DNA of 64,000 nt, taken from positions 127,001 through 191,000 of the forward strand of contig JASIRB010000588.1 of the NCBI GenBank assembly GCA_030323885.1. Direction: 5' to 3'. The DNA is from Branchipolynoe longqiensis. Its lineage: Eukaryota > Annelida > Polychaeta > Phyllodocida > Polynoidae. Both the position numbers and the translations under genes were made by a program. Numbering within the stretch: position 1 is the first letter of the stretch; each line of letters starts with the position of its first letter. Under the pieces are notes generated by a model. That model worked only from the letters and a program-made list of their open reading frames with translations, did no database searches and was not told the origin of the DNA. This document shows positions 1-64,000 of the stretch, piece by piece.

Positions 1-168
1 ATGTTCTCGGGCAAAAGAGCGGAAATAAGGCCAAAAGCTTGGCGCCACCTAGCAGGTTCCAACAGAACTAACGGCAAATTTCCACGAAAACATGGACATT
101 CACCACTAGGATTAGCAGTCAAGGGATCACGGAAAAATGCCGGAAGTGAAGTTTCAACCGTCCTTATT
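1..168 (+). repeat. Diverged dispersed repeat
   Basis: This stretch shares blocks with 41628-41935, including a fragment reading aggattagca followed by a similar gggaatcg/ggatcacg segment and a shared cggaagt block. I do not recognise the family. The open frame across it is not supported as coding. Confidence 0.45.
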
Positions 169-631
169 GGGCGTAATCGATTAATCGACTCTGGTCACGC
201 GAGCCACTTTTTGGCGCATGCGCACATCCTGCAGACTCGGGTCGAATAATCGAATAAGCTTCTCCATGCTCGGGTGACAAAAATGGTGGCCCTTTTATTT
301 GTTTTTTTAGTAGCCGATATAATTACAGCAAAATATGATTGAACTATTTTTATGATGGCATAGTTTAGTGATATTTCCATTTCATTAATCTATGTTATCA
401 CCAAAAAAAAATATGTATGACTGGTACTGGTGGCTGTTATCCTGCAGGATGGTACCAGCGCAAATGTGACGTCATCACTCCTTGCAAACCCCAGCCAAGA
501 GGTGGGTTACTGGGGTCGGGTTGTTTTGCACACAGCACGTGTATTTGTCGACTCCACTCGTGGTGTTCTATTTGAAATTCTGACGACTCGGATGACCCGA
601 GTCGCCCGGGTCGTGTTAATCGATTACGGCC
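169..631. mobile_element. Foldback MITE, family GGGCGTAATCG, copy 1
   Basis: The left end gggcgtaatcgattaatcg is mirrored at the right end by gttaatcgattacggcc. A second copy lies at 38872-39829. This copy is important because its segment at 534-546 is the empty version of the site where a terminal-repeat element is inserted in the other copy. Confidence 0.65.
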
Positions 632-672
632 ATGGTGACTGTATTTTTGCCGATGTGGAACTCTTTCTTGAT

Positions 673-720
673 TGGGCTTCATGTTCTAGCAACATCTAAG
701 GTCATTTAAGAACAGGATTC
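673..720 (-). mobile_element. SINE-1 tail fragment
   Basis: It carries the SINE-1 tail words ctagcaacatctaaggtca in reverse orientation. The following bases also match the region near 42010-42180, so this may be part of a larger shared repeat. Confidence 0.45.
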
Positions 721-1128
721 AGATTAACAATTTCTGTCATTAATCGGTGAATATAAAAAATCATGGAAATCTGTGATATCACTTGTTCATTCACATCATG
801 GAGACCAGCTAGATAAGCATCGCTTTTCTGGGATCCTTTATGTATGTAAGGAATTTGTATGCATTTATTGTATCACTTCAGTTTATTGTAAACATACCTT
901 GCAGAGAGTTAAAATAAAATAATTAAATTTATCGCGGAAATCTTTCATTCGTGTATTAAAGACCAAGCCCAGACTATATAAAGAGCCAATGCAAGTAGCC
1001 TGACAACTTATTAAAGTGTCAATTGAACTTTCGCTTGAACAATTTAAATCCCTGAACTGAAGACTAAAGAAATGGAAGGGGAAAAAAGGGGAAAAAAAGG
1101 TGAAATTTTTCATTTGATATGATCTCAC

Positions 1129-1292
1129 CTTTATAGGAGAGGATCGTGACAAGGGAGGTGGTGGTACCGTTGTACCTGAACACACACTCGAACATGCCGT
1201 TGTAGAAGATGTTCGGGTGCAGGATCCGAAAGCCTTCCTTCCGGTCGTAGGTGAAGTGGTTGCTAAGTTGCACTCGCGACCCCGTCCGCTTC
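1129..1292 (-). CDS. VEGFR/PDGFR-like receptor exon: second half of Ig domain 2
   Basis: This 164-bp internal exon encodes 54 whole codons plus a split codon at each end. It has a strong acceptor (tttccctttcag) and donor (gtgaga), entering in phase 2 and leaving in phase 1. The peptide contains FTYDRKEGFRI, then NGMFECVFRYNGT, where the Cys closes the Ig fold and NGT is a glycosylation sequon. The order Tyr-Asp, Lys/Arg-Gly-Phe, then FEC resembles the end of Ig domain 2 in VEGFR and PDGFR, which is part of the ligand-binding region outside the cell. Its phase matches the exon at 3994-4126 exactly. The next exon lies beyond position 1. A LINE 3' tail sits just upstream in the intron. Confidence 0.85.
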
Positions 1293-1322
1293 CTGAAAGG
1301 GAAATAGCGAACAGTGATGGCA

Positions 1323-1440
1323 ACCACTGCCATTTATGGTGATTGATTGATTGATTGATTGATTGGTGGTTTCTTTACACCGTGTCGGAAGCATAGGCCA
1401 TATTCACGGCGAGAATTGTTTTTTGTTTATTCCACCCTTT
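1323..1440 (-). mobile_element. LINE 3' end, severely 5'-truncated
   Basis: In reverse orientation this reads gccgtgaatatggcctatg and ends in a run of ATCA units. It matches the 3' end of the LINE at 34541-35157. It lies about 30-50 bp upstream of a receptor exon acceptor without disturbing the pyrimidine tract. Confidence 0.65.
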
Positions 1441-1487
1441 TTATCTTTTTTGGGGGTTTACTCAATATTTTGTCCTGGGACTGACGG

Positions 1488-1843
1488 TAAAGCTGCATAG
1501 TCCGATGAAATATCAAATTTTCAAAACCAAACCAATTATCTAGATTTGATTTTACATATCTAACTTAGATACTGATGCACTTATTAAGTATTTGTTTCTG
1601 CGTAGAAGGCAATACTGAATCAATTTAACAGAACATGTTACTGCAGAAGTCTATGGTGTCAGAGTTTTGGCAAGCTTGCCAAATCTAATTTTCCATGTTT
1701 ACACTCAAAATATCTCAAAAGTTTACCATTTAAAATAAAAGTAACTTTGAACTAATGTAAAGTAGATACTACTGATCGATCTAACATATTTATCTCAGGA
1801 AAAAAAACCAGAAATTCAAAACCATCGGACTATGCAACTTTAA
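1488..1843 (+). mobile_element. TTAA-family MITE, near full length
   Basis: The left end taaagctgcatagtccgatg is the inverse of the right end catcggactatgcaacttta. Internal blocks are shared with over twenty copies in the window. The termini begin with purines after TTAA. No coding capacity is visible. Confidence 0.8.
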
Positions 1844-2327
1844 ACTCACCCGAGCATGTCAGTGGTGTGTGGTGGGGTTTATGTAAGGTAGTCCCTGCCT
1901 AACTCCCATGAAATGCTACACTCTTTAACCTTGACTTATCACTGGTTAGTGCGTATGGCACCATAACACCGAGCGGGTCCTTGGGATTTGAGGGCTTACC
2001 GAGGAATCTTCGGCAGCAGGGAGATAGATAGATGGCTTTCTATAGGCGGAGGTGAAGTCAAATAGTTCTAATATTGCTAAAGTAACTAAACGGATATATA
2101 TACACACATATATTCAATAAACGGGGGATATAAATGGCAAATGTTGACAATCAAGTCCACCAGACAGGATGACCCACTTCCTCAGATTTTTGCTCTAAAT
2201 CTGGGAACATTGACACTGACCGTCCGCAGCTTCCTTCCTGCTCGTTGACAGCATAATATTATATGTCCTACATATACATATAAGTGCATATATATATATA
2301 TGTGAAGTGGGCGTGTCTACTCGCCTG

Positions 2328-2353
2328 AGCAATTTGCGCGTGCGCAAATTGCT
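2328..2353. repeat. Perfect 12-bp-arm hairpin
   Basis: The arms AGCAATTTGCGC and GCGCAAATTGCT are exact inverse complements with a two-base centre. Confidence 0.85.
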
Positions 2354-2389
2354 AACACTTGTGCACGCGAGGGTTCTCGGTGGTAAAGC

Positions 2390-2414
2390 GTTGCTTAGCG
2401 ACTAGCTAAGCAAC
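2390..2414. repeat. Perfect 10-bp-arm hairpin
   Basis: The arms GTTGCTTAGC and GCTAAGCAAC are exact inverse complements around the loop GACTA, about 40 bp from another perfect hairpin. Confidence 0.85.
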
Positions 2415-3232
2415 GATAGGGGGTCGGGCGTTCGGGGCCAGACCCGGCGGACGTGTTTCTACACGCTCCGTCGTTTTCCACCGATATTTAGGCTTTTTAG
2501 GGTCAAAATTCTAAACTAAATTATAGAAACCACACGGGAGGGAACGGGAGACCTTTATCACTATTTATGTTGGTATCCATGTTAGTCTTTGGTTAAGAAT
2601 AAACCGTGAGCTCTTGTGAAGGTGAATCAGGACGTTCCTTGCATTCTTTACTATCCTCCAGTCTTATTGTAGATTAACCGCTATGGAACCTTGATATTCG
2701 ATTGCTTTCTATGAACTGAGAGGCCTTAAGCCTAAGTCGGCCTTCTGCAAGTAATGCACCCCTCTGCGGGAATCTAATAACTGACGCATTTACAGAATTA
2801 ACGTAGTGTTACTTTTAGGCTAGAACCACGACGTATAATGCAAACTAAATAGTAGAGACCGCGGCAGCAACTCGTGCTGGACTGCGCATATTTGGATTCA
2901 GTTAGTAACATTCATAATATCTCCAACGACGAAGGGGGCAGCCAGTAGTTGAAATAACCTAATATAAATACACTTTAGGCCGATAAATGCGCACGATGGC
3001 AAATCTAGTATTTAGACGATACTCTGGCTGGCGCCTTCAGTCCGGGGCGGACACCGACGACGGACAATGCGCAGGCGGGAGGTAAGGCTACAACGGCGGC
3101 GGCTGGCCCAAGGAAATTCACATGGAAACAATTAATTATATTAACACGTAAGCTCGCCTTAGGCGGGGGCGGAAAAGCTGTACGGTTAAATATGCATATA
3201 TATGCATATGTATGTATTATGTATATTTATAT

Positions 3233-3489
3233 ATATAGAAGGGCATACTGAGTCGATTTAATCAAAAACCTGTTACTGCATAAGCATATGGAGTATGGTG
3301 TCAGATTTTTGGCGTGCTTTCCTAAATTAATTTTGCTTGTTTGCACTTCAAATATCTCAAAGGTTTGCCATTCAAAATAAAAGTTATTTGAAATTAAAGT
3401 AAGGTAGATTATAATTTTAATAGTCAAATTAATATATTTATCTCAGAAAAATGATAGTAACTCAAAACCATCAGACTATGCAACTATAA
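3233..3489 (+). mobile_element. TTAA-family MITE, 5' part missing
   Basis: It starts at the internal block agaagggcatactgagtcg and runs to the right terminus accatcagactatgcaact. Confidence 0.7.
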
Positions 3490-3612
3490 GTATGTTAGGA
3501 ATACTATATCATTTATATGTATATAATTTATCCCACAAAATGTATTAAAATTATGTTTGAATGTTTTTGTCCTTAAAATGTGAGGATCTATAGTTTGAGT
3601 TGTCGATGGTTT

Positions 3613-3935
3613 CTTTGTTTGTTGTCGTTTTATGTCCTAGCAACATCTTTATGTCCTAGCAACATCATATCAGGACGGGAACCGACTTTTGACAGTGTGC
3701 ACTCATGGCGACATCATAGTGCTGCCCCACTTGGAGACCATGACGCTGGCACCATGACCCAATATCCCACACAGTTCCATTGACCTGCGCTAACCAGTGC
3801 GTATCCTATCCTATTAATGCCGAGCGCCAAATTTAGGTTACGACAAGTATAAATTTGGTAAGTCATTGGATTGACTCGGCTGGGATTCAAATTCCCGACC
3901 TTCCACACAGAAAAGCCTTCGCTCTGACGTCCGGT
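3613..3935 (-). mobile_element. SINE-1 copy
   Basis: A near full-length reverse-oriented copy with the tRNA-like head at the right (ending gacgtccggt). The tail carries an 18-bp tandem duplication of tatgtcctagcaacatc. Its head ends 58 bp from the donor of the exon at 3994-4126. Confidence 0.8.
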
Positions 3936-3939
3936 GAGT

Positions 3940-3975
3940 TGTCGGTGTTGTCGGTGTTGTCGGTGTTGTCGGTGG
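3940..3975. repeat. 9-bp microsatellite beside an exon
   Basis: About four copies of tgttgtcgg lie in the intron just beyond the splice donor of the exon at 3994-4126. Confidence 0.8.
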
Positions 3976-3993
3976 CTCTGCGCTTCTGCCTAC

Positions 3994-4126
3994 CTGAAGC
4001 TGACTGTGGTCCGAGGGTGGGTGGGTCGGCAGGGCAGGGTGTACGGCGTTCCCGAGTACATGACGCCGATGATCGGGTAGGACGGGTCCTTGTCGGAGAA
4101 GGGCGGTGCGTAGAGGTGGTCCAGGT
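3994..4126 (-). CDS. VEGFR/PDGFR-like receptor exon: first half of Ig domain 2
   Basis: This 133-bp internal exon has acceptor tttgttgcag and donor gtaggc, entering in phase 1 and leaving in phase 2, consistent with its neighbours at 12740-12920 and 1129-1292. After the split codon it encodes LDHLYAPPF, then YPIIGVMYSG, YTLPCRPTHP and TTVSF. The pattern of a short hydrophobic strand, a Pro-Cys-Arg with Thr/His-Pro, then a T-V-S-F strand matches the start of Ig domain 2 in VEGFR (strands around the first Cys) and less closely PDGFR. This domain makes most of the ligand contact in those receptors. The reading frame is open throughout, and codon use is GC-rich compared with the AT-rich intron around it. 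It was not visible as a long ORF. Confidence 0.85.
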
Positions 4127-4583
4127 CTGCAACAAAAGCACCAGAAACAGAGTGTCAATTTTCTACAAAGGTTAAATTAGTCGACAAGGGGACGCCACCT
4201 GTGTGTGGAAATAACTGCCGCTAATCGCCTACGAAGCCGGATTTTTTAATTATAATTAAAGCTGCATAGTCCGAGGAAAACTTAGTTTTTTTAAGAACCT
4301 TGCCCTTTTTGTTAACCTGTAAAATGTGGGACGTGTTTCTTCCGGACCCTGTATATATGCATGATTACACAATTCCAAATGAGTCCGTGCATTCGCTGAT
4401 TGTTGTAACTAGAAGTTTCCCCTGGAAAGGGTGACAAATCTGGACCACCCTCAGTCATCGCCTGGTGATTGATTGTAGCTGGGCAAGGCGCAGGGCTAAA
4501 CAGTGGAGCAATTTGCTGCATCCGGGGAATTGATGTGACGAATGCCAACCACCCCCACCCCCACACACAACTCCACCCCCACA

Positions 4584-4752
4584 CCAGACGCGGTGGCTGA
4601 ATCTGGACAGCGCAGGCTTCCCGTGCGGAAGGTCGGGAGTTTGGTTTCCCGGTCGAGTCAAAGCAAATGACATACAAAATTGATACTTGTCGCTTCCTAG
4701 CCATGCGCTCAGCATTATTAGGATAGGGCATGGACTTGCTATAGCTCAGTTT
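4584..4752 (+). mobile_element. SINE-1 copy, 3' half missing
   Basis: The head (gacgcggtggctgaat, cgtgcggaaggtcgggag) and first part of the body are present up to about gctcagt. Confidence 0.75.
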
Positions 4753-4847
4753 TGTTTGCTTGTTGTTTTACCGCCTGCGGTGACTAGCTCAGTGTGAGGA
4801 TAATGGAACTGGGATTTAGATGCTGGCATACTTTTTTTTGGTCTTTT

Positions 4848-5154
4848 TTTTGTTGTCCATTAGTTGTTTAAGCAGGGGAAATTTCAGTCATAGACGACTG
4901 GTCTTCCTCATTCCACTGCTGGTCGATAGAAAGCCCGAGCCTACACTTTTACCGACCCAAGGGATTTTTAACCTCCCACACCACATAGACATGGTATGAG
5001 AGCAACCGGCCTTTGATGACGCTGTAAGTTATACACAGCGGTGGAAATCCAAATTCGCAGAGCTGGGGGCATGGGGAATCGAACCGCCGACCCTCAGATT
5101 AGGAGTCTGACCTAGAAAAAAGTCAGACACTCTAACCACTCTGCCACAGAGAAC
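4848..5154 (-). mobile_element. SINE-2 (second tRNA-headed SINE), copy 1
   Basis: In reverse orientation it begins gttctctgtggcagagtgg, followed by a long variable-arm-like stretch and a B-box-like ggttcgattcc. That is a type II tRNA (Ser/Leu-like) layout. A second copy is at 33950-34206. Shared body words include cgatagaaagcccgagcc. Confidence 0.75.
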
Positions 5155-5339
5155 GCCACTTATTAAGTAGTTATTGCTGTATAGAAGGGAATACTGAGTC
5201 AATTTACTAGAACCCGCTACTGCTGAATATTATATTATCAGAACTTTAACAATCACATGCTTGCAAAAATTAACTTGGCATATTTGCAATTCAAATATCT
5301 GCAAAGTAAGCCATTTAATGTCAGGGTAACTTATGTTAA

Positions 5340-5678
5340 AGCTGCATGGTCCGATGAAATATCAAATTTTCAAAACCAAAACAATTATCTAAATTTGATT
5401 CTACATATCTAACTTAGATACTGGTGCAATTGTTAAACATTTGTAGCCACATAGAAGTGACTACTGAGGCAATTGAATAGAACCTGTTACTGCAGAAGCC
5501 TATGGGGTCAGAGTTTTGACAAGCTTGCAAAAATTAATTTGGCATGGTTCCACTTCAAATATCTCAAAAGTTAGCCACTTAAAATAAAAGCTAATGTAAG
5601 GTACATAATAACGATGAACCTAATGTATTTATTTATCTCATAAAATTTCAGAAACTCAAAACCATCGACTATGCAACT
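5340..5678 (+). mobile_element. TTAA-family MITE nested in an older copy of itself
   Basis: It is bounded by TTAA at 5336-5339 and 5679-5682, and the interrupted older copy resumes on the far side (gatttaaagtagatcat). This shows TTAA as the target duplication. Confidence 0.85.
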
Positions 5679-6014
5679 TTAAGGTGATTTAAAGTAGATC
5701 ATAACGATCAATCTAATATATTTATCTCAGAAAACAGCACACACTCAAACCCATCGGTCTATGCTATTTTAAACATGTGGGGTAGGCGTATAATGTGTGC
5801 CGATGGCCTGATGGGGTACAAAGAGGAAGCAAGGCGTGAACAATGTGTGCACCGGCCTTGGGATGTGTGTGTGGGGGGGGGGGGGGTGAACGCTCGAGTT
5901 ACTAAGAAGAGTGTGATGGGAAGGAAGACGGCGGAATGACGGGGTGAAGGATCGAGGTGCATTTTCAGGGACAGCTAAGTAGGAGATTGGAATGTGGTGT
6001 GGACAGGTGTGATC

Positions 6015-6318
6015 AGGGCCACTTTCAAGGTCCGTCTTGGAGGCGCCTCAGAGGCGCCCATGACGTCAGGCTAGTCTGAACGACAACAGCAGTTGGTCGC
6101 CTCGAAAATGGCCGCCCCCATAGGCGGCGGCCATTTGCAATCGAAATGCTGCGCTCTGATTGGATGAAACCACTGCATGCGGCGGCCATTTTCGAGGCGC
6201 TTTTCACCTCCAGTCTGGAAAGAGAGACGTTGCCGAGACGCACTCTGAACGGAAAAAGCCAAAAAGCATCGCCGAGACGTCGCCGAGGCACCTCCGAGAC
6301 GGACCCTGAACGCGGCCC
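6015..6318. mobile_element. Foldback MITE, GGCCACTTTCA family
   Basis: The left end ggtccgtcttggaggcgcc and right end ggcacctccgagacggacc are inverse complements with few mismatches. The interior holds a block atttgcaatcgaaatgctg plus gctctgattgg, which recurs near 61230 and 63350. Confidence 0.65.
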
Positions 6319-6581
6319 AGGCGTGCTACAATGAGAATGGCGGAGCCCTGAGAGGAACACCCTGTTACAGTTTACCTCTTTCAGTGATGCTCATAATCAT
6401 ATAAATAATGATATTATCATCTACAGTGTTCCGCAGGTCTTCAAAGGCCAACTCTACATCCACACCAATGATGTCCTGACAACAGGAGGTGTCCTGTCAT
6501 CGCAGGGACCACCAGGAAAATGAGACAAAAATAGTGTGAATGCTGACATTATTTCCTAATCCTTCATATATGGCTGGGGTT

Positions 6582-6647
6582 TGTTTGTTTGTTTGTTTGT
6601 TTAATGGGGTTTTACATCCCAACATCTCCGGTTATATCAGGTTGGGT
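6582..6647 (-). mobile_element. SINE-1 tail fragment
   Basis: The tail tgtttgtttgtttaatgggg and ttttacatcccaacatctc matches SINE-1 in reverse orientation before another MITE interrupts it. Confidence 0.55.
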
Positions 6648-6843
6648 GCTGACTTGCGATGAGTCGGCGACCGCCGGACAACCGTTTTGGACACAATGAT
6701 GTTTTTGTTGCAGCATCTGCAACCTTGGTGTGACCAAAATGATCGCACGGAGGTCGCTCGACCAGTCACTGACTGGTCGGTGACCTCGAGGTGACCACTT
6801 TGCGACCGCCCCTTTTTGGTGATCGCAAGTCGTAGTGTGACTG
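6648..6843. mobile_element. MITE with TTGCGAC-type ends, copy 1
   Basis: The left gacttgcgat and right atcgcaagtcgtagtgtgac are inverse complements. Internal words gtgaccactttgcgacc are shared with 41373-41600. Confidence 0.55.
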
Positions 6844-6907
6844 AGACCTAATATATTTATCTCAGAAAAATGACAGAAACTCAAAACCATCGGACTATGC
6901 TGCTTTG
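6844..6907 (+). mobile_element. TTAA-family MITE, right end only
   Basis: It carries tctcagaaaaatgacagaaac and the terminal catcggactatgc. Confidence 0.65.
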
Positions 6908-7302
6908 AGCCGCCATTGTGATTTGACCTGCCGGATTCTAGGGAGCGGCACGTGACGTGTCACGTGTGCAAACCCCACCACGAACTGCGCACATGCGCAG
7001 TGCGAGCTTATCTTTACACGGCCACAAACGCGGGTCTCGGCCCTTAATGGTGTTGACAAGCAGAAAATAACACATGATTACCCAGATGTCAAATTGGCAG
7101 CACGGCCCCGAGCAGTTAGCTTACGGCTTCACTACAAATTCGACACACTATTTGAGCATAAATATAAAGGCATGAACCAACTTTGTTCTTTATTTTGTTC
7201 TTGGTTACATTCCTTGATTAAACGGGTGCGGGCGGGATTTAAAATTCCAATCTTCCTCATTCCACTAGTCCTTGCACTATCCTAGGAATGATGAGTACAC
7301 AT
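6908..7302. other. No recognised feature
   Basis: The interval contains a cacgtgacgtgtcacgtg segment near 6950 and a tgcgcacatgcgcagtgcg segment near 6988, but no exon or repeat I can name. Confidence 0.4.
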
Positions 7303-7625
7303 TTTTAAGTCATTGGTTTGGCTCGCCAGGATTCGAACCCTAAAATTATTCGGCTAGTGTTCGAACCCACAGTCAAACCATTGACATACAAATTGAATGT
7401 CACTTCCTGGCCAGGCACTCGGCATTATTAGGATATGGAAAGTCCTGGTTCGCTCACTGTCAGGATAATGTGCCTGAGTGGGATAACAGGTCATGGTGCT
7501 GGTGACCTGTTCTCCCAGTGGGGAAGCACTATAAGGTCACCACGAGTGTGCACTATCACAAGTCGGTACCCATTCTGATATGATCATAGATGTTGTCAGG
7601 ACGTAAAACTCCAACAACCAACCAA
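7303..7625 (+). mobile_element. SINE-1 copy with inverted head remnant
   Basis: A full body and tail (ending aaaactccaacaacc) follow a reversed head piece (aagtcattggtttggctcg), giving a head-to-head arrangement at the left. Confidence 0.7.
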
Positions 7626-8153
7626 TCATATACATGTACATATATATATATGTTGCATAATGCATTATACGAAACTACATAGGGAGATTGCGTATGACTT
7701 ATTTATTATTGCCATTATGGTTCGAATATAACGTGACTATACTTAGCGAGGGGCAGCTCCGAACTAACTACAGAACTGTACGTGCGGTGGCGCCACCTGT
7801 GGCTTTAATCCGAACTACATGATGCGTGACTTTGCTTAACAGTAAATGCCATAGTTAGAAAATCGTTTAGAATTTGACAAAATAAATCTTCGCCGTGTAA
7901 TTTATAAAGGAGGCTATTTGGAGTGCAATTAAACATTAAACATTAATCAAAACAAACAACATTTTGTGGGAATGACAATGTGCCACTGTTAAACCCATCT
8001 CTTGGGAAACTGCGCCAGGTATTGCCACCTTGACTGGTAATTGTTAGTAAATATTGCCACCTCGTCTGGTAATTGTTAGTAATAGGTCCATTGAACTATA
8101 TGCGCCAACTTGGGTTCAGGCGAGTGTTGTGTCTTATGGTTGTTGGAGGATAT
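7626..8153. other. No recognised feature
   Basis: An AT microsatellite lies near 7635. The words gcattatacgaa resemble the repeat at 58038 and 60790. A short direct duplication of tattgccaccttgactggt/tattgccacctcgtctggt lies near 8020-8070. Confidence 0.4.
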
Positions 8154-8486
8154 GGTTGGTTAGTTGTTGGAGTTTTACATCCTGGCAACATCTAAGGTCA
8201 TATCAGGATTTGCACCGACTTGTGACAGTGCACAGTCATGGAAATTTAACAGTGCTGCCCCACTGGGAAACCAGGCCACCAGCACCATGATCTGATATCC
8301 GACTAAATCACATTATCCTGACACTGAGTTAACCAGTCCTTGCCCTATCCTATTAATGCCAAGCGTCAAGCTAGGAAGCAACAAGTATCAATTTTGAAAG
8401 TCATCGGTTTGAATCCACCAGGAATTGAACTCCCGGTCTCCCGCACGGAAGACGTGCGCTCTACCGATTCGGCCACCGCGCCCGGT
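8154..8486 (-). mobile_element. SINE-1 copy, full length
   Basis: It runs from the tail ggttggttagttgttggag to the head end ggccaccgcgcccggt. Confidence 0.85.
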
Positions 8487-8987
8487 TGCAAGATATGGAG
8501 GAATGTGGGTGATGGGCGAGGGAGGGAGGGAGGGGGGGGGGGGGGGCTTGGAATGTTGGGAGGGTCATTTCTAATATTGCAAAGATGAAGAAGGGGCTGG
8601 CTGAAAATGGGTTAACTATCTATTGCAGTCTGCAACTACAGTTGCAGGAATACAAGAACCCAAGAACCCAAGAACCCAAGAATAAAGAGTTCATGATTAG
8701 CATCTGGGGGAGAGTCCGCCTAAGTTTCACTGGACAACATCTTGGTGGCAAAAGTAAAGTAGAAAGATTCGCAGCAGTGCAATAAATAATCCGTTCAGCA
8801 GCAAGCAGTTCATACATCTATATATTTTTTTAAACTGCCACTGACGGTATGGGTCATAAAGCGAAGGGTTGCCATGGTTACCGGCTGATGGATGGAGGCT
8901 GGTATGATGGGGGTACAAAGGGGATGACACCAGCCATAACATGATCCCCAGTGCCCCATCCCACGGGCTGTGGAAGTCCCCCAACTA
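8487..8987. other. Unassigned, with poly-G tract
   Basis: A G-run lies at about 8531-8547, a small aagaacccaagaaccc tandem at 8655-8682, and otherwise nothing I can name. Confidence 0.45.
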
Positions 8988-9264
8988 ATGCTAGGTACAC
9001 ACCTACCATATACGATCGTTTTTCCGCACCCACCTACCGTATACCATCTAAAACTGCCCAAAAGTCGTGAGGTGTGCACTCCCCTAGCACACCTACCGAT
9101 TGCGATTCACGACTAAAAACTCATTTTTAGGGCTAAAACGGTAGGTGTGTACTAGCATTACGATTGCGATTCGCGATTCGAAAAATGAATCGGCCCATTT
9201 TCAGTTTTAAGCGGGTCGGGAGTTTTAGTGCGCAAATCCTATACGGTAGGTGTGTACTTGGCAT
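8988..9264. mobile_element. Foldback MITE, TGCTAGGTACACACCTACC family, copy 1
   Basis: The left end ctaggtacacacctacc mirrors the right end ggtaggtgtgtacttggca. Interior words gattgcgattcgcgattcg are shared with the copy at 10650-10930. Confidence 0.75.
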
Positions 9265-9372
9265 AAAACCACCACCACTACTCCCATCCCAAACCCACCA
9301 CGTTTCCCATACCATAGCCACACCTCTACCATCACCCTCCCACCACCCTCCACCTATGCTCATCGGCATCAT

Positions 9373-9709
9373 CCCGGTGGCCTAATCCATACAGCGCAGG
9401 ATTCCCGTGCGGAAGGTCAGGAGTTCAATTCCCAGTCGAGTCAAGCCAATGACTTACAAAATTGATATGTGCTGCTACCTAGCCTGGGGATCAGCATTAT
9501 CAGAATGGGGCGAGGACTGGTTGGTTACTTCAGTCAGTATCAGGATAACACTGTGACTCAGTGGGAAATCGGGTCATGGTGCCAGTGGCCTGGTCTCTCT
9601 GTTGGGGAGCACTATAAAGTCGCCATGAGCACGCACTGTCACAAACCCGTACCCGTCCTGATATGACCTTAGATGTTGCCAGGACATAAAACTCCAACAA
9701 CCAACCAAC
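9373..9709 (+). mobile_element. SINE-1 copy, full length
   Basis: The head cccggtggcctaatccatac (slightly decayed) is followed by the complete body and tail ending ccaacaaccaaccaa. Confidence 0.85.
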
Positions 9710-9740
9710 TACATCCTGCGTATATCCAGATATATACATA

Positions 9741-9995
9741 TGAGCCTGTCTCAAAAGGTGATCACTCATTTTGTTGTTGTCCATTGTAACGATTGACAAA
9801 ACAACACAAAAACGGTTACACTGAAAACACAAGGACATTTGCTTCAAATGAATATGTATTCTATTGGGATTATGAAACACCATGTAAAAAACAAATCAGT
9901 TTATCCTGAGCAAATGCATAAGCCGATAGTATGTTGATCGTTGCAATGGACAAAGTTTTGTCCCATATTGCTTAGCACATTTTGAGACAGTCTCA
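9741..9995. mobile_element. Tc1/mariner-type MITE, copy 1
   Basis: The ends tgagcctgtctcaaaaggtg and the inverse cattttgagacagtctca are flanked by TA on both sides (9739-9740, 9996-9997). A 259-bp copy in the other orientation is at 37255-37513. Confidence 0.75.
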
Positions 9996-9997
9996 TA

Positions 9998-10335
9998 TAC
10001 ATTTTCACATAGACTGTCCATTGACCGCTGCCATGTATTATCCTTTTACTGTAGCAATCCATGCAGCACATGGATCTAAATACCAGTACCCCCTTCATGC
10101 AGCACGTGAAGGGTTACTGGTGTTTAGATACCCTCATCTGTGTTATGGCGGCGGTGTCGTCTGATCTGATAGCTGTAAAACTGTGCTTCCTTTTTAGTGC
10201 TGATTTACCCCTCGGGAATTAGAGCAACTATTTCAGTGCCTGAGATCGCTGTAATCTGGTCGGCAGTGTCGTGAGAACTCCCTGAACCATGTCTGACCTC
10301 TTCATGACCTACATTCCACTCTTCCCGTTACTATA
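9998..10335. other. No recognised feature
   Basis: An imperfect inverted pair around 10070-10130 (agtaccccc...gcagcacgtg...gggttactgg) is present; no gene is seen. Confidence 0.4.
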
Positions 10336-10641
10336 GGTTGGTTGTTGGAGTTTTACGTCCTGGCAAGGTCATATCAGGACGGGTACCGACTTGTGACAGT
10401 GCTCACTCATGGTGACTTTATTGTGCTGCCCCACTGGGAGACTAGGCCGCCAGCACCCATGACCTGATATCCCACCCAGTCACATTATTCTGACATTGAT
10501 CCAATCAGTCCTTGTCTTATCCAAAACTACCGAGCACCTGGCTAGGAAGTGGCAAGTATCAATTTTAAAGTCAACTGAACCGAACTCCCGACCTTCCGTT
10601 TGCGAAGCCCGTCCTCTACCAATTCGGCCACCGCGTCCGGT
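10336..10641 (-). mobile_element. SINE-1 copy
   Basis: It runs from tail ggttggttgttggagtttta to head end ccaccgcgtccggt, with a small deletion of the catctaa segment in the tail. Confidence 0.8.
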
Positions 10642-10649
10642 AATTGAGT

Positions 10650-10930
10650 AATGGCTTGTACAAACCTACCGTATATGATTCACGCACTAAAACTGGTGAC
10701 TCGACCCGACCCGCTTAAAACTGAAAAACGGGCCGATTCATTTTTCGAATCACGAATCGCAATCATAATCGGCCCATTTTAGCCCTAAAACTGAGTTTTT
10801 AGTCACGAATCGCAATCACTAGGTGTGCGCGGGGAGCGCACACCTAGCGATATTTGTGCGCGAAACGGGCAGTTTTAGATCGTATACGGTAGGTGGGTGC
10901 GAACAAACGGTAGGTGTGTACTAGGCATTA
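10650..10930. mobile_element. Foldback MITE, TGCTAGGTACACACCTACC family, copy 2
   Basis: It shares gaatcacgaatcgcaatca and the end ggtaggtgtgtactaggca with copy 1. Confidence 0.75.
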
Positions 10931-11528
10931 GACACCACCTACATTAAAACGCATACACTGAATGCATACACTGACCAGATATACCACAAACTCTTAATTA
11001 GCCAAATGTAATAACAATATTTTATTATTTTCAGATTGCTCTTGTAATTAAATAGTGTAAATGACTGAAGTTAAGCTTGACCGGAAGACCCGTGTATCGG
11101 CACTGAAAAATCACTGTATTCAGATGAATAAAAATGTCTACCCTAAAAAATAGATACAGTCATCGATGCCATCATAGATGATGCGGTTGCTATGGAGATG
11201 ATGATGGTGTGGCATGGTTCCCATGGAGAGATCATTCAGAAAGGACCTATCATGAAACTGTGCGGTGTAGCCACGTATGTGGTTGCCACATAGCCTTGCA
11301 TGTCAGATGAATAAAATGGCTAATTCATATATGCATATAACTCTGTTCTCGTTACCACTGTAGACATACAATTGCCGGGAACTATCAGAGAGCAGAATTG
11401 TAATGTGATTACTGATGACAGAAGTTTGTGCCTCAGGGTACACAGCAGTTGGGGGAGGAGGGTTTGGTATTGCATAAACCTTTTAAAGCATATATATACT
11501 AATAATAATAATACTTATTAGTATTATT
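10931..11528. other. No recognised gene
   Basis: The words cagatgaataaa near 11123 recur near 16363. A short inverted pair of atatatactaataataataa/cttattagtattattag lies at 11495-11530. Confidence 0.4.
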
Positions 11529-11872
11529 AGTTGCATAATCCTATGGTTTTGAGTTTCTGTCATTGTTTTAATATAAATATATTAGATTGGTCGTCATAAT
11601 CTACATTCCTTTAGTTTGAAGTAACTTTGCTCAAACATGACCTAACTTAGGAGATACTTTACGTGTGAACTTGCAAAATTAATGTTGGCATGCTTGCCAA
11701 AACTCCAACACCATAGGATTCAGCCCTAACACTAGTAACAGTTTCTATTAAATTGACTTAGTATATAGCCTTCTATATAGCAACGAATACTTAATAAATG
11801 CACGAGTATCCAAGTTGGATAAGTCTTTTGCTTTTGAAAATTTGATGATTTTATCGGACTATGCACCTTTAA
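11529..11872 (-). mobile_element. TTAA-family MITE
   Basis: It begins gttgcataatcctatgg, ends ttatcggactatgcacctt, and matches the family throughout in reverse orientation. Confidence 0.75.
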
Positions 11873-12055
11873 ATGTGTAAGAATTGTGCTTGTGGAAAAA
11901 AGGTATGGAAGACTGCTTGAGCCACCTGGGCGACATGAGGTATGTACTAAGGTAGTGGTTGACCGGCTGTTGTCTGGGCTTCTGGTCATGTGACCGATGA
12001 TTCATCCCATTTGAGCCAGAATAAAGAACGGTGGGTCTTTTGTAGCCAACCAGAG

Positions 12056-12121
12056 AGATTGTCTCAAGCAAAAAATATGTACAATATATATATTGTACAT
12101 AATGTTTGCTCGAGACAATCT
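12056..12121. repeat. 66-bp foldback palindrome
   Basis: The arm agattgtctcaagcaaa pairs with tttgctcgagacaatct around an inner tatgtacaatat/atattgtacata palindrome, followed by an AT microsatellite to 12170. Confidence 0.8.
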
Positions 12122-12171
12122 GTAATATATATAATCTATAATATATATATTATATATATATATGTTATATA

Positions 12172-12503
12172 AGCGGAGAGGATGGCCGAATCGGGTAGAG
12201 CTCTGGTTGGGTTCCAATGAGGTGGTCATGGGTTTTAACCCCAGCCGAGTCAAACCGATGGCTTATAGAATTGGTACTTGTTAGCTAGTTTGGCACTCAA
12301 CATTAATAGGATAGGGCAAGGACTGGTTTGTTCAGTATCAGAATATTGTGACTTACTGAGAGATCAGGGCATGGTATCAACAACCGAATCTTCCAGTGGG
12401 GCAGCACTATAAATAAGTCACTTTGAGTGTACATTGTCACAAGTCGGTAGCCGTCATGACATGACCTTAGATGTTGCTACGATGTAAAACCCCAACATAA
12501 ATA
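12172..12503 (+). mobile_element. SINE-1 copy
   Basis: The head gaggatggccgaatcgggta, body and tail (gacatgaccttagatgttgc) are all present. The copy is more diverged than most. Confidence 0.75.
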
Positions 12504-12565
12504 ACTGCATTATCACATGGCTGGAAGAGCAGTGCCATAGAGCTGACAAAAGACTTTATTCAATG

Positions 12566-12657
12566 ATGGTTGTTGGAGTGTTACGTCACATGGGTTCGAA
12601 TCCAACGATCTACCAAAACAGGAGACGGACGCTCAACTCATTCCGCCAACCGGTCTG
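12566..12657 (-). mobile_element. SINE-1 copy, internally deleted
   Basis: A short tail (ggttgttggagtgttacgtc) joins directly to the head (gggttcgaatccaacgatc), skipping about 240 bp of body. It lies 82 bp from the donor of the exon at 12740-12920. Confidence 0.65.
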
Positions 12658-12739
12658 GTCTTTTTATTTAATGAATAAACTATATTTACAACAACAAAAA
12701 CCTAATAAGATATGTGATTAGATGATTAGCATGACTCAC

Positions 12740-12920
12740 CTGGGACGTAGATATAAACGGACGAGCTCAGCCCAGTGGCGCCCTCTGCCGAGTAGCGGCA
12801 TTTGTAGAAGCCGGTGTCCTGGTACTGCGCATCTGTAACGCGCAGCATGCTAATGACGTCACCAGCCGACGTGACGTTCTGGGTGACGGTAAGGCGCTCA
12901 GAGGTCGTGGGCACCACGGT
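12740..12920 (-). CDS. VEGFR/PDGFR-like receptor exon: second half of Ig domain 1
   Basis: This 181-bp internal exon has a strong acceptor (cttgcccccacacag) and a consensus donor (gtgagt). It enters in phase 0 and leaves in phase 1, matching both neighbours. It encodes SERLTVTQNVTSAG with one NVT sequon, then SMLRVTDAQYQDTGFYKCRY and SSVYIYVP. The D-x-G-x-Y-x-C motif with the closing Cys of the Ig fold is plain. The ending S-V-Y-I-Y-V is characteristic of the first Ig domain of VEGFR/PDGFR-class receptors. The following exon in the gene is about 8.6 kb away at 3994-4126. Orthology to vertebrate VEGFR rather than to a shared VEGFR/PDGFR ancestor cannot be settled from this domain alone. Confidence 0.88.
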
Positions 12921-13066
12921 CTGTGTGGGGGCAAGGAAGGATACGTGTTAGTTCAATATTTGTTGAAGAGTTTTAACTGTTTAGATATTTTATATAATTA
13001 TAGTAGTTAGCTATTGTTTAGTGTTTCGTAGATCGCATAAGTACATGGGATTTCAAAAGGGCACAT

Positions 13067-13750
13067 TTAAAGTTCAATATTCCAGTGGTATTTAGTTTCT
13101 GCCATATTTTGTAGATATATCTATTAGGTTGATCATTATAATCTACTCTACTTTAATTTGAAGTAAAATTTATTTTAAGGGGTTAATTTTGGAGAAATTT
13201 GAAGAGAAAAATGCAACATTTTTGTGGTGTCCACTTCAAAATGCTGGATATCATAGGCTTCAGCAGTGAGAGGTTCTACTAAATAGAGGGGCTGTAATGA
13301 CGTCACAAGACAACTTTCGGTGGCCATATTGGATTACATACAGAAGGCTTGCAACTGCCTACACTGTGCTTATTTACTGATTTGTTTGTTTATTTGTCAC
13401 TGTTTTGAGCAGTTTGGCCTCAGAAATTGTTGCGAAAGTGCTGTAACTAAACACATTGGATGTAAACTGCCCAGAACCTCCCAGAACACAACAAAACTTT
13501 GTTTTACTGCATCTGCATGCATCCACAACATGGCTAGGGAGGGTGCTCATAATCCAAGATGGCTGGCCGCTGACCGCTGACTCCTGAGTGATGGCGTCAC
13601 GTGCACTCCCTCTATAGACTTAGTACCCCTTCTATGCAGGAATATATATTTAACAAGCCCCCAAGTATCTGTTTTAGCGGGATGTGTAGGATCAATCTTT
13701 GGTAACAACTTTCATTTAGAAAAAAATGCAAAGCTTCCATGGGACTATAG
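13067..13750 (-). mobile_element. TTAA-family MITE, decayed and interrupted
   Basis: Its left half lies at 13067-13282 and its right half at 13614-13740, separated by a foldback element. The outer right end is lost where another element begins near 13746. Confidence 0.6.
13283..13613. mobile_element. Foldback insertion with AGAGGG ends
   Basis: It starts agaggggctgtaatgacgtc and ends atggcgtcacgtgcactccctct, and it separates two halves of a TTAA-family MITE. The open frame at 13320-13580 inside it has no recognised homology. Confidence 0.5.
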
Positions 13751-14306
13751 CCGTGTTCACACCCACAACTTTAGGCCGAACTAGATAAGGCGAACTAGAT
13801 GAGGCGAACTAGTGTCGTGTCCACACACGGAGTGGATTAAGGCGGAAATCGATATCTGCGCATGAGCAAGTCCAAACTAACCAGCGCCAGTTTCGGTTAG
13901 TCGACGTCGGCACTAGAGAGTGTGGGTTCGACCTAGATCTGTTTCGACTGAATCATATTGTTTTGGAACTGTCAAAACTTCTGCTGGGCAGTGAAACCCT
14001 AAAAATAAATGATGAAAAAAATATCTGTGCACCTCTAGCCGGTTCATAGACCAAATTATATTGTATAGTGTGACATGCTTAATCCGCTTCAAGTAAACCG
14101 CTATTGTCCACAAAAGCAAGATGGGCCGACTCAAGCTAGTTCGCTTCATTTAAACCACCTCGCGAGGCGACCTACTGGAGGCGAACTAGATGAGGCGACT
14201 CAGCCCTAATCCACCTCAGCATCGGGTTCACACGGCCAATGTGAGCCGACTTAGATTAGGCGCACTAGATGAGGCGACTTAACGCCGAGGTGTGAACACA
14301 GCTTAT
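13746..14306. mobile_element. Foldback family with conserved core, copy 1
   Basis: The ends atagccgtgttcacac and gtgtgaacacagcttat are inverse complements. Flanking arms hold repeated aggcgaactagatg units, and a core of about 150 bp at 13918-14070 is shared with copies at 28813-29372 and 50209-50810. Confidence 0.75.
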
Positions 14307-14568
14307 GTAGCTTTTACAGTGTCGGTATTAAACGTGCTGAAAAAACTTGCGCTAACCCCTTATCAATGCCTCGCATACTGGGGCGCAGAGATAGCTTTCT
14401 TTTATGAATTGGGGCGACATAATTAGTAGATAAGGCACATTGTATGTAACCAAACACCTAGTGTACTTAATGTACCCGTACAAGTTCAACGCATACAGTA
14501 TCCCTACCCTCGATACACGCCAAATATAGGTAATCAGATACCGATCTGCTTTACTTGCGAGCAGTTAT

Positions 14569-15099
14569 GCCCCGGTCACATACACGTTAGTGGAGGTAGT
14601 TGAACGTAGGTGAACGTAGTGGAGGCTAACGTGAGTCAAACGTGGTGTAAGTATGTTAAACTATGTTGAAATACGTGACGGTACAGCGGGTTTTGGTACA
14701 GATAAATACATTATGGCATGGATAAATACGTTACGGTATGGGTGCCAGTACGTTCAACTACGTTCAACAATGTTAGCCTCCACAATGTTCACCTTGTCAA
14801 CTAACAGCTATGTGACCAGGGCTTCGTCCAAGTATGCTAGAATATGGTAGAGCATGCTAGAGTATGCTAGAGTACACTAGAGTATGCTACAGTATGTTAG
14901 AGTACGTTAGCATCACGGATGAAAAATCAGCCTCTAACGTAGCGCTCTTTTGAACATGTCCAAAAATTATATCGGACATCGCGGCTCACCCACGTTATTA
15001 CCAAGTTAACATCACAGACAAGTATGGATGCCAGTACGTTCAACTATGTTAGCCTCAAGTACGTTCAACTACATCCACTAACGTGTATGGGACCGGGGC
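14569..15099. mobile_element. Foldback MITE with about 40-bp inverted ends
   Basis: The left end gccccggtcacatacacgtt mirrors the right end aacgtgtatgggaccggggc, extending inward through gtggaggtagttgaacgta. The interior has an array of roughly 10-bp gtatgctaga units. Confidence 0.75.
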
Positions 15100-15119
15100 A
15101 TATATATATATACACACAA

Positions 15120-15880
15120 TATATATGGGTGTCGAGTTTAGATAACACGACTAATTTAGGAGATATTTTGAAAGGCGAAACAATGTAATATAAATTTCGG
15201 GTGCACAGGAAAGCGCTGGACATCATAGGGTTGACATCATAGACTTGTAGCAATGACAGGCTCTATTTAAGCTGCATAGTCCGATTGAAGCATAAACTTT
15301 TCGAAATTGGAAAACTTATCTAGATTTGATTCTACATAGCGGTGGCCGAATCGGTAGAGCACAGACCTCCCATGTGGGAGATCAGGAGTTTAATATTTGA
15401 GTCGAGTCGAGTTAAACCAATGACTGACAAAATTGATACTTGTCGCTTCCTAGCTTGGCACTCAGCATTAATAGGATAAGGCAAGGACTGGTTCACTCAG
15501 TGTCAGGATAATGTGACTAAGTAGGATATCGGGTCATGGTGCTGGCCTGATTTTCCAGTGCATGGGCAGCACTTTAAAGTTGCCATGAGTGCGCACTGTC
15601 ACAAGTCGGTACCCGTCCTGATATGACCTTAGATATTGCCAGGACATAAAACTCCAATAATCAACCAACCATATAGGCAACTTAGATATTTGTGCACTTA
15701 TTAATCGTTTGTTGCTACATCAAACTTCTATTTAGAAGGGAATACTATGTAGAACGTGTTACTGCTGAATCCAATGGTGCCAGAATGTTGATGCTTGCTA
15801 AAAAAAAAAAAAATTGATGTTTGCACTTGAAACATATCCAGAATTATCCATTTAAAATACAATTCACTTCAAACTCGGTG
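15120..15880 (+). mobile_element. Two TTAA-family MITE pieces, one split by a SINE
   Basis: A reversed fragment at 15120-15266 abuts a forward copy that starts at 15267 (TTAA then gctgcatagtccgattg). The forward copy is interrupted at 15339 by SINE-1 and resumes at 15672-15880. Confidence 0.65.
15339..15671 (+). mobile_element. SINE-1 copy, full length
   Basis: The head gcggtggccgaatcggtag, body and tail (ccaggacataaaactccaat) are inserted in a TTAA-family MITE. Confidence 0.85.
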
Positions 15881-16377
15881 ATACCTGAGCTCCTGCCATG
15901 CCGGGTCCTCGCTTGCTCTCCGGTGGGTTTTTCCCCTGTACCACCCACCCCAATGGGCCCCCCTCCCCTGCCACCACCCTTAACCATCATGAACAAACCA
16001 TTAACACACTGAACATCCTACACAACTATCAATCTGTTTAAACACATTGAACATTATATAAGACAGACAAAATATCTTGTCAACTCTGAACTTAACTTGT
16101 TTTATAAGAGAAAAAATGTAACCCACAACAATTATTTGAGTTGCCCCCGAGTATACACCTTCTACTCGGTGCTGCTCCTCATTTTTGCATGAACTACAGT
16201 GACTGGTTGCTGTACATTATACAGCAGGAGCCACTCCCTTAATTCTACAGGATCGGTGCTGTGACTAATACAGCACTGATTAAACTTAGATTATTGAGAC
16301 TGTCAATTCTAATAGTAAGATGGCCGGAAGACCAGTGCCCCGGCACTGACAAATGTCATGTTCAGATGAATAAATAC
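15881..16377. other. No recognised gene
   Basis: A C/T-rich stretch lies at 15940-15990. An inverted pair near 16195-16290 (gctgtacattatacagcag; ctgtgactaatacagcac) is weak. Confidence 0.4.
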
Positions 16378-16880
16378 TGTCGTGGGGGTGATGAAAATGG
16401 GAAATACTGCGCCTAGAGCGGGACTCGAACCCACATCTCTTTGCATTCCGGGCCAGTGTGCTAACCATTACACCACCTAGGCTCCCTGATATCAATACAC
16501 TCCCCATGCCTACCTGTCTATGTGGTTACTTGCCTGAGAGGTCAGTGCAGACCACCACACTCGTCCCCCTGGAATTGTAAGTCTTGTAATGCTTACAATT
16601 ACATACATACAGGCAATGCACTAACACATACATACACAGGGTAGGTTCAACAACCATACAGCGCAAAGCTTGTACAGGATCCTGATCACGGCAACCAGTG
16701 TCGTGGGGGTGATGAAAATGGGAAATAATGCGCCTAGAGCGGGACTCGAACCCACATCTCTTTGCATTCCGGGCCAGTGTGCTAACCATTACACCACCTA
16801 GGCTCCCTGATATCAATACACTCCCCACGCCTACCTGTCTATGTGGTTACTTGCCTGAGAGGTCAGTGCAGACCACCACA
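16378..16880 (-). mobile_element. 503-bp TRIM-like element with tRNA-like terminal repeats, copy 1
   Basis: Two 182-bp direct repeats (16378-16559 and 16699-16880) flank 139 bp of unique sequence. In sense orientation each repeat starts TG and ends CA. The element is flanked by ATAC on both sides. Directly inside the first repeat is c-tggttgccgtg, a plausible tRNA primer site. Directly before the second is the purine-rich aggggga-cgag. Each repeat contains a 72-nt tRNA-like sequence (16411-16482, 16732-16803) with B box ggttcgagtcc. The two repeats differ at only about two positions. It closely matches the copy at 39233-39735. No coding capacity is seen, so mobilisation would depend on another element. 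Confidence 0.75.
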
Positions 16881-16903
16881 ATACTTTACCCCCAAAAAAC
16901 AAA

Positions 16904-17008
16904 AAAAATCTAAAGTAAGGTAGATTATGATGATCCACCTAATAATGTAATATACTTAACTAGAAAGATGACAGAAGATCAAAACCATCGGACTATGCAA
17001 CCTTAAAT
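16904..17008 (+). mobile_element. TTAA-family MITE, right end
   Basis: It carries ctaaagtaaggtagattatg and the terminus catcggactatgcaacctt. Confidence 0.65.
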
Positions 17009-17039
17009 TGACTCAATATTCATTATGCAGGAATAAATG

Positions 17040-17575
17040 TTTAAAGCTGCATAATCCGTTGAAGGAATCAAATTTTCGAAATAAAAACACTTATCTAGAT
17101 CTGATCATACATATGCAACTTAGAAGTTAGATAATGGTGCGTTTAGTAAGCTTTTCTTGCTGCATGGAAATAAATACCAGCTGTTGAACTTGTTACGGCT
17201 GAAACCATGGTCAAAGTTTTTATGTGGATACCAAATTAATTAAGGGCGTTTGGACTTTGAATATCTCCAAAGTTAGCCATTTAAAATATAAGTGACCTCA
17301 ATTAAAAGTAAGGCAGATTCTAACAATCAACCTAATATAGACCAAATTAAGTAAGGGTGTTTGGATTTTAAATATATCCAAAGTTAGCCATTTAAAATAT
17401 AAGTGTCCTCAATTAAAAGTAAGGCAGATTCTAACAATCAACCTAATATAGACCAAATTAAGTAAGGGTGTTTGGATTTTAAATATATCCAAAGTTAGCC
17501 ATTTAAAATATAAGTGACCTCAAATCAAAGTAAGGCAGATTTTAACAATCAACCTAATATAGTTATCTTTAAAAA
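17040..17575 (+). mobile_element. TTAA-family MITE with internal 111-bp triplication
   Basis: The left end is TTAA then agctgcataatccg. The block starting accaaattaa occurs at 17230, 17341 and 17452, giving a 111-bp tandem period. The right end is lost. Confidence 0.75.
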
Positions 17576-18400
17576 AGAAAATATATATAATATGCATGCC
17601 ATGTATGATATGTATGGTTCTGGCTTCACAGAACAAAGTTTGTTTGCTGCCGCATCGTTCCATTCATCCTTCCAGTTAGACCTGATGTATTTGTCAATGT
17701 GAAATTTAAGATCTGTATATGGGATACCCAGGTTGGCACGAGGCAAGTTCAAAGCAGTCAGCAGCCAGGTCTGCCTTTTCGTTACCCCAAATACCAATGT
17801 GACTAGCACCCAACAGATCCTGATATGACGTTAGCTGTTGCTAGTACTACTAGGCCTATGCTAAAGCAAAGCAAAGCAAGCCAAACCCAAACCGGCAATG
17901 TTAATGTTGGGCATGTCTCTGGGTACCGCAAGCGCATGCGCATCAGCACACGCGAATTACCGGTAAAGGACCAGAACCGATACCGATGGGGGCGTTTATT
18001 CGGCCCGCATGCGTGCGCGACACGGGCCCCGTGCGCATGCCCAGGGTGCGCACGCGCAGTCGCAGAAATCACGGAACGCTGTCTAATATTGGTAATAACA
18101 GGAAGGGTGACCCGGGATGGAACACGCGCCCACTACCGGCCACCCAGCTAAACGGGGCGGAAACATGCAGCAATACCGGTCAGTAATACCGGCCAATTAC
18201 CGCCGGGCATCCCTCTTCGATGCACTCACTCGGCACACATCACCGGGCTGCCACGGCGACACACTTAAGCCTTTTTTTAACCCACCCGCCATCCTCACTT
18301 TTTTTAACCCCCCCCCCCCCCTCACCATCAGCCACACCCCAGCCCCCCACAGCCGGCCGGCCCAGGCCGCACCCCGGTCTACCATCACCAAATTCAGTAA
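17576..18400. other. Intronic patch with GC-rich, NRF1-like core
   Basis: From 17925 to 18260 the sequence turns CpG-rich, with the palindrome gcgcatgcgc near 17932 and related gcatgcgtgcgc, gtgcgcatgc and gtgcgcacgcgc words between 18006 and 18060. Repeated ataccgg words follow at 18170-18190. A C-run lies at 18308-18320. I see no exon. Confidence 0.45.
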
Positions 18401-18554
18401 TGTTTGTTGTTTTACGTCCTACCAACATTTAAGGTCATACCAGGACGGGTTTGTTGTTTTAAGTCCTACCAACATATAAGGTAATAAATATCAAGACAGG
18501 TACCGACTTATGACTATGCGCACTCATGGCGTCACTTTAGTGTTGCCCCACTGG
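18401..18554 (-). mobile_element. Two stacked SINE-1 tail fragments
   Basis: tgttgttttacgtcctacc begins at about 18404 and a second similar tail begins at about 18451. The second is cut at ccccactggg by the next SINE-1. Confidence 0.65.
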
Positions 18555-18870
18555 GTTGGTTGGTTGTTGGAGTTTAATGTCCTAGCAAAATTTAAGGTCA
18601 TATCAGGACAGGTTTCAATTTCTGACTGTGCACACTCATGACGACCTTTTAGTGCTGTCCCACTGGGAAAGTAGACCGCTGGCAGTATGGCCCGATATCC
18701 CACTCAGTTACATTATCCTGATACTGCGTGAACCAGTCCTTGTCCTATCGTATTAGTGCCGAGCGCTGGGCTAGGTAGCAACAAATTTCAATTTTTAAGT
18801 CATTGGTTTGACTCGACTGGGATTAGAACTTCCAACCTTCTACACGGGAAGCCACGATTCGGCCACAATT
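18555..18870 (-). mobile_element. SINE-1 copy inserted in another SINE-1
   Basis: Tail ggttggttgttggagtttaa, body and decayed head (ttcggccaca) are present. Confidence 0.75.
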
Positions 18871-18914
18871 CCAGCAATGAGAACGTCGACAAAATAACCA
18901 ATGGTTTCGGTTAG

Positions 18915-19285
18915 GGTTAGGTTAATGTTGGATAATTCAATAGTTTTGAATTTCTGCCATATTTATAAAATATACATACACTAAGTTGACTGCTATAATC
19001 TTCCCTCTAGTTGGAAGTATTTGATTTTTTAAAGGGCTAATTTTGTGGAGATATTTGAATTGAAAACATGTCAAATTAATTTTGGAGGGGCACGCAAACA
19101 TGCAGGAATTCGCCTAGGATTTATTTAACTATTTTCAAGTGAAGTGGCATAGGATAGGAGCAGGAAACTGTAGTACATGTTACCTGAATGCACGTGTGTC
19201 TAAGTTTGATAATGTAGCATTAAACGTAGGTGAGCGTTTCAGTTTTGAAAAGTTCATGCTTTCCTCAGATTATGAAGTTTGTGGT
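18915..19285 (-). mobile_element. TTAA-family MITE, diverged
   Basis: It follows the family order in reverse (ttttgaatttctgccat, then tatctaagtt-like words, then cagattatgaagttt). Confidence 0.5.
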
Positions 19286-19341
19286 GAGGACCCCCCTTAG
19301 TTACCCGTGAGTAGCGGTATGACATTGGCTGGAGCCAACCC

Positions 19342-19696
19342 TTAAAGTTGCATAGTCCGATGGTTTTGAATTTCTGTATTTTTTCTGAGATAAATATATT
19401 AGACCGATCATTGGTATCTACTTTACATTAGTTCAAAGTTACTTTTATTTTAAATGGTAAACTTTGGAGATATTTTGAGTGCAAACATGGAAAATTAGTT
19501 TTGGCAAGCTTGCCAAAACTCTGACACCATAGACTTCTGCAGTAACAGGTTATGTTAAATTGACTTAGTATTGCCTTCTACACAGAAACAAATGATTAAT
19601 AAGTGCATCAGTATCTAAGTTAGATATGTCATATAAAATCTAGATAATTGGTTTGGTTTTGATAATTTGATATTTCATCGGACTGTGCAGCTTTAA
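19342..19696 (-). mobile_element. TTAA-family MITE, intact ends
   Basis: TTAA at 19342-19345 and 19693-19696 bound agttgcatagtccgatgg and catcggactgtgcagct. It closely resembles the copy at 43303-43649. Confidence 0.85.
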
Positions 19697-19929
19697 TGGC
19701 ACCCATGAAAGAGAGTCACGCTGGAGAAGGGATGAATCGGTCGCCTGCAGAGATCAAACATCTGCAGAGATCAAACAAAAATAAGGTTCTTCAGTGGTAA
19801 CTTTTATTCTAAATGGCCTACATTTGGGGATATTTGAAGCGCATACATGCCAAATTAATTTTGGCAAGCACTCCAAAACTCTGACACTATAATTATTCAG
19901 CAGCAACAGTCTCTACTAAAGTGACTTAT

Positions 19930-19965
19930 TACGCCCTTCTATCTGGCAACAGATAGAAGGGCGTA
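19930..19965. repeat. Perfect 16-bp-arm hairpin at an insertion junction
   Basis: tacgcccttctatctg and cagatagaagggcgta are exact inverse complements around gcaa. The left arm belongs to the interrupted MITE, so the right arm is an inverted copy of the target. Confidence 0.85.
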
Positions 19966-20310
19966 TTTCGGGTATGCAGGTATTGCAATACCTCAGGGAG
20001 TTTAACGCCCCTGCCCTGCAGAGTTGTAAACCACTGCCTTGTGGTACAGGTTCTTGACAGAACCAAAGGCTAAGGGAGCAAGCCCTGAACAGAAAACCAT
20101 GTCACTGTGTCAGCATCAAGGGTGGTTGATGTATGGAACTCCCAACATCTCCCGACAAGCCACTGCAGGGACAAATAGTTTTGTGCCTATCTGGACATGT
20201 TCTTGCCGGTGTGAAACCTCTATTTGCTCCCCGAGAGAGTACCACTGGTAACTTGCAAAAGCCAGCAGCACTTCAACACTTTTGCAGGCAGCTTTCATGA
20301 TGATGATCTG
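19966..20310 (+). repeat. 320-bp dispersed repeat, copy 1
   Basis: It shares long blocks with 24150-24480 (caatacctcagggagttt, ctgccttgtggtacagg, ttgccggtgtgaaacctct) and ends in a short ATG run, consistent with a LINE-type 3' end. I cannot name the family. Confidence 0.65.
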
Positions 20311-20607
20311 GCAACACATGCTCCATACATATATCAGTATCTAAGTTAGATATGCACCATCATCTCTAAGCGAGTGCTTTGGCTTTGAAAATTTGATGCT
20401 TCATCGGACTATGCAACTTTAATCAACATAAGGTAGGAATGCCAAACTAAGACCATCAACAGTGAGACACATTTCCTGCAACTTTTACATGAGGGTGTAT
20501 GTATTTCACCTTTGAACAGAGTCAGAGGTGAGAACCTTTTATCTGGCTCCGTCGGTGACCTGCTGACAGTGACAGGCACGCGGCAACTGCGGAGCTACTC
20601 GGTACTT

Positions 20608-20942
20608 GGTTGGTTGTTGGCGTTTTACGTCCTGGGAACATCTAAAGTCATATCAGGATGAGTACTGACTCGTAGCAGTGCACACTCATGGTGACTTTAT
20701 AGTGCTGCCCCACTGGGAAATCAGACCACCGGCACCATGACCCTACATCCCACTCAGTGACATTATCCTGACACTGAGCTAACCAGCCATTGCCTTATCC
20801 TATTAGTATTAATGCTGAGCGCCAAGCTAGGAAGTGACAAGTATCAATTCTATAAGCCATTGGTTTGACTCGACCGGGAACCAAACTCCCGATCTCCCAC
20901 ATGTGAGGCCAGTGCTCTACAGATTCGGCCATCGCGCCCGGT
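20608..20942 (-). mobile_element. SINE-1 copy, full length
   Basis: Tail ggttggttgttggcgtttta to head end ggccatcgcgcccggt. A TG microsatellite and G-run follow at 20952-20990. Confidence 0.85.
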
Positions 20943-21113
20943 GGTTCGATACTTGTGTGTGTGTGTGTGTGTGTGTTGGGGGGAGGGGGGGCGGCAGCCC
21001 GGAAATAGGTGTGCACCGGATGGGCGGTCAGTGAGATGCGGGTTAATTGTGGACGTTAGGGGCGCCGGTAATGCAGGCGGGCATCCACATAACAAGGCAG
21101 CTCAGCAGCATTC

Positions 21114-21213
21114 ATCATCACAAGTGCTAACTGCATTATCATCACTATTGTTATTATCAGTATTATTATCAGTATTATTATCATCACTAGTTTTATTATT
21201 ATTATTGTTATTA
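21114..21213. repeat. TTA/TCA microsatellite
   Basis: Imperfect tattatta and tatcag units precede the MITE at 21214. Confidence 0.75.
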
Positions 21214-21474
21214 CAGGGTCCGTACATATTTGAAAATATGGAATTCACGGCTATTTCAAAGCTTTTAAATGATGGTTTTTTCAACAGGAATTCAACACTA
21301 TTTTCATTTGGACTTAGCCAGAAATCACCATTTGGAATGGCGATTTTGGACTAGTGGGGACAGTTTAATGAAATGCAAGGCCTTTCAAGACTAATTACCG
21401 AAAATATGTTAAATTCAAGGCTTTTCAAGGTTTTCAAATGGGGCAAATGAATTTCAAGACTTTTCAGGTCCCTG
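21214..21474. mobile_element. Foldback MITE, CAGGGTCCGTAC family, copy 1
   Basis: It starts cagggtccgtacata and ends caggtccctg. Interior words attcaaggcttttcaag are shared with 49818-50112. The ends resemble hAT-type termini but no clear 8-bp target duplication is seen. Confidence 0.65.
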
Positions 21475-21679
21475 CGCTGTACCAGCTCGACCACCGCGTC
21501 CGGTATATGCTAGGGTTTCTACGCGCATCTACAGTGAGAAGCCAAAACCCCATCTCTTCCTTTTTTTTCTTGCATTGTTTTTTAGAATTGGTATTTGTTG
21601 ATACTATTGATAGTTTGTGTATGTTTATTGTATTTTGTGTGCTAGAGTGGAGTGGGAGGGGGTGGTCTCCTGCGTGCAT

Positions 21680-21967
21680 AGGACCAGGCGTGAAGACCTC
21701 CCGTGGGAGTTCATTTCGCGGTTGAGTCAATCCAATGACTTACAAAATTGATACTTGTCACTTCCTATGTCAGCGCTCAGCATTAATAGGATAGAGCAAG
21801 GACTGGTTAACTCAGTGTCAGGATATTGGGCCATGGTGCTGGCAGTCTGATTTTGCAGTGGGGCAGCACTATAAAGTCACCATGAGCACCCACTGTCACA
21901 AGTCGGTGCCTGTCCTGATATGACCTTAGATGTTGCCAGAACTTAAAACACCAACAGCCAACCAACC
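21680..21967 (+). mobile_element. SINE-1 copy with degraded head
   Basis: The head (tgaagacctcccgtgggag) is decayed; body and tail are good. A separate head end ccaccgcgtccggt sits at about 21489-21503. Confidence 0.75.
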
Positions 21968-22298
21968 TGCGTGCCTTGGTATTATTGACCATCAACTTTT
22001 CCGATGGCTTCAACTGCCAACTGGGATAGTAACGTCACTTTTGGTCACGTGACACGCGAGTTTCCGGTTAGGGAAGGAGGTGGGGCTGGGGGGTCAGGGT
22101 CACGTGACTGTATGGACGCTGCGTCTACGTCATGTGGCGAAACTTGCTGTAAGGCGTGACCCCGGGTCCCTTGGGCTGCCTGCCACTACACTACAGGCGC
22201 CGTGTATATTCAATAGCAGATCTCGTCAGCATTGTCTCACCCCACTCCAACATATGCCGTGTACATGGTGGCAAGAAAGCTGGGCCGTCAATGGCTTA
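21968..22298. other. No recognised feature
   Basis: Two ggtcacgtgac words lie near 22044 and 22097. No exon or named repeat was seen. Confidence 0.4.
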
Positions 22299-22737
22299 TT
22301 AAAGTTGCATAGTCCGATAAAAGCAGCAATATTTTTATCGTATATATCTGACTTAGATATTTGTGGACTTATTAAAGTCGCATAACCCGATGAAGCATCA
22401 ATTTCAAAACAAAAAAAAACAAATAGATTTTATTACACATATCCTACTTAGATATCCATGCACTTATTACGCATTTGTTGTCACATGGAAGGAAATACTG
22501 AGCCAATTTAATAGAACCTGTTTACTGTAGAAGCTTATGAGTTATGGTGTCATAGATTTGACATGGTTGCCAAAACTAATTTTAAATGTTTACACTTCGA
22601 ATATCTCAAATTTTAGCCAGCTTTAAGATAAAGGTTACTTCAAACTAAAGTAAGATGGATTATAACAATCGATTTAACAGCTTTCTCGCAGAATATATAA
22701 CAGAAACTCAAAACCGTCGGACTATGCAACCTCAAGT
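22299..22737 (+). mobile_element. TTAA-family MITEs in tandem
   Basis: A left-end fragment starts at 22299 and is cut at 22372, where a fuller copy (TTAA then agtcgcataacccgatg) begins and runs to gtcggactatgcaacct at about 22735. Confidence 0.7.
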
Positions 22738-22752
22738 AATCGGCAATTGTTT

Positions 22753-23427
22753 ATTAAAGTTGCATAGTCCGAGAAAAAAAACCATAACATTTTTATCCTA
22801 ATCTGACTTAGATACTGGTGCACTTATTAAGCATGTGTTACTATATAGATAGGTGTACTAAGTTTAATTTAACAGGCCATGTTACTACTAGACGGGATGG
22901 CCGAATGAGTTAGAGCGTCCGTCTCCCGTGTTGGTAGAACGTGGGGTCGTGGGTTCGAACCTGGGTCAAGTCAAACCAATGACTTAAAAATTTATACTTG
23001 TCGCTTCCTAGCCTGGCACTTGGCATTATTAGGATAGGACAAGGACTGGTTGGCTCAGTGTCAGGATAATGTGACTGAGTGAGATATCAGGTCATGGTGC
23101 TGGTGGCCTGGTCTTCCAGTGGGGCAGCACTATAAAGTCGTCATGAGTGCGCACTGTCGCAAGTCGGCACCCGTCCTGATATGACCTTAGATGTTGCTAG
23201 GACGTAAAACCACAACAAACAAACAAACAAACCTGTGGAGTCAGAGTTTTGACAGGTATGCCTGAAATTAATTTAGCATGTTTACATTTCAAATATCTCC
23301 CAAGTTAGTCATTTTGAATTACAGTTACTTTAAACAAAAGTAAAGCAGGTTATACAGATCAACTCAATATATTTATTTCAGAAGATGACAGAAACTCAAA
23401 CGCATCGGACTAAGCAACTTTGAAGTT
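22753..23427 (+). mobile_element. TTAA-family MITE split by SINE-1
   Basis: The left part is 22753-22890 and the right part 23232-23427, ending catcggactaagcaactt. Confidence 0.7.
22891..23231 (+). mobile_element. SINE-1 copy, subtype with GACGGGATGG head
   Basis: The head gacgggatggccgaatgag continues to a B-box-like gggttcgaacc; the tail ends in repeated aaac. Confidence 0.85.
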
Positions 23428-23576
23428 ACTTAATGTGATGAAACCATAAGAGTTGACCTTACTTATAATACAACTTAAGTGTTTGGGCAGTTGTATATGT
23501 TACCATGTAACAAATAATTCATAACATGACAACTATTGCCACGGTGTGCCCAAGTTTGCAGTGTAACTGTGTGAAG

Positions 23577-23888
23577 AACGTAAATCGGTTAAACCAAACG
23601 ATCGGTTAATCCAAACTTTTTTCGGCGGCCCGGCAAAATACTACCATTTATCATATAAAAAAGTTGGTTAAACCGAAGTCGGTTAACCCAAAGTATTTGT
23701 TAATCCAAACAAAATTGTCGGGCCCCAGGCCACTTCTGGTACGGTTAAACCAAACTTTCATGTGGTCATAAGGTCATCTGAGACTTTTTTATATGATAAA
23801 TGGTCGTATTTTGCCGGGCTGCCGAAAAAGGTTTTGATTAACCGATTGTTTAGTTTAACCGAGCTTGGTTTAATGGGGTTATACTGAA
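23577..23888. mobile_element. pogo/Tigger-like foldback MITE, copy 1
   Basis: The arms carry ggttaaaccaaacgatcgg, and cggcggcccggcaaaatac is mirrored near 23815. The right end is ggttatactg. The left tip is truncated. Confidence 0.65.
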
Positions 23889-23984
23889 TATACATAAAAA
23901 CAATCATCAAAGTGTCCACACATATTGTATATTGTATTCGTAATGCACCCGCGTTTTTGCCAAAGCCAAGTCAAAGTCGAAGCC

Positions 23985-24040
23985 AAAGCTCGGTTAAACC
24001 AATGATCGGTTAACCCAAACTACTATATCATTTATTATGA
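23985..24040. mobile_element. Fragment of the pogo-like MITE holding an empty TTAA site
   Basis: aaccaatgatcggttaaccc at 23998 onward is the unoccupied counterpart of the site filled at 43299-43653. Confidence 0.65.
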
Positions 24041-24149
24041 ATATAAAATATATATAAATTAAGAATGCCTTCTAATGTTCCGGTCGGTATCCTTCTGACA
24101 CCGATCCTCACATACCAAACTAACTCGATATACTGACAGTAGGTCATTC

Positions 24150-24480
24150 TCTTGCAGGTATAGCAATACCTCAGGGAGTTTGACGCCCCTGCCTTGCAGA
24201 GTCGTAAACCACTGCCTTGTGGTACAGGTCCTTGACAGAACCGAAGGCTAAGGGAGCAAACCCTAAACAGAAAACCATGTCACTGTGGCAGCATTAAGGG
24301 CGGTTGATGTATGGAACTCCCAACATCTCCCGACCAGCCACTGCAGGGACAAATAGTTTTGCGCCTGTCTTGACATGTTCTTGCCGGTGTGAAACCTCTA
24401 TTTTCTCCCTGAGAGAGTACCACTGGTAACTTGCAAAAGCCAGCAGCACTTCAACACTTTTGCAGGCAGCTTTCATGAAA
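24150..24480 (+). repeat. 320-bp dispersed repeat, copy 2
   Basis: It matches 19966-20310 almost end to end and leads into a LINE tail. Confidence 0.65.
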
Positions 24481-24484
24481 TGTA

Positions 24485-24590
24485 CAACCGCACAAAAATG
24501 GAGAGCGGCAGTCAAGTAATGAAAGCAGTCTTTGTCGCATCGCGACCGACAGCATGAGGATGATGATGATGATGAGGTCATTCTCTGCAC
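24485..24590 (+). mobile_element. LINE 3' tail
   Basis: ggagagcggcagtcaagtaa and tcgcatcgcgaccgacagc followed by a GATGAT run match the 3' end of the LINE at 44216-45411. Confidence 0.7.
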
Positions 24591-25127
24591 CCCGCCGAAT
24601 CTGACTCTTAACCAACTGAACCCAACGGTCACTCGCTTTTCAGTTTAATAATCAAATTAAGCGTCGTCAATAACATGATTAAACCCCTTTTCCCCGCACT
24701 TGCTGAATGTGAAACGGATATACATATTCTCCATATTACATGCCGGATCCCAGTTCAGGTTTCCCTCCCCAACACCATCACTCCGCCATCAGCCCTACAT
24801 CAATGGGACACAGCGCCTGCTTTTACTAACACAACCATTTTCACATTTTTCGTGGAGGGGGGAGCGGGGAGCTTGTGGTCAAACATCATCAGCAATTATG
24901 CGCCACTTCTGATGTAACTGACATTAATTTGATATTATATTGTTGATGGAATAGAAGGGCATGTGTGACTAAGTGCTCAGACGCCGCGTGTTCCGTACGT
25001 ATTTAGGTTAACGGCATCACATGAGTCGATGACCAGTTTGTAAAAGGGGGCACAGGAAGCCGATCGGTCAGATTGGTGTCACACCAATTTCCTTTGTCAT
25101 TATCGGCAATTTCTCGCCCACTCCTGT
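24591..25127. other. No recognised feature
   Basis: I see no exon with credible splice sites and no named repeat here. Confidence 0.4.
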
Positions 25128-26250
25128 ATCTAGCCCTCCCAACGCGCCACCCCAACACCAACCCAGCACCACTAGAGCATCACCCCAGCACTGCTACAGC
25201 ACCACTACAGCGCCACCCCAACATCACTACAGCACCACCCCAACACCACTACAGCAATACCCCTGCACCACCCCATCACCACCCCTGCACCACCCCAGCA
25301 CCACTACAGCACCACTACAGCACAACCCCAACACCACTACCACACCACCCCAACACCACTACAGCAATACCCCTGCACCACCCATCACCACCACTGCACC
25401 ACCCATCACCACCCTAGCACCAACCCAGCCGCACCCTTGCACCACCCCAGCATCACTACAGCATCACCTCAGCACTGTCCAGTACCACTTCAGCACCACC
25501 CCAACACCACTACAGCAATACCCCTGCACCACCCATCACCACCCTTGCAGACCCAGCACCACCCCATCACCACCACCTGCCCCACCCCTGCACCACCCCA
25601 GCACCACTACAGCACTACTACAGCACCACTACAGCACCACCCCAACACCACCTCAGCACCACCCCAACACCACTACAGCAATACCCCTGCACCACCCATC
25701 ACCACCCTTGCAGACCCAGCACCACCCCATCACCACCACCTGCCCCACCCCTGCACCACCCCAGCACCACTACAGCACTACTACAGCACCATCACAGCAC
25801 CACCCCAACACCACCTCAGCACCACACCAACACCACAACAGGAATACCCCTGCAACACCAATCACCACCCCTGCACCACCCAGCATCATCCCTGTACCTC
25901 CCAGCACCACTACAACACCACCACAGCACCACTACAGCACCACCCACCACTACAGCACCACTACAGCACCACCCCATCACCACCACCTGCCCCACCCCTG
26001 CACCACCCCAGCACCACTACAGCACTACTACAGCACTACTACAGCACCACTACAGCACCACCCCAACACCACCTCAGCACCACACCAACACCACTACAGC
26101 AATACCCCTGCACCACCCAGCATCATCCCTGTACCACCCAGCACCACTACAACACCACCCCAGCACCACTTCAACACCACCCACCACTACAGCACCACTA
26201 CAGCATCACCCCAGCACCACCCTGCACCACTCCGGTAACACCCCAGCAAA
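25128..26250. repeat. 1.1-kb CAC-rich degenerate minisatellite
   Basis: Units such as cagcaccactacag and caccccaacaccac repeat throughout, with higher-order blocks of 100-300 bp (gcaatacccctgcaccacc recurs). The strand is almost free of G. Open frames of His, Pro and Thr across it are by-products of composition. Confidence 0.85.
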
Positions 26251-26251
26251 A

Positions 26252-26535
26252 AAAGTAAAAGTAAAGCTTGTTTTATTTAACGACGCCTCTAGAGCACTTT
26301 GATTTTCGTCAAACATATGGTCCGTCTGCTGCTGATAAGCAGCAAGGGATCTTTTATATGCACTTTCCCACAGACAGGACAGCACATACCACAGCCTTTG
26401 ATGAACCAGTTGTGGACCACTGGTTGGAACAGAAAATAGCCCAAACTGCAAATGGGTCCACTCAGCAGGATTGACAATACGATAACCGACACCTTCACAG
26501 GTGCACATCCTACCACCTGAGCTATGTCCTGCTCC
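26252..26535 (-). mobile_element. SINE-3, mollusc-type tRNA-headed SINE
   Basis: The sequence cttgttttatttaacgacgc, then caagggatcttttatatgca and ccacagacaggacagcac, matches a SINE I recall as abundant in gastropods and bivalves. The tRNA-like head is at the right in reverse (gagcaggacatagctcagg). This is the best clue to the organism group. Confidence 0.7.
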
Positions 26536-26622
26536 TCTCCAGCACCACCCAGCACCATCCCCCGCGCAAACAGCACCAACCTTGCAATTATCTCCATTAT
26601 CTCTATTATCTCTAACATATTG

Positions 26623-27404
26623 CCCTGGGCCCGTATGCACCAATCGGGGATAGGCTTAGCCAGAGGTAAGGCTCTAGCCACGGATAGCTACCTCAGGGTA
26701 GCGGGGGGTTTGAGAAAGGTGTGAATCGGTATGCACCAATGTTTTAGCCGCTGCGGATAGCTAACCGTGAATTTATTTATAGATTTGGGAATTCCCTCCA
26801 GTCGACAATATGTTTACTTTACACTCTTCGATTCGAAAATATTAATATCGCTGCCGTTACGGCATCAGCGTTAATCTCGCTTCGATGTTAGGGTTAATTT
26901 AATGAAATTTCATGATTTGAGTACGTAATTCTGTTAAATATGATCGCATTGAATAGTTATAGGCATAATATATTTGCGGCGATTCGGCAGTGACGGCGGC
27001 GGCCATGTTTAGTTGACGTTGGACAGTATGGATATTGATGTCGCTGCGGCGGCGGCGATTTGTTTACTTTACGTTCGTCGATTCGAAAATATTAATATCG
27101 CCGCCGTTACGGCATCAGCGTTAATCTCGCTTCGATTTTAGGGTTAATTTAATGAAATTTCACGATTTGCGTATGTAATTCTGTTAAATACGATCGCATT
27201 GAATAGATTGAGACCCACACACGCACACTAACAGCACCGGCAAGCAGTTAAACCTGACTTCAAGTCAGGGTAGCTTAGCCGAGGCTACGGTCGGCGGTTA
27301 GCCCTAACTCCGATTGGTGCATACCAAATTTTCACATTTAGCCCTGTGGGGATACCTTAACCGTGGTTAAGGCCCTAACCCCGATTGGTGCATACAGGCC
27401 CAGG
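26623..27404. mobile_element. Foldback element, CCTGGGCCCGTATGCACC family
   Basis: The left end cctgggcccgtatgcacc mirrors the right end ggtgcatacaggcccagg. Inside, a block of about 145 bp occurs at 26809-26953 and again at 27061-27204 with few changes. Confidence 0.7.
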
Positions 27405-27407
27405 GGG

Positions 27408-27583
27408 TGATGAAAATGGGAAATATTGCAACTAGAGTAGGAATCGAACCCACATCTCTCGCATTCCGGGCCAGTGTGCTAACCATTACACCACATAGAC
27501 TCCCTTATGTCACCACCCTATCCACACCTACCGGTCTATGTGGCTCCATGCCTCAGATGTCAGTGCAGGCTACTGCACTCGTC
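27408..27583 (-). mobile_element. Partial, diverged copy of the tRNA-bearing terminal repeat
   Basis: Most of one terminal repeat is present with the tRNA-like segment, plus gacgag from the adjoining purine tract at its sense 5' side. The sense 3' tip is cut by the neighbouring foldback element. Confidence 0.65.
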
Positions 27584-28180
27584 ATATATAGGTCATATGA
27601 AGACAGGCCGAATCTGTTAACACAATAACATGCTAGTATACCTAAATATATCAACAGAAGAGGATGCGGATAAGTATAAGTATAAGTATAAACATCGAAA
27701 GTCTATAGAAACGCACGTCAGGAGGAGTTCTGCAATAATTCACCAGATGGCAGCACCGTGACCATCACATTGTCGCCGTGAAGCTATCGACAGTTTCCTA
27801 TGCATCTATTACTAACCAACATGTATCTGAAGGAGTTGTGATGATATTGATAGCAATAAGGGCTATGCTCGTGACAGAAAATGAGATAGACATTCATAAG
27901 CTTTGTCTAAAATTAGTTTTTAAAATGAAAAAAAATGAAATCCTCTAAGAGCATGATATTGATAAGAAATAAGTGGCAGGAGGTATGTGCTGTTGTAAAT
28001 TGATAGTCGGGTGTTTTGAATATGTCTGGAAAATCGTACGTCGGCTTGTTACTTTATAGACTGTTTGACGTCTGCAAATTGTAGAATTTGTACTTGGTTG
28101 GTGTTACATAATAATTATCGGGACTATTGGTTGTAGACTCATTGAGCGAATGGGGCGTCAAGCTATGAAAGAGACTTGTT
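27584..28180. other. No recognised feature
   Basis: A short taagta microsatellite lies at 27672-27690. Nothing coding is recognised. Confidence 0.4.
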
Positions 28181-28412
28181 TGGTGGGGTTTTACGTCCTA
28201 GCAACATCTATGGCCATATCAGGAGTGACCACGAAAACGACCGACGGTAGCCTTGGATGTCACTGCTTGCATACATACAGATCCTTATAATGGTGACCTG
28301 GTATTCAAGGGGCAGCACTATAAAGTCACCATGAGTGCGCACTGTCACAAGTCAGTACCCTTACTGATATGACCTTAGATTTGCTAGGACTGAAAACCAC
28401 AACCAACAAACA
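28181..28412. mobile_element. Inverted pair of SINE-1 fragments
   Basis: A reversed tail at 28181-28227 (ggttttacgtcctagcaac) faces a forward 3' half at 28289-28412. Confidence 0.65.
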
Positions 28413-28662
28413 ATATATATATGATGTTCATAATTATACAAGTGTAATTATATATTTGGAAATAGGTCTGCACAAATTTGTGAGAACTACGTGGCTGACA
28501 TATATTTCCATTATATAATTATTTCATCGTATTTTATATAAATGATTATATATATGGAATATAAGATTGATATGCTTCTAGATGTGGATTTACACATGTG
28601 CATACTAGTTGTCGTGGCTGAACAAATTTAATATGTCTTAAAGTAGTGGCAAGGGATAAAGG
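28413..28662. other. AT-rich, no recognised feature
   Basis: Several atata-rich short stretches are present and no gene is seen. Confidence 0.4.
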
Positions 28663-28712
28663 TTGTTGTTGGAGCTTTACGTCCTGGCAACATCTAAGGT
28701 CATATCAGGACG
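28663..28712 (-). mobile_element. SINE-1 tail fragment
   Basis: ttgttggagctttacgtcc through catatcaggacggg, then stops; consistent with a 5'-truncated insertion. Confidence 0.65.
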
Positions 28713-28812
28713 GGAGGGATAAAGGACGGGCACGACATAGAACTGGGGAAAAGTACAAACATTAAAAACAGTAAATGTGCTTAATAAATATGTAGTGACA
28801 CCAGACCTGCTT

Positions 28813-29372
28813 ATAAGCCGTGTTTACACGGGCAATTGTAAAGCGAATTAGACAAAGCGATTTATATGAAGCGAAGTAGTGGCGCGTTTACACGCACCGA
28901 GTTTGAAGGTGGAAATCGATATCTGTGCATGAGCAAGTCCAGACTAACCAGCGCCAGTTTGGGTTTGTCGACGTCGCCACGAGAGAGTGTGGGTTCGACC
29001 TAGATATGTATGGACTGAATCGTATTGGTTTGGAACGGTCAAAACTTCTGCTGGGCAGTGAAACCCTAAAAATAAATGATGAAAAAAATATCTGTGCACA
29101 GCTAGCGGTTTCATAGACCAAATTATATAATATGCGCTTTTGATCGACCGGAAAATCAACAAACTCAGGTCTCGACTGCGCATGCGTGTGAGGTGGTTAA
29201 GCTAGTTCGCTTTATATCAACCACCTCGCGAGGTGGTTTACATAAAGTGAATCATATGAATCGAATCAGCCCTAAACCGCTTCAGTGGCGCGTTTACACG
29301 GCGAATGTGAGGCGAACTAGGCAAGGCGCGTTATATGAACCGACTTAACTCGCCCGTGTAAACATGGCTATA
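28813..29372. mobile_element. Foldback family with conserved core, copy 2
   Basis: The ends ataagccgtgtttacacg and cgtgtaaacatggctat are inverse complements. The core at 28980-29130 closely matches the other two copies. Confidence 0.8.
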
Positions 29373-29387
29373 GACTACACCGCTCTC

Positions 29388-29428
29388 CCCTACCACCCCC
29401 ACCACCCCCACCACCACCACCACCACTG
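29388..29428. repeat. CCACCACC microsatellite
   Basis: A pure C/A run of ccacccccaccacc-type units. Confidence 0.85.
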
Positions 29429-29639
29429 CAGGGGACGAGTCACCTGTTATACTCAACCAACAAGTGATCACATGACCAGCCCGCCCTGTTAGGCCAGGGT
29501 AGTTAACAGCCCGCGACTCAGGTCTCGGGGTCAGGCCATGATGAGTGCCTGACCTCTCAGGGGAATCAAATCTGTACCGACACTCGGGTGTTTGTGTGTT
29601 TCTTTACTTCTTCAGTTCCGAGGTTCACGTCGGACAGCC

Positions 29640-29990
29640 AACCTCATCGCAAATATACAAAATAAATAACTGCAAGGGTCATTGGGGCACCATAGATGAC
29701 TTTGCAACCAGATTTCTCCATTTTTGGCTCTTTTCCACTGCCCTCTGGGACTCGCCAAATTCCAGGCCTGTCCATTCCTTGATGTTGTCGTCCCACCTCT
29801 TCCTGTGTACGCCTTATCTACTTCCCCCTTTCACTGTGCCTTGCAAGATGGTTTTGGGCAGACCTGATCAAAAGGAAATATGACCATACCACTGAAGTTT
29901 GAATCTTTTTATGACCATCAGATCTTCGCGTGATCCAATTACCTGCTGGATGTTGGCACAGACTTCCTCGTTCATACCATGGTTTTTGTA
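29640..29990 (-). mobile_element. LINE fragment: C-terminal end of an endonuclease/RT ORF
   Basis: On the minus strand the frame reads NEEVCANIQQVIGSREDL, then RFKLQWYGHI, a stop, then LPKTILQGTVKGG, another stop, and DDNIKEWTGLEFGESQ and WRNLVAKSS. This order (K-R/L-x-W-Y-G-H, then K-x-I-L-x-G-x-x-x-G, then I-x-E-W-T-G-L) is the usual C-terminal end of many animal non-LTR retrotransposon proteins. The stops and truncation show it is dead. It marks old LINE activity in the region. Confidence 0.7.
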
Positions 29991-30118
29991 TGAGATGTGT
30001 AGAGCTCTACTAATGTAACCATATACAATTGGATGTGTGTAGTTTTAAACTGTCCTGGTTACTGGACATGTCAGCATGTAATGGCTGAGGGTGAAACTTA
30101 AGGTAACCACTAAATGAT

Positions 30119-30285
30119 AAGTAGTAGTAGTAGTATTATTAGTAGTAGTAGTGTAGTAGTACTAGTGTAGTAGTAGTGTAGTAGTAGTCTAGTAGTAGTA
30201 GTGTAGTAGTAATGATGTAGTAGTAGTTTGTTTGTTGTTGTTTTACGTCCTAGCAACATCTAAGTAGTAGTAGTAGTACTAGTCC
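30119..30285. repeat. TAG microsatellite containing a SINE-1 tail
   Basis: tagtag runs are interrupted at 30228-30262 by the reversed SINE-1 tail (gttgttttacgtcctagc) and then resume, so a very short SINE fragment landed inside the array. Confidence 0.7.
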
Positions 30286-30539
30286 GTCATGAGCGGTGGC
30301 AGTCTCAAATTCCAGCTGTTTTATTTTTAGTAGTTTTGAAAAGTAGGAGAAATTTAACTGTCTTTTAAGAATAGCCATAATACCAAATAAAGATACCTAT
30401 ATGGCTAGTCACGTATCAGTTGTATCAGGCCAGCCAGGCAGTTGGACATCGGAATAGATATCATTACATAGCATGTGATATCAATTAATACGATTTAGGA
30501 AATTAATAAGCCCGCTTATATAAAGGAGCATGTCTACAC

Positions 30540-30956
30540 TTAGATAAAGGATTCACCCAGTACTCGCAGTATGCGGGTGAAGACCATTATATAAAAACGG
30601 TCGAAAAATCGGGTTAATGAAATGAGTCTTTATGAGAGCCTAATTTCACAATCTAAGAAGCAACATTTGTTCTTTGTATATGTCTTCATATTTCCCCGCT
30701 ACCTTTGAGTTGAAAAATATAATAAAACATCTGGTTTAAATAAGATTTAAAAGTGAAATCGACGGCGTTCTATGGCTGCCATCTTGTCTTTTTGCATTCT
30801 CTCCCATTTCACCAACTCTGTGCCGATATAAGTAACCATTTGACACTGGAGCCAGGCATTGTACTTCCTGTTCCATACTAAAGCTATTTTCGCCCGTATT
30901 TACACTACGTTGTCGTTCACCCATGTACTACAAGTACCGGGTGAATCTTTTATCTA
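30540..30956. mobile_element. hAT-like MITE, copy 1
   Basis: The ends tagataaaggattcaccc and gggtgaatcttttatcta are inverse complements. GTCTACAC at 30532-30539 and 30957-30964 is an exact 8-bp target duplication, typical of hAT elements. It shares about 415 bp with 40128-40535 and 56957-57375. Confidence 0.85.
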
Positions 30957-31022
30957 GTCTACACTAAGTGTGTAGCGATTGAGAAAGTAGAGTAGGTACT
31001 AACATCCCTAGAGTGAATTACA

Positions 31023-31338
31023 GTTGGTTGGGTGTTGGAGTTTGACATCCTGGCAACATCTATGGTCAGATCAGGAGGGGTACCGACTTGTGACAGTCTG
31101 CACTCATATCTCCTTATAGTGCTGCCCCACTGGGAAATCAGGCCACAAGTACCATGACCCTATATCCCTCTCAATCACATTATCCAGTCATTGCCCTATC
31201 CTATTAAGGCTGAGCGCCAGGCTAGGGAGCAATAAGTATCAATTTTGTAAGTCATTAGTTTGATTCGATTGGGATTCGAACTACCGACATTCCTCACAGG
31301 AAGCCTGCGCTCTACCGACTCGGCCAGGACTTCCGGTA
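31023..31338 (-). mobile_element. SINE-1 copy
   Basis: Tail ggttgggtgttggagtttg through head end cggccaggacttccggt, diverged. Confidence 0.75.
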
Positions 31339-31430
31339 ACCATATCTGAGCATAGCTGCATGGCTGCATGACTGCATGACTGCATAGCTGCATGGATGAA
31401 TGGCTGCATGGCTACATAGCACCCACACCA
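31339..31430. repeat. Short GCATGACT tandem
   Basis: Units of about 9-10 bp (ctgcatgac, ctgcatggc) repeat between 31355 and 31415. Confidence 0.7.
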
Positions 31431-31504
31431 AACTGCAATAAATGCTCGATAGGTCTAGGTTTTTAGAAAATTTTATATTTTCATCCGAGTATGCAGCTTT
31501 AAAT
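31430..31504 (-). mobile_element. TTAA-family MITE end fragment
   Basis: It ends ttttcatccgagtatgcagc followed by TTTAA. Confidence 0.55.
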
Positions 31505-31827
31505 AACGATGCTAATTATATGGATTGATGTGTGCACTTGAAAAGGATCGAATTACTCAACACAACATACCAGAAGAGTGTGTCAGTCCCAGCAACTAAA
31601 TGATAACCCGGTTATACAGGGCGAAACAATGCAAACAATGTAAAGACTATTGAGATTCTGGTGGTGTAAAAGGTGTTTACTTGTGTGTATTTTGTTGCTA
31701 TATCCCATAATCAGAATGTATGTGCAGCTCACAGACCATGCTTAGTGTGTGTTTTTGGTGACCTACTTATTACATGTATTTCTGACCTAGTTAGAGAATG
31801 ACAGTAGAACGTGACATGTCATCCACA

Positions 31828-32460
31828 AGGTTTTCTTTTACTTGTGCGTGTATCGGGATGCGTTTGTAAAATTTAAACAATAAACCTTTTCTTTGACTTG
31901 TGCGTGTATCGGGACACGTTTGTAAAATTTAAACAATAAACCTTTTCTTTGACTTGTGCGTGTATCGGGACACGTTTGTAAAATTCAACCAATAAACCTT
32001 TTTTTTTTAATGTATGGGTGTATCAGGACACATTTGTAAAATTGAACCAATAAACCTTTTCTTTTACTTGTGCGTGTATCAGGACGCATTTGTAAAATTG
32101 AACCAATAAACCTTTTCTTTCACCTGTGGATGTATCAGGACGCATTTGTAAAATTGAACCAATAAACCTTTTTTTTCACCTGTGCGTGTATCAGGACGTA
32201 TTTGTAAAATTGAACCAATAAACCTTTTCTTTTACTTGTGCGTGTATCAGGACGCATTTGTAAAATTGAACCAATAAACCTTTTCTTTCACCTCTGCATG
32301 TATCAGGACGCATTTGTAAAATTGAAGCAATAAACCTTTTCTTTTACTTGCGCGTGTATCGGGACATGTTTGTAAAATTGAACCAATAAACCTTTTCTTT
32401 TACCTGTGCGTGTATCGGGATGCATTTGGTTTGTAAAATTGAACCAATAAACCTTTTCCA
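31828..32460. repeat. 56-bp minisatellite, about 11 copies
   Basis: The unit contains cttgtgcgtgtatcgggac, then gtttgtaaaattgaaccaat and aaaccttttctttta. The first spacings are exactly 56 bp. Adjacent units share variants (aaacaat early, gaaccaat later), showing stepwise expansion. Confidence 0.9.
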
Positions 32461-32474
32461 CATAGCATGCATAG

Positions 32475-32803
32475 TGTTGTTGTTTGTCGTTGCCTTACGT
32501 CCTAGCAACATCTAAGGTAATATCAGGATGGGTACCGACATGTGACAGTGCACACATATGGCAACTTTATAGGGCTGCTCCACTAGGAGACCAGGCTGCC
32601 AACATCATGACCCGATATCCCATAGTCACATTAACCTGATACTGTGCTAACCAGTCCTTGTCCTATCCTATTAACGCCGAGTGCCAGGCTAGGTAGCGAC
32701 ACGTTTCAATTTTCTAAGTCATTAGCTTGTCTCGATTTGGATTCGAACTCCCGACTTTCTTCACGGGAAGCCTGCGCTCTACCGAATCGGCCACCAAGTC
32801 CGC
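32475..32803 (-). mobile_element. SINE-1 copy, full length
   Basis: Tail tgttgtttgtcgttgcctta through the head end ggccaccaagtccg. Confidence 0.8.
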
Positions 32804-32811
32804 TCACATAC

Positions 32812-33575
32812 GCAGTGAGCTTCCACCAATAACATTAGTTGTTGCCACTACCATTAGATGGCAGAATGGTATAAGAAATCCTCTATTATACCATTTCCAC
32901 AGAGGCTGCTGCACGTTGGTAGTGGAACTCCTTTATAATACCTTTTCCACAGAGCATTCCGTATGTTGAGCTGCTACCCACCACATGAGTTCTAGCCACT
33001 GACGTCATATGGCGGATTGGTGGTGGAAATCTTCTCTAATACCTTTTCCCTGAAGCATACTGCACAGTGAACTGCTACCAACAAAAGTGGTTCTTGCCAC
33101 CGCCAGTAGACAGAATTTGGTTGGTGAAAATCCTCTCTAAGATCTTTGTCACAGAGCCTACTGCACAGTGCTACAAATCTAGTGATTCCAACTGCCGCTC
33201 GAGGCAATAGACCCTTTCCACCAAACCTACTGTACTACACATTGGACATTAGTTCCTCTATTGACATTAAAGGGAAGGGTGGTGGTGGATGTCCTCCATA
33301 AGACCCTTTACACAATGAGCTTCTACCCACAAAATTAGTTCGCCCCACTGCCACTAGAGGGATGATTGGGCATTGAAATCACAGATAAGACCTTTTCCAT
33401 GAAGCCTATTACACAATGAGTTTCTACATACAACATTAGTTCTTGCAACTGCCATCAGAGGGATTATTAGTTGTTGAAATCCTCTATAAGACTTTTTTTT
33501 CCATAGAGCCTACTGTAAACTGAGCTTCTATAAATAATATTACAATCAGAAGGCGGGTTGGTGGTGGAAATCATC
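32812..33575. repeat. Degenerate tandem repeat of about 95 bp
   Basis: Words like ttagttcttgccactgcc, ggtggtggaaatcctct and accttttccacagagcc recur about eight times at spacings mostly between 88 and 100 bp. Confidence 0.75.
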
Positions 33576-33949
33576 TATTACAGATGTATTCATTCAAAAC
33601 TAGATAGCATATCTGAATAATAATTTATTCTATAAATGTAGCCTGATTGCCTCATTGTCGTATAAATAATTGGCGTAATTCTGCTTTTGGCGGGTTATGT
33701 GTTAGATGCGGTCTTATATTGTATACAATATCGGTAATCGGGCCAAAATGGACACTTAACAACAAGATGGAGGTCCCTCAAAAACATCATCATTCATAAC
33801 AAATAGGAGCATGTGTTGTAATGCTTTTGCTCCTCCCCCCTTCCCACATCCACCTCTCCCACTTTCACCCCTAACTGTCACTGGGCGGGTAAACCCTATG
33901 CTTTTTTTTCTTGAAGATTTATACTGCGTATTATGGATAAGTTTGAATA
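33576..33949. other. No recognised feature
   Basis: Unassigned sequence with a C/T-rich patch near 33830-33870. Confidence 0.4.
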
Positions 33950-34206
33950 GACTTGTTGTTACCATTAGACAGTTTGTCGATAGAAAGCCCGAGCCTACAC
34001 TTTTACCGACCCATGGGATTTTTAACCTCCCACACCACATAGACATGGTATGAGAGCAACTGGCCTTTGAATATGCTGTAGATTATACGTAGCAGTGGAA
34101 ATCCAAATTGGCAGAGGTGGAGGCACGGGGAATCGAACCACCAACCTTCAGATTAGGAGTCTGACCTAGAAAAAGTCAGACGATCTAACCACTCCGCTAC
34201 AGAGAA
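33950..34206 (-). mobile_element. SINE-2, copy 2
   Basis: In reverse orientation: gttctctgtagcggagtgg head, then the shared body through ctatcgacaaa. It matches 4848-5154. Confidence 0.75.
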
Positions 34207-34218
34207 CACATATTGAAC

Positions 34219-34536
34219 ATAAAAGTTGCATAGTCCGATGATTTTGAGTTTATCATATTTTAAAAATATATATATTAAGTTGGTCGCTATAATCTACTTT
34301 ACATTAGTTTGAAGCAACTTTGGTTTAAAATTGCTAGCTTTAGAGATATTTGAAGTATAAATATGAAAAATAAAGTTAGTGTGCAGACTGAAATGCTGGA
34401 TATCATAAGGTTGGAACAGTGACAGATTCTATTAAATTAACTTAATATCAGTGTCCAAGTTGGATATGTAGGATAACATCTATGCATGACCTTCGATTTA
34501 GAAAATGTTATGCGTTCATCGCAGTATGTACCTTTA
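34219..34536 (-). mobile_element. TTAA-family MITE, diverged
   Basis: Starts aaaagttgcatagtccgatg and ends ttcatcgcagtatgtaccttt. Confidence 0.65.
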
Positions 34537-34540
34537 GGTT

Positions 34541-35157
34541 TCTACCCACATAAAATCCAAATGGCAACATGAGTGGGATGAAAACATTAATAGACTTAAA
34601 GAAATTGAACCATCTGTGGGAAAACCACCACAGACTCATGTGGGAGGTCGGCAGGACCAAGTGGTCCTTAGCCGCTGCCGTATTGGCCACTCGTGGCTTA
34701 CACATGCTTTTCTGCTCAAGGGGGAACCTCCCCATGAATGTATTGGGTGTCAGTCCCCGCTGATACTCAACCTCATTTTACTAAGTTGTGTTGAATTTTT
34801 GGCCCTGCGCCAACAATTCTACACTGCAGACAGTATGCATGACCTTTTTACTAAAGTAAAACAGGAAAACATTTTAGCCTTTTTGAGGGGAGATAGACTG
34901 CACCACCTCATATAGTTTACTAAATAAATCCTATCAATTATTAATACAACTTTCTTTTTCTATGGGAATTTGTTTCTCCTGACAACAAATATATGATTGT
35001 GAGCTTTCTAATTTAATGAGTGTCTATTGGCACATAATTGATTGTCTGCTTTTACATGTAAAAGTGATGGTTTGAACAAAAAACAAACATTTCTCGCCGT
35101 GAATATGGCCTATGCTGCTGACACGGCGTAAAGCAACCACCAATCAATCAATCAACC
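34541..35157 (+). mobile_element. LINE (Jockey-like), 5'-truncated, intact C-terminal ORF end
   Basis: The frame from 34541 to the stop at 34916 reads WQHEWDENINRLKEIEPSVG, then VVLSRCRIGHSWLTHAFLL, ECIGCQSPL, and FTKVKQENILAFLR. The R-I-G-H-x-x-L-T-H segment and C-x-x-C with downstream I-L-x-x-C form the usual C-terminal zinc-knuckle end of Jockey/CR1-type LINE proteins. A 3' UTR follows and ends in gccgtgaatatggcctatg and an AATC run. This identifies the orphan tail at 1323-1440 as the same family. The RT itself is absent. Confidence 0.75.
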
Positions 35158-35162
35158 TTCAA

Positions 35163-35477
35163 GTTTGTTTGTTTCAGTTTTATGTCCTGGCAACATCTAA
35201 GATCATATCAGGACAGGCACCAACTTGTGACAGTGCACACTCATGGTGACTTTATAGTGCTGCCCAACTTGGAGACCAGGCCGTTCATGCTCCCATTATG
35301 ACATGATTTCCCACTCAGTCACATTATCCTGATACTGAACTAACCAGTCCTTTGCCTATCCTAGTAATACTGAACAGCAGGCTAGGTAGCCACAAGTATA
35401 AATGTTGTAAGTCATTAGTTTGACTCAACCGGGAATTAAACTCCCGATATTATGCACGGGAAGTCTGTGAGGCCGGT
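35163..35477 (-). mobile_element. SINE-1 copy
   Basis: Tail tttgtttgtttcagttttat through cacgggaagtctgtgaggcc; the head tip is decayed. Confidence 0.75.
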
Positions 35478-35832
35478 GTACCTTTGAGTAGAGAAACTGG
35501 ATTCATCAATAGACAGACTAAAGGCTCTTAGAATATTACATATTTTTGTGTGTAAATTCTGCTGAATAAGTTCTATTGTCAGCGCCGAAACACTGGTGTT
35601 GCAGTACTTTTTCAGTTCGGGATTATTGACACAAAAATGGAATTCAGGATTAAATGAGTGACACTGGGGCAACAATGTCCATTGTGGTTTTTGATCGGGC
35701 TTTTTTCGCTTTTTGTGGGTGCGTGTGTATTTTTTGTAGTAGCCTTTTCTGTTTGTGGGGAGGGGTCAGTTGGGGGGGGGGGGGGGATTCTTCTAAGTGC
35801 AGTGTCATAATATGAGAGTAACTAACACATTT
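35478..35832. other. Unassigned, with poly-G tract
   Basis: A G-run lies at about 35773-35787. The open frame on the minus strand at 35436-35675 has no motif I recognise. Confidence 0.4.
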
Positions 35833-35843
35833 TCTACGGTAAA

Positions 35844-36188
35844 AGACCAGACGGGATGGCCGAATGAGTTAGAGCGTCCGTCTCCCATGCTGGTAGATTG
35901 CGGGGTCGTGGGTTCGAACCCTGGTCGAGTCAAACCAATGACATAAAAATTGATACTTCCTAGCCAGGCACTCAGCATTAATAGGATAGGGCAGGGACTG
36001 GTTAGTTCAGTGTCAGGATAATGTGACTGAGTGGGATATAAGGTCATGGTGCCGGCGGCCTAGTTTCCTAGTGGGACAGCACTATAAAGTCGCCATGAGT
36101 GCGCACTGCCACAAGTCGGTACCCATCCTGATATGACCTTAGATGTTGTTAGGACGTAAAACAACAACAAACCAACAACAACAACAAA
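35844..36188 (+). mobile_element. SINE-1 reference copy with target duplication
   Basis: The head gacgggatggccgaatgag, internal A-box- and B-box-like segments (gggttcgaaccc), a body of about 230 bp and an acaacaaacc tail are complete. TCTACGGTAAA at 35833-35843 is repeated at 36189-36199, an 11-bp target duplication expected from LINE-driven insertion. The head looks like a type II tRNA (Leu/Ser). Confidence 0.9.
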
Positions 36189-36189
36189 T

Positions 36190-36441
36190 CTACGGTAAAG
36201 AGAGTTTGGGAATGGGGTGTTATTATGGTATGTCTCTAAACAGGTCTACTGCGCCACATGTTGTGACAGCGAGTAACAAGCTGACAGTGTCTGTCACAAC
36301 GATATAAATAATACCACCCACAGAATCCACGCAGTTCCTTTTTTTTGTTTTGCTATTAGAGAATTATCTACTTTAAGTATACTATAAATGGTTGACAAAC
36401 AATAGGCCCTTATAACCTATTTATTAAATATCTAAATAGTG
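36190..36441. other. No recognised feature
   Basis: Unassigned AT-rich sequence. Confidence 0.4.
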
Positions 36442-36809
36442 TTAAAGCTGCATAGTCCAATGAAACTTGAAAGCATCAAATTTTCAAAACCAAAACAATT
36501 ATCTAGATTGAATTCTACATATCTAACTTGGATACTGATGCACTTACTAAGCATGTGTTGCCACATAGAAGGGAACATGCCTACAGAATCAATTTAATAG
36601 AACCTGTTGCTGCAGAAGCCTATGGTGTCAGTGTTTTGGTGTGCTTCCCAAAATTAAATTTGCATGCTTGCACTTCAAATATTTCCAAAGTTAGCCATTT
36701 AAATAAAGGTTACTGCAAACTATAGAAATGCAGGTTATAAAAATCAATTCAATATATTTATCTCAGAAAAATGACAGAAACACAAAACCATCGGACTATG
36801 CAACTTGAA
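36442..36809 (+). mobile_element. TTAA-family MITE, near full length
   Basis: TTAA then agctgcatagtccaatg at the left and catcggactatgcaact at the right. The 9-bp array starts directly after. Confidence 0.8.
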
Positions 36810-36812
36810 TCA

Positions 36813-37013
36813 GTCACATTACACACATTACACACATTACACACATTACATACGTTACACACATTACACACATTACACACATTACACACATTACACACAT
36901 TACACACGTTACACACGTTACACACATTACACACATTACACACATTACACACATTACATACGTTACACACATTACACACATTACACACATTACACAACAT
37001 TACACACATTACG
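36813..37013. repeat. 9-bp minisatellite TTACACACA, about 22 copies
   Basis: ttacacaca repeats almost perfectly, with the variants ttacatacg and ttacacacg spaced as if blocks were copied together. Open frames on both strands are by-products. Confidence 0.9.
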
Positions 37014-37254
37014 TGTGTGACTATGTACGGGTGCACACACACAGCATCTCACGTTATGTGCAGACGCACACAAGCAAAGGTCAATCATTTAGCAAGTAGA
37101 AGGTCCGCCTGACTCCAGCCTGGCTTTACTCAGTCACCAGCGCCACCATCGAGAACGGACAATTCGCACACTACACGAGGTCACTAGAATCTGAACACTG
37201 CTGAATGCTGTCTCCCCTCTGCATCTGTGTGTAAATACAGATATTATATATATA

Positions 37255-37513
37255 TGAGACTGTCTCAAAAGGTGCTAAGCAATATGGGACAAAACTTTGT
37301 CCATCGTAACGATCAACATACTATCTGCTTATGCATTTGCTCAGGATAAACTGATTTGTTTTTTTACATGGTCTTTCATAATCCCAATAGAATACATATT
37401 GATTTGAAGCAAATGTCTTTGTGTTTTCAGTGTAACCGTTTCTGTGCTATTTTGTGTCAATCATTCCAATGGACAACAAAAAAGAAGAGTTATCACCTTT
37501 TGAGACAGGCTCA
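37255..37513. mobile_element. Tc1/mariner-type MITE, copy 2
   Basis: tgagactgtctcaaaaggtg at the left and caccttttgagacaggctca at the right, flanked by TA. It is the reverse of 9741-9995. Confidence 0.8.
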
Positions 37514-37619
37514 TATATGTGTGTGTATCTGTATCTATGCATATACATTTCTATGTACATGTATATGTATGCATATACATATATACATGCATGTATTCAT
37601 TATCATATTATATATATGC

Positions 37620-37782
37620 ATATGGCCGAATGACTTGAGCGTCGGTCTCCTGCTTTGGTATATCGTGGGATTCGAACCCACCGGTTCAAACCCTGGTCAA
37701 GTCATCAAGAATAACGTCATTGGTTTGACTCGAAGAGGATTCGAATCCCAAGACCTACCAAAACGGGAGACGGACGCTCAAC
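37620..37782. mobile_element. Two SINE-1 heads joined body-to-body
   Basis: A forward head (atggccgaatgacttgagc) and a reversed head (gggagacggacgctcaact) share a short central piece, giving a palindromic dimer without tails. Confidence 0.65.
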
Positions 37783-38464
37783 TCATATGTATATATATAT
37801 GATGTATAAGCATTATGCAAGTATAAAGGCACGAAAGGGATTATATGTTTTTATGTCCGACCTTATTACTGATGGGGTGGCTTACTTGATGTATGCCCCC
37901 CCCCCCTTCCAACCACGTGACTAGTGGCTCCACCGCCGGCACGCTTCTATACTGGATGCTACGTGCCCGAGAATTCTTTCAACCCACTACGTTGTCTTGT
38001 CTTCCTCATTTGTACCGCATTCAGCATTTATATGAATATATCTGTGCTGTATAAGCAATTCTACGAGTATAATTATCAGGGTACCGATTATCTATGAACC
38101 TCAGTTCATATCAACCCTACTCTACACCAACTAATGGCACTCCTCCACTCGTCGACTGGTTAGGCTGTCTGCCTCGCCTGGTCGCGCCACCTGGCTCAGC
38201 CTCACACCTGTACCACCCACTCCAAAATGTATATGCTATATAAGAATTATACGAGTATAATAACCCGTAATTCCATACTCGCTCCTCACACCCCACCCAC
38301 CAGTAATCGGGTGATGGAGCCTCGGGCTAGTCATCTACTGCTCCAACATACTCAACCTCAGCTCCGACGGTGGCGCCACCGCTCGCCTTGCTCATTATCC
38401 TGAATATATATGCATATATATCATGTATTTATACGTACATATGTGAGTATGTATGTATATATAC
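37783..38464. other. Unassigned, CT-rich
   Basis: Repeated words such as gtataagcaattctacgagt/tatataagaattatacgagt hint at a decayed dispersed repeat related to 58038 and 60790. A C-run lies at 37900. No exon is seen. Confidence 0.4.
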
Positions 38465-38640
38465 ACAGTAAAACCTATCTATACCGACCCCTCCACAGAT
38501 CGACCCCACCCCTATATCGATCGCTTTATTTGGGTCCCAACAATATCATTTTAACCATATTCTACCTCCCTAAACCGACCACCTCCCTAAATCGACCACT
38601 CAAAGTCGGTCACTTCACAGACCTCCCCCCGCCTGCAGTA
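38465..38640. mobile_element. pogo-like MITE end, CAGTAAAACC type
   Basis: cagtaaaacctatctatacc then accacctccctaaatcgacc. The opposite end type is at 45412-45536. The right limit is uncertain. Confidence 0.5.
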
Positions 38641-38871
38641 CTGTGTAAACAAGCCCTCCCCCTTAACCTCCGCCCCTCGTGGCTCCGGGCTGGCACCTCC
38701 ATCACGGTGACACGCCCCGCTCTTGTTTATGTTATTCTGGGAAAAGCGTGGACATGCAGACTTTCTCTAAATTGACGTTGATAGGGCAAACCCAGAAACA
38801 CTCCCCACCCCTCCCCACACAACCCATCACCATCCTAGCTACCCCCCAGTGAGCCGACTACTATTCACTAG

Positions 38872-39829
38872 GGGCGTAATCGATTAATCAACTCGGGTCA
38901 CCCGAGCCACTTTTTGGCGCATGCGCACATCCTACAGACTCAGGTCAAATAATCGAATACGCTTCTCCGTGCTTGGGTGGACATTTTGTTGTTGTTGTTA
39001 ATAACCGATAAAACTACAGCAAAATAGGATTCAAAGTATTTTATGATGGCCTAGTTTAGCTATATTTCCATTTCATTAATCTAAGTTATTCTTTAAAAAA
39101 AACATGTATGACTGGTACTGGGGGCTGCTATCCTGCAGGATGGTACCAGCGCAAATGTGACGTCGTCGCTCGTAGCCAACCCCAGCTAGGAGATCGGTTA
39201 CTTGGGTCGGATCGTTTTGCACACGGCACGTGTGTAGTGGTCTGCACTGACCTCTCAGGCAAGTAACCACATAGACAGGTAGGCGTGGGGAGTGTGTTAA
39301 TATCAGGGAGCCTAGGTGGTGTAATGGTTAGCACACTGGCCCGGAATGCAAAGAGATGTGGGTTCGAGTCCCGCTCTAGGCGCAGTATTTCCCATTTTCA
39401 TCACCCCCACGACACTGGTTGCCGTGATCAGGATCCTGTACAAGCTTTGCGCTGTATGGTTGTTGAACCTACCCTGTGTATGTATGTGTTAGTGCATTGC
39501 CTGTGTGTATGTAATTGTAAGCATTACAAGACTTACAATTCCAGGGGGACGAGTGTAGTGGTCTGCACTGACCTCTCAGGCAAGTAACCACATAGACAGG
39601 TAGGCGTGGGGAGTGTGTTAATATCAGGGAGCCTAGGTGGTGTAATGGTTAGCACACTGGCCCGGAATGCAAAGAGATGTGGGTTCGAGTCCCGCTCTAG
39701 GCGCAGTATTTCCCATTTTCATCACCCCCAAGACACGTGTATTTGTCGACTCTACTCGCAGTGTTCGATTTGAAATTCTGACGACTCGGGTGACCCGAGT
39801 CACTCGGGTCGTGTTAATCGATTACGGCC
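38872..39829. mobile_element. Foldback MITE GGGCGTAATCG, copy 2, carrying an insertion
   Basis: The ends match 169-631. The interior is split at 39233-39735 by the TRIM-like element. Removing it and one CGTG gives the same join as copy 1. Confidence 0.75.
39233..39735 (+). mobile_element. 503-bp TRIM-like element with tRNA-like terminal repeats, copy 2
   Basis: Direct repeats at 39233-39414 and 39554-39735 are each 182 bp, start TGTAGTGG, end in ACA and differ at one position. CGTG at 39229-39232 and 39736-39739 is the target duplication, confirmed by the empty site at 534-546. Inside are c-tggttgccgtg (39415 onward, primer-site-like) and agggggacgag (39543-39553, polypurine-like). Each repeat holds a 72-nt tRNA-like segment (39310-39381 and 39631-39702): acceptor ends gcctagg and tctaggc pair, D-arm gtgtaatggttagcac and T-arm gtgggttcgagtcccgc fold, but the anticodon stem does not. 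The 139-bp interior has no coding potential. Confidence 0.8.
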
Positions 39830-39899
39830 TAGGAGTAAAACTAGTACAGCTAGACTAGGCGAACCTGACGCACTCACCTTCCGCCTTAATTGAACATCA

Positions 39900-40647
39900 T
39901 TTGTTTGTTTGTTGTTGTTTTGCGTCCTAGCAACATCTAAGGTCATATCAGGACGGGTACCGACTTGTGAAAGTGTGCACTCATGGCAACTTCATAGTGC
40001 TGCCCCACTGGGAAATCAGGACGCCGTCACCATGATCTGATATCCCACACAGTCACCTTATCCTGATACTGTGCTAACCAGTTCTTGTCTTATCCTAATA
40101 ATGCTGAGCCCCAGGCTAAGTAACGACTAGATAAAAGATTCACCCCATACTTGCAGTACATGGGTGAAAACCAATCCATTAGAAAAACTGGCAAAGAATT
40201 TGGACATGGTGGGGAGATGAATTGAGCAGATAAATTCATAATTTAAGAAGCAAAATATATTCTCCACATACATATTCATGTTTACCCGCTACTTCTGATA
40301 TGAAATATATAATAAAATATGTAGTTTAAGGAACTTTAAAAATAAAGCCGATGGCGTCATCTTGTCTTTGTGCATTCTCGCTCAGTTCACCAACTCTGTG
40401 CCAGTATAACTAGCGATTTGATTCTGGAACCAGGGGTTCCAGTTCCGGTTCCATACTAAAGCAGTTTTCGCCTGTATTTAGTCTATGTTATGGTTCACCC
40501 CTGTACTATAAGTACGTGGTGAATCTTTTATCTAAGTAGCGACACGTATCAATTTTGTAATTCATTGGTTTGACTCGACTGGGATTCGAACTCCCAATCT
40601 TTCGCATGGGAAGCCTGCGCTCTACCGACTTGGTCACCACGTCCGGT
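39900..40647 (-). mobile_element. SINE-1 copy interrupted by a hAT-like MITE
   Basis: The SINE runs 39900-40127 and resumes at 40536-40647 with head end ggtcaccacgtccggt. Confidence 0.85.
40128..40535. mobile_element. hAT-like MITE, copy 2, inside SINE-1
   Basis: The ends tagataaaagattcaccc and gtggtgaatcttttatcta are inverse complements. GTAACGAC (40120-40127) and GTAGCGAC (40536-40543) form an 8-bp target duplication with one change. Confidence 0.85.
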
Positions 40648-40697
40648 CATAATCAGGAAGTGGGTTTTTTCATGTATAGCTTGTAAGTTGTATGGCT

Positions 40698-41209
40698 ATT
40701 ATGCTGCGTTCATACGGTCCTCGTGAATATCGTGAACTTCCCACCTACTGCCGGTGAACATGACCATGTAAACTGAGAGTGTTCATTTAGCAATTCGTGG
40801 TAAACACGTTTCATGCTGGGCGATAATAGAGGCATTGTCAATGGCCGTGAGCAATCTTCATACAGAAAGAGTTAAATATCTCTAAAACCACACCACCTAG
40901 AAACAAATCGCTTGGTACACATATAGAAAACATCTTTACCAAAAAGATTATATCAAATTTATAAAGTTAGGGTTCTTGATTTCTATTAATTTTGAATAAA
41001 ACTAATGTTTTGCACCGTGCGTACCACGGAAACTGGCGGACGGCGGAAACTGCGACACCGCCATTTCTTCACAAGTGGTGAGTACCGAGCCGCTTACAAA
41101 ATCTCCAGTTCACAGGTGGTGTTCACCAGTTGTGAAGTCACTTGAATGCAATTCACAGGTTGTGAAGTGGGAAACACCATATTCACCAGTTCATATGAAC
41201 GCAGCATTA
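40698..41209. mobile_element. Foldback MITE, TGCTGCGTTCATA family
   Basis: attatgctgcgttcatacgg at the left mirrors catatgaacgcagcatta at the right. The interior has repeated ttcacaggt/gtgaac words. Confidence 0.7.
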
Positions 41210-41372
41210 CACAGACAGGATCCGGGTAGGCTACAAAGACACGGTGGGTGACCATGAGGTGAACATAGTCTGCGTGTATATATATGCTCAGCAAGCTCGA
41301 CGTATGAGGTGTGAATGACACTATCTTATTGCGGTGAGTCACGATGATATGCGCAGAGCACATACCTAAAGC

Positions 41373-41600
41373 CCAGTCACAGTACAGCTTGCGACCACTT
41401 TGTGACCACTTTACGACCACCTTGGACCAAAGAACTCACCTCCGTGTGATCTCCTTGTGACCAAAGCAATGGTCGCTGACTTATGTAAGACCGTTTTAGT
41501 CGCAAGGTTTTTAGTGCAGTAGCTGCAACCCCGTTACGACCAAAATGGTTGTGACCACTTTGAGACCACGTTGCGATCATTTTGCGACCTTTTTAGGACC
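41373..41600. mobile_element. MITE with TTGCGAC-type ends, copy 2
   Basis: cagtcacagtacagcttgcg, then several ttgtgaccactttgcgacc-like words, shared with 6648-6843. Confidence 0.5.
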
Positions 41601-41627
41601 ACCCGTATTTTGTGGGCGCAATTTGGT

Positions 41628-41935
41628 CACAAGCAGGTAGTGTGCATGGATGAAAGTGGTCTCCAAGGAAAAAAAGCCGAAAGGCGGATATTCTCCCTTA
41701 GGTTTAGCATTGTCAGGGAATCGCGGAAAATTCCCGGAAGTCGGGTTTCATACATATTGGTATACGCTGATAGTGTGGCGCCGTTTGAACAGCAGCACCA
41801 TGTATCAAGGATGAACGTGGCATTCGACAAAAACTATGTAAATCAGACCGAATTTCCGCGAAAATGCGGATTTCCCCCCCATAGGATTAGCATTGGTTGG
41901 GAATCGTGAACAAATGCATGAAGTCAGGCTTCAAC
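41628..41935. repeat. Diverged dispersed repeat related to 1-168
   Basis: The words atttccgcgaaaatgcgg and aggattagcattg are shared. The interior has two similar halves (41690-41750 and 41850-41930). Confidence 0.4.
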
Positions 41936-41980
41936 TGTCCCTTGTTGTGACTATATTGTCGCTCATGCATAACTTTCTCA

Positions 41981-42110
41981 TTTGGGTTTTATGTTCTACC
42001 AACATCTAAGGTAATATATGAACGGGATTCAAACTAAATTGCTGTCATATATTGTTTGCTGGAGTTTTACATCCTAGTAACATCTAATGAGATCTATGGT
42101 CATATCAGGA
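41981..42110 (-). mobile_element. Two SINE-1 tail fragments
   Basis: Tails start at about 41984 (gttttatgttctaccaac) and 42063 (gagttttacatcctagtaac). Confidence 0.55.
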
Positions 42111-42330
42111 CATATTGGCATTTTGTGAACGTTAATCGGTTAATACCAAAAATCGCAGAAATAGGCGAAATCGCGGAGATCTTTCATCCCACAGTGACTA
42201 TAACCAGGAAGCGCTCCTTCCCACACACCTTGAGCCGAGTGAAAGCGTGTGTGGCTATGCTCTCACTGCACTGCCGTGTCCTGAAGCTTGGATATTTTTG
42301 TAGATTTGTTGAATACATGATATTCACATG

Positions 42331-42672
42331 TATGCGCTGTGGCAATGGTCCCACAACCGTAGTGTTCATCGTCGCCGTCATATGTCACATGTGTTGTGGA
42401 TATTGTGTATTAATATGACTGACTAGTTTGGTACCCTCCTAAAATTTTCAAAAAGGTCCAAACATGAAAATTGTATTTTTCTTGGAAACTCCAATGATCC
42501 AAAAGCAATATACTTTTGGAATTTTCAAAATATCCCAACATTTGACTGACATACGTGCATTCGAAGGTTAGTAATTTCCGTAGCTTTTGTATGCGCTGTG
42601 GCAATGGTCACACAACCGTAGTCTTCGTCATCGCCGTCAGATGTCGCATGCGTTGTGGATATTGTCTATTGT
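42331..42672. repeat. Direct duplication, 259-bp offset
   Basis: tatgcgctgtggcaatggtc and the following 80 bp occur at 42331 and again at 42590. Confidence 0.8.
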
Positions 42673-42852
42673 AAACTAGCTTATCATGTTACTTAGTTTA
42701 CAAAACAAATTATGGATATTATATATGTAATTTATATCGTACATAAATATATTTATGTGACCATAGCCAAAATATGCCCTAACCCCATGTGTTATGTAGG
42801 CCTATATGAATATAATATATTTATATATGTATATATATATACATATATATAT

Positions 42853-43192
42853 ATAGTATAACCCTGTTTAAACCAAGCTTGGTTAAACCAAATGATTGGT
42901 TAATCCAAACTTTTGTCGGCGGCCCGGCAAAATACTACCATTTATCATATAAAAAGGTTGGTTAAACCAAAGTCGGTTAATCCAAATTATCGGTTAATCT
43001 AAACAAAATTGTCAGACCCCAGGCCACTTCCGGTACAGTTAAACCAAACATTCATGTGGTTATAAGGTCATCTGAGACCCCACCAACTCTTTTATATGAT
43101 AAATGGTAGTATGTTGCTGGGCTGCAGAAAAAAAGTGTGGATTAACCGATCATTTGGTTTAACCAAGCTTGGTTTAATGGGGTTATACTGTA
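42853..43192. mobile_element. pogo/Tigger-like foldback MITE, copy 2
   Basis: Long inverted arms (accaagcttggttaaacc; ggtttaaccaagcttggt) extend beyond 90 bp to the ccatttatcatat segment. TA flanks both ends and the tip is ggggttatactg. Confidence 0.75.
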
Positions 43193-43261
43193 TATACATA
43201 AAATACAATAATCAAAGTGTCCACATACATATTATATTACATGTGCAATACACGCTTAGTC

Positions 43262-43712
43262 AAAGTCATAGCCAAAGCTTGGTTAAACCAATGATCGGTT
43301 AAAGTTGCATAGTCCGATGGTTTTGAATTTCTGTATTTTTTCTGAGATAAATATATTCGATCGATCACTAGTATCTACCTTACATTAGTTCAAAATTACT
43401 TTTATTTTAAATGGTAAACTTTTGAGATATTTTGAGTGCAAACATGGAAAATTAGTTTTGGCATGCTTGCCAAAACTCTGACACCATAGATTTCTGCAGT
43501 AACAGGTTCTGTTAAATTGACTCAGTATTGCCTTCTACACAGAAACAAATGCTTAATAAGTGCATCAGTATCTAAGTTAGATATGTAAAATCAAATCTAG
43601 ATAATAGGTTTGGCTTTGAAAATTTGATACTTCATCGGACTATGCAGCTTTAATCCAAACAAATTTCATGGGTCCCTTCAAGTTTGGCTTAACGGGGTTA
43701 TACTGTATATCT
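43262..43712. mobile_element. pogo-like MITE fragment holding a TTAA MITE
   Basis: aaaccaatgatcgg at the left and tccaaacaaatttcatggg to ggggttatactg at the right are separated by the insertion at 43303-43649. Confidence 0.7.
43299..43653 (-). mobile_element. TTAA-family MITE with proven target duplication
   Basis: TTAA at 43299-43302 and 43650-43653. The related sequence at 24010-24013 has one TTAA and no insertion. Confidence 0.9.
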
Positions 43713-44215
43713 ATATATATATATATCCTGGATATCATGAGATCATATGCTCACAATTCTTGTGCCCAGGGAACAGGTCGATGACTAGAGATCGCCTGTC
43801 CTCAGATCACATGCAAACAAGCTATATATATATATATATATTACTTTCCCCTTTCACGTGTAGGTTTCCACTTGTAGGCCAAAAGGTGGATCATCAATGG
43901 TATCGTGTTCTGCTGTTCACCTCGTTTGCTGATACCTCACCCACAGGGCAGTTAACCCCCTCCGTGACCCCCCACCTCGAGCACCGGGAACCCGCACCCC
44001 TACCTTGACCTTGACCTTCCCCTCAAGCCCAGACTCACCCCTACAATTCCACAATCGGGATGGGCCTCAGTTAAATTCGCACCTGGCTGTTGGAGGTAGT
44101 AAGTTAAGCTTTCACCTGAGTCTATTCACCTGACTGATGGACACAGATGTATCTCTGTATATATACACGTTTATAGTTATACACATAAGTATATATACAA
44201 AAATATACACAATTA
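43713..44215. other. No recognised gene
   Basis: AT microsatellites lie at 43708-43728 and 43824-43841. The rest is unassigned. Confidence 0.4.
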
Positions 44216-45411
44216 CATCATCATCATCATGCTGTCGGTCGCGATGCGACAAAGACTGCTTTCATTACTTGACTGCCGCTCTCCATTTAGCTCTCTGCTG
44301 TGAGAGTTGTGTCCATGAGTCGGTCTTAATGTCTCTCAGCTTCAGGTTTCTCTTGATGGTATCTTTGAACCGGAGACGGGGGCGCCCTCTCTTTCTGTAG
44401 CCAAAAGACAGTTGAGAATAGAGGATCTGCTTTGGTAGCCTGTCTGATGACATCCTCATGAGGTGTCCAGTCCACCGGAGATTCTTTTTGATCAGAAGAT
44501 CTTCCATAGAGGGCAGCCCCATCCGTTCGAGTATTTCCTTATTCGTCACTTTGTCCTTCCAGGTTAGCCTCATGACTGAACGCAGATGTCGCATCATGAA
44601 GGCATGCAGCTTTTTCACCTGCTGTCTGTACGCTGTCCAGGCCTCGGCTCCGTATAGTAGGGTGGATAGCACGATTGCGCGGTAGATCTTACCTTTGACC
44701 CGAATGGACACATGGTGGTTGTTCCAGAGTCTCTGGCGTAGTCGGGCCGAAAGATGCGCTAGCCTTGGACATCCTCCTCTGTATCTCAGCATCAATGCGT
44801 CCATCACTTGATATTGTGCATCCGAGATAGGTGAATTCCGGAACAGAGTTCAGCTTGTTTCCGTCAACCATGATCTCCTCCTCTCGGGTTCTTGTAGAGT
44901 TGGGTTGGTACAGCACCTCCGTCTTCTTGATGTTAATTTTCAGGCCAAACTTCTTTGATGCATCGGAGAAAGCGTCCACTATTTTCTGGGTCTCTTCAGC
45001 AGAGTGGGCAACCAGTGCACTGTCATCTGCGAATAGTAGCTCTCTCACCAGTATCTGAGTAGTCTTGGTCTTCGCTCTGAAGTGTGCGACATTGAATAGG
45101 TCAGCGCTCTGTCTGGACTGTATATAGATGCCATCCCCCATGTCTCGGAAAGCCTCGTCTAGCATTGCTGATAGGAAGATGGAGAAGAGCGTGGGGGCCA
45201 GTGCACAAACTTGCTTGACCCCATTGGTAACCGCAAACGATTCCGAGACTTCCCCTCCAGCACTAACGTTCGCCATCATTCCTGTATGTAGAGCCTCGAT
45301 CATAGTTGTGAACTTCTCTGGGCATCCGTACTTCCTCAGTAGCTGCCATAGCCCGGTCCTCCCGACTGTATCAAATGCCTTAGTGAAATCGACAATTACA
45401 TACAAATGCGT
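44216..45411 (-). mobile_element. LINE with reverse transcriptase, 5'-truncated and frameshifted
   Basis: The minus-strand frame from 45411 starts inside the RT: VDFTKAFDTV is motif A, GVKQVCALAPTLFSIFLSAM is motif B (a Val replaces the usual Gly), and LLFADDSALVAHS is motif C with the catalytic FADD. It then continues to TYLGCTISSDGRID. Near 44740-44770 the frame shifts, and the rest (LLYGAEAW, then TNKEILERMGLPS, GRPRLRFKD) continues to a stop just before 44262. A CAT/ATG run closes the 3' end. It is non-functional. The clade (RTE-like or a relative) is not certain. The 3' tail matches 24485-24590. Confidence 0.85.
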
Positions 45412-45536
45412 ATACAATAAACCCTCTCTAAATCGATCGATCTTGGGACCGACTTTAAGTGGTCCATTTAGGGAGGTGGTCGGTTTAGGGGGGAGTGGTC
45501 GATCTGTGGAGGTGGTCGGTTAGAGAGGTTTTACTG
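45412..45536. mobile_element. Short pogo-like MITE, CAGTAAAACC type
   Basis: aataaaccctctctaaatcg at the left and agagaggttttactg at the right are inverse complements, with ggtggtcggtt words inside. It abuts the truncated LINE end. Confidence 0.65.
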
Positions 45537-45568
45537 TATATGCATGTATACATATACATATGACCATA

Positions 45569-45862
45569 CAGGAGGGCCGAATGAATTGAGCGTCCGTCTC
45601 CCGTTCTGGTCGAGTCAAGCCAATGACTTAAACATGTTTACTTGTCGCTTCCTAGACTGGTGCTCGGCATTATTAGGATAGGGCTAGTGGTTGGCTCAGT
45701 GGGAGGATAATGTGGCTGAGTGGAATATCAGGTCATGGTGCTGGTGGCCTGGTCTCCCAGTGGGGCAGCACTATAATGTCTCCATGAGTGCGCACTGTCA
45801 CAAGCTGGTAGGCCTACCTGTCCTGATATGACCTCAGATGTTGCTAGGACATAAAACAACCC
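45569..45862 (+). mobile_element. SINE-1 copy, internally shortened head
   Basis: aggagggccgaatgaattgag then skips to ctggtcgagtcaagcc; the body and tail are complete. Confidence 0.75.
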
Positions 45863-46183
45863 ACGGATCCTGTATGTATGTACGCATGTGTTTGTGTGTG
45901 GTTCTAAAAAGGGATACGGTGCTATCTGCGCGCGCATAAAATTCCGGAAGGGGGCGTGGCATCGTGAGAACGGCTTAGAAGGTGCGCGCTGCTGGTTTAG
46001 ATTAAGTCCAGGTGTGCCGGGCAACTTGAGGCAAATCGGCCAAAGCCCGTCTGTTGGCATTATCACGATACCACCACCCCACTCCCCGCCCAGACACCCC
46101 CCACCCACCCACCCACCCACACACTCATGCATTAAGAATCACACCCACCCACCCACCCACCCACCCATGCACACATCCCTGCA
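45863..46183. other. Unassigned, with CCCA microsatellite
   Basis: cccacccacc runs lie at 46095-46118 and 46143-46167. Nothing coding is recognised. Confidence 0.5.
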
Positions 46184-46509
46184 TTGAACTTGCATAGTCC
46201 GATGGTTTTTGAGATTTTGACATTTTCTCAGATAAATACATTAGGTTGATCGTTATAATGTTCCTTACTTTAGCGTGAAATAACTTTTATTTTAAGTGGG
46301 TAACTTTTGAGATATTTGAAGTGCAACCATGCTAAATTAATGTTGGTATGCTTGCCATAGCATTCTGCAGTAACCGGTTCTATTCAATTGCCTCACTATT
46401 CCCATCTGTCTGGCAGTAAATGTTTAATAAGTGCACCAGTATCGAATCCAATTTAGATAATTATTTTGGTTTTGAAAATTTGATGTGTCATCGGACTATG
46501 CAGCTTTAA
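46184..46509 (-). mobile_element. TTAA-family MITE
   Basis: cttgcatagtccgatgg to catcggactatgcagcttt. Confidence 0.75.
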
Positions 46510-46656
46510 GAAGTTCCACTTTATTACCTCCGACCCTTCCAAAGCTACAAACCTAATGTTATATATATTTGGGTACTTTGAAATAATAATTTTAAACAAA
46601 TTAAAAAATAGAGTCAAAATAGTTTATTGATTGGGCTTGTGGTTTAGTTTTTATGT

Positions 46657-46843
46657 GGAAATTAACTGTTGGTTGGTTGTTGGAGTTTTACGTCCTGGCA
46701 ACATCTCAGGTCATATCAGAAGCGTCTGGCTAGGAAGCGACACGCATAAATGTTTAACTTAAGTCATTGGCTTGGCTCGACCAGGGTTCGAACCCGAACC
46801 TGTGGGTTCGAATCCCACGATCTAACAATACGGAAATTAACTG
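46657..46843 (-). mobile_element. SINE-1 deletion derivative with 12-bp target duplication
   Basis: GGAAATTAACTG occurs at 46657-46668 and 46832-46843. Between them are 163 bp: a SINE-1 tail joined to head-side sequence with most of the body missing. Confidence 0.85.
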
Positions 46844-47102
46844 GGAATTGCTGGTGAAGCTGCCGTGTGAAGGTGATGAATGAATGTATGTGGGATGCGG
46901 ATGCAGGGGGGGGGGGGGTAGTGGAAGGTTGATTGCGGCGTTTCTGGGGCGATACCCCTCACCTGGCCCGAGTCGGATGGAGGTTAGAGAGCGCGGGGGG
47001 CGGGCAGAGCATGGGAGGGAGGAGGGGGCGAGGGAGCAGGAGCATGGGCGGGGCGAGCATGGGGCGGGGGGGGGGGGGAGATGGGGCGAGGGGAACGGGG
47101 AG

Positions 47103-47530
47103 CCGGGGAGCATCGCGCAGGGGGGGGGCATGGGCGGGGGAAGTAAGGGCGGGGGGAACATGGGCGGGGGAGGTAAGGGCGGGGGGAACACGGGCGGGGG
47201 AGGTAAGGGCGGGGGGAGCATGGGCGGGGGAGGTAGGGGCGGGGGGAGCAGGGGCGGGGGAAGTAAGGGCGGGGGGAACACGGGCAGGGGAAGTAAGGGC
47301 GGGGGGAACACGGGCAGGGGAAGTAAGGGCGGGGGGAACATGGGCGGGGGAAGTAAGGGCGGGGGGCATCATGGGCGGGGGAAGTGAGGGCGGGGGGAAC
47401 ATGGGCAGGGGAAGTAAGGGCGGGGGGGACATGGGCAGGGGAAGTAAGGGCGGGGGGGGGGAACATGGGCGGGGGAAGTAAGGGCGGGGGGAGCATGGGC
47501 GGGGGAGGTAGGGGCGGGGGGAGCAGGGGT
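47103..47530. repeat. 30-bp G-rich minisatellite, about 14 copies
   Basis: The unit combines agtaagggcgggggg and aacatgggcggggga. Runs of four to nine G occur in every unit, so the strand could form G-quadruplexes. Long Gly/Arg and Pro open frames on the two strands are by-products. G-runs also lead in from 46907. Confidence 0.9.
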
Positions 47531-47838
47531 GAAGAGTGGGTGCGGACGTGTGTTCAACAAGTGCATGGTCTAGACCTACACCTTTGTAGCCACCCTTCCT
47601 CCTAATTCTACTCTTCCTCCTCCTCCTCCTCCTCCTCCTCCTCACCTCTCCCTCCTCCTGTGATGTGAGTGGATAGTCCCGGGAACTACCTGTGCTTGGG
47701 CTGAGTATCATTACCTGTGTGCGCACTGGTGTCTTCACCCTCGGGTACCTGGGTCTAACCAATCCTGGGCAATAGACCAGTTGCTCCACCAATTCGCCCT
47801 CTGACGGTAGGGGCAAGAATTTGTATTCTGGGATGGTT
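47531..47838. other. Unassigned, with TCC microsatellite
   Basis: A tcctcctcc run lies at 47608-47645. No exon is supported. Confidence 0.45.
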
Positions 47839-48148
47839 TGTTGTTGGTTTGTTTGTTGTTTACGTCCTAGCAACATTTAAGGTCATATCAGGACGGGTTC
47901 CGACTTGTGACATGGCGACTTTATAGTGCTTCTCCACTGGGAAACCATGTACCAGGAATATCCCACACAGTCACATTATCCTGACACTGAGCTAACCAGT
48001 CCTTGTCCTATGCTATTAATGACAAGCACCAGGTTAGGTAGCGACAAATATCAAATTTCTAAGTCATTGGTTTAACTCGGCTGGAATTCGAACTCCCGAC
48101 CTTCAGCACGAGAGGCCTGCGCTATACCGATTCAGCCACCTCGTCCTG
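47839..48148 (-). mobile_element. SINE-1 copy
   Basis: Tail tttgtttgttgtttacgtcc through head end cagccacctcgtcctg. ttctggg flanks both sides and may be a short target duplication. Confidence 0.8.
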
Positions 48149-48280
48149 TGTTCTGGGCTGGACTTCAGAATTAATATGTTGGATAGCACCCCACCCACCC
48201 CAAAAACACCCCAAAACAGTCCACCAGCATAAATGCGACATCATATTTCAGGAAGGTAGCATCTTTCATTCAATGCCCCC

Positions 48281-48599
48281 CCAAAAGTTGCATAGTCCGA
48301 CGATTTTAAGTTTGGCTTTTTCTGAGATTAGATTCATTAGATTGAATGCTATGATATACTTTTATTTTCAATGGCTAACTGTGTAGACACTTGAAGTGTC
48401 AAATTATTGCGCACACCAAAATGCTGACACCATAGGATTCAGAAGGAACATTTTGTCTTAGATTGACTTAGTATTCCCTTCTAGGTGGAAACATATGTTT
48501 AATAAGTACATCACTATCTAAGTTAGAGATGTAGAATCAATTCTAGATAATTGTTTTGGTTTTGAAAATGTGATGCTTTATCAGACTATGCAGCTTTAA
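48281..48599 (-). mobile_element. TTAA-family MITE
   Basis: aaaagttgcatagtccgacg to tatcagactatgcagctttaa. Confidence 0.75.
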
Positions 48600-48835
48600 G
48601 CAGGTATGCGTGCACTGGGTGTTTGAGGGGGGTTTGGGTGTGGATGTGTGGGGACTATGTGTGTGGGGGTAGCGCTGGAAGTGTGGCTGGGGGTGGGAAG
48701 TATAATCCCAAGATCCACAGAATGGCTTGTGATACATACACCCCTTTTATGTGTAGAGTCAGGCTCGTCTTTGCTGGGCTGAGTTCTCAAATTTCCAGTC
48801 GTAAAATCTCGTGAAGTCTCAGGGTTGGGAATGCT

Positions 48836-49152
48836 GTTGGTTGGTTGTTGGAACATTCAAGATCATATCAGGACAGGTACCGACTTGTGATAGTGTGTAC
48901 TGATGGCGACTTTGTAGTGCTGCCCCACTGGGAGACCAGGCCACCAGCACCATGCCCTGATATCACACTCAGTCACATTATCTTGACACCAATCCAACCA
49001 ATCCTTGTAGTATCCTATTAATGCCGAGCACCAGGCTAGGAAATGTAGAGTATCAATTTTATAAGTCATTGGTTTGACTCGACCGGGAACCGAACTCCCG
49101 ATCTCCCGCACTCGAGGACTACGCTCTACCGATTCGACCACCGCGCCCGGTA
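48836..49152 (-). mobile_element. SINE-1 copy close to a splice donor
   Basis: Tail ggttggttgttggaacattc through head end accaccgcgcccggt. The head ends 25 bp from the boundary of the exon at 49178-49323. Confidence 0.85.
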
Positions 49153-49177
49153 TCCATCTGGAGGGTGTTGCACTTAC

Positions 49178-49323
49178 CGTCACGTCGGGCACGTCCCATC
49201 TGAGGCCGGCGCTGCCTCTGCACGTGATCAGGATGTCGGCCCCCAGGTCCACCGTCATCTCCTTCCGGTGCACGCCGAGCACGGGCCGCATCGGCGGGCT
49301 CACCGTCGTCCACGTGAAGCTAC
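49178..49323 (-). CDS. VEGFR/PDGFR-like receptor exon: first half of Ig domain 1
   Basis: This 146-bp internal exon has a consensus donor (gtaagt) and an acceptor best placed at tatccctggcag, which gives phase 1 in and phase 0 out. It encodes SFTWTTVSPPMRPVLGVHR, then MTVDLGADILITCRG and LRWDVPDVT. The I-T-C-R-G with a downstream L-x-W-x-x-P is the start of the first Ig domain in VEGFR-type receptors, where the Cys pairs with that in the exon at 12740-12920. The protein is a cell-surface receptor for PDGF/VEGF-type ligands if the family call is right. The signal-peptide exon must lie upstream (higher coordinates) and was not found. An alternative acceptor four bases further in (ggtag) would break the phase pattern least likely to be real. 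Confidence 0.82.
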
Positions 49324-49340
49324 CTGCCAGGGATACAGCG

Positions 49341-49716
49341 AACAGGTGGTCAGCACAGGTCATGTGACCGAGTGAGACAGGACACACGGAACAGGCATCA
49401 GCACAGGTCACGTGACCGAATGAGACACGACACATGGAGCGGGTATTAGCACAGGTCACGTGACCGAGTGAGACAAAACATGCAGAACAGGTGTCAGGAC
49501 AGGCCATGTGACGGAGTGAGACAAGACACGGAATAGGCGTCAGCAAAGGTCATGTGACCGAGTGAAACAAGACACATGGAACAGGCATCAGCACAGTCAC
49601 GTGACCGAGTTTGACAAGACCCATGGAATAGGCATCAGCAAAGGTCACATGACCGAGTGAGACAAGACACACAAAACCGGCATCAGCACAGGTCACGTGA
49701 CCGAGTGAGACAAGAC
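49341..49716. repeat. 48-bp minisatellite with an E-box in each unit
   Basis: Eight units at 46-48-bp spacing share gtgaccgagtgagacaagac. The site before this is cacgtg in four units (near 49411, 49459, 49600 and 49696), and catgtg or cacatg in the rest. The array starts about 18 bp upstream of the acceptor of the exon at 49178-49323, so the branch point probably lies within it. Confidence 0.9.
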
Positions 49717-49817
49717 GATGGGGTGCGTTTGTGCAGTTGTTCATGCAATAATTATCCGAATAAATAATATAGGCATCAGTACCAACGTCTCTTTATATAA
49801 GTTAATATTTCCCATAA

Positions 49818-50112
49818 CAGGGTCCGTACACATGTGAAGATCGAATTTCAGGCTATTTTAATGGGGTTTTTCAAGGTTGTTTTTTATTATGAATTCCAAA
49901 GTATTTTCATTTGGATTTCAGGGGGAAAAACAATGGTGACTACCAATTTCAGGCTAATTTAAATCCGTGGGAACGGTTCAATAGAACTCAAGGCTTTTCA
50001 AGAATAATTACCCAAAATAGGTTAAATTCAAGGCTTTTTAAAGGCCTTGAAATGGGGCAAATGAAGTTAAAGTCTTTTCAAGACTTTCTAGGCCCCGTAA
50101 GGACGGACCCTG
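49818..50112. mobile_element. Foldback MITE, CAGGGTCCGTAC family, copy 2
   Basis: cagggtccgtacaca to aaggacggaccctg, with attcaaggctttt words shared with 21214-21474. Confidence 0.7.
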
Positions 50113-50157
50113 CTGCACACGTGATCTAGCTCCCCACCCCCATCGTCCACTGATATT

Positions 50158-50208
50158 CATTTCGAATAAAATGGCAGAAACTCAAAAACACCAGACTACG
50201 AAAGTGTC
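50158..50208 (+). mobile_element. TTAA-family MITE end fragment
   Basis: aaaatggcagaaactcaaaa then caccagactacgaaagt. Confidence 0.5.
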
Positions 50209-50810
50209 ATAAGCCGTGTTCACACGGGCGATGTAAATCGATTCGTAGAAATCGACTTGTATAGTTCGGCTTACATTTCGCGTGTGAACGGGCGTCTGAG
50301 GCGGATTAAGGCTGATTCGATTCCTGTGATCTAGATAATGTAAACCACCTCTCGAGGTAGTTTACGTGAGGCGATTTCTGTGAATCGATTTATTTTGCCC
50401 GTGTGAACGCACTGAGGTGGATTAATCACCTCACACGCATGCGCAGTCGAGAGCTTACTTTGTTGACTTTCTGGTCGATCAAAAGCGCATATTATATAAT
50501 TTAGTCTATGAAACGGCTAGCGGTGCACAGATATTTTTTTCATCATTTATTTTTAGGGTTTCACTGCCCAGCAGAAGTTTTGACCCTTCCAAACCAATAC
50601 GATTCAGTCCATACATATCTAGGTCGAACCCACACTCTCTCATGGCGACGTCGACTAACCAAAACTGGCCCTGGTTAGTATCGACTTGCTCATGCGCAGA
50701 TTTCGATTTCCGGCCCAAGTACTGCCCGTGTGAACGGGCCGCTAATTCGACTCACCTGATTCGATTTGTCTAATTCGCTTCACATTTTGCCCGTGTGAAC
50801 ACGGCTTATA
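50209..50810. mobile_element. Foldback family with conserved core, copy 3
   Basis: ataagccgtgttcacacgg and the exact inverse ccgtgtgaacacggcttat close the element. The core at 50487-50650 is in the opposite orientation to the other copies. Confidence 0.85.
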
Positions 50811-51323
50811 GAGGGATAGAGGGCACAACTGTATGGGTATTTAGGACTTGCTGTGTTAAGTTTGTTGATACAACCAGTTAGAGATGATGTATTTGGAAAC
50901 GAGGGTGTGGTGGCAATTCCATCCACAACTCATTATTAAATCTTTGAGGGAAACTGGTTTTTACCAGCAATTCATTTTCCGTTTTTAACTTGAAGTCTTT
51001 TACTGTTGATTTCATTCATCATATACCAATTGTGACTTTACCACAGTTGTATGCTCTTTTGGCATACATCTCAGTGTTCTGTTTTATCTGTTTTGAAATG
51101 TAATCTTTTATTTAGATATGATTGAGGTATGTTTCTTTACTCAGGTATGCTTCACCACAGTATGACCCCCCCAATAGCCAATGTTCACTTTTTGTAGTGG
51201 GAGGGGGGGGGGGGGTCGCTAAACAAACAAACAAATCAATCAAACATAAGTTTGTTGGAAGCTAGTTGAGGGTGTTCTGTGTCACGAGGGGGGAAGTTTT
51301 GGCTCACTATGACTATGAGGCTG
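50811..51323. other. No recognised gene
   Basis: A G-run lies at about 51203-51219 followed by an aaacaaac run. No exon is supported. Confidence 0.4.
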
Positions 51324-51930
51324 CTTCTTTTAATTTCTTCCTCACATCTCCCATTACAAATGATGGGAGATGTGAGGAAGAAATTAAAAGAAGGATAACA
51401 ATAGCCCGAACAACATTCTCCAAAATGTATAGAGTGTTAACATCAAGTAAGATATTAATACAAGCGTATTCTTACAAGCGTATTCTTCAGTGTTATGTGT
51501 GGTCTACTCTAATGTATGGGGCTGAGACATGGACAATCTCTAAGAAAATGTACAAACGTTTAGCAGCATTTGAGATGTGGACTTATCGAAGGATGATGAA
51601 AATATGATGGACAAAGAAGATCACCAACAAAGAAGTTCTCAGAAAAAATTAAAAATAAGAAAAGCTTGTTTGCCACTATACAGACAAAGAAACTTATTTA
51701 TTTTGGCCACATCATTCGTCAGAGTTCAATATACTGTACATTGTTGGAAGGGAAGGTGAATGGCAGCAGAGGGAGAGGGAGACCAAGAACATCATGGTTT
51801 ACAAATATTTCACAGTGGACAGGCTTGAATTATTCACAGTCTATCAGAACAGCACACCATCGGGACAAGTGGAGAACCATTGCATCCAACCCTCGACTAG
51901 AGGACGGAACTATTGATTGATTGATTGATT
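51324..51930 (+). mobile_element. LINE, 5'-truncated, C-terminal ORF, with 31-bp inverted start
   Basis: From about 51363 the frame reads DGRCEEEIKRRI, TFSKMYRVLTS, LMYGAETWTISKKMYKRLAA and MWTYRRMMKI, then shifts frame after 51603 and continues with KKLIYFGHIIR, GRGRPRTSWF and NYSQSIRTAHHRDKW to DGTID. This is the region after the RT core in endonuclease/RT-type LINE proteins. A TGAT run closes the 3' end at 51910-51935. The 5' edge is a perfect 31-bp inverted repeat (51324-51354 and 51363-51393). The element is dead. Confidence 0.8.
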
Positions 51931-52174
51931 GATGAGGAAGTATTGGAGGGCAGCTTTATCCGAATGCATCTGTTAAGGTGTATCGTTAGTACATTGCTCG
52001 AGTTTGTTTTTTAATTCGAGTGTCCTTGGTGTATGCCTCACTTGAGTGTCATTCAATACTTCGTGATTAGAAATACTTTTCTTTAGCGACGACCATTTTT
52101 TATTTCAATGTATAAACCATTTTTGTCTTATTTGACTGTCCCTCCAATGAATGGGCACTTTCTCTGTCAGGACA

Positions 52175-52643
52175 AGATACTGGTGAACTTATTATTATTA
52201 AGCAGCTGTTGCTGCATAGATGAGTGTATTTACTAAGTCAATTTACTAGAAACTGGTACTGCATAAGCATATGGTGTCAGAGTTAGATACTGGTGCACTT
52301 ATTAAACATTTGTCGCCACATGAGATTGAGAGGGAATACTGAGTCAAATGAATCGAACGTGCATGTTCAAGAGAGTTATTGTTTAATCCATGTTTTAAGA
52401 CGAATGATGTGACATGGCACGTTGAGATATTTGACGTGCCATGTCACTCCAGAAGCCTATGGTGTCAGAGTTTTGGCATGCTTGCCAAAATTAATCTAGC
52501 GTGTTTGCACTTCAAATATCTTTTCTTGGCTATTTAAAATAAAATGCTACTTCAAACTAAAGTAAGGTAGTAAATAACGATCAACAAACATATTTATCTT
52601 TAAAAATGACAGAATTGAAAATCATAGGACTATACAACTGTAA
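52175..52643 (+). mobile_element. TTAA-family MITE, rearranged
   Basis: Two copies of the ggtgcacttattaa-type block (52193 and 52299) and an inserted hairpin at 52409-52447 (gtgacatggcacgt with acgtgccatgtcac) precede the usual right half ending ataggactatacaact. Confidence 0.65.
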
Positions 52644-52742
52644 CGTGGGCATTTCCAGAGATGTTCTTGGATCAATTTCTTCCCCCGCCCCCCGACATTT
52701 GCCATTGCACTTGGTTGAGCTCTAGCCATGCTTTATTGGAAT

Positions 52743-53005
52743 GGTTGGTTGCTTGTAGGAGTTTTATGTCCTGGCAACGTCTAAGGTCATATCAGGACAG
52801 GTACCGATTTGTGACAGTGAGCATTCATGGTGACTTCATAGTGCTGCCCCACTGGGAAATCAGGCCACCAGCACCATGACCCGATATCCCACTCAGACAC
52901 TGAGCTTACCAATCCTTGTCCTATCCTATTAATGCCAAGTGCCAGGCTAGGAACCGGCAAGTATCAATTCGATAAATCATTGGTTTAACTCGACCCGGAA
53001 CAATT
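52743..53005 (-). mobile_element. SINE-1 copy, head missing
   Basis: Tail ggttggttgcttgtaggagt through actcgacccggaac. Confidence 0.75.
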
Positions 53006-53275
53006 AAGGGTGTTAGTGGACTATAAATAGGTAATAAATGTTCTGAGTGGGAGCAGTATGGAGACCTGAAGGGGGGGGGGGGGGGGGGGGGTAGAACCGC
53101 AGAGGATGCCGGGTAGACTCCCTCTGCCTATCCATCCCCCGCCACCCGCATGGGTGGGGTAGTGTGGGGGGGGGGGGGGTAAGAGCCAATTGCCCCCCCC
53201 CCCCCCCGAAATTATCACCGGCGATATCAGGGCTATCAGTCACTATCCATATACTCTAGCTTTCATCCTGGAAGA
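53006..53275. repeat. Cluster of G and C homopolymer runs
   Basis: G-runs lie at about 53073-53091 and 53167-53180 and a C-run at about 53193-53207. No gene is seen. Confidence 0.7.
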
Positions 53276-53350
53276 TGGAATGGCTGAATAAGTAGAGCGT
53301 TTGCTTCCAGCGCGACAGGTTGCGGGTTTGATCCCAGCCGAGTTAAAGCA
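53276..53350 (+). mobile_element. tRNA-like SINE head, separate type
   Basis: atggaatggctgaataagtag, then gcgtttgcttccagcgcgac and ggtttgatcccagccgagt. It resembles a tRNA head with a B-box variant, followed directly by diverged TTAA-family sequence. Confidence 0.45.
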
Positions 53351-53870
53351 TGTTTGTTCAAACAAAATTTAAATGCTGGTGCACCTGTCAAACATTTATC
53401 GGTGCTAAGTGAATTTAATAGAATGCTTCGTTGTTAAAGAGCTTCTTATGTGCGATATTTGCGAATGACACCATATGAAACATGAAATGAGTACAGTAAG
53501 TTTGTATTAGAATGTCAATAAGTGATATTGGGGGCTTTTCTCGCTAACCCTTACTGGAGGTGGATATGTTATATAGGAAAAATGCAATGAGGAAGATCAA
53601 TTGCCCGAAATTGTCCATGCTTAATCAACAAATCTAATGCAAACACCTTTTGAAATATATATATTTCTGCTTTCTGCTAACTTGACATCCTCTAACCTGA
53701 TTAGTGACCAGAACAACGGTCACGACCCGTGTGGTCCCATCACTGTTAAACGTGATGATGCGTATGCTCGATATCTACATCCGGGTAGTCTTCCGGCCAC
53801 AACCCCCGGAACCCCACCCCCACCCCACCCCACCCGCACTACCGTACCACTCCACATGATTATAATAGCC
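53351..53870. other. Mostly unassigned
   Basis: 53361-53430 resembles part of the TTAA MITE (ctggtgcacctgtcaaaca). The remainder is unassigned. Confidence 0.4.
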
Positions 53871-54180
53871 ACCGGACGCGATGGCCGAATCGGTAGATCG
53901 CAGGCCGTTCGATTCCTGGTCGAGTCAAACCAATGACTTACAAAATTAATATTTGTCACTTCTTAGCCTGACACTCTGAATTAATAGGATATGGCTGGTT
54001 AGCTCAGGATCAGGATAATGTGACTGAGTGTGATATTGGGTGATGATGCCAGCAGCCTGATGTCCCAGTGGGGCAGCACTATAGAGTCACCATGAGTGCA
54101 CACTGTCACAAGTCAGTACCCATTCTGATATGACCTTATATATTGTCAGTACGTAAAACTCCAACAAAAGAACCAAATAA
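53871..54180 (+). mobile_element. SINE-1 copy
   Basis: Head ccggacgcgatggccgaatc with a deletion before ggtcgagtcaaacc; body and tail present. Confidence 0.8.
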
Positions 54181-54624
54181 TAACTCGAGACAAACTTAGT
54201 ACTCCCTTCGAGAGTTAACCCACAACCCGAGTTTCAGCAGAGTGCGCATGCTCCACGGAAATCGTCTATTAGTATTACTATTCTTGTTTGTATCACCAGA
54301 GTATCACCAGAGTATCTGGGAGACAGGGATGACAAGTGATGAGGTCAGTCGACAAGCCGTTACCAAGGCAACAGTGTACGTCAACACTTCACGCTGCTGC
54401 TGTCAGGGATGCCCTTATCTCAGCGCGCATGCGCGGGACGATGTGCTCTGTTTACAGTACTGTACCAACAATGTAACTCAGGCAGTGTGTGCCCCCCCCC
54501 CCCCTCCCCCCATCAATTGACATCTGCCTGAGTGATATGTAAATGTATGGTCTCCTATAGAGAATATTCCCCATAGCAGATGTGTAGCAATACTGGAACG
54601 ATGGTCTCCCCGGACACAACAGCT
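54181..54624. other. Unassigned
   Basis: An open frame at 54242-54520 begins with a hydrophobic stretch (RLLVLLFLFV) and has several Cys, but nothing else supports a gene. A C-run lies at 54492-54504. Confidence 0.35.
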
Positions 54625-54644
54625 GCCTAGCTATGCCGGGACCA

Positions 54645-54978
54645 GACGGGATGGCCGAATAAATTAGAGCGTCCTTCTCCCGTGCTGGAAGATCGTGGGT
54701 TTGAACCCTGGTCGAGTCAAATCAATGACTTAAAAATTTATACTTGTCACTTCCTAGCCAGGCGCTCGGCATTATTAGGATAGGGCAAGGACTGGTGTGC
54801 TCAGTGTCAGGATAATGTGACTGAGTGGGATACCAGGTTATGGTGCTGGAAGCCTGGTTTCCCAGTGGGACAGCACTATAAAGTCACCATGAGTGCGCAC
54901 TGTCACAAGTCGGTACCCGTCCTGATATGACCTTAGATGTTGCGAGGATGCAAAACAGCAACAAACAAACAACATACA
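54645..54978 (+). mobile_element. SINE-1 copy with 13-bp target duplication
   Basis: Head gacgggatggccgaataaat, complete body, and an aacaaacaaac tail. GCCTAGCTATGCC occurs at 54625-54637 and 54979-54991. Confidence 0.9.
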
Positions 54979-55239
54979 GCCTAGCTATGCCTATTCGGCA
55001 ACATTTATTTAAGTAAAACTTGAATTATGGTCGCCCACATTTAAAACACAACAGATGCTTAGATTAGCAGGTTACACTTATTTCAGCAATACTTGACCGC
55101 ACAATTAATATTTCCCACATTTATAACACAACATATGCCTAGATACCAGATAAGATTTATTTAAGCGATACTCGGATTGTCTCCCAAGGAATATTCCCCA
55201 TATTTAGAAGACAACCGATATCTAATTATCAGCTAAAGC

Positions 55240-55285
55240 TGAATAATCCGATTGATTTGAATTTCAGCCATATTTTAAAATTATA
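55240..55285 (-). mobile_element. TTAA-family MITE end fragment
   Basis: gctaaagctgaataatccg then gatttgaatttcagcc. Confidence 0.5.
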
Positions 55286-55452
55286 CCATGACCAGCTGAT
55301 GACCTGATATCCCACTCAGCCACATTATCCCGACACTGAGCCAACCAGTCCATGCCCTATCCTAATAATGCCAAGCGCCTGGCTAGGAAGCGACATGCAT
55401 CAATTGTATAAGTCATTGGTTTGACTCGACCAGGGTTCGAACATGAGCCATG
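55286..55452 (-). mobile_element. SINE-1 fragment
   Basis: Mid-body (tgacctgatatcccactc) to head side (ctcgaccagggttcgaac). Confidence 0.7.
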
Positions 55453-55460
55453 GGAGAGTT

Positions 55461-56184
55461 AAGGCCCTGTCACATTACGGCATATGGCGGGAGCGTATTG
55501 AAAACCTACGTAGGTCCTGTGCGTGCCGGCCTATGATGACATTTGGTGACCTTTCGGCTGGTTTTGAGCATATGTGGAACCTATGAGGAGCGTACGAGGA
55601 GCATATGAGGAGTGTATGGCAGCGTGCTGTGACATTTTTTGACAGTTTTGATTGGCATGTGGAGCGTACGAGTAGCGTACGAGTAGCGTATGCGTAGCGT
55701 ATGCGTAGCGTATGCGTAGCGTATGCGCGTATGAGTAGCATGCATACGCTGTGCATACGCTGTGCACACGCTAGGAGTACGCTCCCATATGTAACTCGTA
55801 GGTTATGAGTACGCTACATACGCTAGAGATACACTAGAGATACGCCGGTGACACAAGTTGAGCGTATGAAAAACCTATGCCGGCATACCCCTAGCGTACG
55901 AGGAGCGTATGCAGGCGTATGAGGAGCGTATGCCGGCGTATGAGTAGCGTATGGGCCATACGCCCTCATAGGTCAAGATTTTTTGAGCATGCACAAACAA
56001 ATGTGGACGGACGGATTTATGAAAGCCTATGGCGGTGTATGCCTCATAAGCCGGCATCTGGCGGCATCTGGCGGCGTATGAGTAGCGTATGAGTAGCGTA
56101 TACAGCGTATGCCGACGTATATGACGTAACGCGCCTACACCGCCATACGCTCCCTCAAAAAACCCTAATGTGACAGCCCCTTTA
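55461..56184. mobile_element. Foldback MITE filled with GCGTATG units
   Basis: aaggccctgtcacatta and taatgtgacagccccttt are inverse ends. The interior is packed with gtagcgtatgag and aggagcgtatg units in both orientations. Tyr/Ala-rich open frames are by-products. Confidence 0.75.
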
Positions 56185-56491
56185 GTTTAAAATTACAAAA
56201 ACAGAATTAAAGTAAAGGAAAAAGATGACATGGGTTGGGGGGAGGCAAAAACCTGCAAACATGATATGGATTGCCAGCGATAGGTGATCTGCCATCGGAT
56301 GGCCTTACAGAAGTTACACGTGTTTATGTGTAAGATAGAGGGCGCTGTGGCGAGCAGAGATAAGCTTCCGCCAGGGTGTATCTACCAGGCACCACAACCC
56401 CGACCAACAGCATCTAGGGGTCCGCTACAGGATGTAGCTTAGATGTGGGGTGAGGTTGGCGCGGGAGGGGGGGGGGGGCTACATGTTTCTG

Positions 56492-56735
56492 TGTTGGGGC
56501 TTTACTTCCCAGCAACATCTAAGTCCATATCAGGACGGGTACAGACTTGTGGCCGTGCAAATTCACGGGGAGTTTGGTATTGCTTCTCTATTGAGAGATC
56601 GAGCCGCTGGCACCATGACCCAATATCCCACTCAGTCACATTATTATTTTTGATACTGAGCACTATCCTATTAATGCCGAGCGCCAGGCTAGGTAGCAGT
56701 GAGTGTCAATTTTCTAAGTCATTGGTTTGATTCTT
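56492..56735 (-). mobile_element. SINE-1 copy cut before the head
   Basis: Tail ttggggctttacttcccag through gtcattggtttgattc, where another insertion follows. Confidence 0.7.
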
Positions 56736-56838
56736 TGTTGCCATAATGAGCTGGCATTAGAGGCCCATTGGGGCCTAGATCAGCCAGAAGAGGACCTGTA
56801 AGTTAATCTGTAAGTGCTGAAGGTCGTTAAACAAACAA
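56735..56838. repeat. Short unnamed insertion with AAAC tail
   Basis: About 100 bp ending gtcgttaaacaaacaaag lies between the SINE-1 body and a head piece (attcggccgcggttcgattc). It may be a truncated LINE or SINE end. Confidence 0.4.
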
Positions 56839-57500
56839 AGATTCGGCCGCGGTTCGATTCAACAAGGGGAGATTTTGACCACGATCAATTGGTGTTCCTC
56901 ATTCTGCTGTTCCCTGCCCTATCCTAGAAATGCCGAGTACCAAGCTAGGTAACAACTAGATAAAATATTCACCCCGTACTTCCAGTACAGGGGTGAAAAC
57001 CAGCGTTATATAAAAACGGTCGAAAAGTCGGGCTAATGAAATGAGTCTTTATGAGAGCCTAATTTCACAATCTAAGAAGCACCATTTATTCTTTGTATAT
57101 GTCTTCATGTTTACCCGATACTTTTGAGTTGGAAAATATAATAAAACATATACCTTAATGCAATTTAAAAGTGAAATCGACGGCGTTCTCTGGCCGCCAT
57201 CTTGTCTTTTTGCATTCTCTCCCATTTCACCAACTCTGTTCTGATATAAGTAACCATTTGACACTGGTGCCAGGCATTCTACTTCTTGTTCCATACTAAC
57301 GCTATTTTCGCCCATATTTATATAAGGCTGGTCTTCACCCGTGTACTACAAGTACCGGGTGAATCTTTTATATAGGTAACAACAGTTATCAATTCTTAAG
57401 TCAATGGCTCGATTCAGCCATGAGTTGAACCGCACGGGTTCGAGTCCCATGACCTGCCACATGGGAAGTGGCTGCTCAACTCATTCGGCCACTCTGTCTG
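56839..57500 (-). mobile_element. SINE-1 copy interrupted by a hAT-like MITE
   Basis: ctgccctatcctagaaatgc before the insertion and agttatcaattcttaagtc to the head end ggccactctgtctgc after it. Confidence 0.7.
56957..57375. mobile_element. hAT-like MITE, copy 3, inside SINE-1
   Basis: GTAACAAC at 56949-56956 and 57376-57383 is an exact 8-bp target duplication. The insertion point within SINE-1 is the same as in copy 2 at 40128-40535. Confidence 0.88.
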
Positions 57501-58037
57501 CTTGAATTGAAAGAATGCAATTATTATCAGAAATCTATTTCAACATGACGTCACCTATGACAAGGGCTATTCCAACACTTCTTTCAGTCACTGTGGCCCT
57601 GAAACCAGCTCAGTCAGTATTTGCAAACCAAAATATATATCATTTATATTTTAAACAGTTAATGCCACATTGTGCAGCATAAGCTATCGGAATTCTTGTG
57701 CAGGATGTGTAAGTCAAACAGTTGATGACACAATGTGCAATGTAGGATACAACCCCACCCCCACCCCACTTCCCCCACACACACCCTGTCCCCGTGCGGG
57801 CTAGCTGATAAGGTTGTCCCGGACCTGCCGGACCTGCCGGACTGGCAGTGGGAATATGACCCGGTCACCTCTAGGGGGCGTGTCAGGAAAGGGGCGTGGT
57901 TTGGGGAGGTGAGATATGACACTGTTTCCTCAATGAATTATCTCCATGTCTGCAAACTCAATTGAAACTGATCCTTTTTGCAAATCTACATAAACTCTTG
58001 GATACGACTACTAAATACTACTCACATATATGTAGGT
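57501..58037. other. No recognised feature
   Basis: A ggacctgccggacctgccgg tandem lies at 57821-57840. No exon is supported. Confidence 0.4.
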
Positions 58038-58995
58038 GGCCTATATATATATATGTGATGCATACTGCATTATACGGGTATAAATGCAAGGGAAACATAT
58101 ACTGTACATATCTATTCCTCCTTGGCGCATTGGTGGTGCCCCCCCCCCCCCCCACCCCCAACTGTCGGGGTAATACACAAGATCACCGTTCTGAGTGTAC
58201 ATGCGCTGAAAACGGTGTTGGGAGCAAAGCAAGGGCGTACAGCCATTGAGTTTACCGATATGCGTAGAGCAAAACTTCCATTTGATTCCAAATTAATAGA
58301 AATACATAACAATTTGGCACACACATGGACGGAAGGATGCAATATAAATATAATGAATATGTTTAAGACACAAGTCTCCATAATTAAGGATTTTGAGCTG
58401 AGAAACATACAACTTCAGTCACTTTACAGGCTGATGTTTACATCACCATTGATTAGGCATAAGTAATTCTTGTTCTAAATATTAAAATGTCAAATGTGTA
58501 AATAAAACCTTGTTTCAAAGCAATATATAACCAATATCTGATTAACCCTACTCATTTTCTATTTCTACATATGTCATTAACCATAGGATATAAATAAAAA
58601 CATGAATAAAATAAGTAAAACTGACTCTGGCTATGGCTCTAACACTAGTTTGAGTGCCCAGATGTGTCTAAATCTAAATGCACATGGCATAAGATGTGCT
58701 GATTGTATTGATGTAAATGCAATGGTGAATAAAAGATTAATATCTTAATTTATTATAAATATTTTTGTAGTTAGTGTTTTATGTTTCAAACAAGAGCTTA
58801 GATGAGCTGAAACTAGCACATTTCATAACTGCACCCAGTGTATTAGCATGTGCCATGTGCGGGTTTGTTTTGCTCTGACACATCCCACAATGCACCGCTC
58901 GGTTGGATCAGTGATGTAGTCTATTGGTGGGCAGCCCCCCCCCCCCCTCGCACCACACACACTGGAGGAATTTGTTCAAGTATTGCTAGACATTT
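58038..58995 (+). repeat. Dispersed repeat with C-run, split by an insertion
   Basis: 58038-58165 (gcattatacgggtataaatg, then cttggcgcattggtggtgcc and a C-run) and 58920-58995 (gtgggcagcc..., ggaggaatttgttcaagtat) together match the continuous repeat at 60790-61010. Confidence 0.6.
58170..58918 (+). mobile_element. Probable LINE 3' end inserted in a repeat
   Basis: The frame up to the stop near 58464 reads GAKQGRTAIEFTDM, then NIMNMFKTQVSIIKDFELRN and IQLQSLYRLMFTSPLIRHK. The last segment resembles the C-terminal end of L1/Tx1-type LINE proteins (a hydrophobic I-Q-x-x-x-L-Y-R followed by S/T-P-x-x-x-x-K). An AT-rich 3' region follows. The call is tentative. Confidence 0.4.
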
Positions 58996-59049
58996 GCTTT
59001 GTTCTAAACGTGTCAGAAGCTCATATAAAAAGCTAATTGTCTCAAGATT

Positions 59050-60120
59050 TGAATTACAATATTCTGACTCGTGCAACAAAGAGTAAATGAGCTCTCGACT
59101 AGAGTGAAGTCATCCAAATATTTAATTACTCGCTCCACTCCCTCACAAATCCCGCACCTAGTGACGAAATCCGACACCTTGCTAAACACATAAGGGCTCG
59201 AAGCGAGACCCATACAAAGGCGATTATCCACAAAGAAATGGAAGCCATCTCTCAATGCCCATCTAATCCCTTGCTGGCCGAATGAGTTAGAGCGTCCGTC
59301 TCCCGTGCTGGTAGATCGTGGGGTCGTGGGTTCGAGTCCCAGTCGAGTCAAACCAATGACTTTAAAATTGATACTTGTTGCTTCCTAGCCAGGCGCTCGG
59401 CATTATTAGGATAGGGCAAGGACTGGTGTGCTCAGTGTCAGGATAATGTGACTGAGTGGGTTACCAGGTCATGGTGCCGGCGGCCTGGTTTCCCAGTGGG
59501 ACAGCACTATAAAGTCGCCATGAGTGCGCACTGTCACAAGTCGGTACCCGTCCTGATATGACCTTAGATGTTGCTAGGACGTAAAACAACAACAACAAAC
59601 TAATCCCTTGCCTTGTTCTATCGGAAGGGTGTATATGTATAGCCCGATAGGCGTCTTTTATGTCGACAATTGAGATGAAATCGAACTGCCTGAGGTCTTT
59701 GACCAAATCATCCATCCCTTTATAGGAAAAAGGCATGATACAACATCTACAAATTCATTCACCGAGCGCCCCTGCGGCTTACTGCAATCTACTATGGCTC
59801 ACCAGCCATCACCAGTTGGTTTCGGTACCGAAAAGACATGATGTATGCATAGAGGCTTTGCCACGACAGGGCTTATATACTCATTAGAAAGCTCTCCCCC
59901 CCCCCCCCAACTTTTTATCCATGGAGCTAATACGCTCCGTGTCCATCATAGGCTTGGAAGGAGGATCATAATTAATTTCACAACAGGGGTTAATACCTTT
60001 AAACCAAAAAATTGAGCCATGGAGTATAAATTCCCAGTCGGGGTCGATATCGCCCCTATAAAAGCACTCTGCAAATACACGGCATGGCTTGAATTAAGTG
60101 ACCGCACCACCCACTCGGTG
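59050..60120 (-). mobile_element. Decayed DIRS-like retrotransposon reverse transcriptase
   Basis: On the minus strand the order is DPDWEFILHGSIFWFKGINP, then CEINYDPPSKPMMDTERI, HHVFSVPKPTGDGW, a stop, AIVDCSKPQGRSVNEFVD, FDFISIVDIKDAYRAIHIHP (RT motif A), and after a SINE insertion DNRLCMGLASSPYVFSKVSD (motif B region) and VIKYLDDF (motif C, catalytic YLDD). This layout fits DIRS or Ngaro tyrosine-recombinase retrotransposons better than LINEs. Stops, a frame change and the SINE show it is inactive. A Cys-rich open frame further upstream, up to about 60459, may belong to the same element. Confidence 0.65.
59277..59601 (+). mobile_element. SINE-1 copy inserted in the reverse transcriptase
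   Basis: Head tggccgaatgagttagagcg to tail aaacaacaacaacaaa. CTAATCCCTTGC flanks it at 59265-59276 and 59602-59613, a 12-bp target duplication. Confidence 0.9.
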
Positions 60121-60785
60121 CACACAACTGCACCTGCCGTCCACACATTGTCGTGAGACGGAAAAATTGGTAGCGCTCACATTGTCAGAAAACCTATCGA
60201 CCGCGCTAACAAACAGAGTACCCTTCACATTGCCAACAGACAACCAAGTACAATTAATACCAATCCTATTCGGCAACCACTGGTCGCTCGGCACACAATT
60301 AGAGCCAGTCGTGGGATGGGTAGCCACCCCCCCCCCCCTTACACTCTGCTTGGGTTGTCCGACGAGTTCATCTACAGGCCAACTGGCCTTAATTACCCTT
60401 TCAACCGTTATTTCGCTGTAATTCAAAGGCAAGGTCACCAAACTAACAGGGAACAACATAATTCAATGTGTCAATGGGTGAAGCAACAATACAATTCAAG
60501 GTTTCAACAGTGTTCCCGAGCCCCGCCACCAGTCCAACACCGCACGTCCCCCCCCCCCCCCCCCCCAATGGGAGGACACACATTATCATCATCATCCGCA
60601 CAAACAAAGTCCGGTTGATTCAACGCCCGTCCAGAAGTAAATTCCTTGCCAACACACTGGTGTTCCTCCACTGACGCCGTTGCGCCGTTCAGTCGCCCTC
60701 AGTCCTTATGACACCCACACTTCCCCAGCCGCGCTCTACCTACATCTGCATACACTGTCCTGTATACGCGCTATATATATATATA
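60121..60785. other. Probable upstream part of the DIRS-like element, with C-runs
   Basis: C-runs lie at about 60332-60341 and 60549-60567. The minus-strand open frame to 60459 has no clear motif. Confidence 0.35.
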
Positions 60786-61010
60786 TATATGTATATATAT
60801 GTATATATATATATACGTGATGTATAACGCATTATACAAGCATAAATGCAAGGGGAACATATGCTGTATATATCTACTCCTCCTTGGTGCATTGGTGGTG
60901 CCCCCCCCCCCAGCTCTTGGGGTAATTGGTGGGCAGGGCCCCTCGCACCACACACACTGGAGGAATTTGTTCAAGTATTGCTAGACACCTGCTTTGTTCA
61001 AAACCTAAAC
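60786..61010 (+). repeat. Dispersed repeat with C-run, continuous copy
   Basis: gcattatacaagcataaatg, cttggtgcattggtggtgcc, a C-run, cctcgcaccacacacactgg and ggaggaatttgttcaagtat in one piece; compare 58038-58995. Confidence 0.65.
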
Positions 61011-61619
61011 GTGGGGAATATTCTCTGTAGGAGACCATATATATATTATATGTGTGTGTGTGGACAATGAGGCGCAAATGGGACCAATGATCGGTCACAT
61101 GACCTGAAGGCCCGGTCAAACAATGGATGTATTCGACTGGGACCTTCCCATCCACACAATTTAGGCTCTGAACTTGGTTTTCGAATGCAAAGAGGACCAA
61201 TCAAATGGCCAGTCAGTGAAGGGGGCAGCTATTTGCAATCGAAAAGAACAGCTCTGATCGGATGAAGCTACTGAATCTTTCAGCCTTTCCATATCAGCCA
61301 TGTTGAAATACACCACGTGACCTTGTGGATGGAGCCACAAGACACATTCAAATTATACGTATAGAAACCCACTTCCAGTTCCAGTCGAATAGGAATTTGT
61401 AAAGAAAATGTTGATATTTGCATGGAAAGGCCCAGTCCAATACGTCTATTACTTCAGTACATACCTCATGTCATCCAGGCTGCTTCAGCAGTATTCCATA
61501 CCCACAATTTGCACATGCATGATTCCTACACATTTAATAATATGTGCATAAAAAGGTGGATAAAATACATATCGTAATAATAATTATTATACTAATGATG
61601 ATGATAATAATATTCAGCA
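61011..61619. other. Unassigned
   Basis: The block atttgcaatcgaaaagaacag with ctctgatcggatgaag at 61230-61268 recurs in the MITE at 6015-6318 and at 63350. No gene is seen. Confidence 0.4.
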
Positions 61620-61892
61620 TTCTCAATGGAATCAATGACAACTCTTTTGATCAAATAAAAGAATTTTTGGGTATACTAGAACACCGCTAAACAAACCCGA
61701 CGTCCAAGATTATGGTGTCCACACCAAAATCAATTTGCATCTTTTCACTTCAAATATCTCCAAAGGTAATCCTTTAAAGTAAAACCTACGTAAAACTAAA
61801 AACAATTCACCATAAATTATAAAAATCAACACATAATAATCCAATATTTGTATTAAGAAAAACACGCAAAACTATGGCATTATGCTTTTATA
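61620..61892 (+). mobile_element. TTAA-family MITE, old and diverged
   Basis: Family order is kept (ttcacttcaaatatctcca, then taaagtaaaacctacg, then actatggcattatgc) but with many changes. Confidence 0.5.
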
Positions 61893-61946
61893 ATATATAA
61901 GTTATTAAAAGTGCTTTGGTTCGCACAAGATATCTCGTAATTTCTT

Positions 61947-62003
61947 CCGTCCTGATACGACCTTAGATGTTGCTAGGACGTAAAACAACAATAAACAAAC
62001 AAA
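61947..62003 (+). mobile_element. 57-bp SINE-1 stub with 11-bp target duplication
   Basis: Only the 3' end (gtcctgatacgaccttagat to aaacaaacaaa) is present. CGTAATTTCTT at 61936-61946 and 62004-62014 brackets it, proving 5' truncation at insertion rather than later loss. Confidence 0.9.
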
Positions 62004-62012
62004 CGTAATTTC

Positions 62013-62373
62013 TTAAAGTTGCATAGTCCGAAGGGTTTTGAGTTTCTGTCATTTTCTGAGATAAACATATTAGGGTGATCGTTATAATCTACCCTACTTT
62101 CACTTGAAGTAACTTTTATTTTGAATAGCTAACTTTTGAGATATTTGACGTGCAAACAAGCAAAATTAGTTTTGGCAAGATTATCAAAACTCTGACACCA
62201 TAGGCTTCTGCAGTAATACTAATAGGTTCTATTAAATTCCCTCAGTATTCCATTCTATGTGGTGACACATGTTTAACAAGTGCACCAGTATTTAAGTTAG
62301 ATATGTAGAATCAAATGGAGATACTTGTTTTGGTTTTGAAAATTTGATGCTTCATCAGACTATGCAGCTTTAA
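62013..62373 (-). mobile_element. TTAA-family MITE, intact ends
   Basis: TTAA at 62013-62016 and 62370-62373 bound agttgcatagtccgaagg and catcagactatgcagct. Confidence 0.85.
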
Positions 62374-62430
62374 GTGGACGCCACTTTATTTATCTTTATT
62401 TCATCAGAGGCCTCCAGAAGGTGGTACCAC

Positions 62431-62590
62431 GAGCAAGGACTGGTTGGCTCAGTTTCAGGATAATGTGACTGAGGGCTGGTCTGCCAGAGGGGCAACACTA
62501 TAACGTCGCCATGCCCTGTGGACAGTCACAAGTTGATGCCTATCCTGATATGATCTTAGATGGCGCCAGGATGTAAAACCCCAACCAAAC
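62431..62590 (+). mobile_element. SINE-1 copy, 5' half missing
   Basis: gcaaggactggttggctcag to aaaaccccaaccaaac. Confidence 0.75.
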
Positions 62591-63817
62591 AAGCGATATG
62601 ATACACACAAATTTGCACAATCATGTCTCCCAGGGATTTTTTATTGCACATTTACAGAAATATTCTACTATTTCCAACTCCGCTTACTTCATATGGCACT
62701 AGTGTCATTCGGCCGAGCAGGAACCATCCCTGTACAAATCAAAGTAACACATGCGCAATAATGCAGAGGGCAGATTAGTTTGTTGCTTCGATTACAATCT
62801 TTATCCTACAATCAAAATCTGGGGGATGGGTGGGAGGGAGGAAGGTCCGTCAGCTCTTCATTAAGGCGGCAGGAACATGGCCAACACAACTTTACTTATA
62901 TACAATTATCATGGTAGAATTTGTAATATAATTTATTATATGAATATAAATTGGCGGTGCCTGCTTTATTATTATTATTATTATTATTATTTATTCCGCC
63001 ACTCCTTATCTATGTCTTATTTAATATTGAACGAATCGTGTACGTGTGTATTTTTTGCTGCGGAGCTGGGCGCTGCCGCCACCTGTTCCATTTCCGAGAA
63101 GGGTCGGTCCACAGCGAGGAAAGGAGGAAAAACGGGTGACCACTGTCCCATATCGAGTATACCCTTGCAGGAATAGTTTCCCATTCTTTAAGTCCTAATA
63201 TTGTGTTATTTAAACAGAAGTCGATGTAGCTGAATTAAAAATATACTTCAACCACTTTAATCTGTGCAAAAGATACATATATATGTGTAACTATGTCTGA
63301 ACAAGAAACTACTGGGGAAAAAAAGGAATCTTTCCATAATTTGAGCCAATCAGAGCTGTTCTTTTCGATTGCAAATGGCCAGAACCACCCCTTATGGGGG
63401 CCACCATTTGCAGTAAAAAAGAACACAACACATGATTATGATAATTGAAATAAATATCATTTACAGTTATAAAAAAGTTAATGTTTATTGTCAAGTATTT
63501 CTGTTCTATAATCTATCAATAACGTGGATAACTAATCTACTTCACTGAGTTCTCGTGAACACGAGAAGAGGAAAGTCTATTTCCGGAAAGTTCAAACGGG
63601 CTCAAACGAGTTCAAACATGGCTGGGTGTCCCGCTCCTTACAGCTTACTGAATATGCTTATGCCATATCCGGTGCTTTGATATTGCCTCCATATTGCCAT
63701 TTGCGGAACAATTTTAAATATGGCGATCCGCGAGATTTTACATCTCGAAACATACTATTCTGTGAAAATTACTTAGGGCCCACTCAACGCTCAGGTCAAG
63801 CTGTGGCTATTAGGGTC
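62591..63817. other. Unassigned
   Basis: A TTA microsatellite lies at 62966-62990. An inverted pair around 63355-63430 (cttttcgattgcaaatggcc; ccatttgcagtaaaaaag) relates to the 6015-6318 interior. No signal-peptide exon of the receptor was identified. Confidence 0.4.
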
Positions 63818-64000
63818 ACTCGACTTGTGACAGTGCACACTCATGACACCTTTATAGTGCTGTATCACTGATAGACCATGCCACTGGCACCATGACCCAA
63901 TATCCCGCACAGTCACATTTTGATACTGTACTACCCAGTCATTGTCCTATCCTATTAATGCCGAGCTCCAGGCTAGGTAGTGACAAGTATCAATTTTATA
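63818..64000 (-). mobile_element. SINE-1 copy running off the window
   Basis: cgacttgtgacagtgcacac through caggctaggtagtgacaag; the head is beyond 64000. Confidence 0.8.

Follow-up and report, generated by a model that had tools for sequence, protein, structure and literature searches.

Helenus elements, described by Kojima (2024, PMC10886601), are TRIMs whose LTRs each contain tRNA-derived sequence with an A and a B box, together with a primer binding site (PBS), a polypurine tract and, in animals, 4-bp target duplications and primer sites similar to those of Gypsy. According to that description, they are known from fungi, a plant and six animal phyla, the hosts given being Ctenophora, Chordata, Mollusca (Bivalvia, Pteriomorphia), Brachiopoda, Nemertea, Arthropoda, some fungi and Selaginella; an annelid host, or a mollusc outside Pteriomorphia, would fall outside this published list (PMC10886601). 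The same source lists tRNA-His as one of the primers used by families of bivalves and vertebrates, reports tandem arrays in one fish family and solo LTRs in others, does not predict a working tRNA for most families, and presents RNA polymerase III (Pol III) activity as not experimentally validated. Helenus-type elements are also mentioned in a 2026 meeting report.

Further systems are comparable with the element described below. The plant TRIM Cassandra resembles it in having a small-RNA promoter in each LTR and, as in the model proposed here, transcription from the 5' LTR to the 3' LTR with short terminal repeats; however, Cassandra carries 5S rRNA instead of tRNA sequence, belongs to plants, and is reported to produce Pol III transcripts, whereas here the promoter is predicted (Cassandra data as given in PMC10886601). 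biv-TRIM, found in bivalves, is likewise an animal TRIM; it forms tandem arrays whose units share their terminal repeats, occurs also as solo repeats and has inverted repeats inside, all of which recur here, but its tRNA similarity is given for the inner domain and not for the terminal repeats, and it is described as having no unambiguous primer site, in contrast to the clear tRNA-His site of our element (PMC6934838). TRIMp3 is a Pol III-driven TRIM; for the element studied here Pol III transcription is predicted, and the indirect tests for excess conservation of the tRNA-like part were negative (see below).

The window, i.e. the whole stretch of 64,000 nucleotides of Branchipolynoe longqiensis DNA that was analysed, contains two copies (A and B, Table 1) of a 503-bp element composed of a 182-bp LTR, a 139-bp interior and a second 182-bp LTR. 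In both of them the LTRs start with TG and end with CA, TGG begins one base past the first LTR, and AGGGGGACGAG abuts the second. The two LTRs differ at one position in copy A and at two in copy B, the interiors of the copies differ from each other at one position, and each copy is enclosed by an exact 4-bp duplication, CGTG for copy A and GTAT (ATAC on the plus strand) for copy B. No ORF of at least 110 aa overlaps either copy, and the interior, including its 9-bp inverted repeat, folds no better than shuffled sequences (z -0.20). Identical layout, both target duplications and the small number of repeat differences had all been part of the original prediction, and each of them agrees with what we observed.

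Table 1. Positions of the element copies, their parts and related sequences in the window
Feature	Positions	Strand	Remark
Related repeat with the empty site of copy A	169..631	+	
Second target duplication of copy B	16374..16377	.	ATAC on +
Copy B	16378-16880	-	
Copy B 3' LTR	16378..16559	-	
tRNA-like sequence, copy B 3' LTR	16410..16482	-	
Copy B internal region	16560..16698	-	139 bp
Copy B 5' LTR	16699..16880	-	
tRNA-like sequence, copy B 5' LTR	16731..16803	-	
Target duplication of copy B	16881..16884	.	ATAC on +
Older decayed relative	27403..27583	-	GACGAG and 3' LTR without last 6 bp
Target duplication, left of copy A	39229..39232	.	CGTG
Copy A	39233-39735	+	
Copy A 5' LTR	39233..39414	+	182 bp, TG...CA
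tRNA-like sequence, copy A 5' LTR	39310..39382	+	Rfam RF00005, 47.1 bits
A-box-like TGGTGTAATGG	39317..39327	+	read from sequence
B-box-like GGTTCGAGTCC	39361..39371	+	read from sequence
TTTT, candidate Pol III terminator	39395..39398	+	sole T4 of the LTR
Copy A internal region	39415..39553	+	139 bp
Primer binding site TGGTTGCCGTGATCAGGAT, copy A	39416..39434	+	variant of host tRNA-His complement
Inverted repeat AATTGTAAG...CTTACAATT, left arm	39513..39521	+	9 bp; read from sequence
Inverted repeat, right arm, copy A interior	39532..39540	+	read from sequence
Polypurine tract AGGGGGACGAG, copy A	39543..39553	+	
Copy A 3' LTR	39554..39735	+	
tRNA-like sequence, copy A 3' LTR	39631..39703	+	
Target duplication, right of copy A	39736..39739	.	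CGTG

The element combines the TRIM form, tRNA-derived LTR sequence with A and B boxes, a PBS, a polypurine tract and 4-bp duplications, i.e. the set of features that defines Helenus, and it is further similar to individual Helenus families in its tRNA-His primer site, in the occurrence of both tandem arrays and solo LTRs and in a tRNA-like part that resembles those not expected to yield a working tRNA. We are confident that it is a Helenus-type TRIM, that is, a non-autonomous, protein-less LTR retrotransposon, and we assume that it represents a new Helenus family, the comparison with published families being one of described anatomy. The original view of a recently active terminal-repeat element is upheld by the LTRs, the primer site, the polypurine tract and the duplicated target sites. 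In contrast, the proposal that an animal TRIM with tRNA-like sequence inside the LTR would be a new type of element is rejected, since such TRIMs were already described in 2024 as Helenus (PMC10886601).

The insertion of copy A can be followed at the sequence level. When its flanks were joined, they aligned without a break to a related repeat in the same window (463 columns, 84.9% identity, 12 gaps), so the predicted empty site at about 534-546 is real. A more distant match (74%) at another genome locus (L045) also crosses the joined junction. Chance does not explain the layout, the duplications and the empty site.

A third related sequence, absent from the original prediction, was found in the window. 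This older relative is 85% identical to the element, is also called as a tRNA (Rfam, 37.7 bits), and still has GACGAG, the end of the polypurine tract, in front of its TG; because this end is kept, it resembles an LTR remnant.

The host assembly (1.85 Gb, 1914 contigs) was searched for further copies. The query with the complete element gave 1576 loose candidates, 40 of which were scored, yielding 47 matches, some overlapping within arrays; 45 of these span all 503 bases at 96-100% identity. As copy B is missing from this scored list, the list is a lower bound. With the interior as the query there were 842 candidates, and 29 of the 40 scored were identical over all 139 bases. Seven systematically placed 10-kb stretches (L044-L050) contained no relative at E 1e-4. 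The genome copies are mostly the best-scoring ones and not a random sample, therefore arrays and low divergence are probably over-represented among them.

In the window and loci L001-L060 we distinguished 46 complete chains: 32 with two LTRs, ten with three, two with four, and two solo LTRs. The genome thus holds single elements, tandem arrays sharing repeats and a few solo repeats, which is the count that the original prediction had called for. An exact 4-bp duplication encloses 39 of the 46 chains and is missing from seven (present in 28/32 two-LTR, 8/10 three-LTR, 2/2 four-LTR and 1/2 solo forms), so the TG/CA borders and duplications, whose failure in other copies had been named as refuting evidence, hold in the copies examined. 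The duplicated sequence is NTAN in 24 of the 39 cases and NATN in ten, some being TATA within TA-rich flanks and hence weak evidence. LTR pairs differ on average at 1.72 positions per 182 bp (29 pairs of equal length, three pairs with indels excluded), and a 16-mer ending in AGGGGGACGAG is exact in 46 of 58 copies.

A query for older relatives gave 2957 candidates, of which 40 were scored. Among ten older loci from this scored set, six retain the LTR-internal-LTR order and two consist of interior and 3' LTR, with only the last 41 bp of the interior kept in one case and a degenerate 5' part in one; of the remaining two, one is a 5' LTR with an interior that reaches the end of the stretch and one is a lone LTR.

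The TGG-starting segment one base after the first repeat, previously described as primer-site-like, matches a variant of the host tRNA-His complement: TGGTTGCCGTGATCAGGAT differs from TGGTGCCGTGACCAGGAT by an inserted T and a single C-to-T change. The host tRNAs used for this comparison are nine tRNA-His-like loci taken from 36 genome matches; ARAGORN identifies eight of them as tRNA-His, and in eight of the nine TGGTGCCGTGACCAGGAT is the beginning of the complement of the 3' end, CCA included. PBS and tRNA-His agree over exactly 18 nt and no further, which is the length that tRNA primer sites usually have. Among 61 internal copies, the exact 18-nt complement occurs in six, two of which (L073 and L075) came from a PBS-pattern search, and the window variant in 34. 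The sequence therefore supports tRNA-His as the probable primer of reverse transcription.

When interiors at least 97% like those of the window are considered, the exact 18 nt are found in four, the variant in 53 and other forms in four. The four young exact-PBS interiors have no common mark outside the site, and the substitution G91A is present in two of them versus 20 of the 53 of the variant type. Such ungrouped copies are to be expected if the primer tRNA is copied into the PBS, and we consider it likely that the tRNA primer has been recopied into the element. A different explanation, retention of an older allele or gene conversion, is also plausible, if somewhat less probable in our estimate: an intermediate PBS (with the extra T and the original C) is found in two of 61 young interiors, and the exact site also occurs in old copies, so the exact form may be ancestral. 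On the other hand, under this explanation one would have to account for the lack of any linked variant outside the site in the four young copies, which lie on both G91 and A91 backgrounds.

Another candidate for a primer footprint was abandoned. A pattern made from the human tRNA-His 18-mer had a single genome match, in the Helenus copy L081; as the host tRNA-His agrees with the human 18-mer over 12 nt only, this reading was dropped.

A much older relative was noticed in locus L035 (2117-2330), 71% identical over LTR positions 70-178 and followed by TGGTGCTGTGACCAGGAT, which differs by one base from the tRNA-His complement usual in the host and agrees fully with that of one tRNA-His copy (L089). 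It may possibly represent an additional, older lineage of Helenus within this genome.

All four LTRs of copies A and B reach 47.1 bits with the Rfam tRNA model (RF00005), for which the gathering cut-off is 29 bits. ARAGORN likewise reports a tRNA in all four, with the type tRNA-Ser deduced from the anticodon GGA. Serine tRNAs typically have a long variable arm, and since the tRNA-like part has none, this label is of little meaning. In the Rfam alignment of the 5' LTR of copy A, pairing is seen throughout the acceptor, D and T stems and is broken at two of the five pairs of the anticodon stem, exactly the good arms and defective anticodon stem that had been predicted. Plain tRNA genes were considered and rejected, since the LTRs, despite their tRNA scores, have a defective anticodon stem. 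The tRNA-like part is identical to the nine tRNA-His-like host sequences at 43 to 46 of 73 positions and was thus not copied recently from the primer tRNA; it folds little better than shuffled sequences (z -1.29).

The A-box consensus is TRGYNNARNNG and that of the B box GGTTCGANTCC; together, the boxes found in the LTR suggest a working Pol III promoter. In 72 young LTRs the A box TGGTGTAATGG is present in 71, the B box GGTTCGANTCC in 68 and the TTTT (T4) in 71. Each LTR has one T4, 12 bp past the end of the tRNA-like part, and the element is otherwise free of both TTTT and AAAA.

Based on these features, we propose the following cycle. Pol III would initiate close to the tRNA-like stretch in the 5' LTR, using the A and B boxes, pass the T4 of this LTR and end at that of the 3' LTR, so that the transcript would be roughly 410 nt long; the approximately 90 nt of tRNA-like sequence at both its ends could then act as R in the first strand transfer. 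Host tRNA-His, bound one base past the 5' LTR, would prime reverse transcription and the tract AGGGGGACGAG the second strand, both steps being supported by the sequence of the respective sites. Integration produces the 4-bp duplications, mostly at NTAN sites, as the insertions themselves show. The helper is likely an autonomous Gypsy, given the 4-bp duplications together with the Gypsy-like primer sites of animal Helenus (PMC10886601).

The duplications of the present family fit mobilisation by Gypsy, and the suggested check for an autonomous LTR element sharing the repeat ends was carried out with a pattern search, which gave 44 genome matches versus one in a reversed control. Four of the matched loci were examined: two (L073 and L075) are old Helenus copies, one (L074) is weakly related and one (L072) is ambiguous, and no such autonomous element was found among these four of 44. 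A Pfam scan of 10 of the 18 ORFs in these loci and L081 gave no match at E 0.01.

The main competing view of transcription is that the TRIM is transcribed by Pol II like ordinary TRIMs, with the tRNA-like stretch as a passenger from an old SINE or tRNA insertion. Several observations speak for it. The expectation that the tRNA-like part would be conserved better than the rest did not hold in either of two sets. In the 72 young LTRs the tRNA-like part has 0.0120 variants per site, against 0.0117 upstream of it and 0.0234 on its downstream side, i.e. there is no excess conservation. For 12 older loci (one LTR each) windows were compared with 182 circular shifts: the A-box window (0.970 vs 0.927 elsewhere) was equalled or exceeded by 36 of the shifts, the B box (0.902) by 150, the T4 by 109 and the entire tRNA-like part by 84. 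As both tests were negative, these data do not demonstrate that a Pol III promoter is under selection. Moreover, pairing in the anticodon stem is already disrupted, Pol III would have to read through the T4 in the 5' LTR, which counts against the Pol III mechanism, and Helenus Pol III activity is presented without experimental validation (Kojima 2024, PMC10886601). Against the passenger view stand the two boxes and the T4, each of which is preserved in 18 of the 21 LTRs in a mixed collection of older ones that includes the reference, as well as the single T4 at a short distance behind the tRNA-like part. Weighing both sides, we think Pol II transcription unlikely, at perhaps a minority chance worth keeping in mind, and prefer the Pol III-driven cycle.

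The multi-LTR forms raise a separate problem. Arrays of the type LTR-(internal-LTR)n sit inside one 4-bp duplication, which means that they either grow after insertion or are inserted whole, unequal recombination and array transposition both being possible. It is conceivable, although in our opinion doubtful, that the arrays are themselves mobile units: Pol III would pass weak T4s, and RNAs with at least three LTRs would be reverse transcribed, with tRNA-His recopied, and inserted as a whole. Thirteen arrays were compared, 11 with three LTRs, one with four and one that is open. In one of them (L014) the outer LTRs are identical, the middle LTR has five differences, the interiors are 14 differences apart and there is one GTAT duplication; identical outer LTRs would be expected if both were remade in one reverse-transcription event. 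This combination of identical outer and divergent middle LTRs was seen in L014 only among the 13 arrays. The outer LTRs are the closest pair in four of the 11 three-LTR arrays (L005, L014, L022 and L056), about the chance level, which argues against mobility of whole arrays. L014 and L041 each contain one modern and one older interior.

One array, in L042, has at least six complete LTRs, with a seventh cut off, and runs into an N stretch. In the same locus, positions 1501-3584 and 7856-8999 share the same left flank, 6.4 kb apart, the second lying before a four-LTR array; the two arrays differ in length, are separated by the N stretch and may be alleles of a single array that the assembly has joined.

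A SINE is a unit without LTR borders, and the idea that a tRNA-derived SINE or a tandem tRNA-like repeat was mistaken for an LTR element, which might be invited by the presence of a tRNA-like unit, by its abundance and by the tandem arrangement, is practically untenable and is refuted for the copies examined by the fixed TG/CA ends, the 4-bp duplications around whole chains and the empty site, as well as by the PBS that matches host tRNA-His, the conserved polypurine-tract 16-mer and the tract end kept by the decayed relative.

As a young, abundant and well-bounded family, this Helenus-type TRIM is suitable for testing whether the tRNA-like LTR part of Helenus drives Pol III transcription, and also for finding which autonomous element moves Helenus. 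Since ARAGORN and Rfam call its LTRs tRNA genes, a family this large could inflate tRNA counts.

The window contains several other features. One of its ORFs gave no relative in a similarity search. Remains of a reverse transcriptase, which we take to be LINE-type, lie at 44265-45519 on the minus strand (Pfam RVT_1, E 2.4e-18 for 44689-45519); the sole named relative of the latter segment among the 120 matches listed is from the tubeworm Ridgeia piscesae (89% over 60%). An HSP70 exon matches unnamed proteins at 78-79% and, among named ones, those of Lineidae (78%), Owenia (76%) and Littorina (75%), while its four best-scoring and longer matches are from Schistosoma (two), Toxocara and Mytilus at 69-73%; COX1 was looked for in the assembly and not found. 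By these comparisons the host is probably lophotrochozoan, with an annelid slightly favoured. A dispersed repeat of about 220 bp occupies 39901-40135 and at least roughly 25-30 other sites in the window, or about one per 2-3 kb, the copies being mostly 70-88% identical, and is also present in several genome loci. Long minisatellite-like arrays at 25147-26248 and 46993-47529, in which several frames are open over hundreds of codons, are probably not genes. Finally, a 56-bp tandem repeat is located at 31831-32458 (11 copies, 89% matches).
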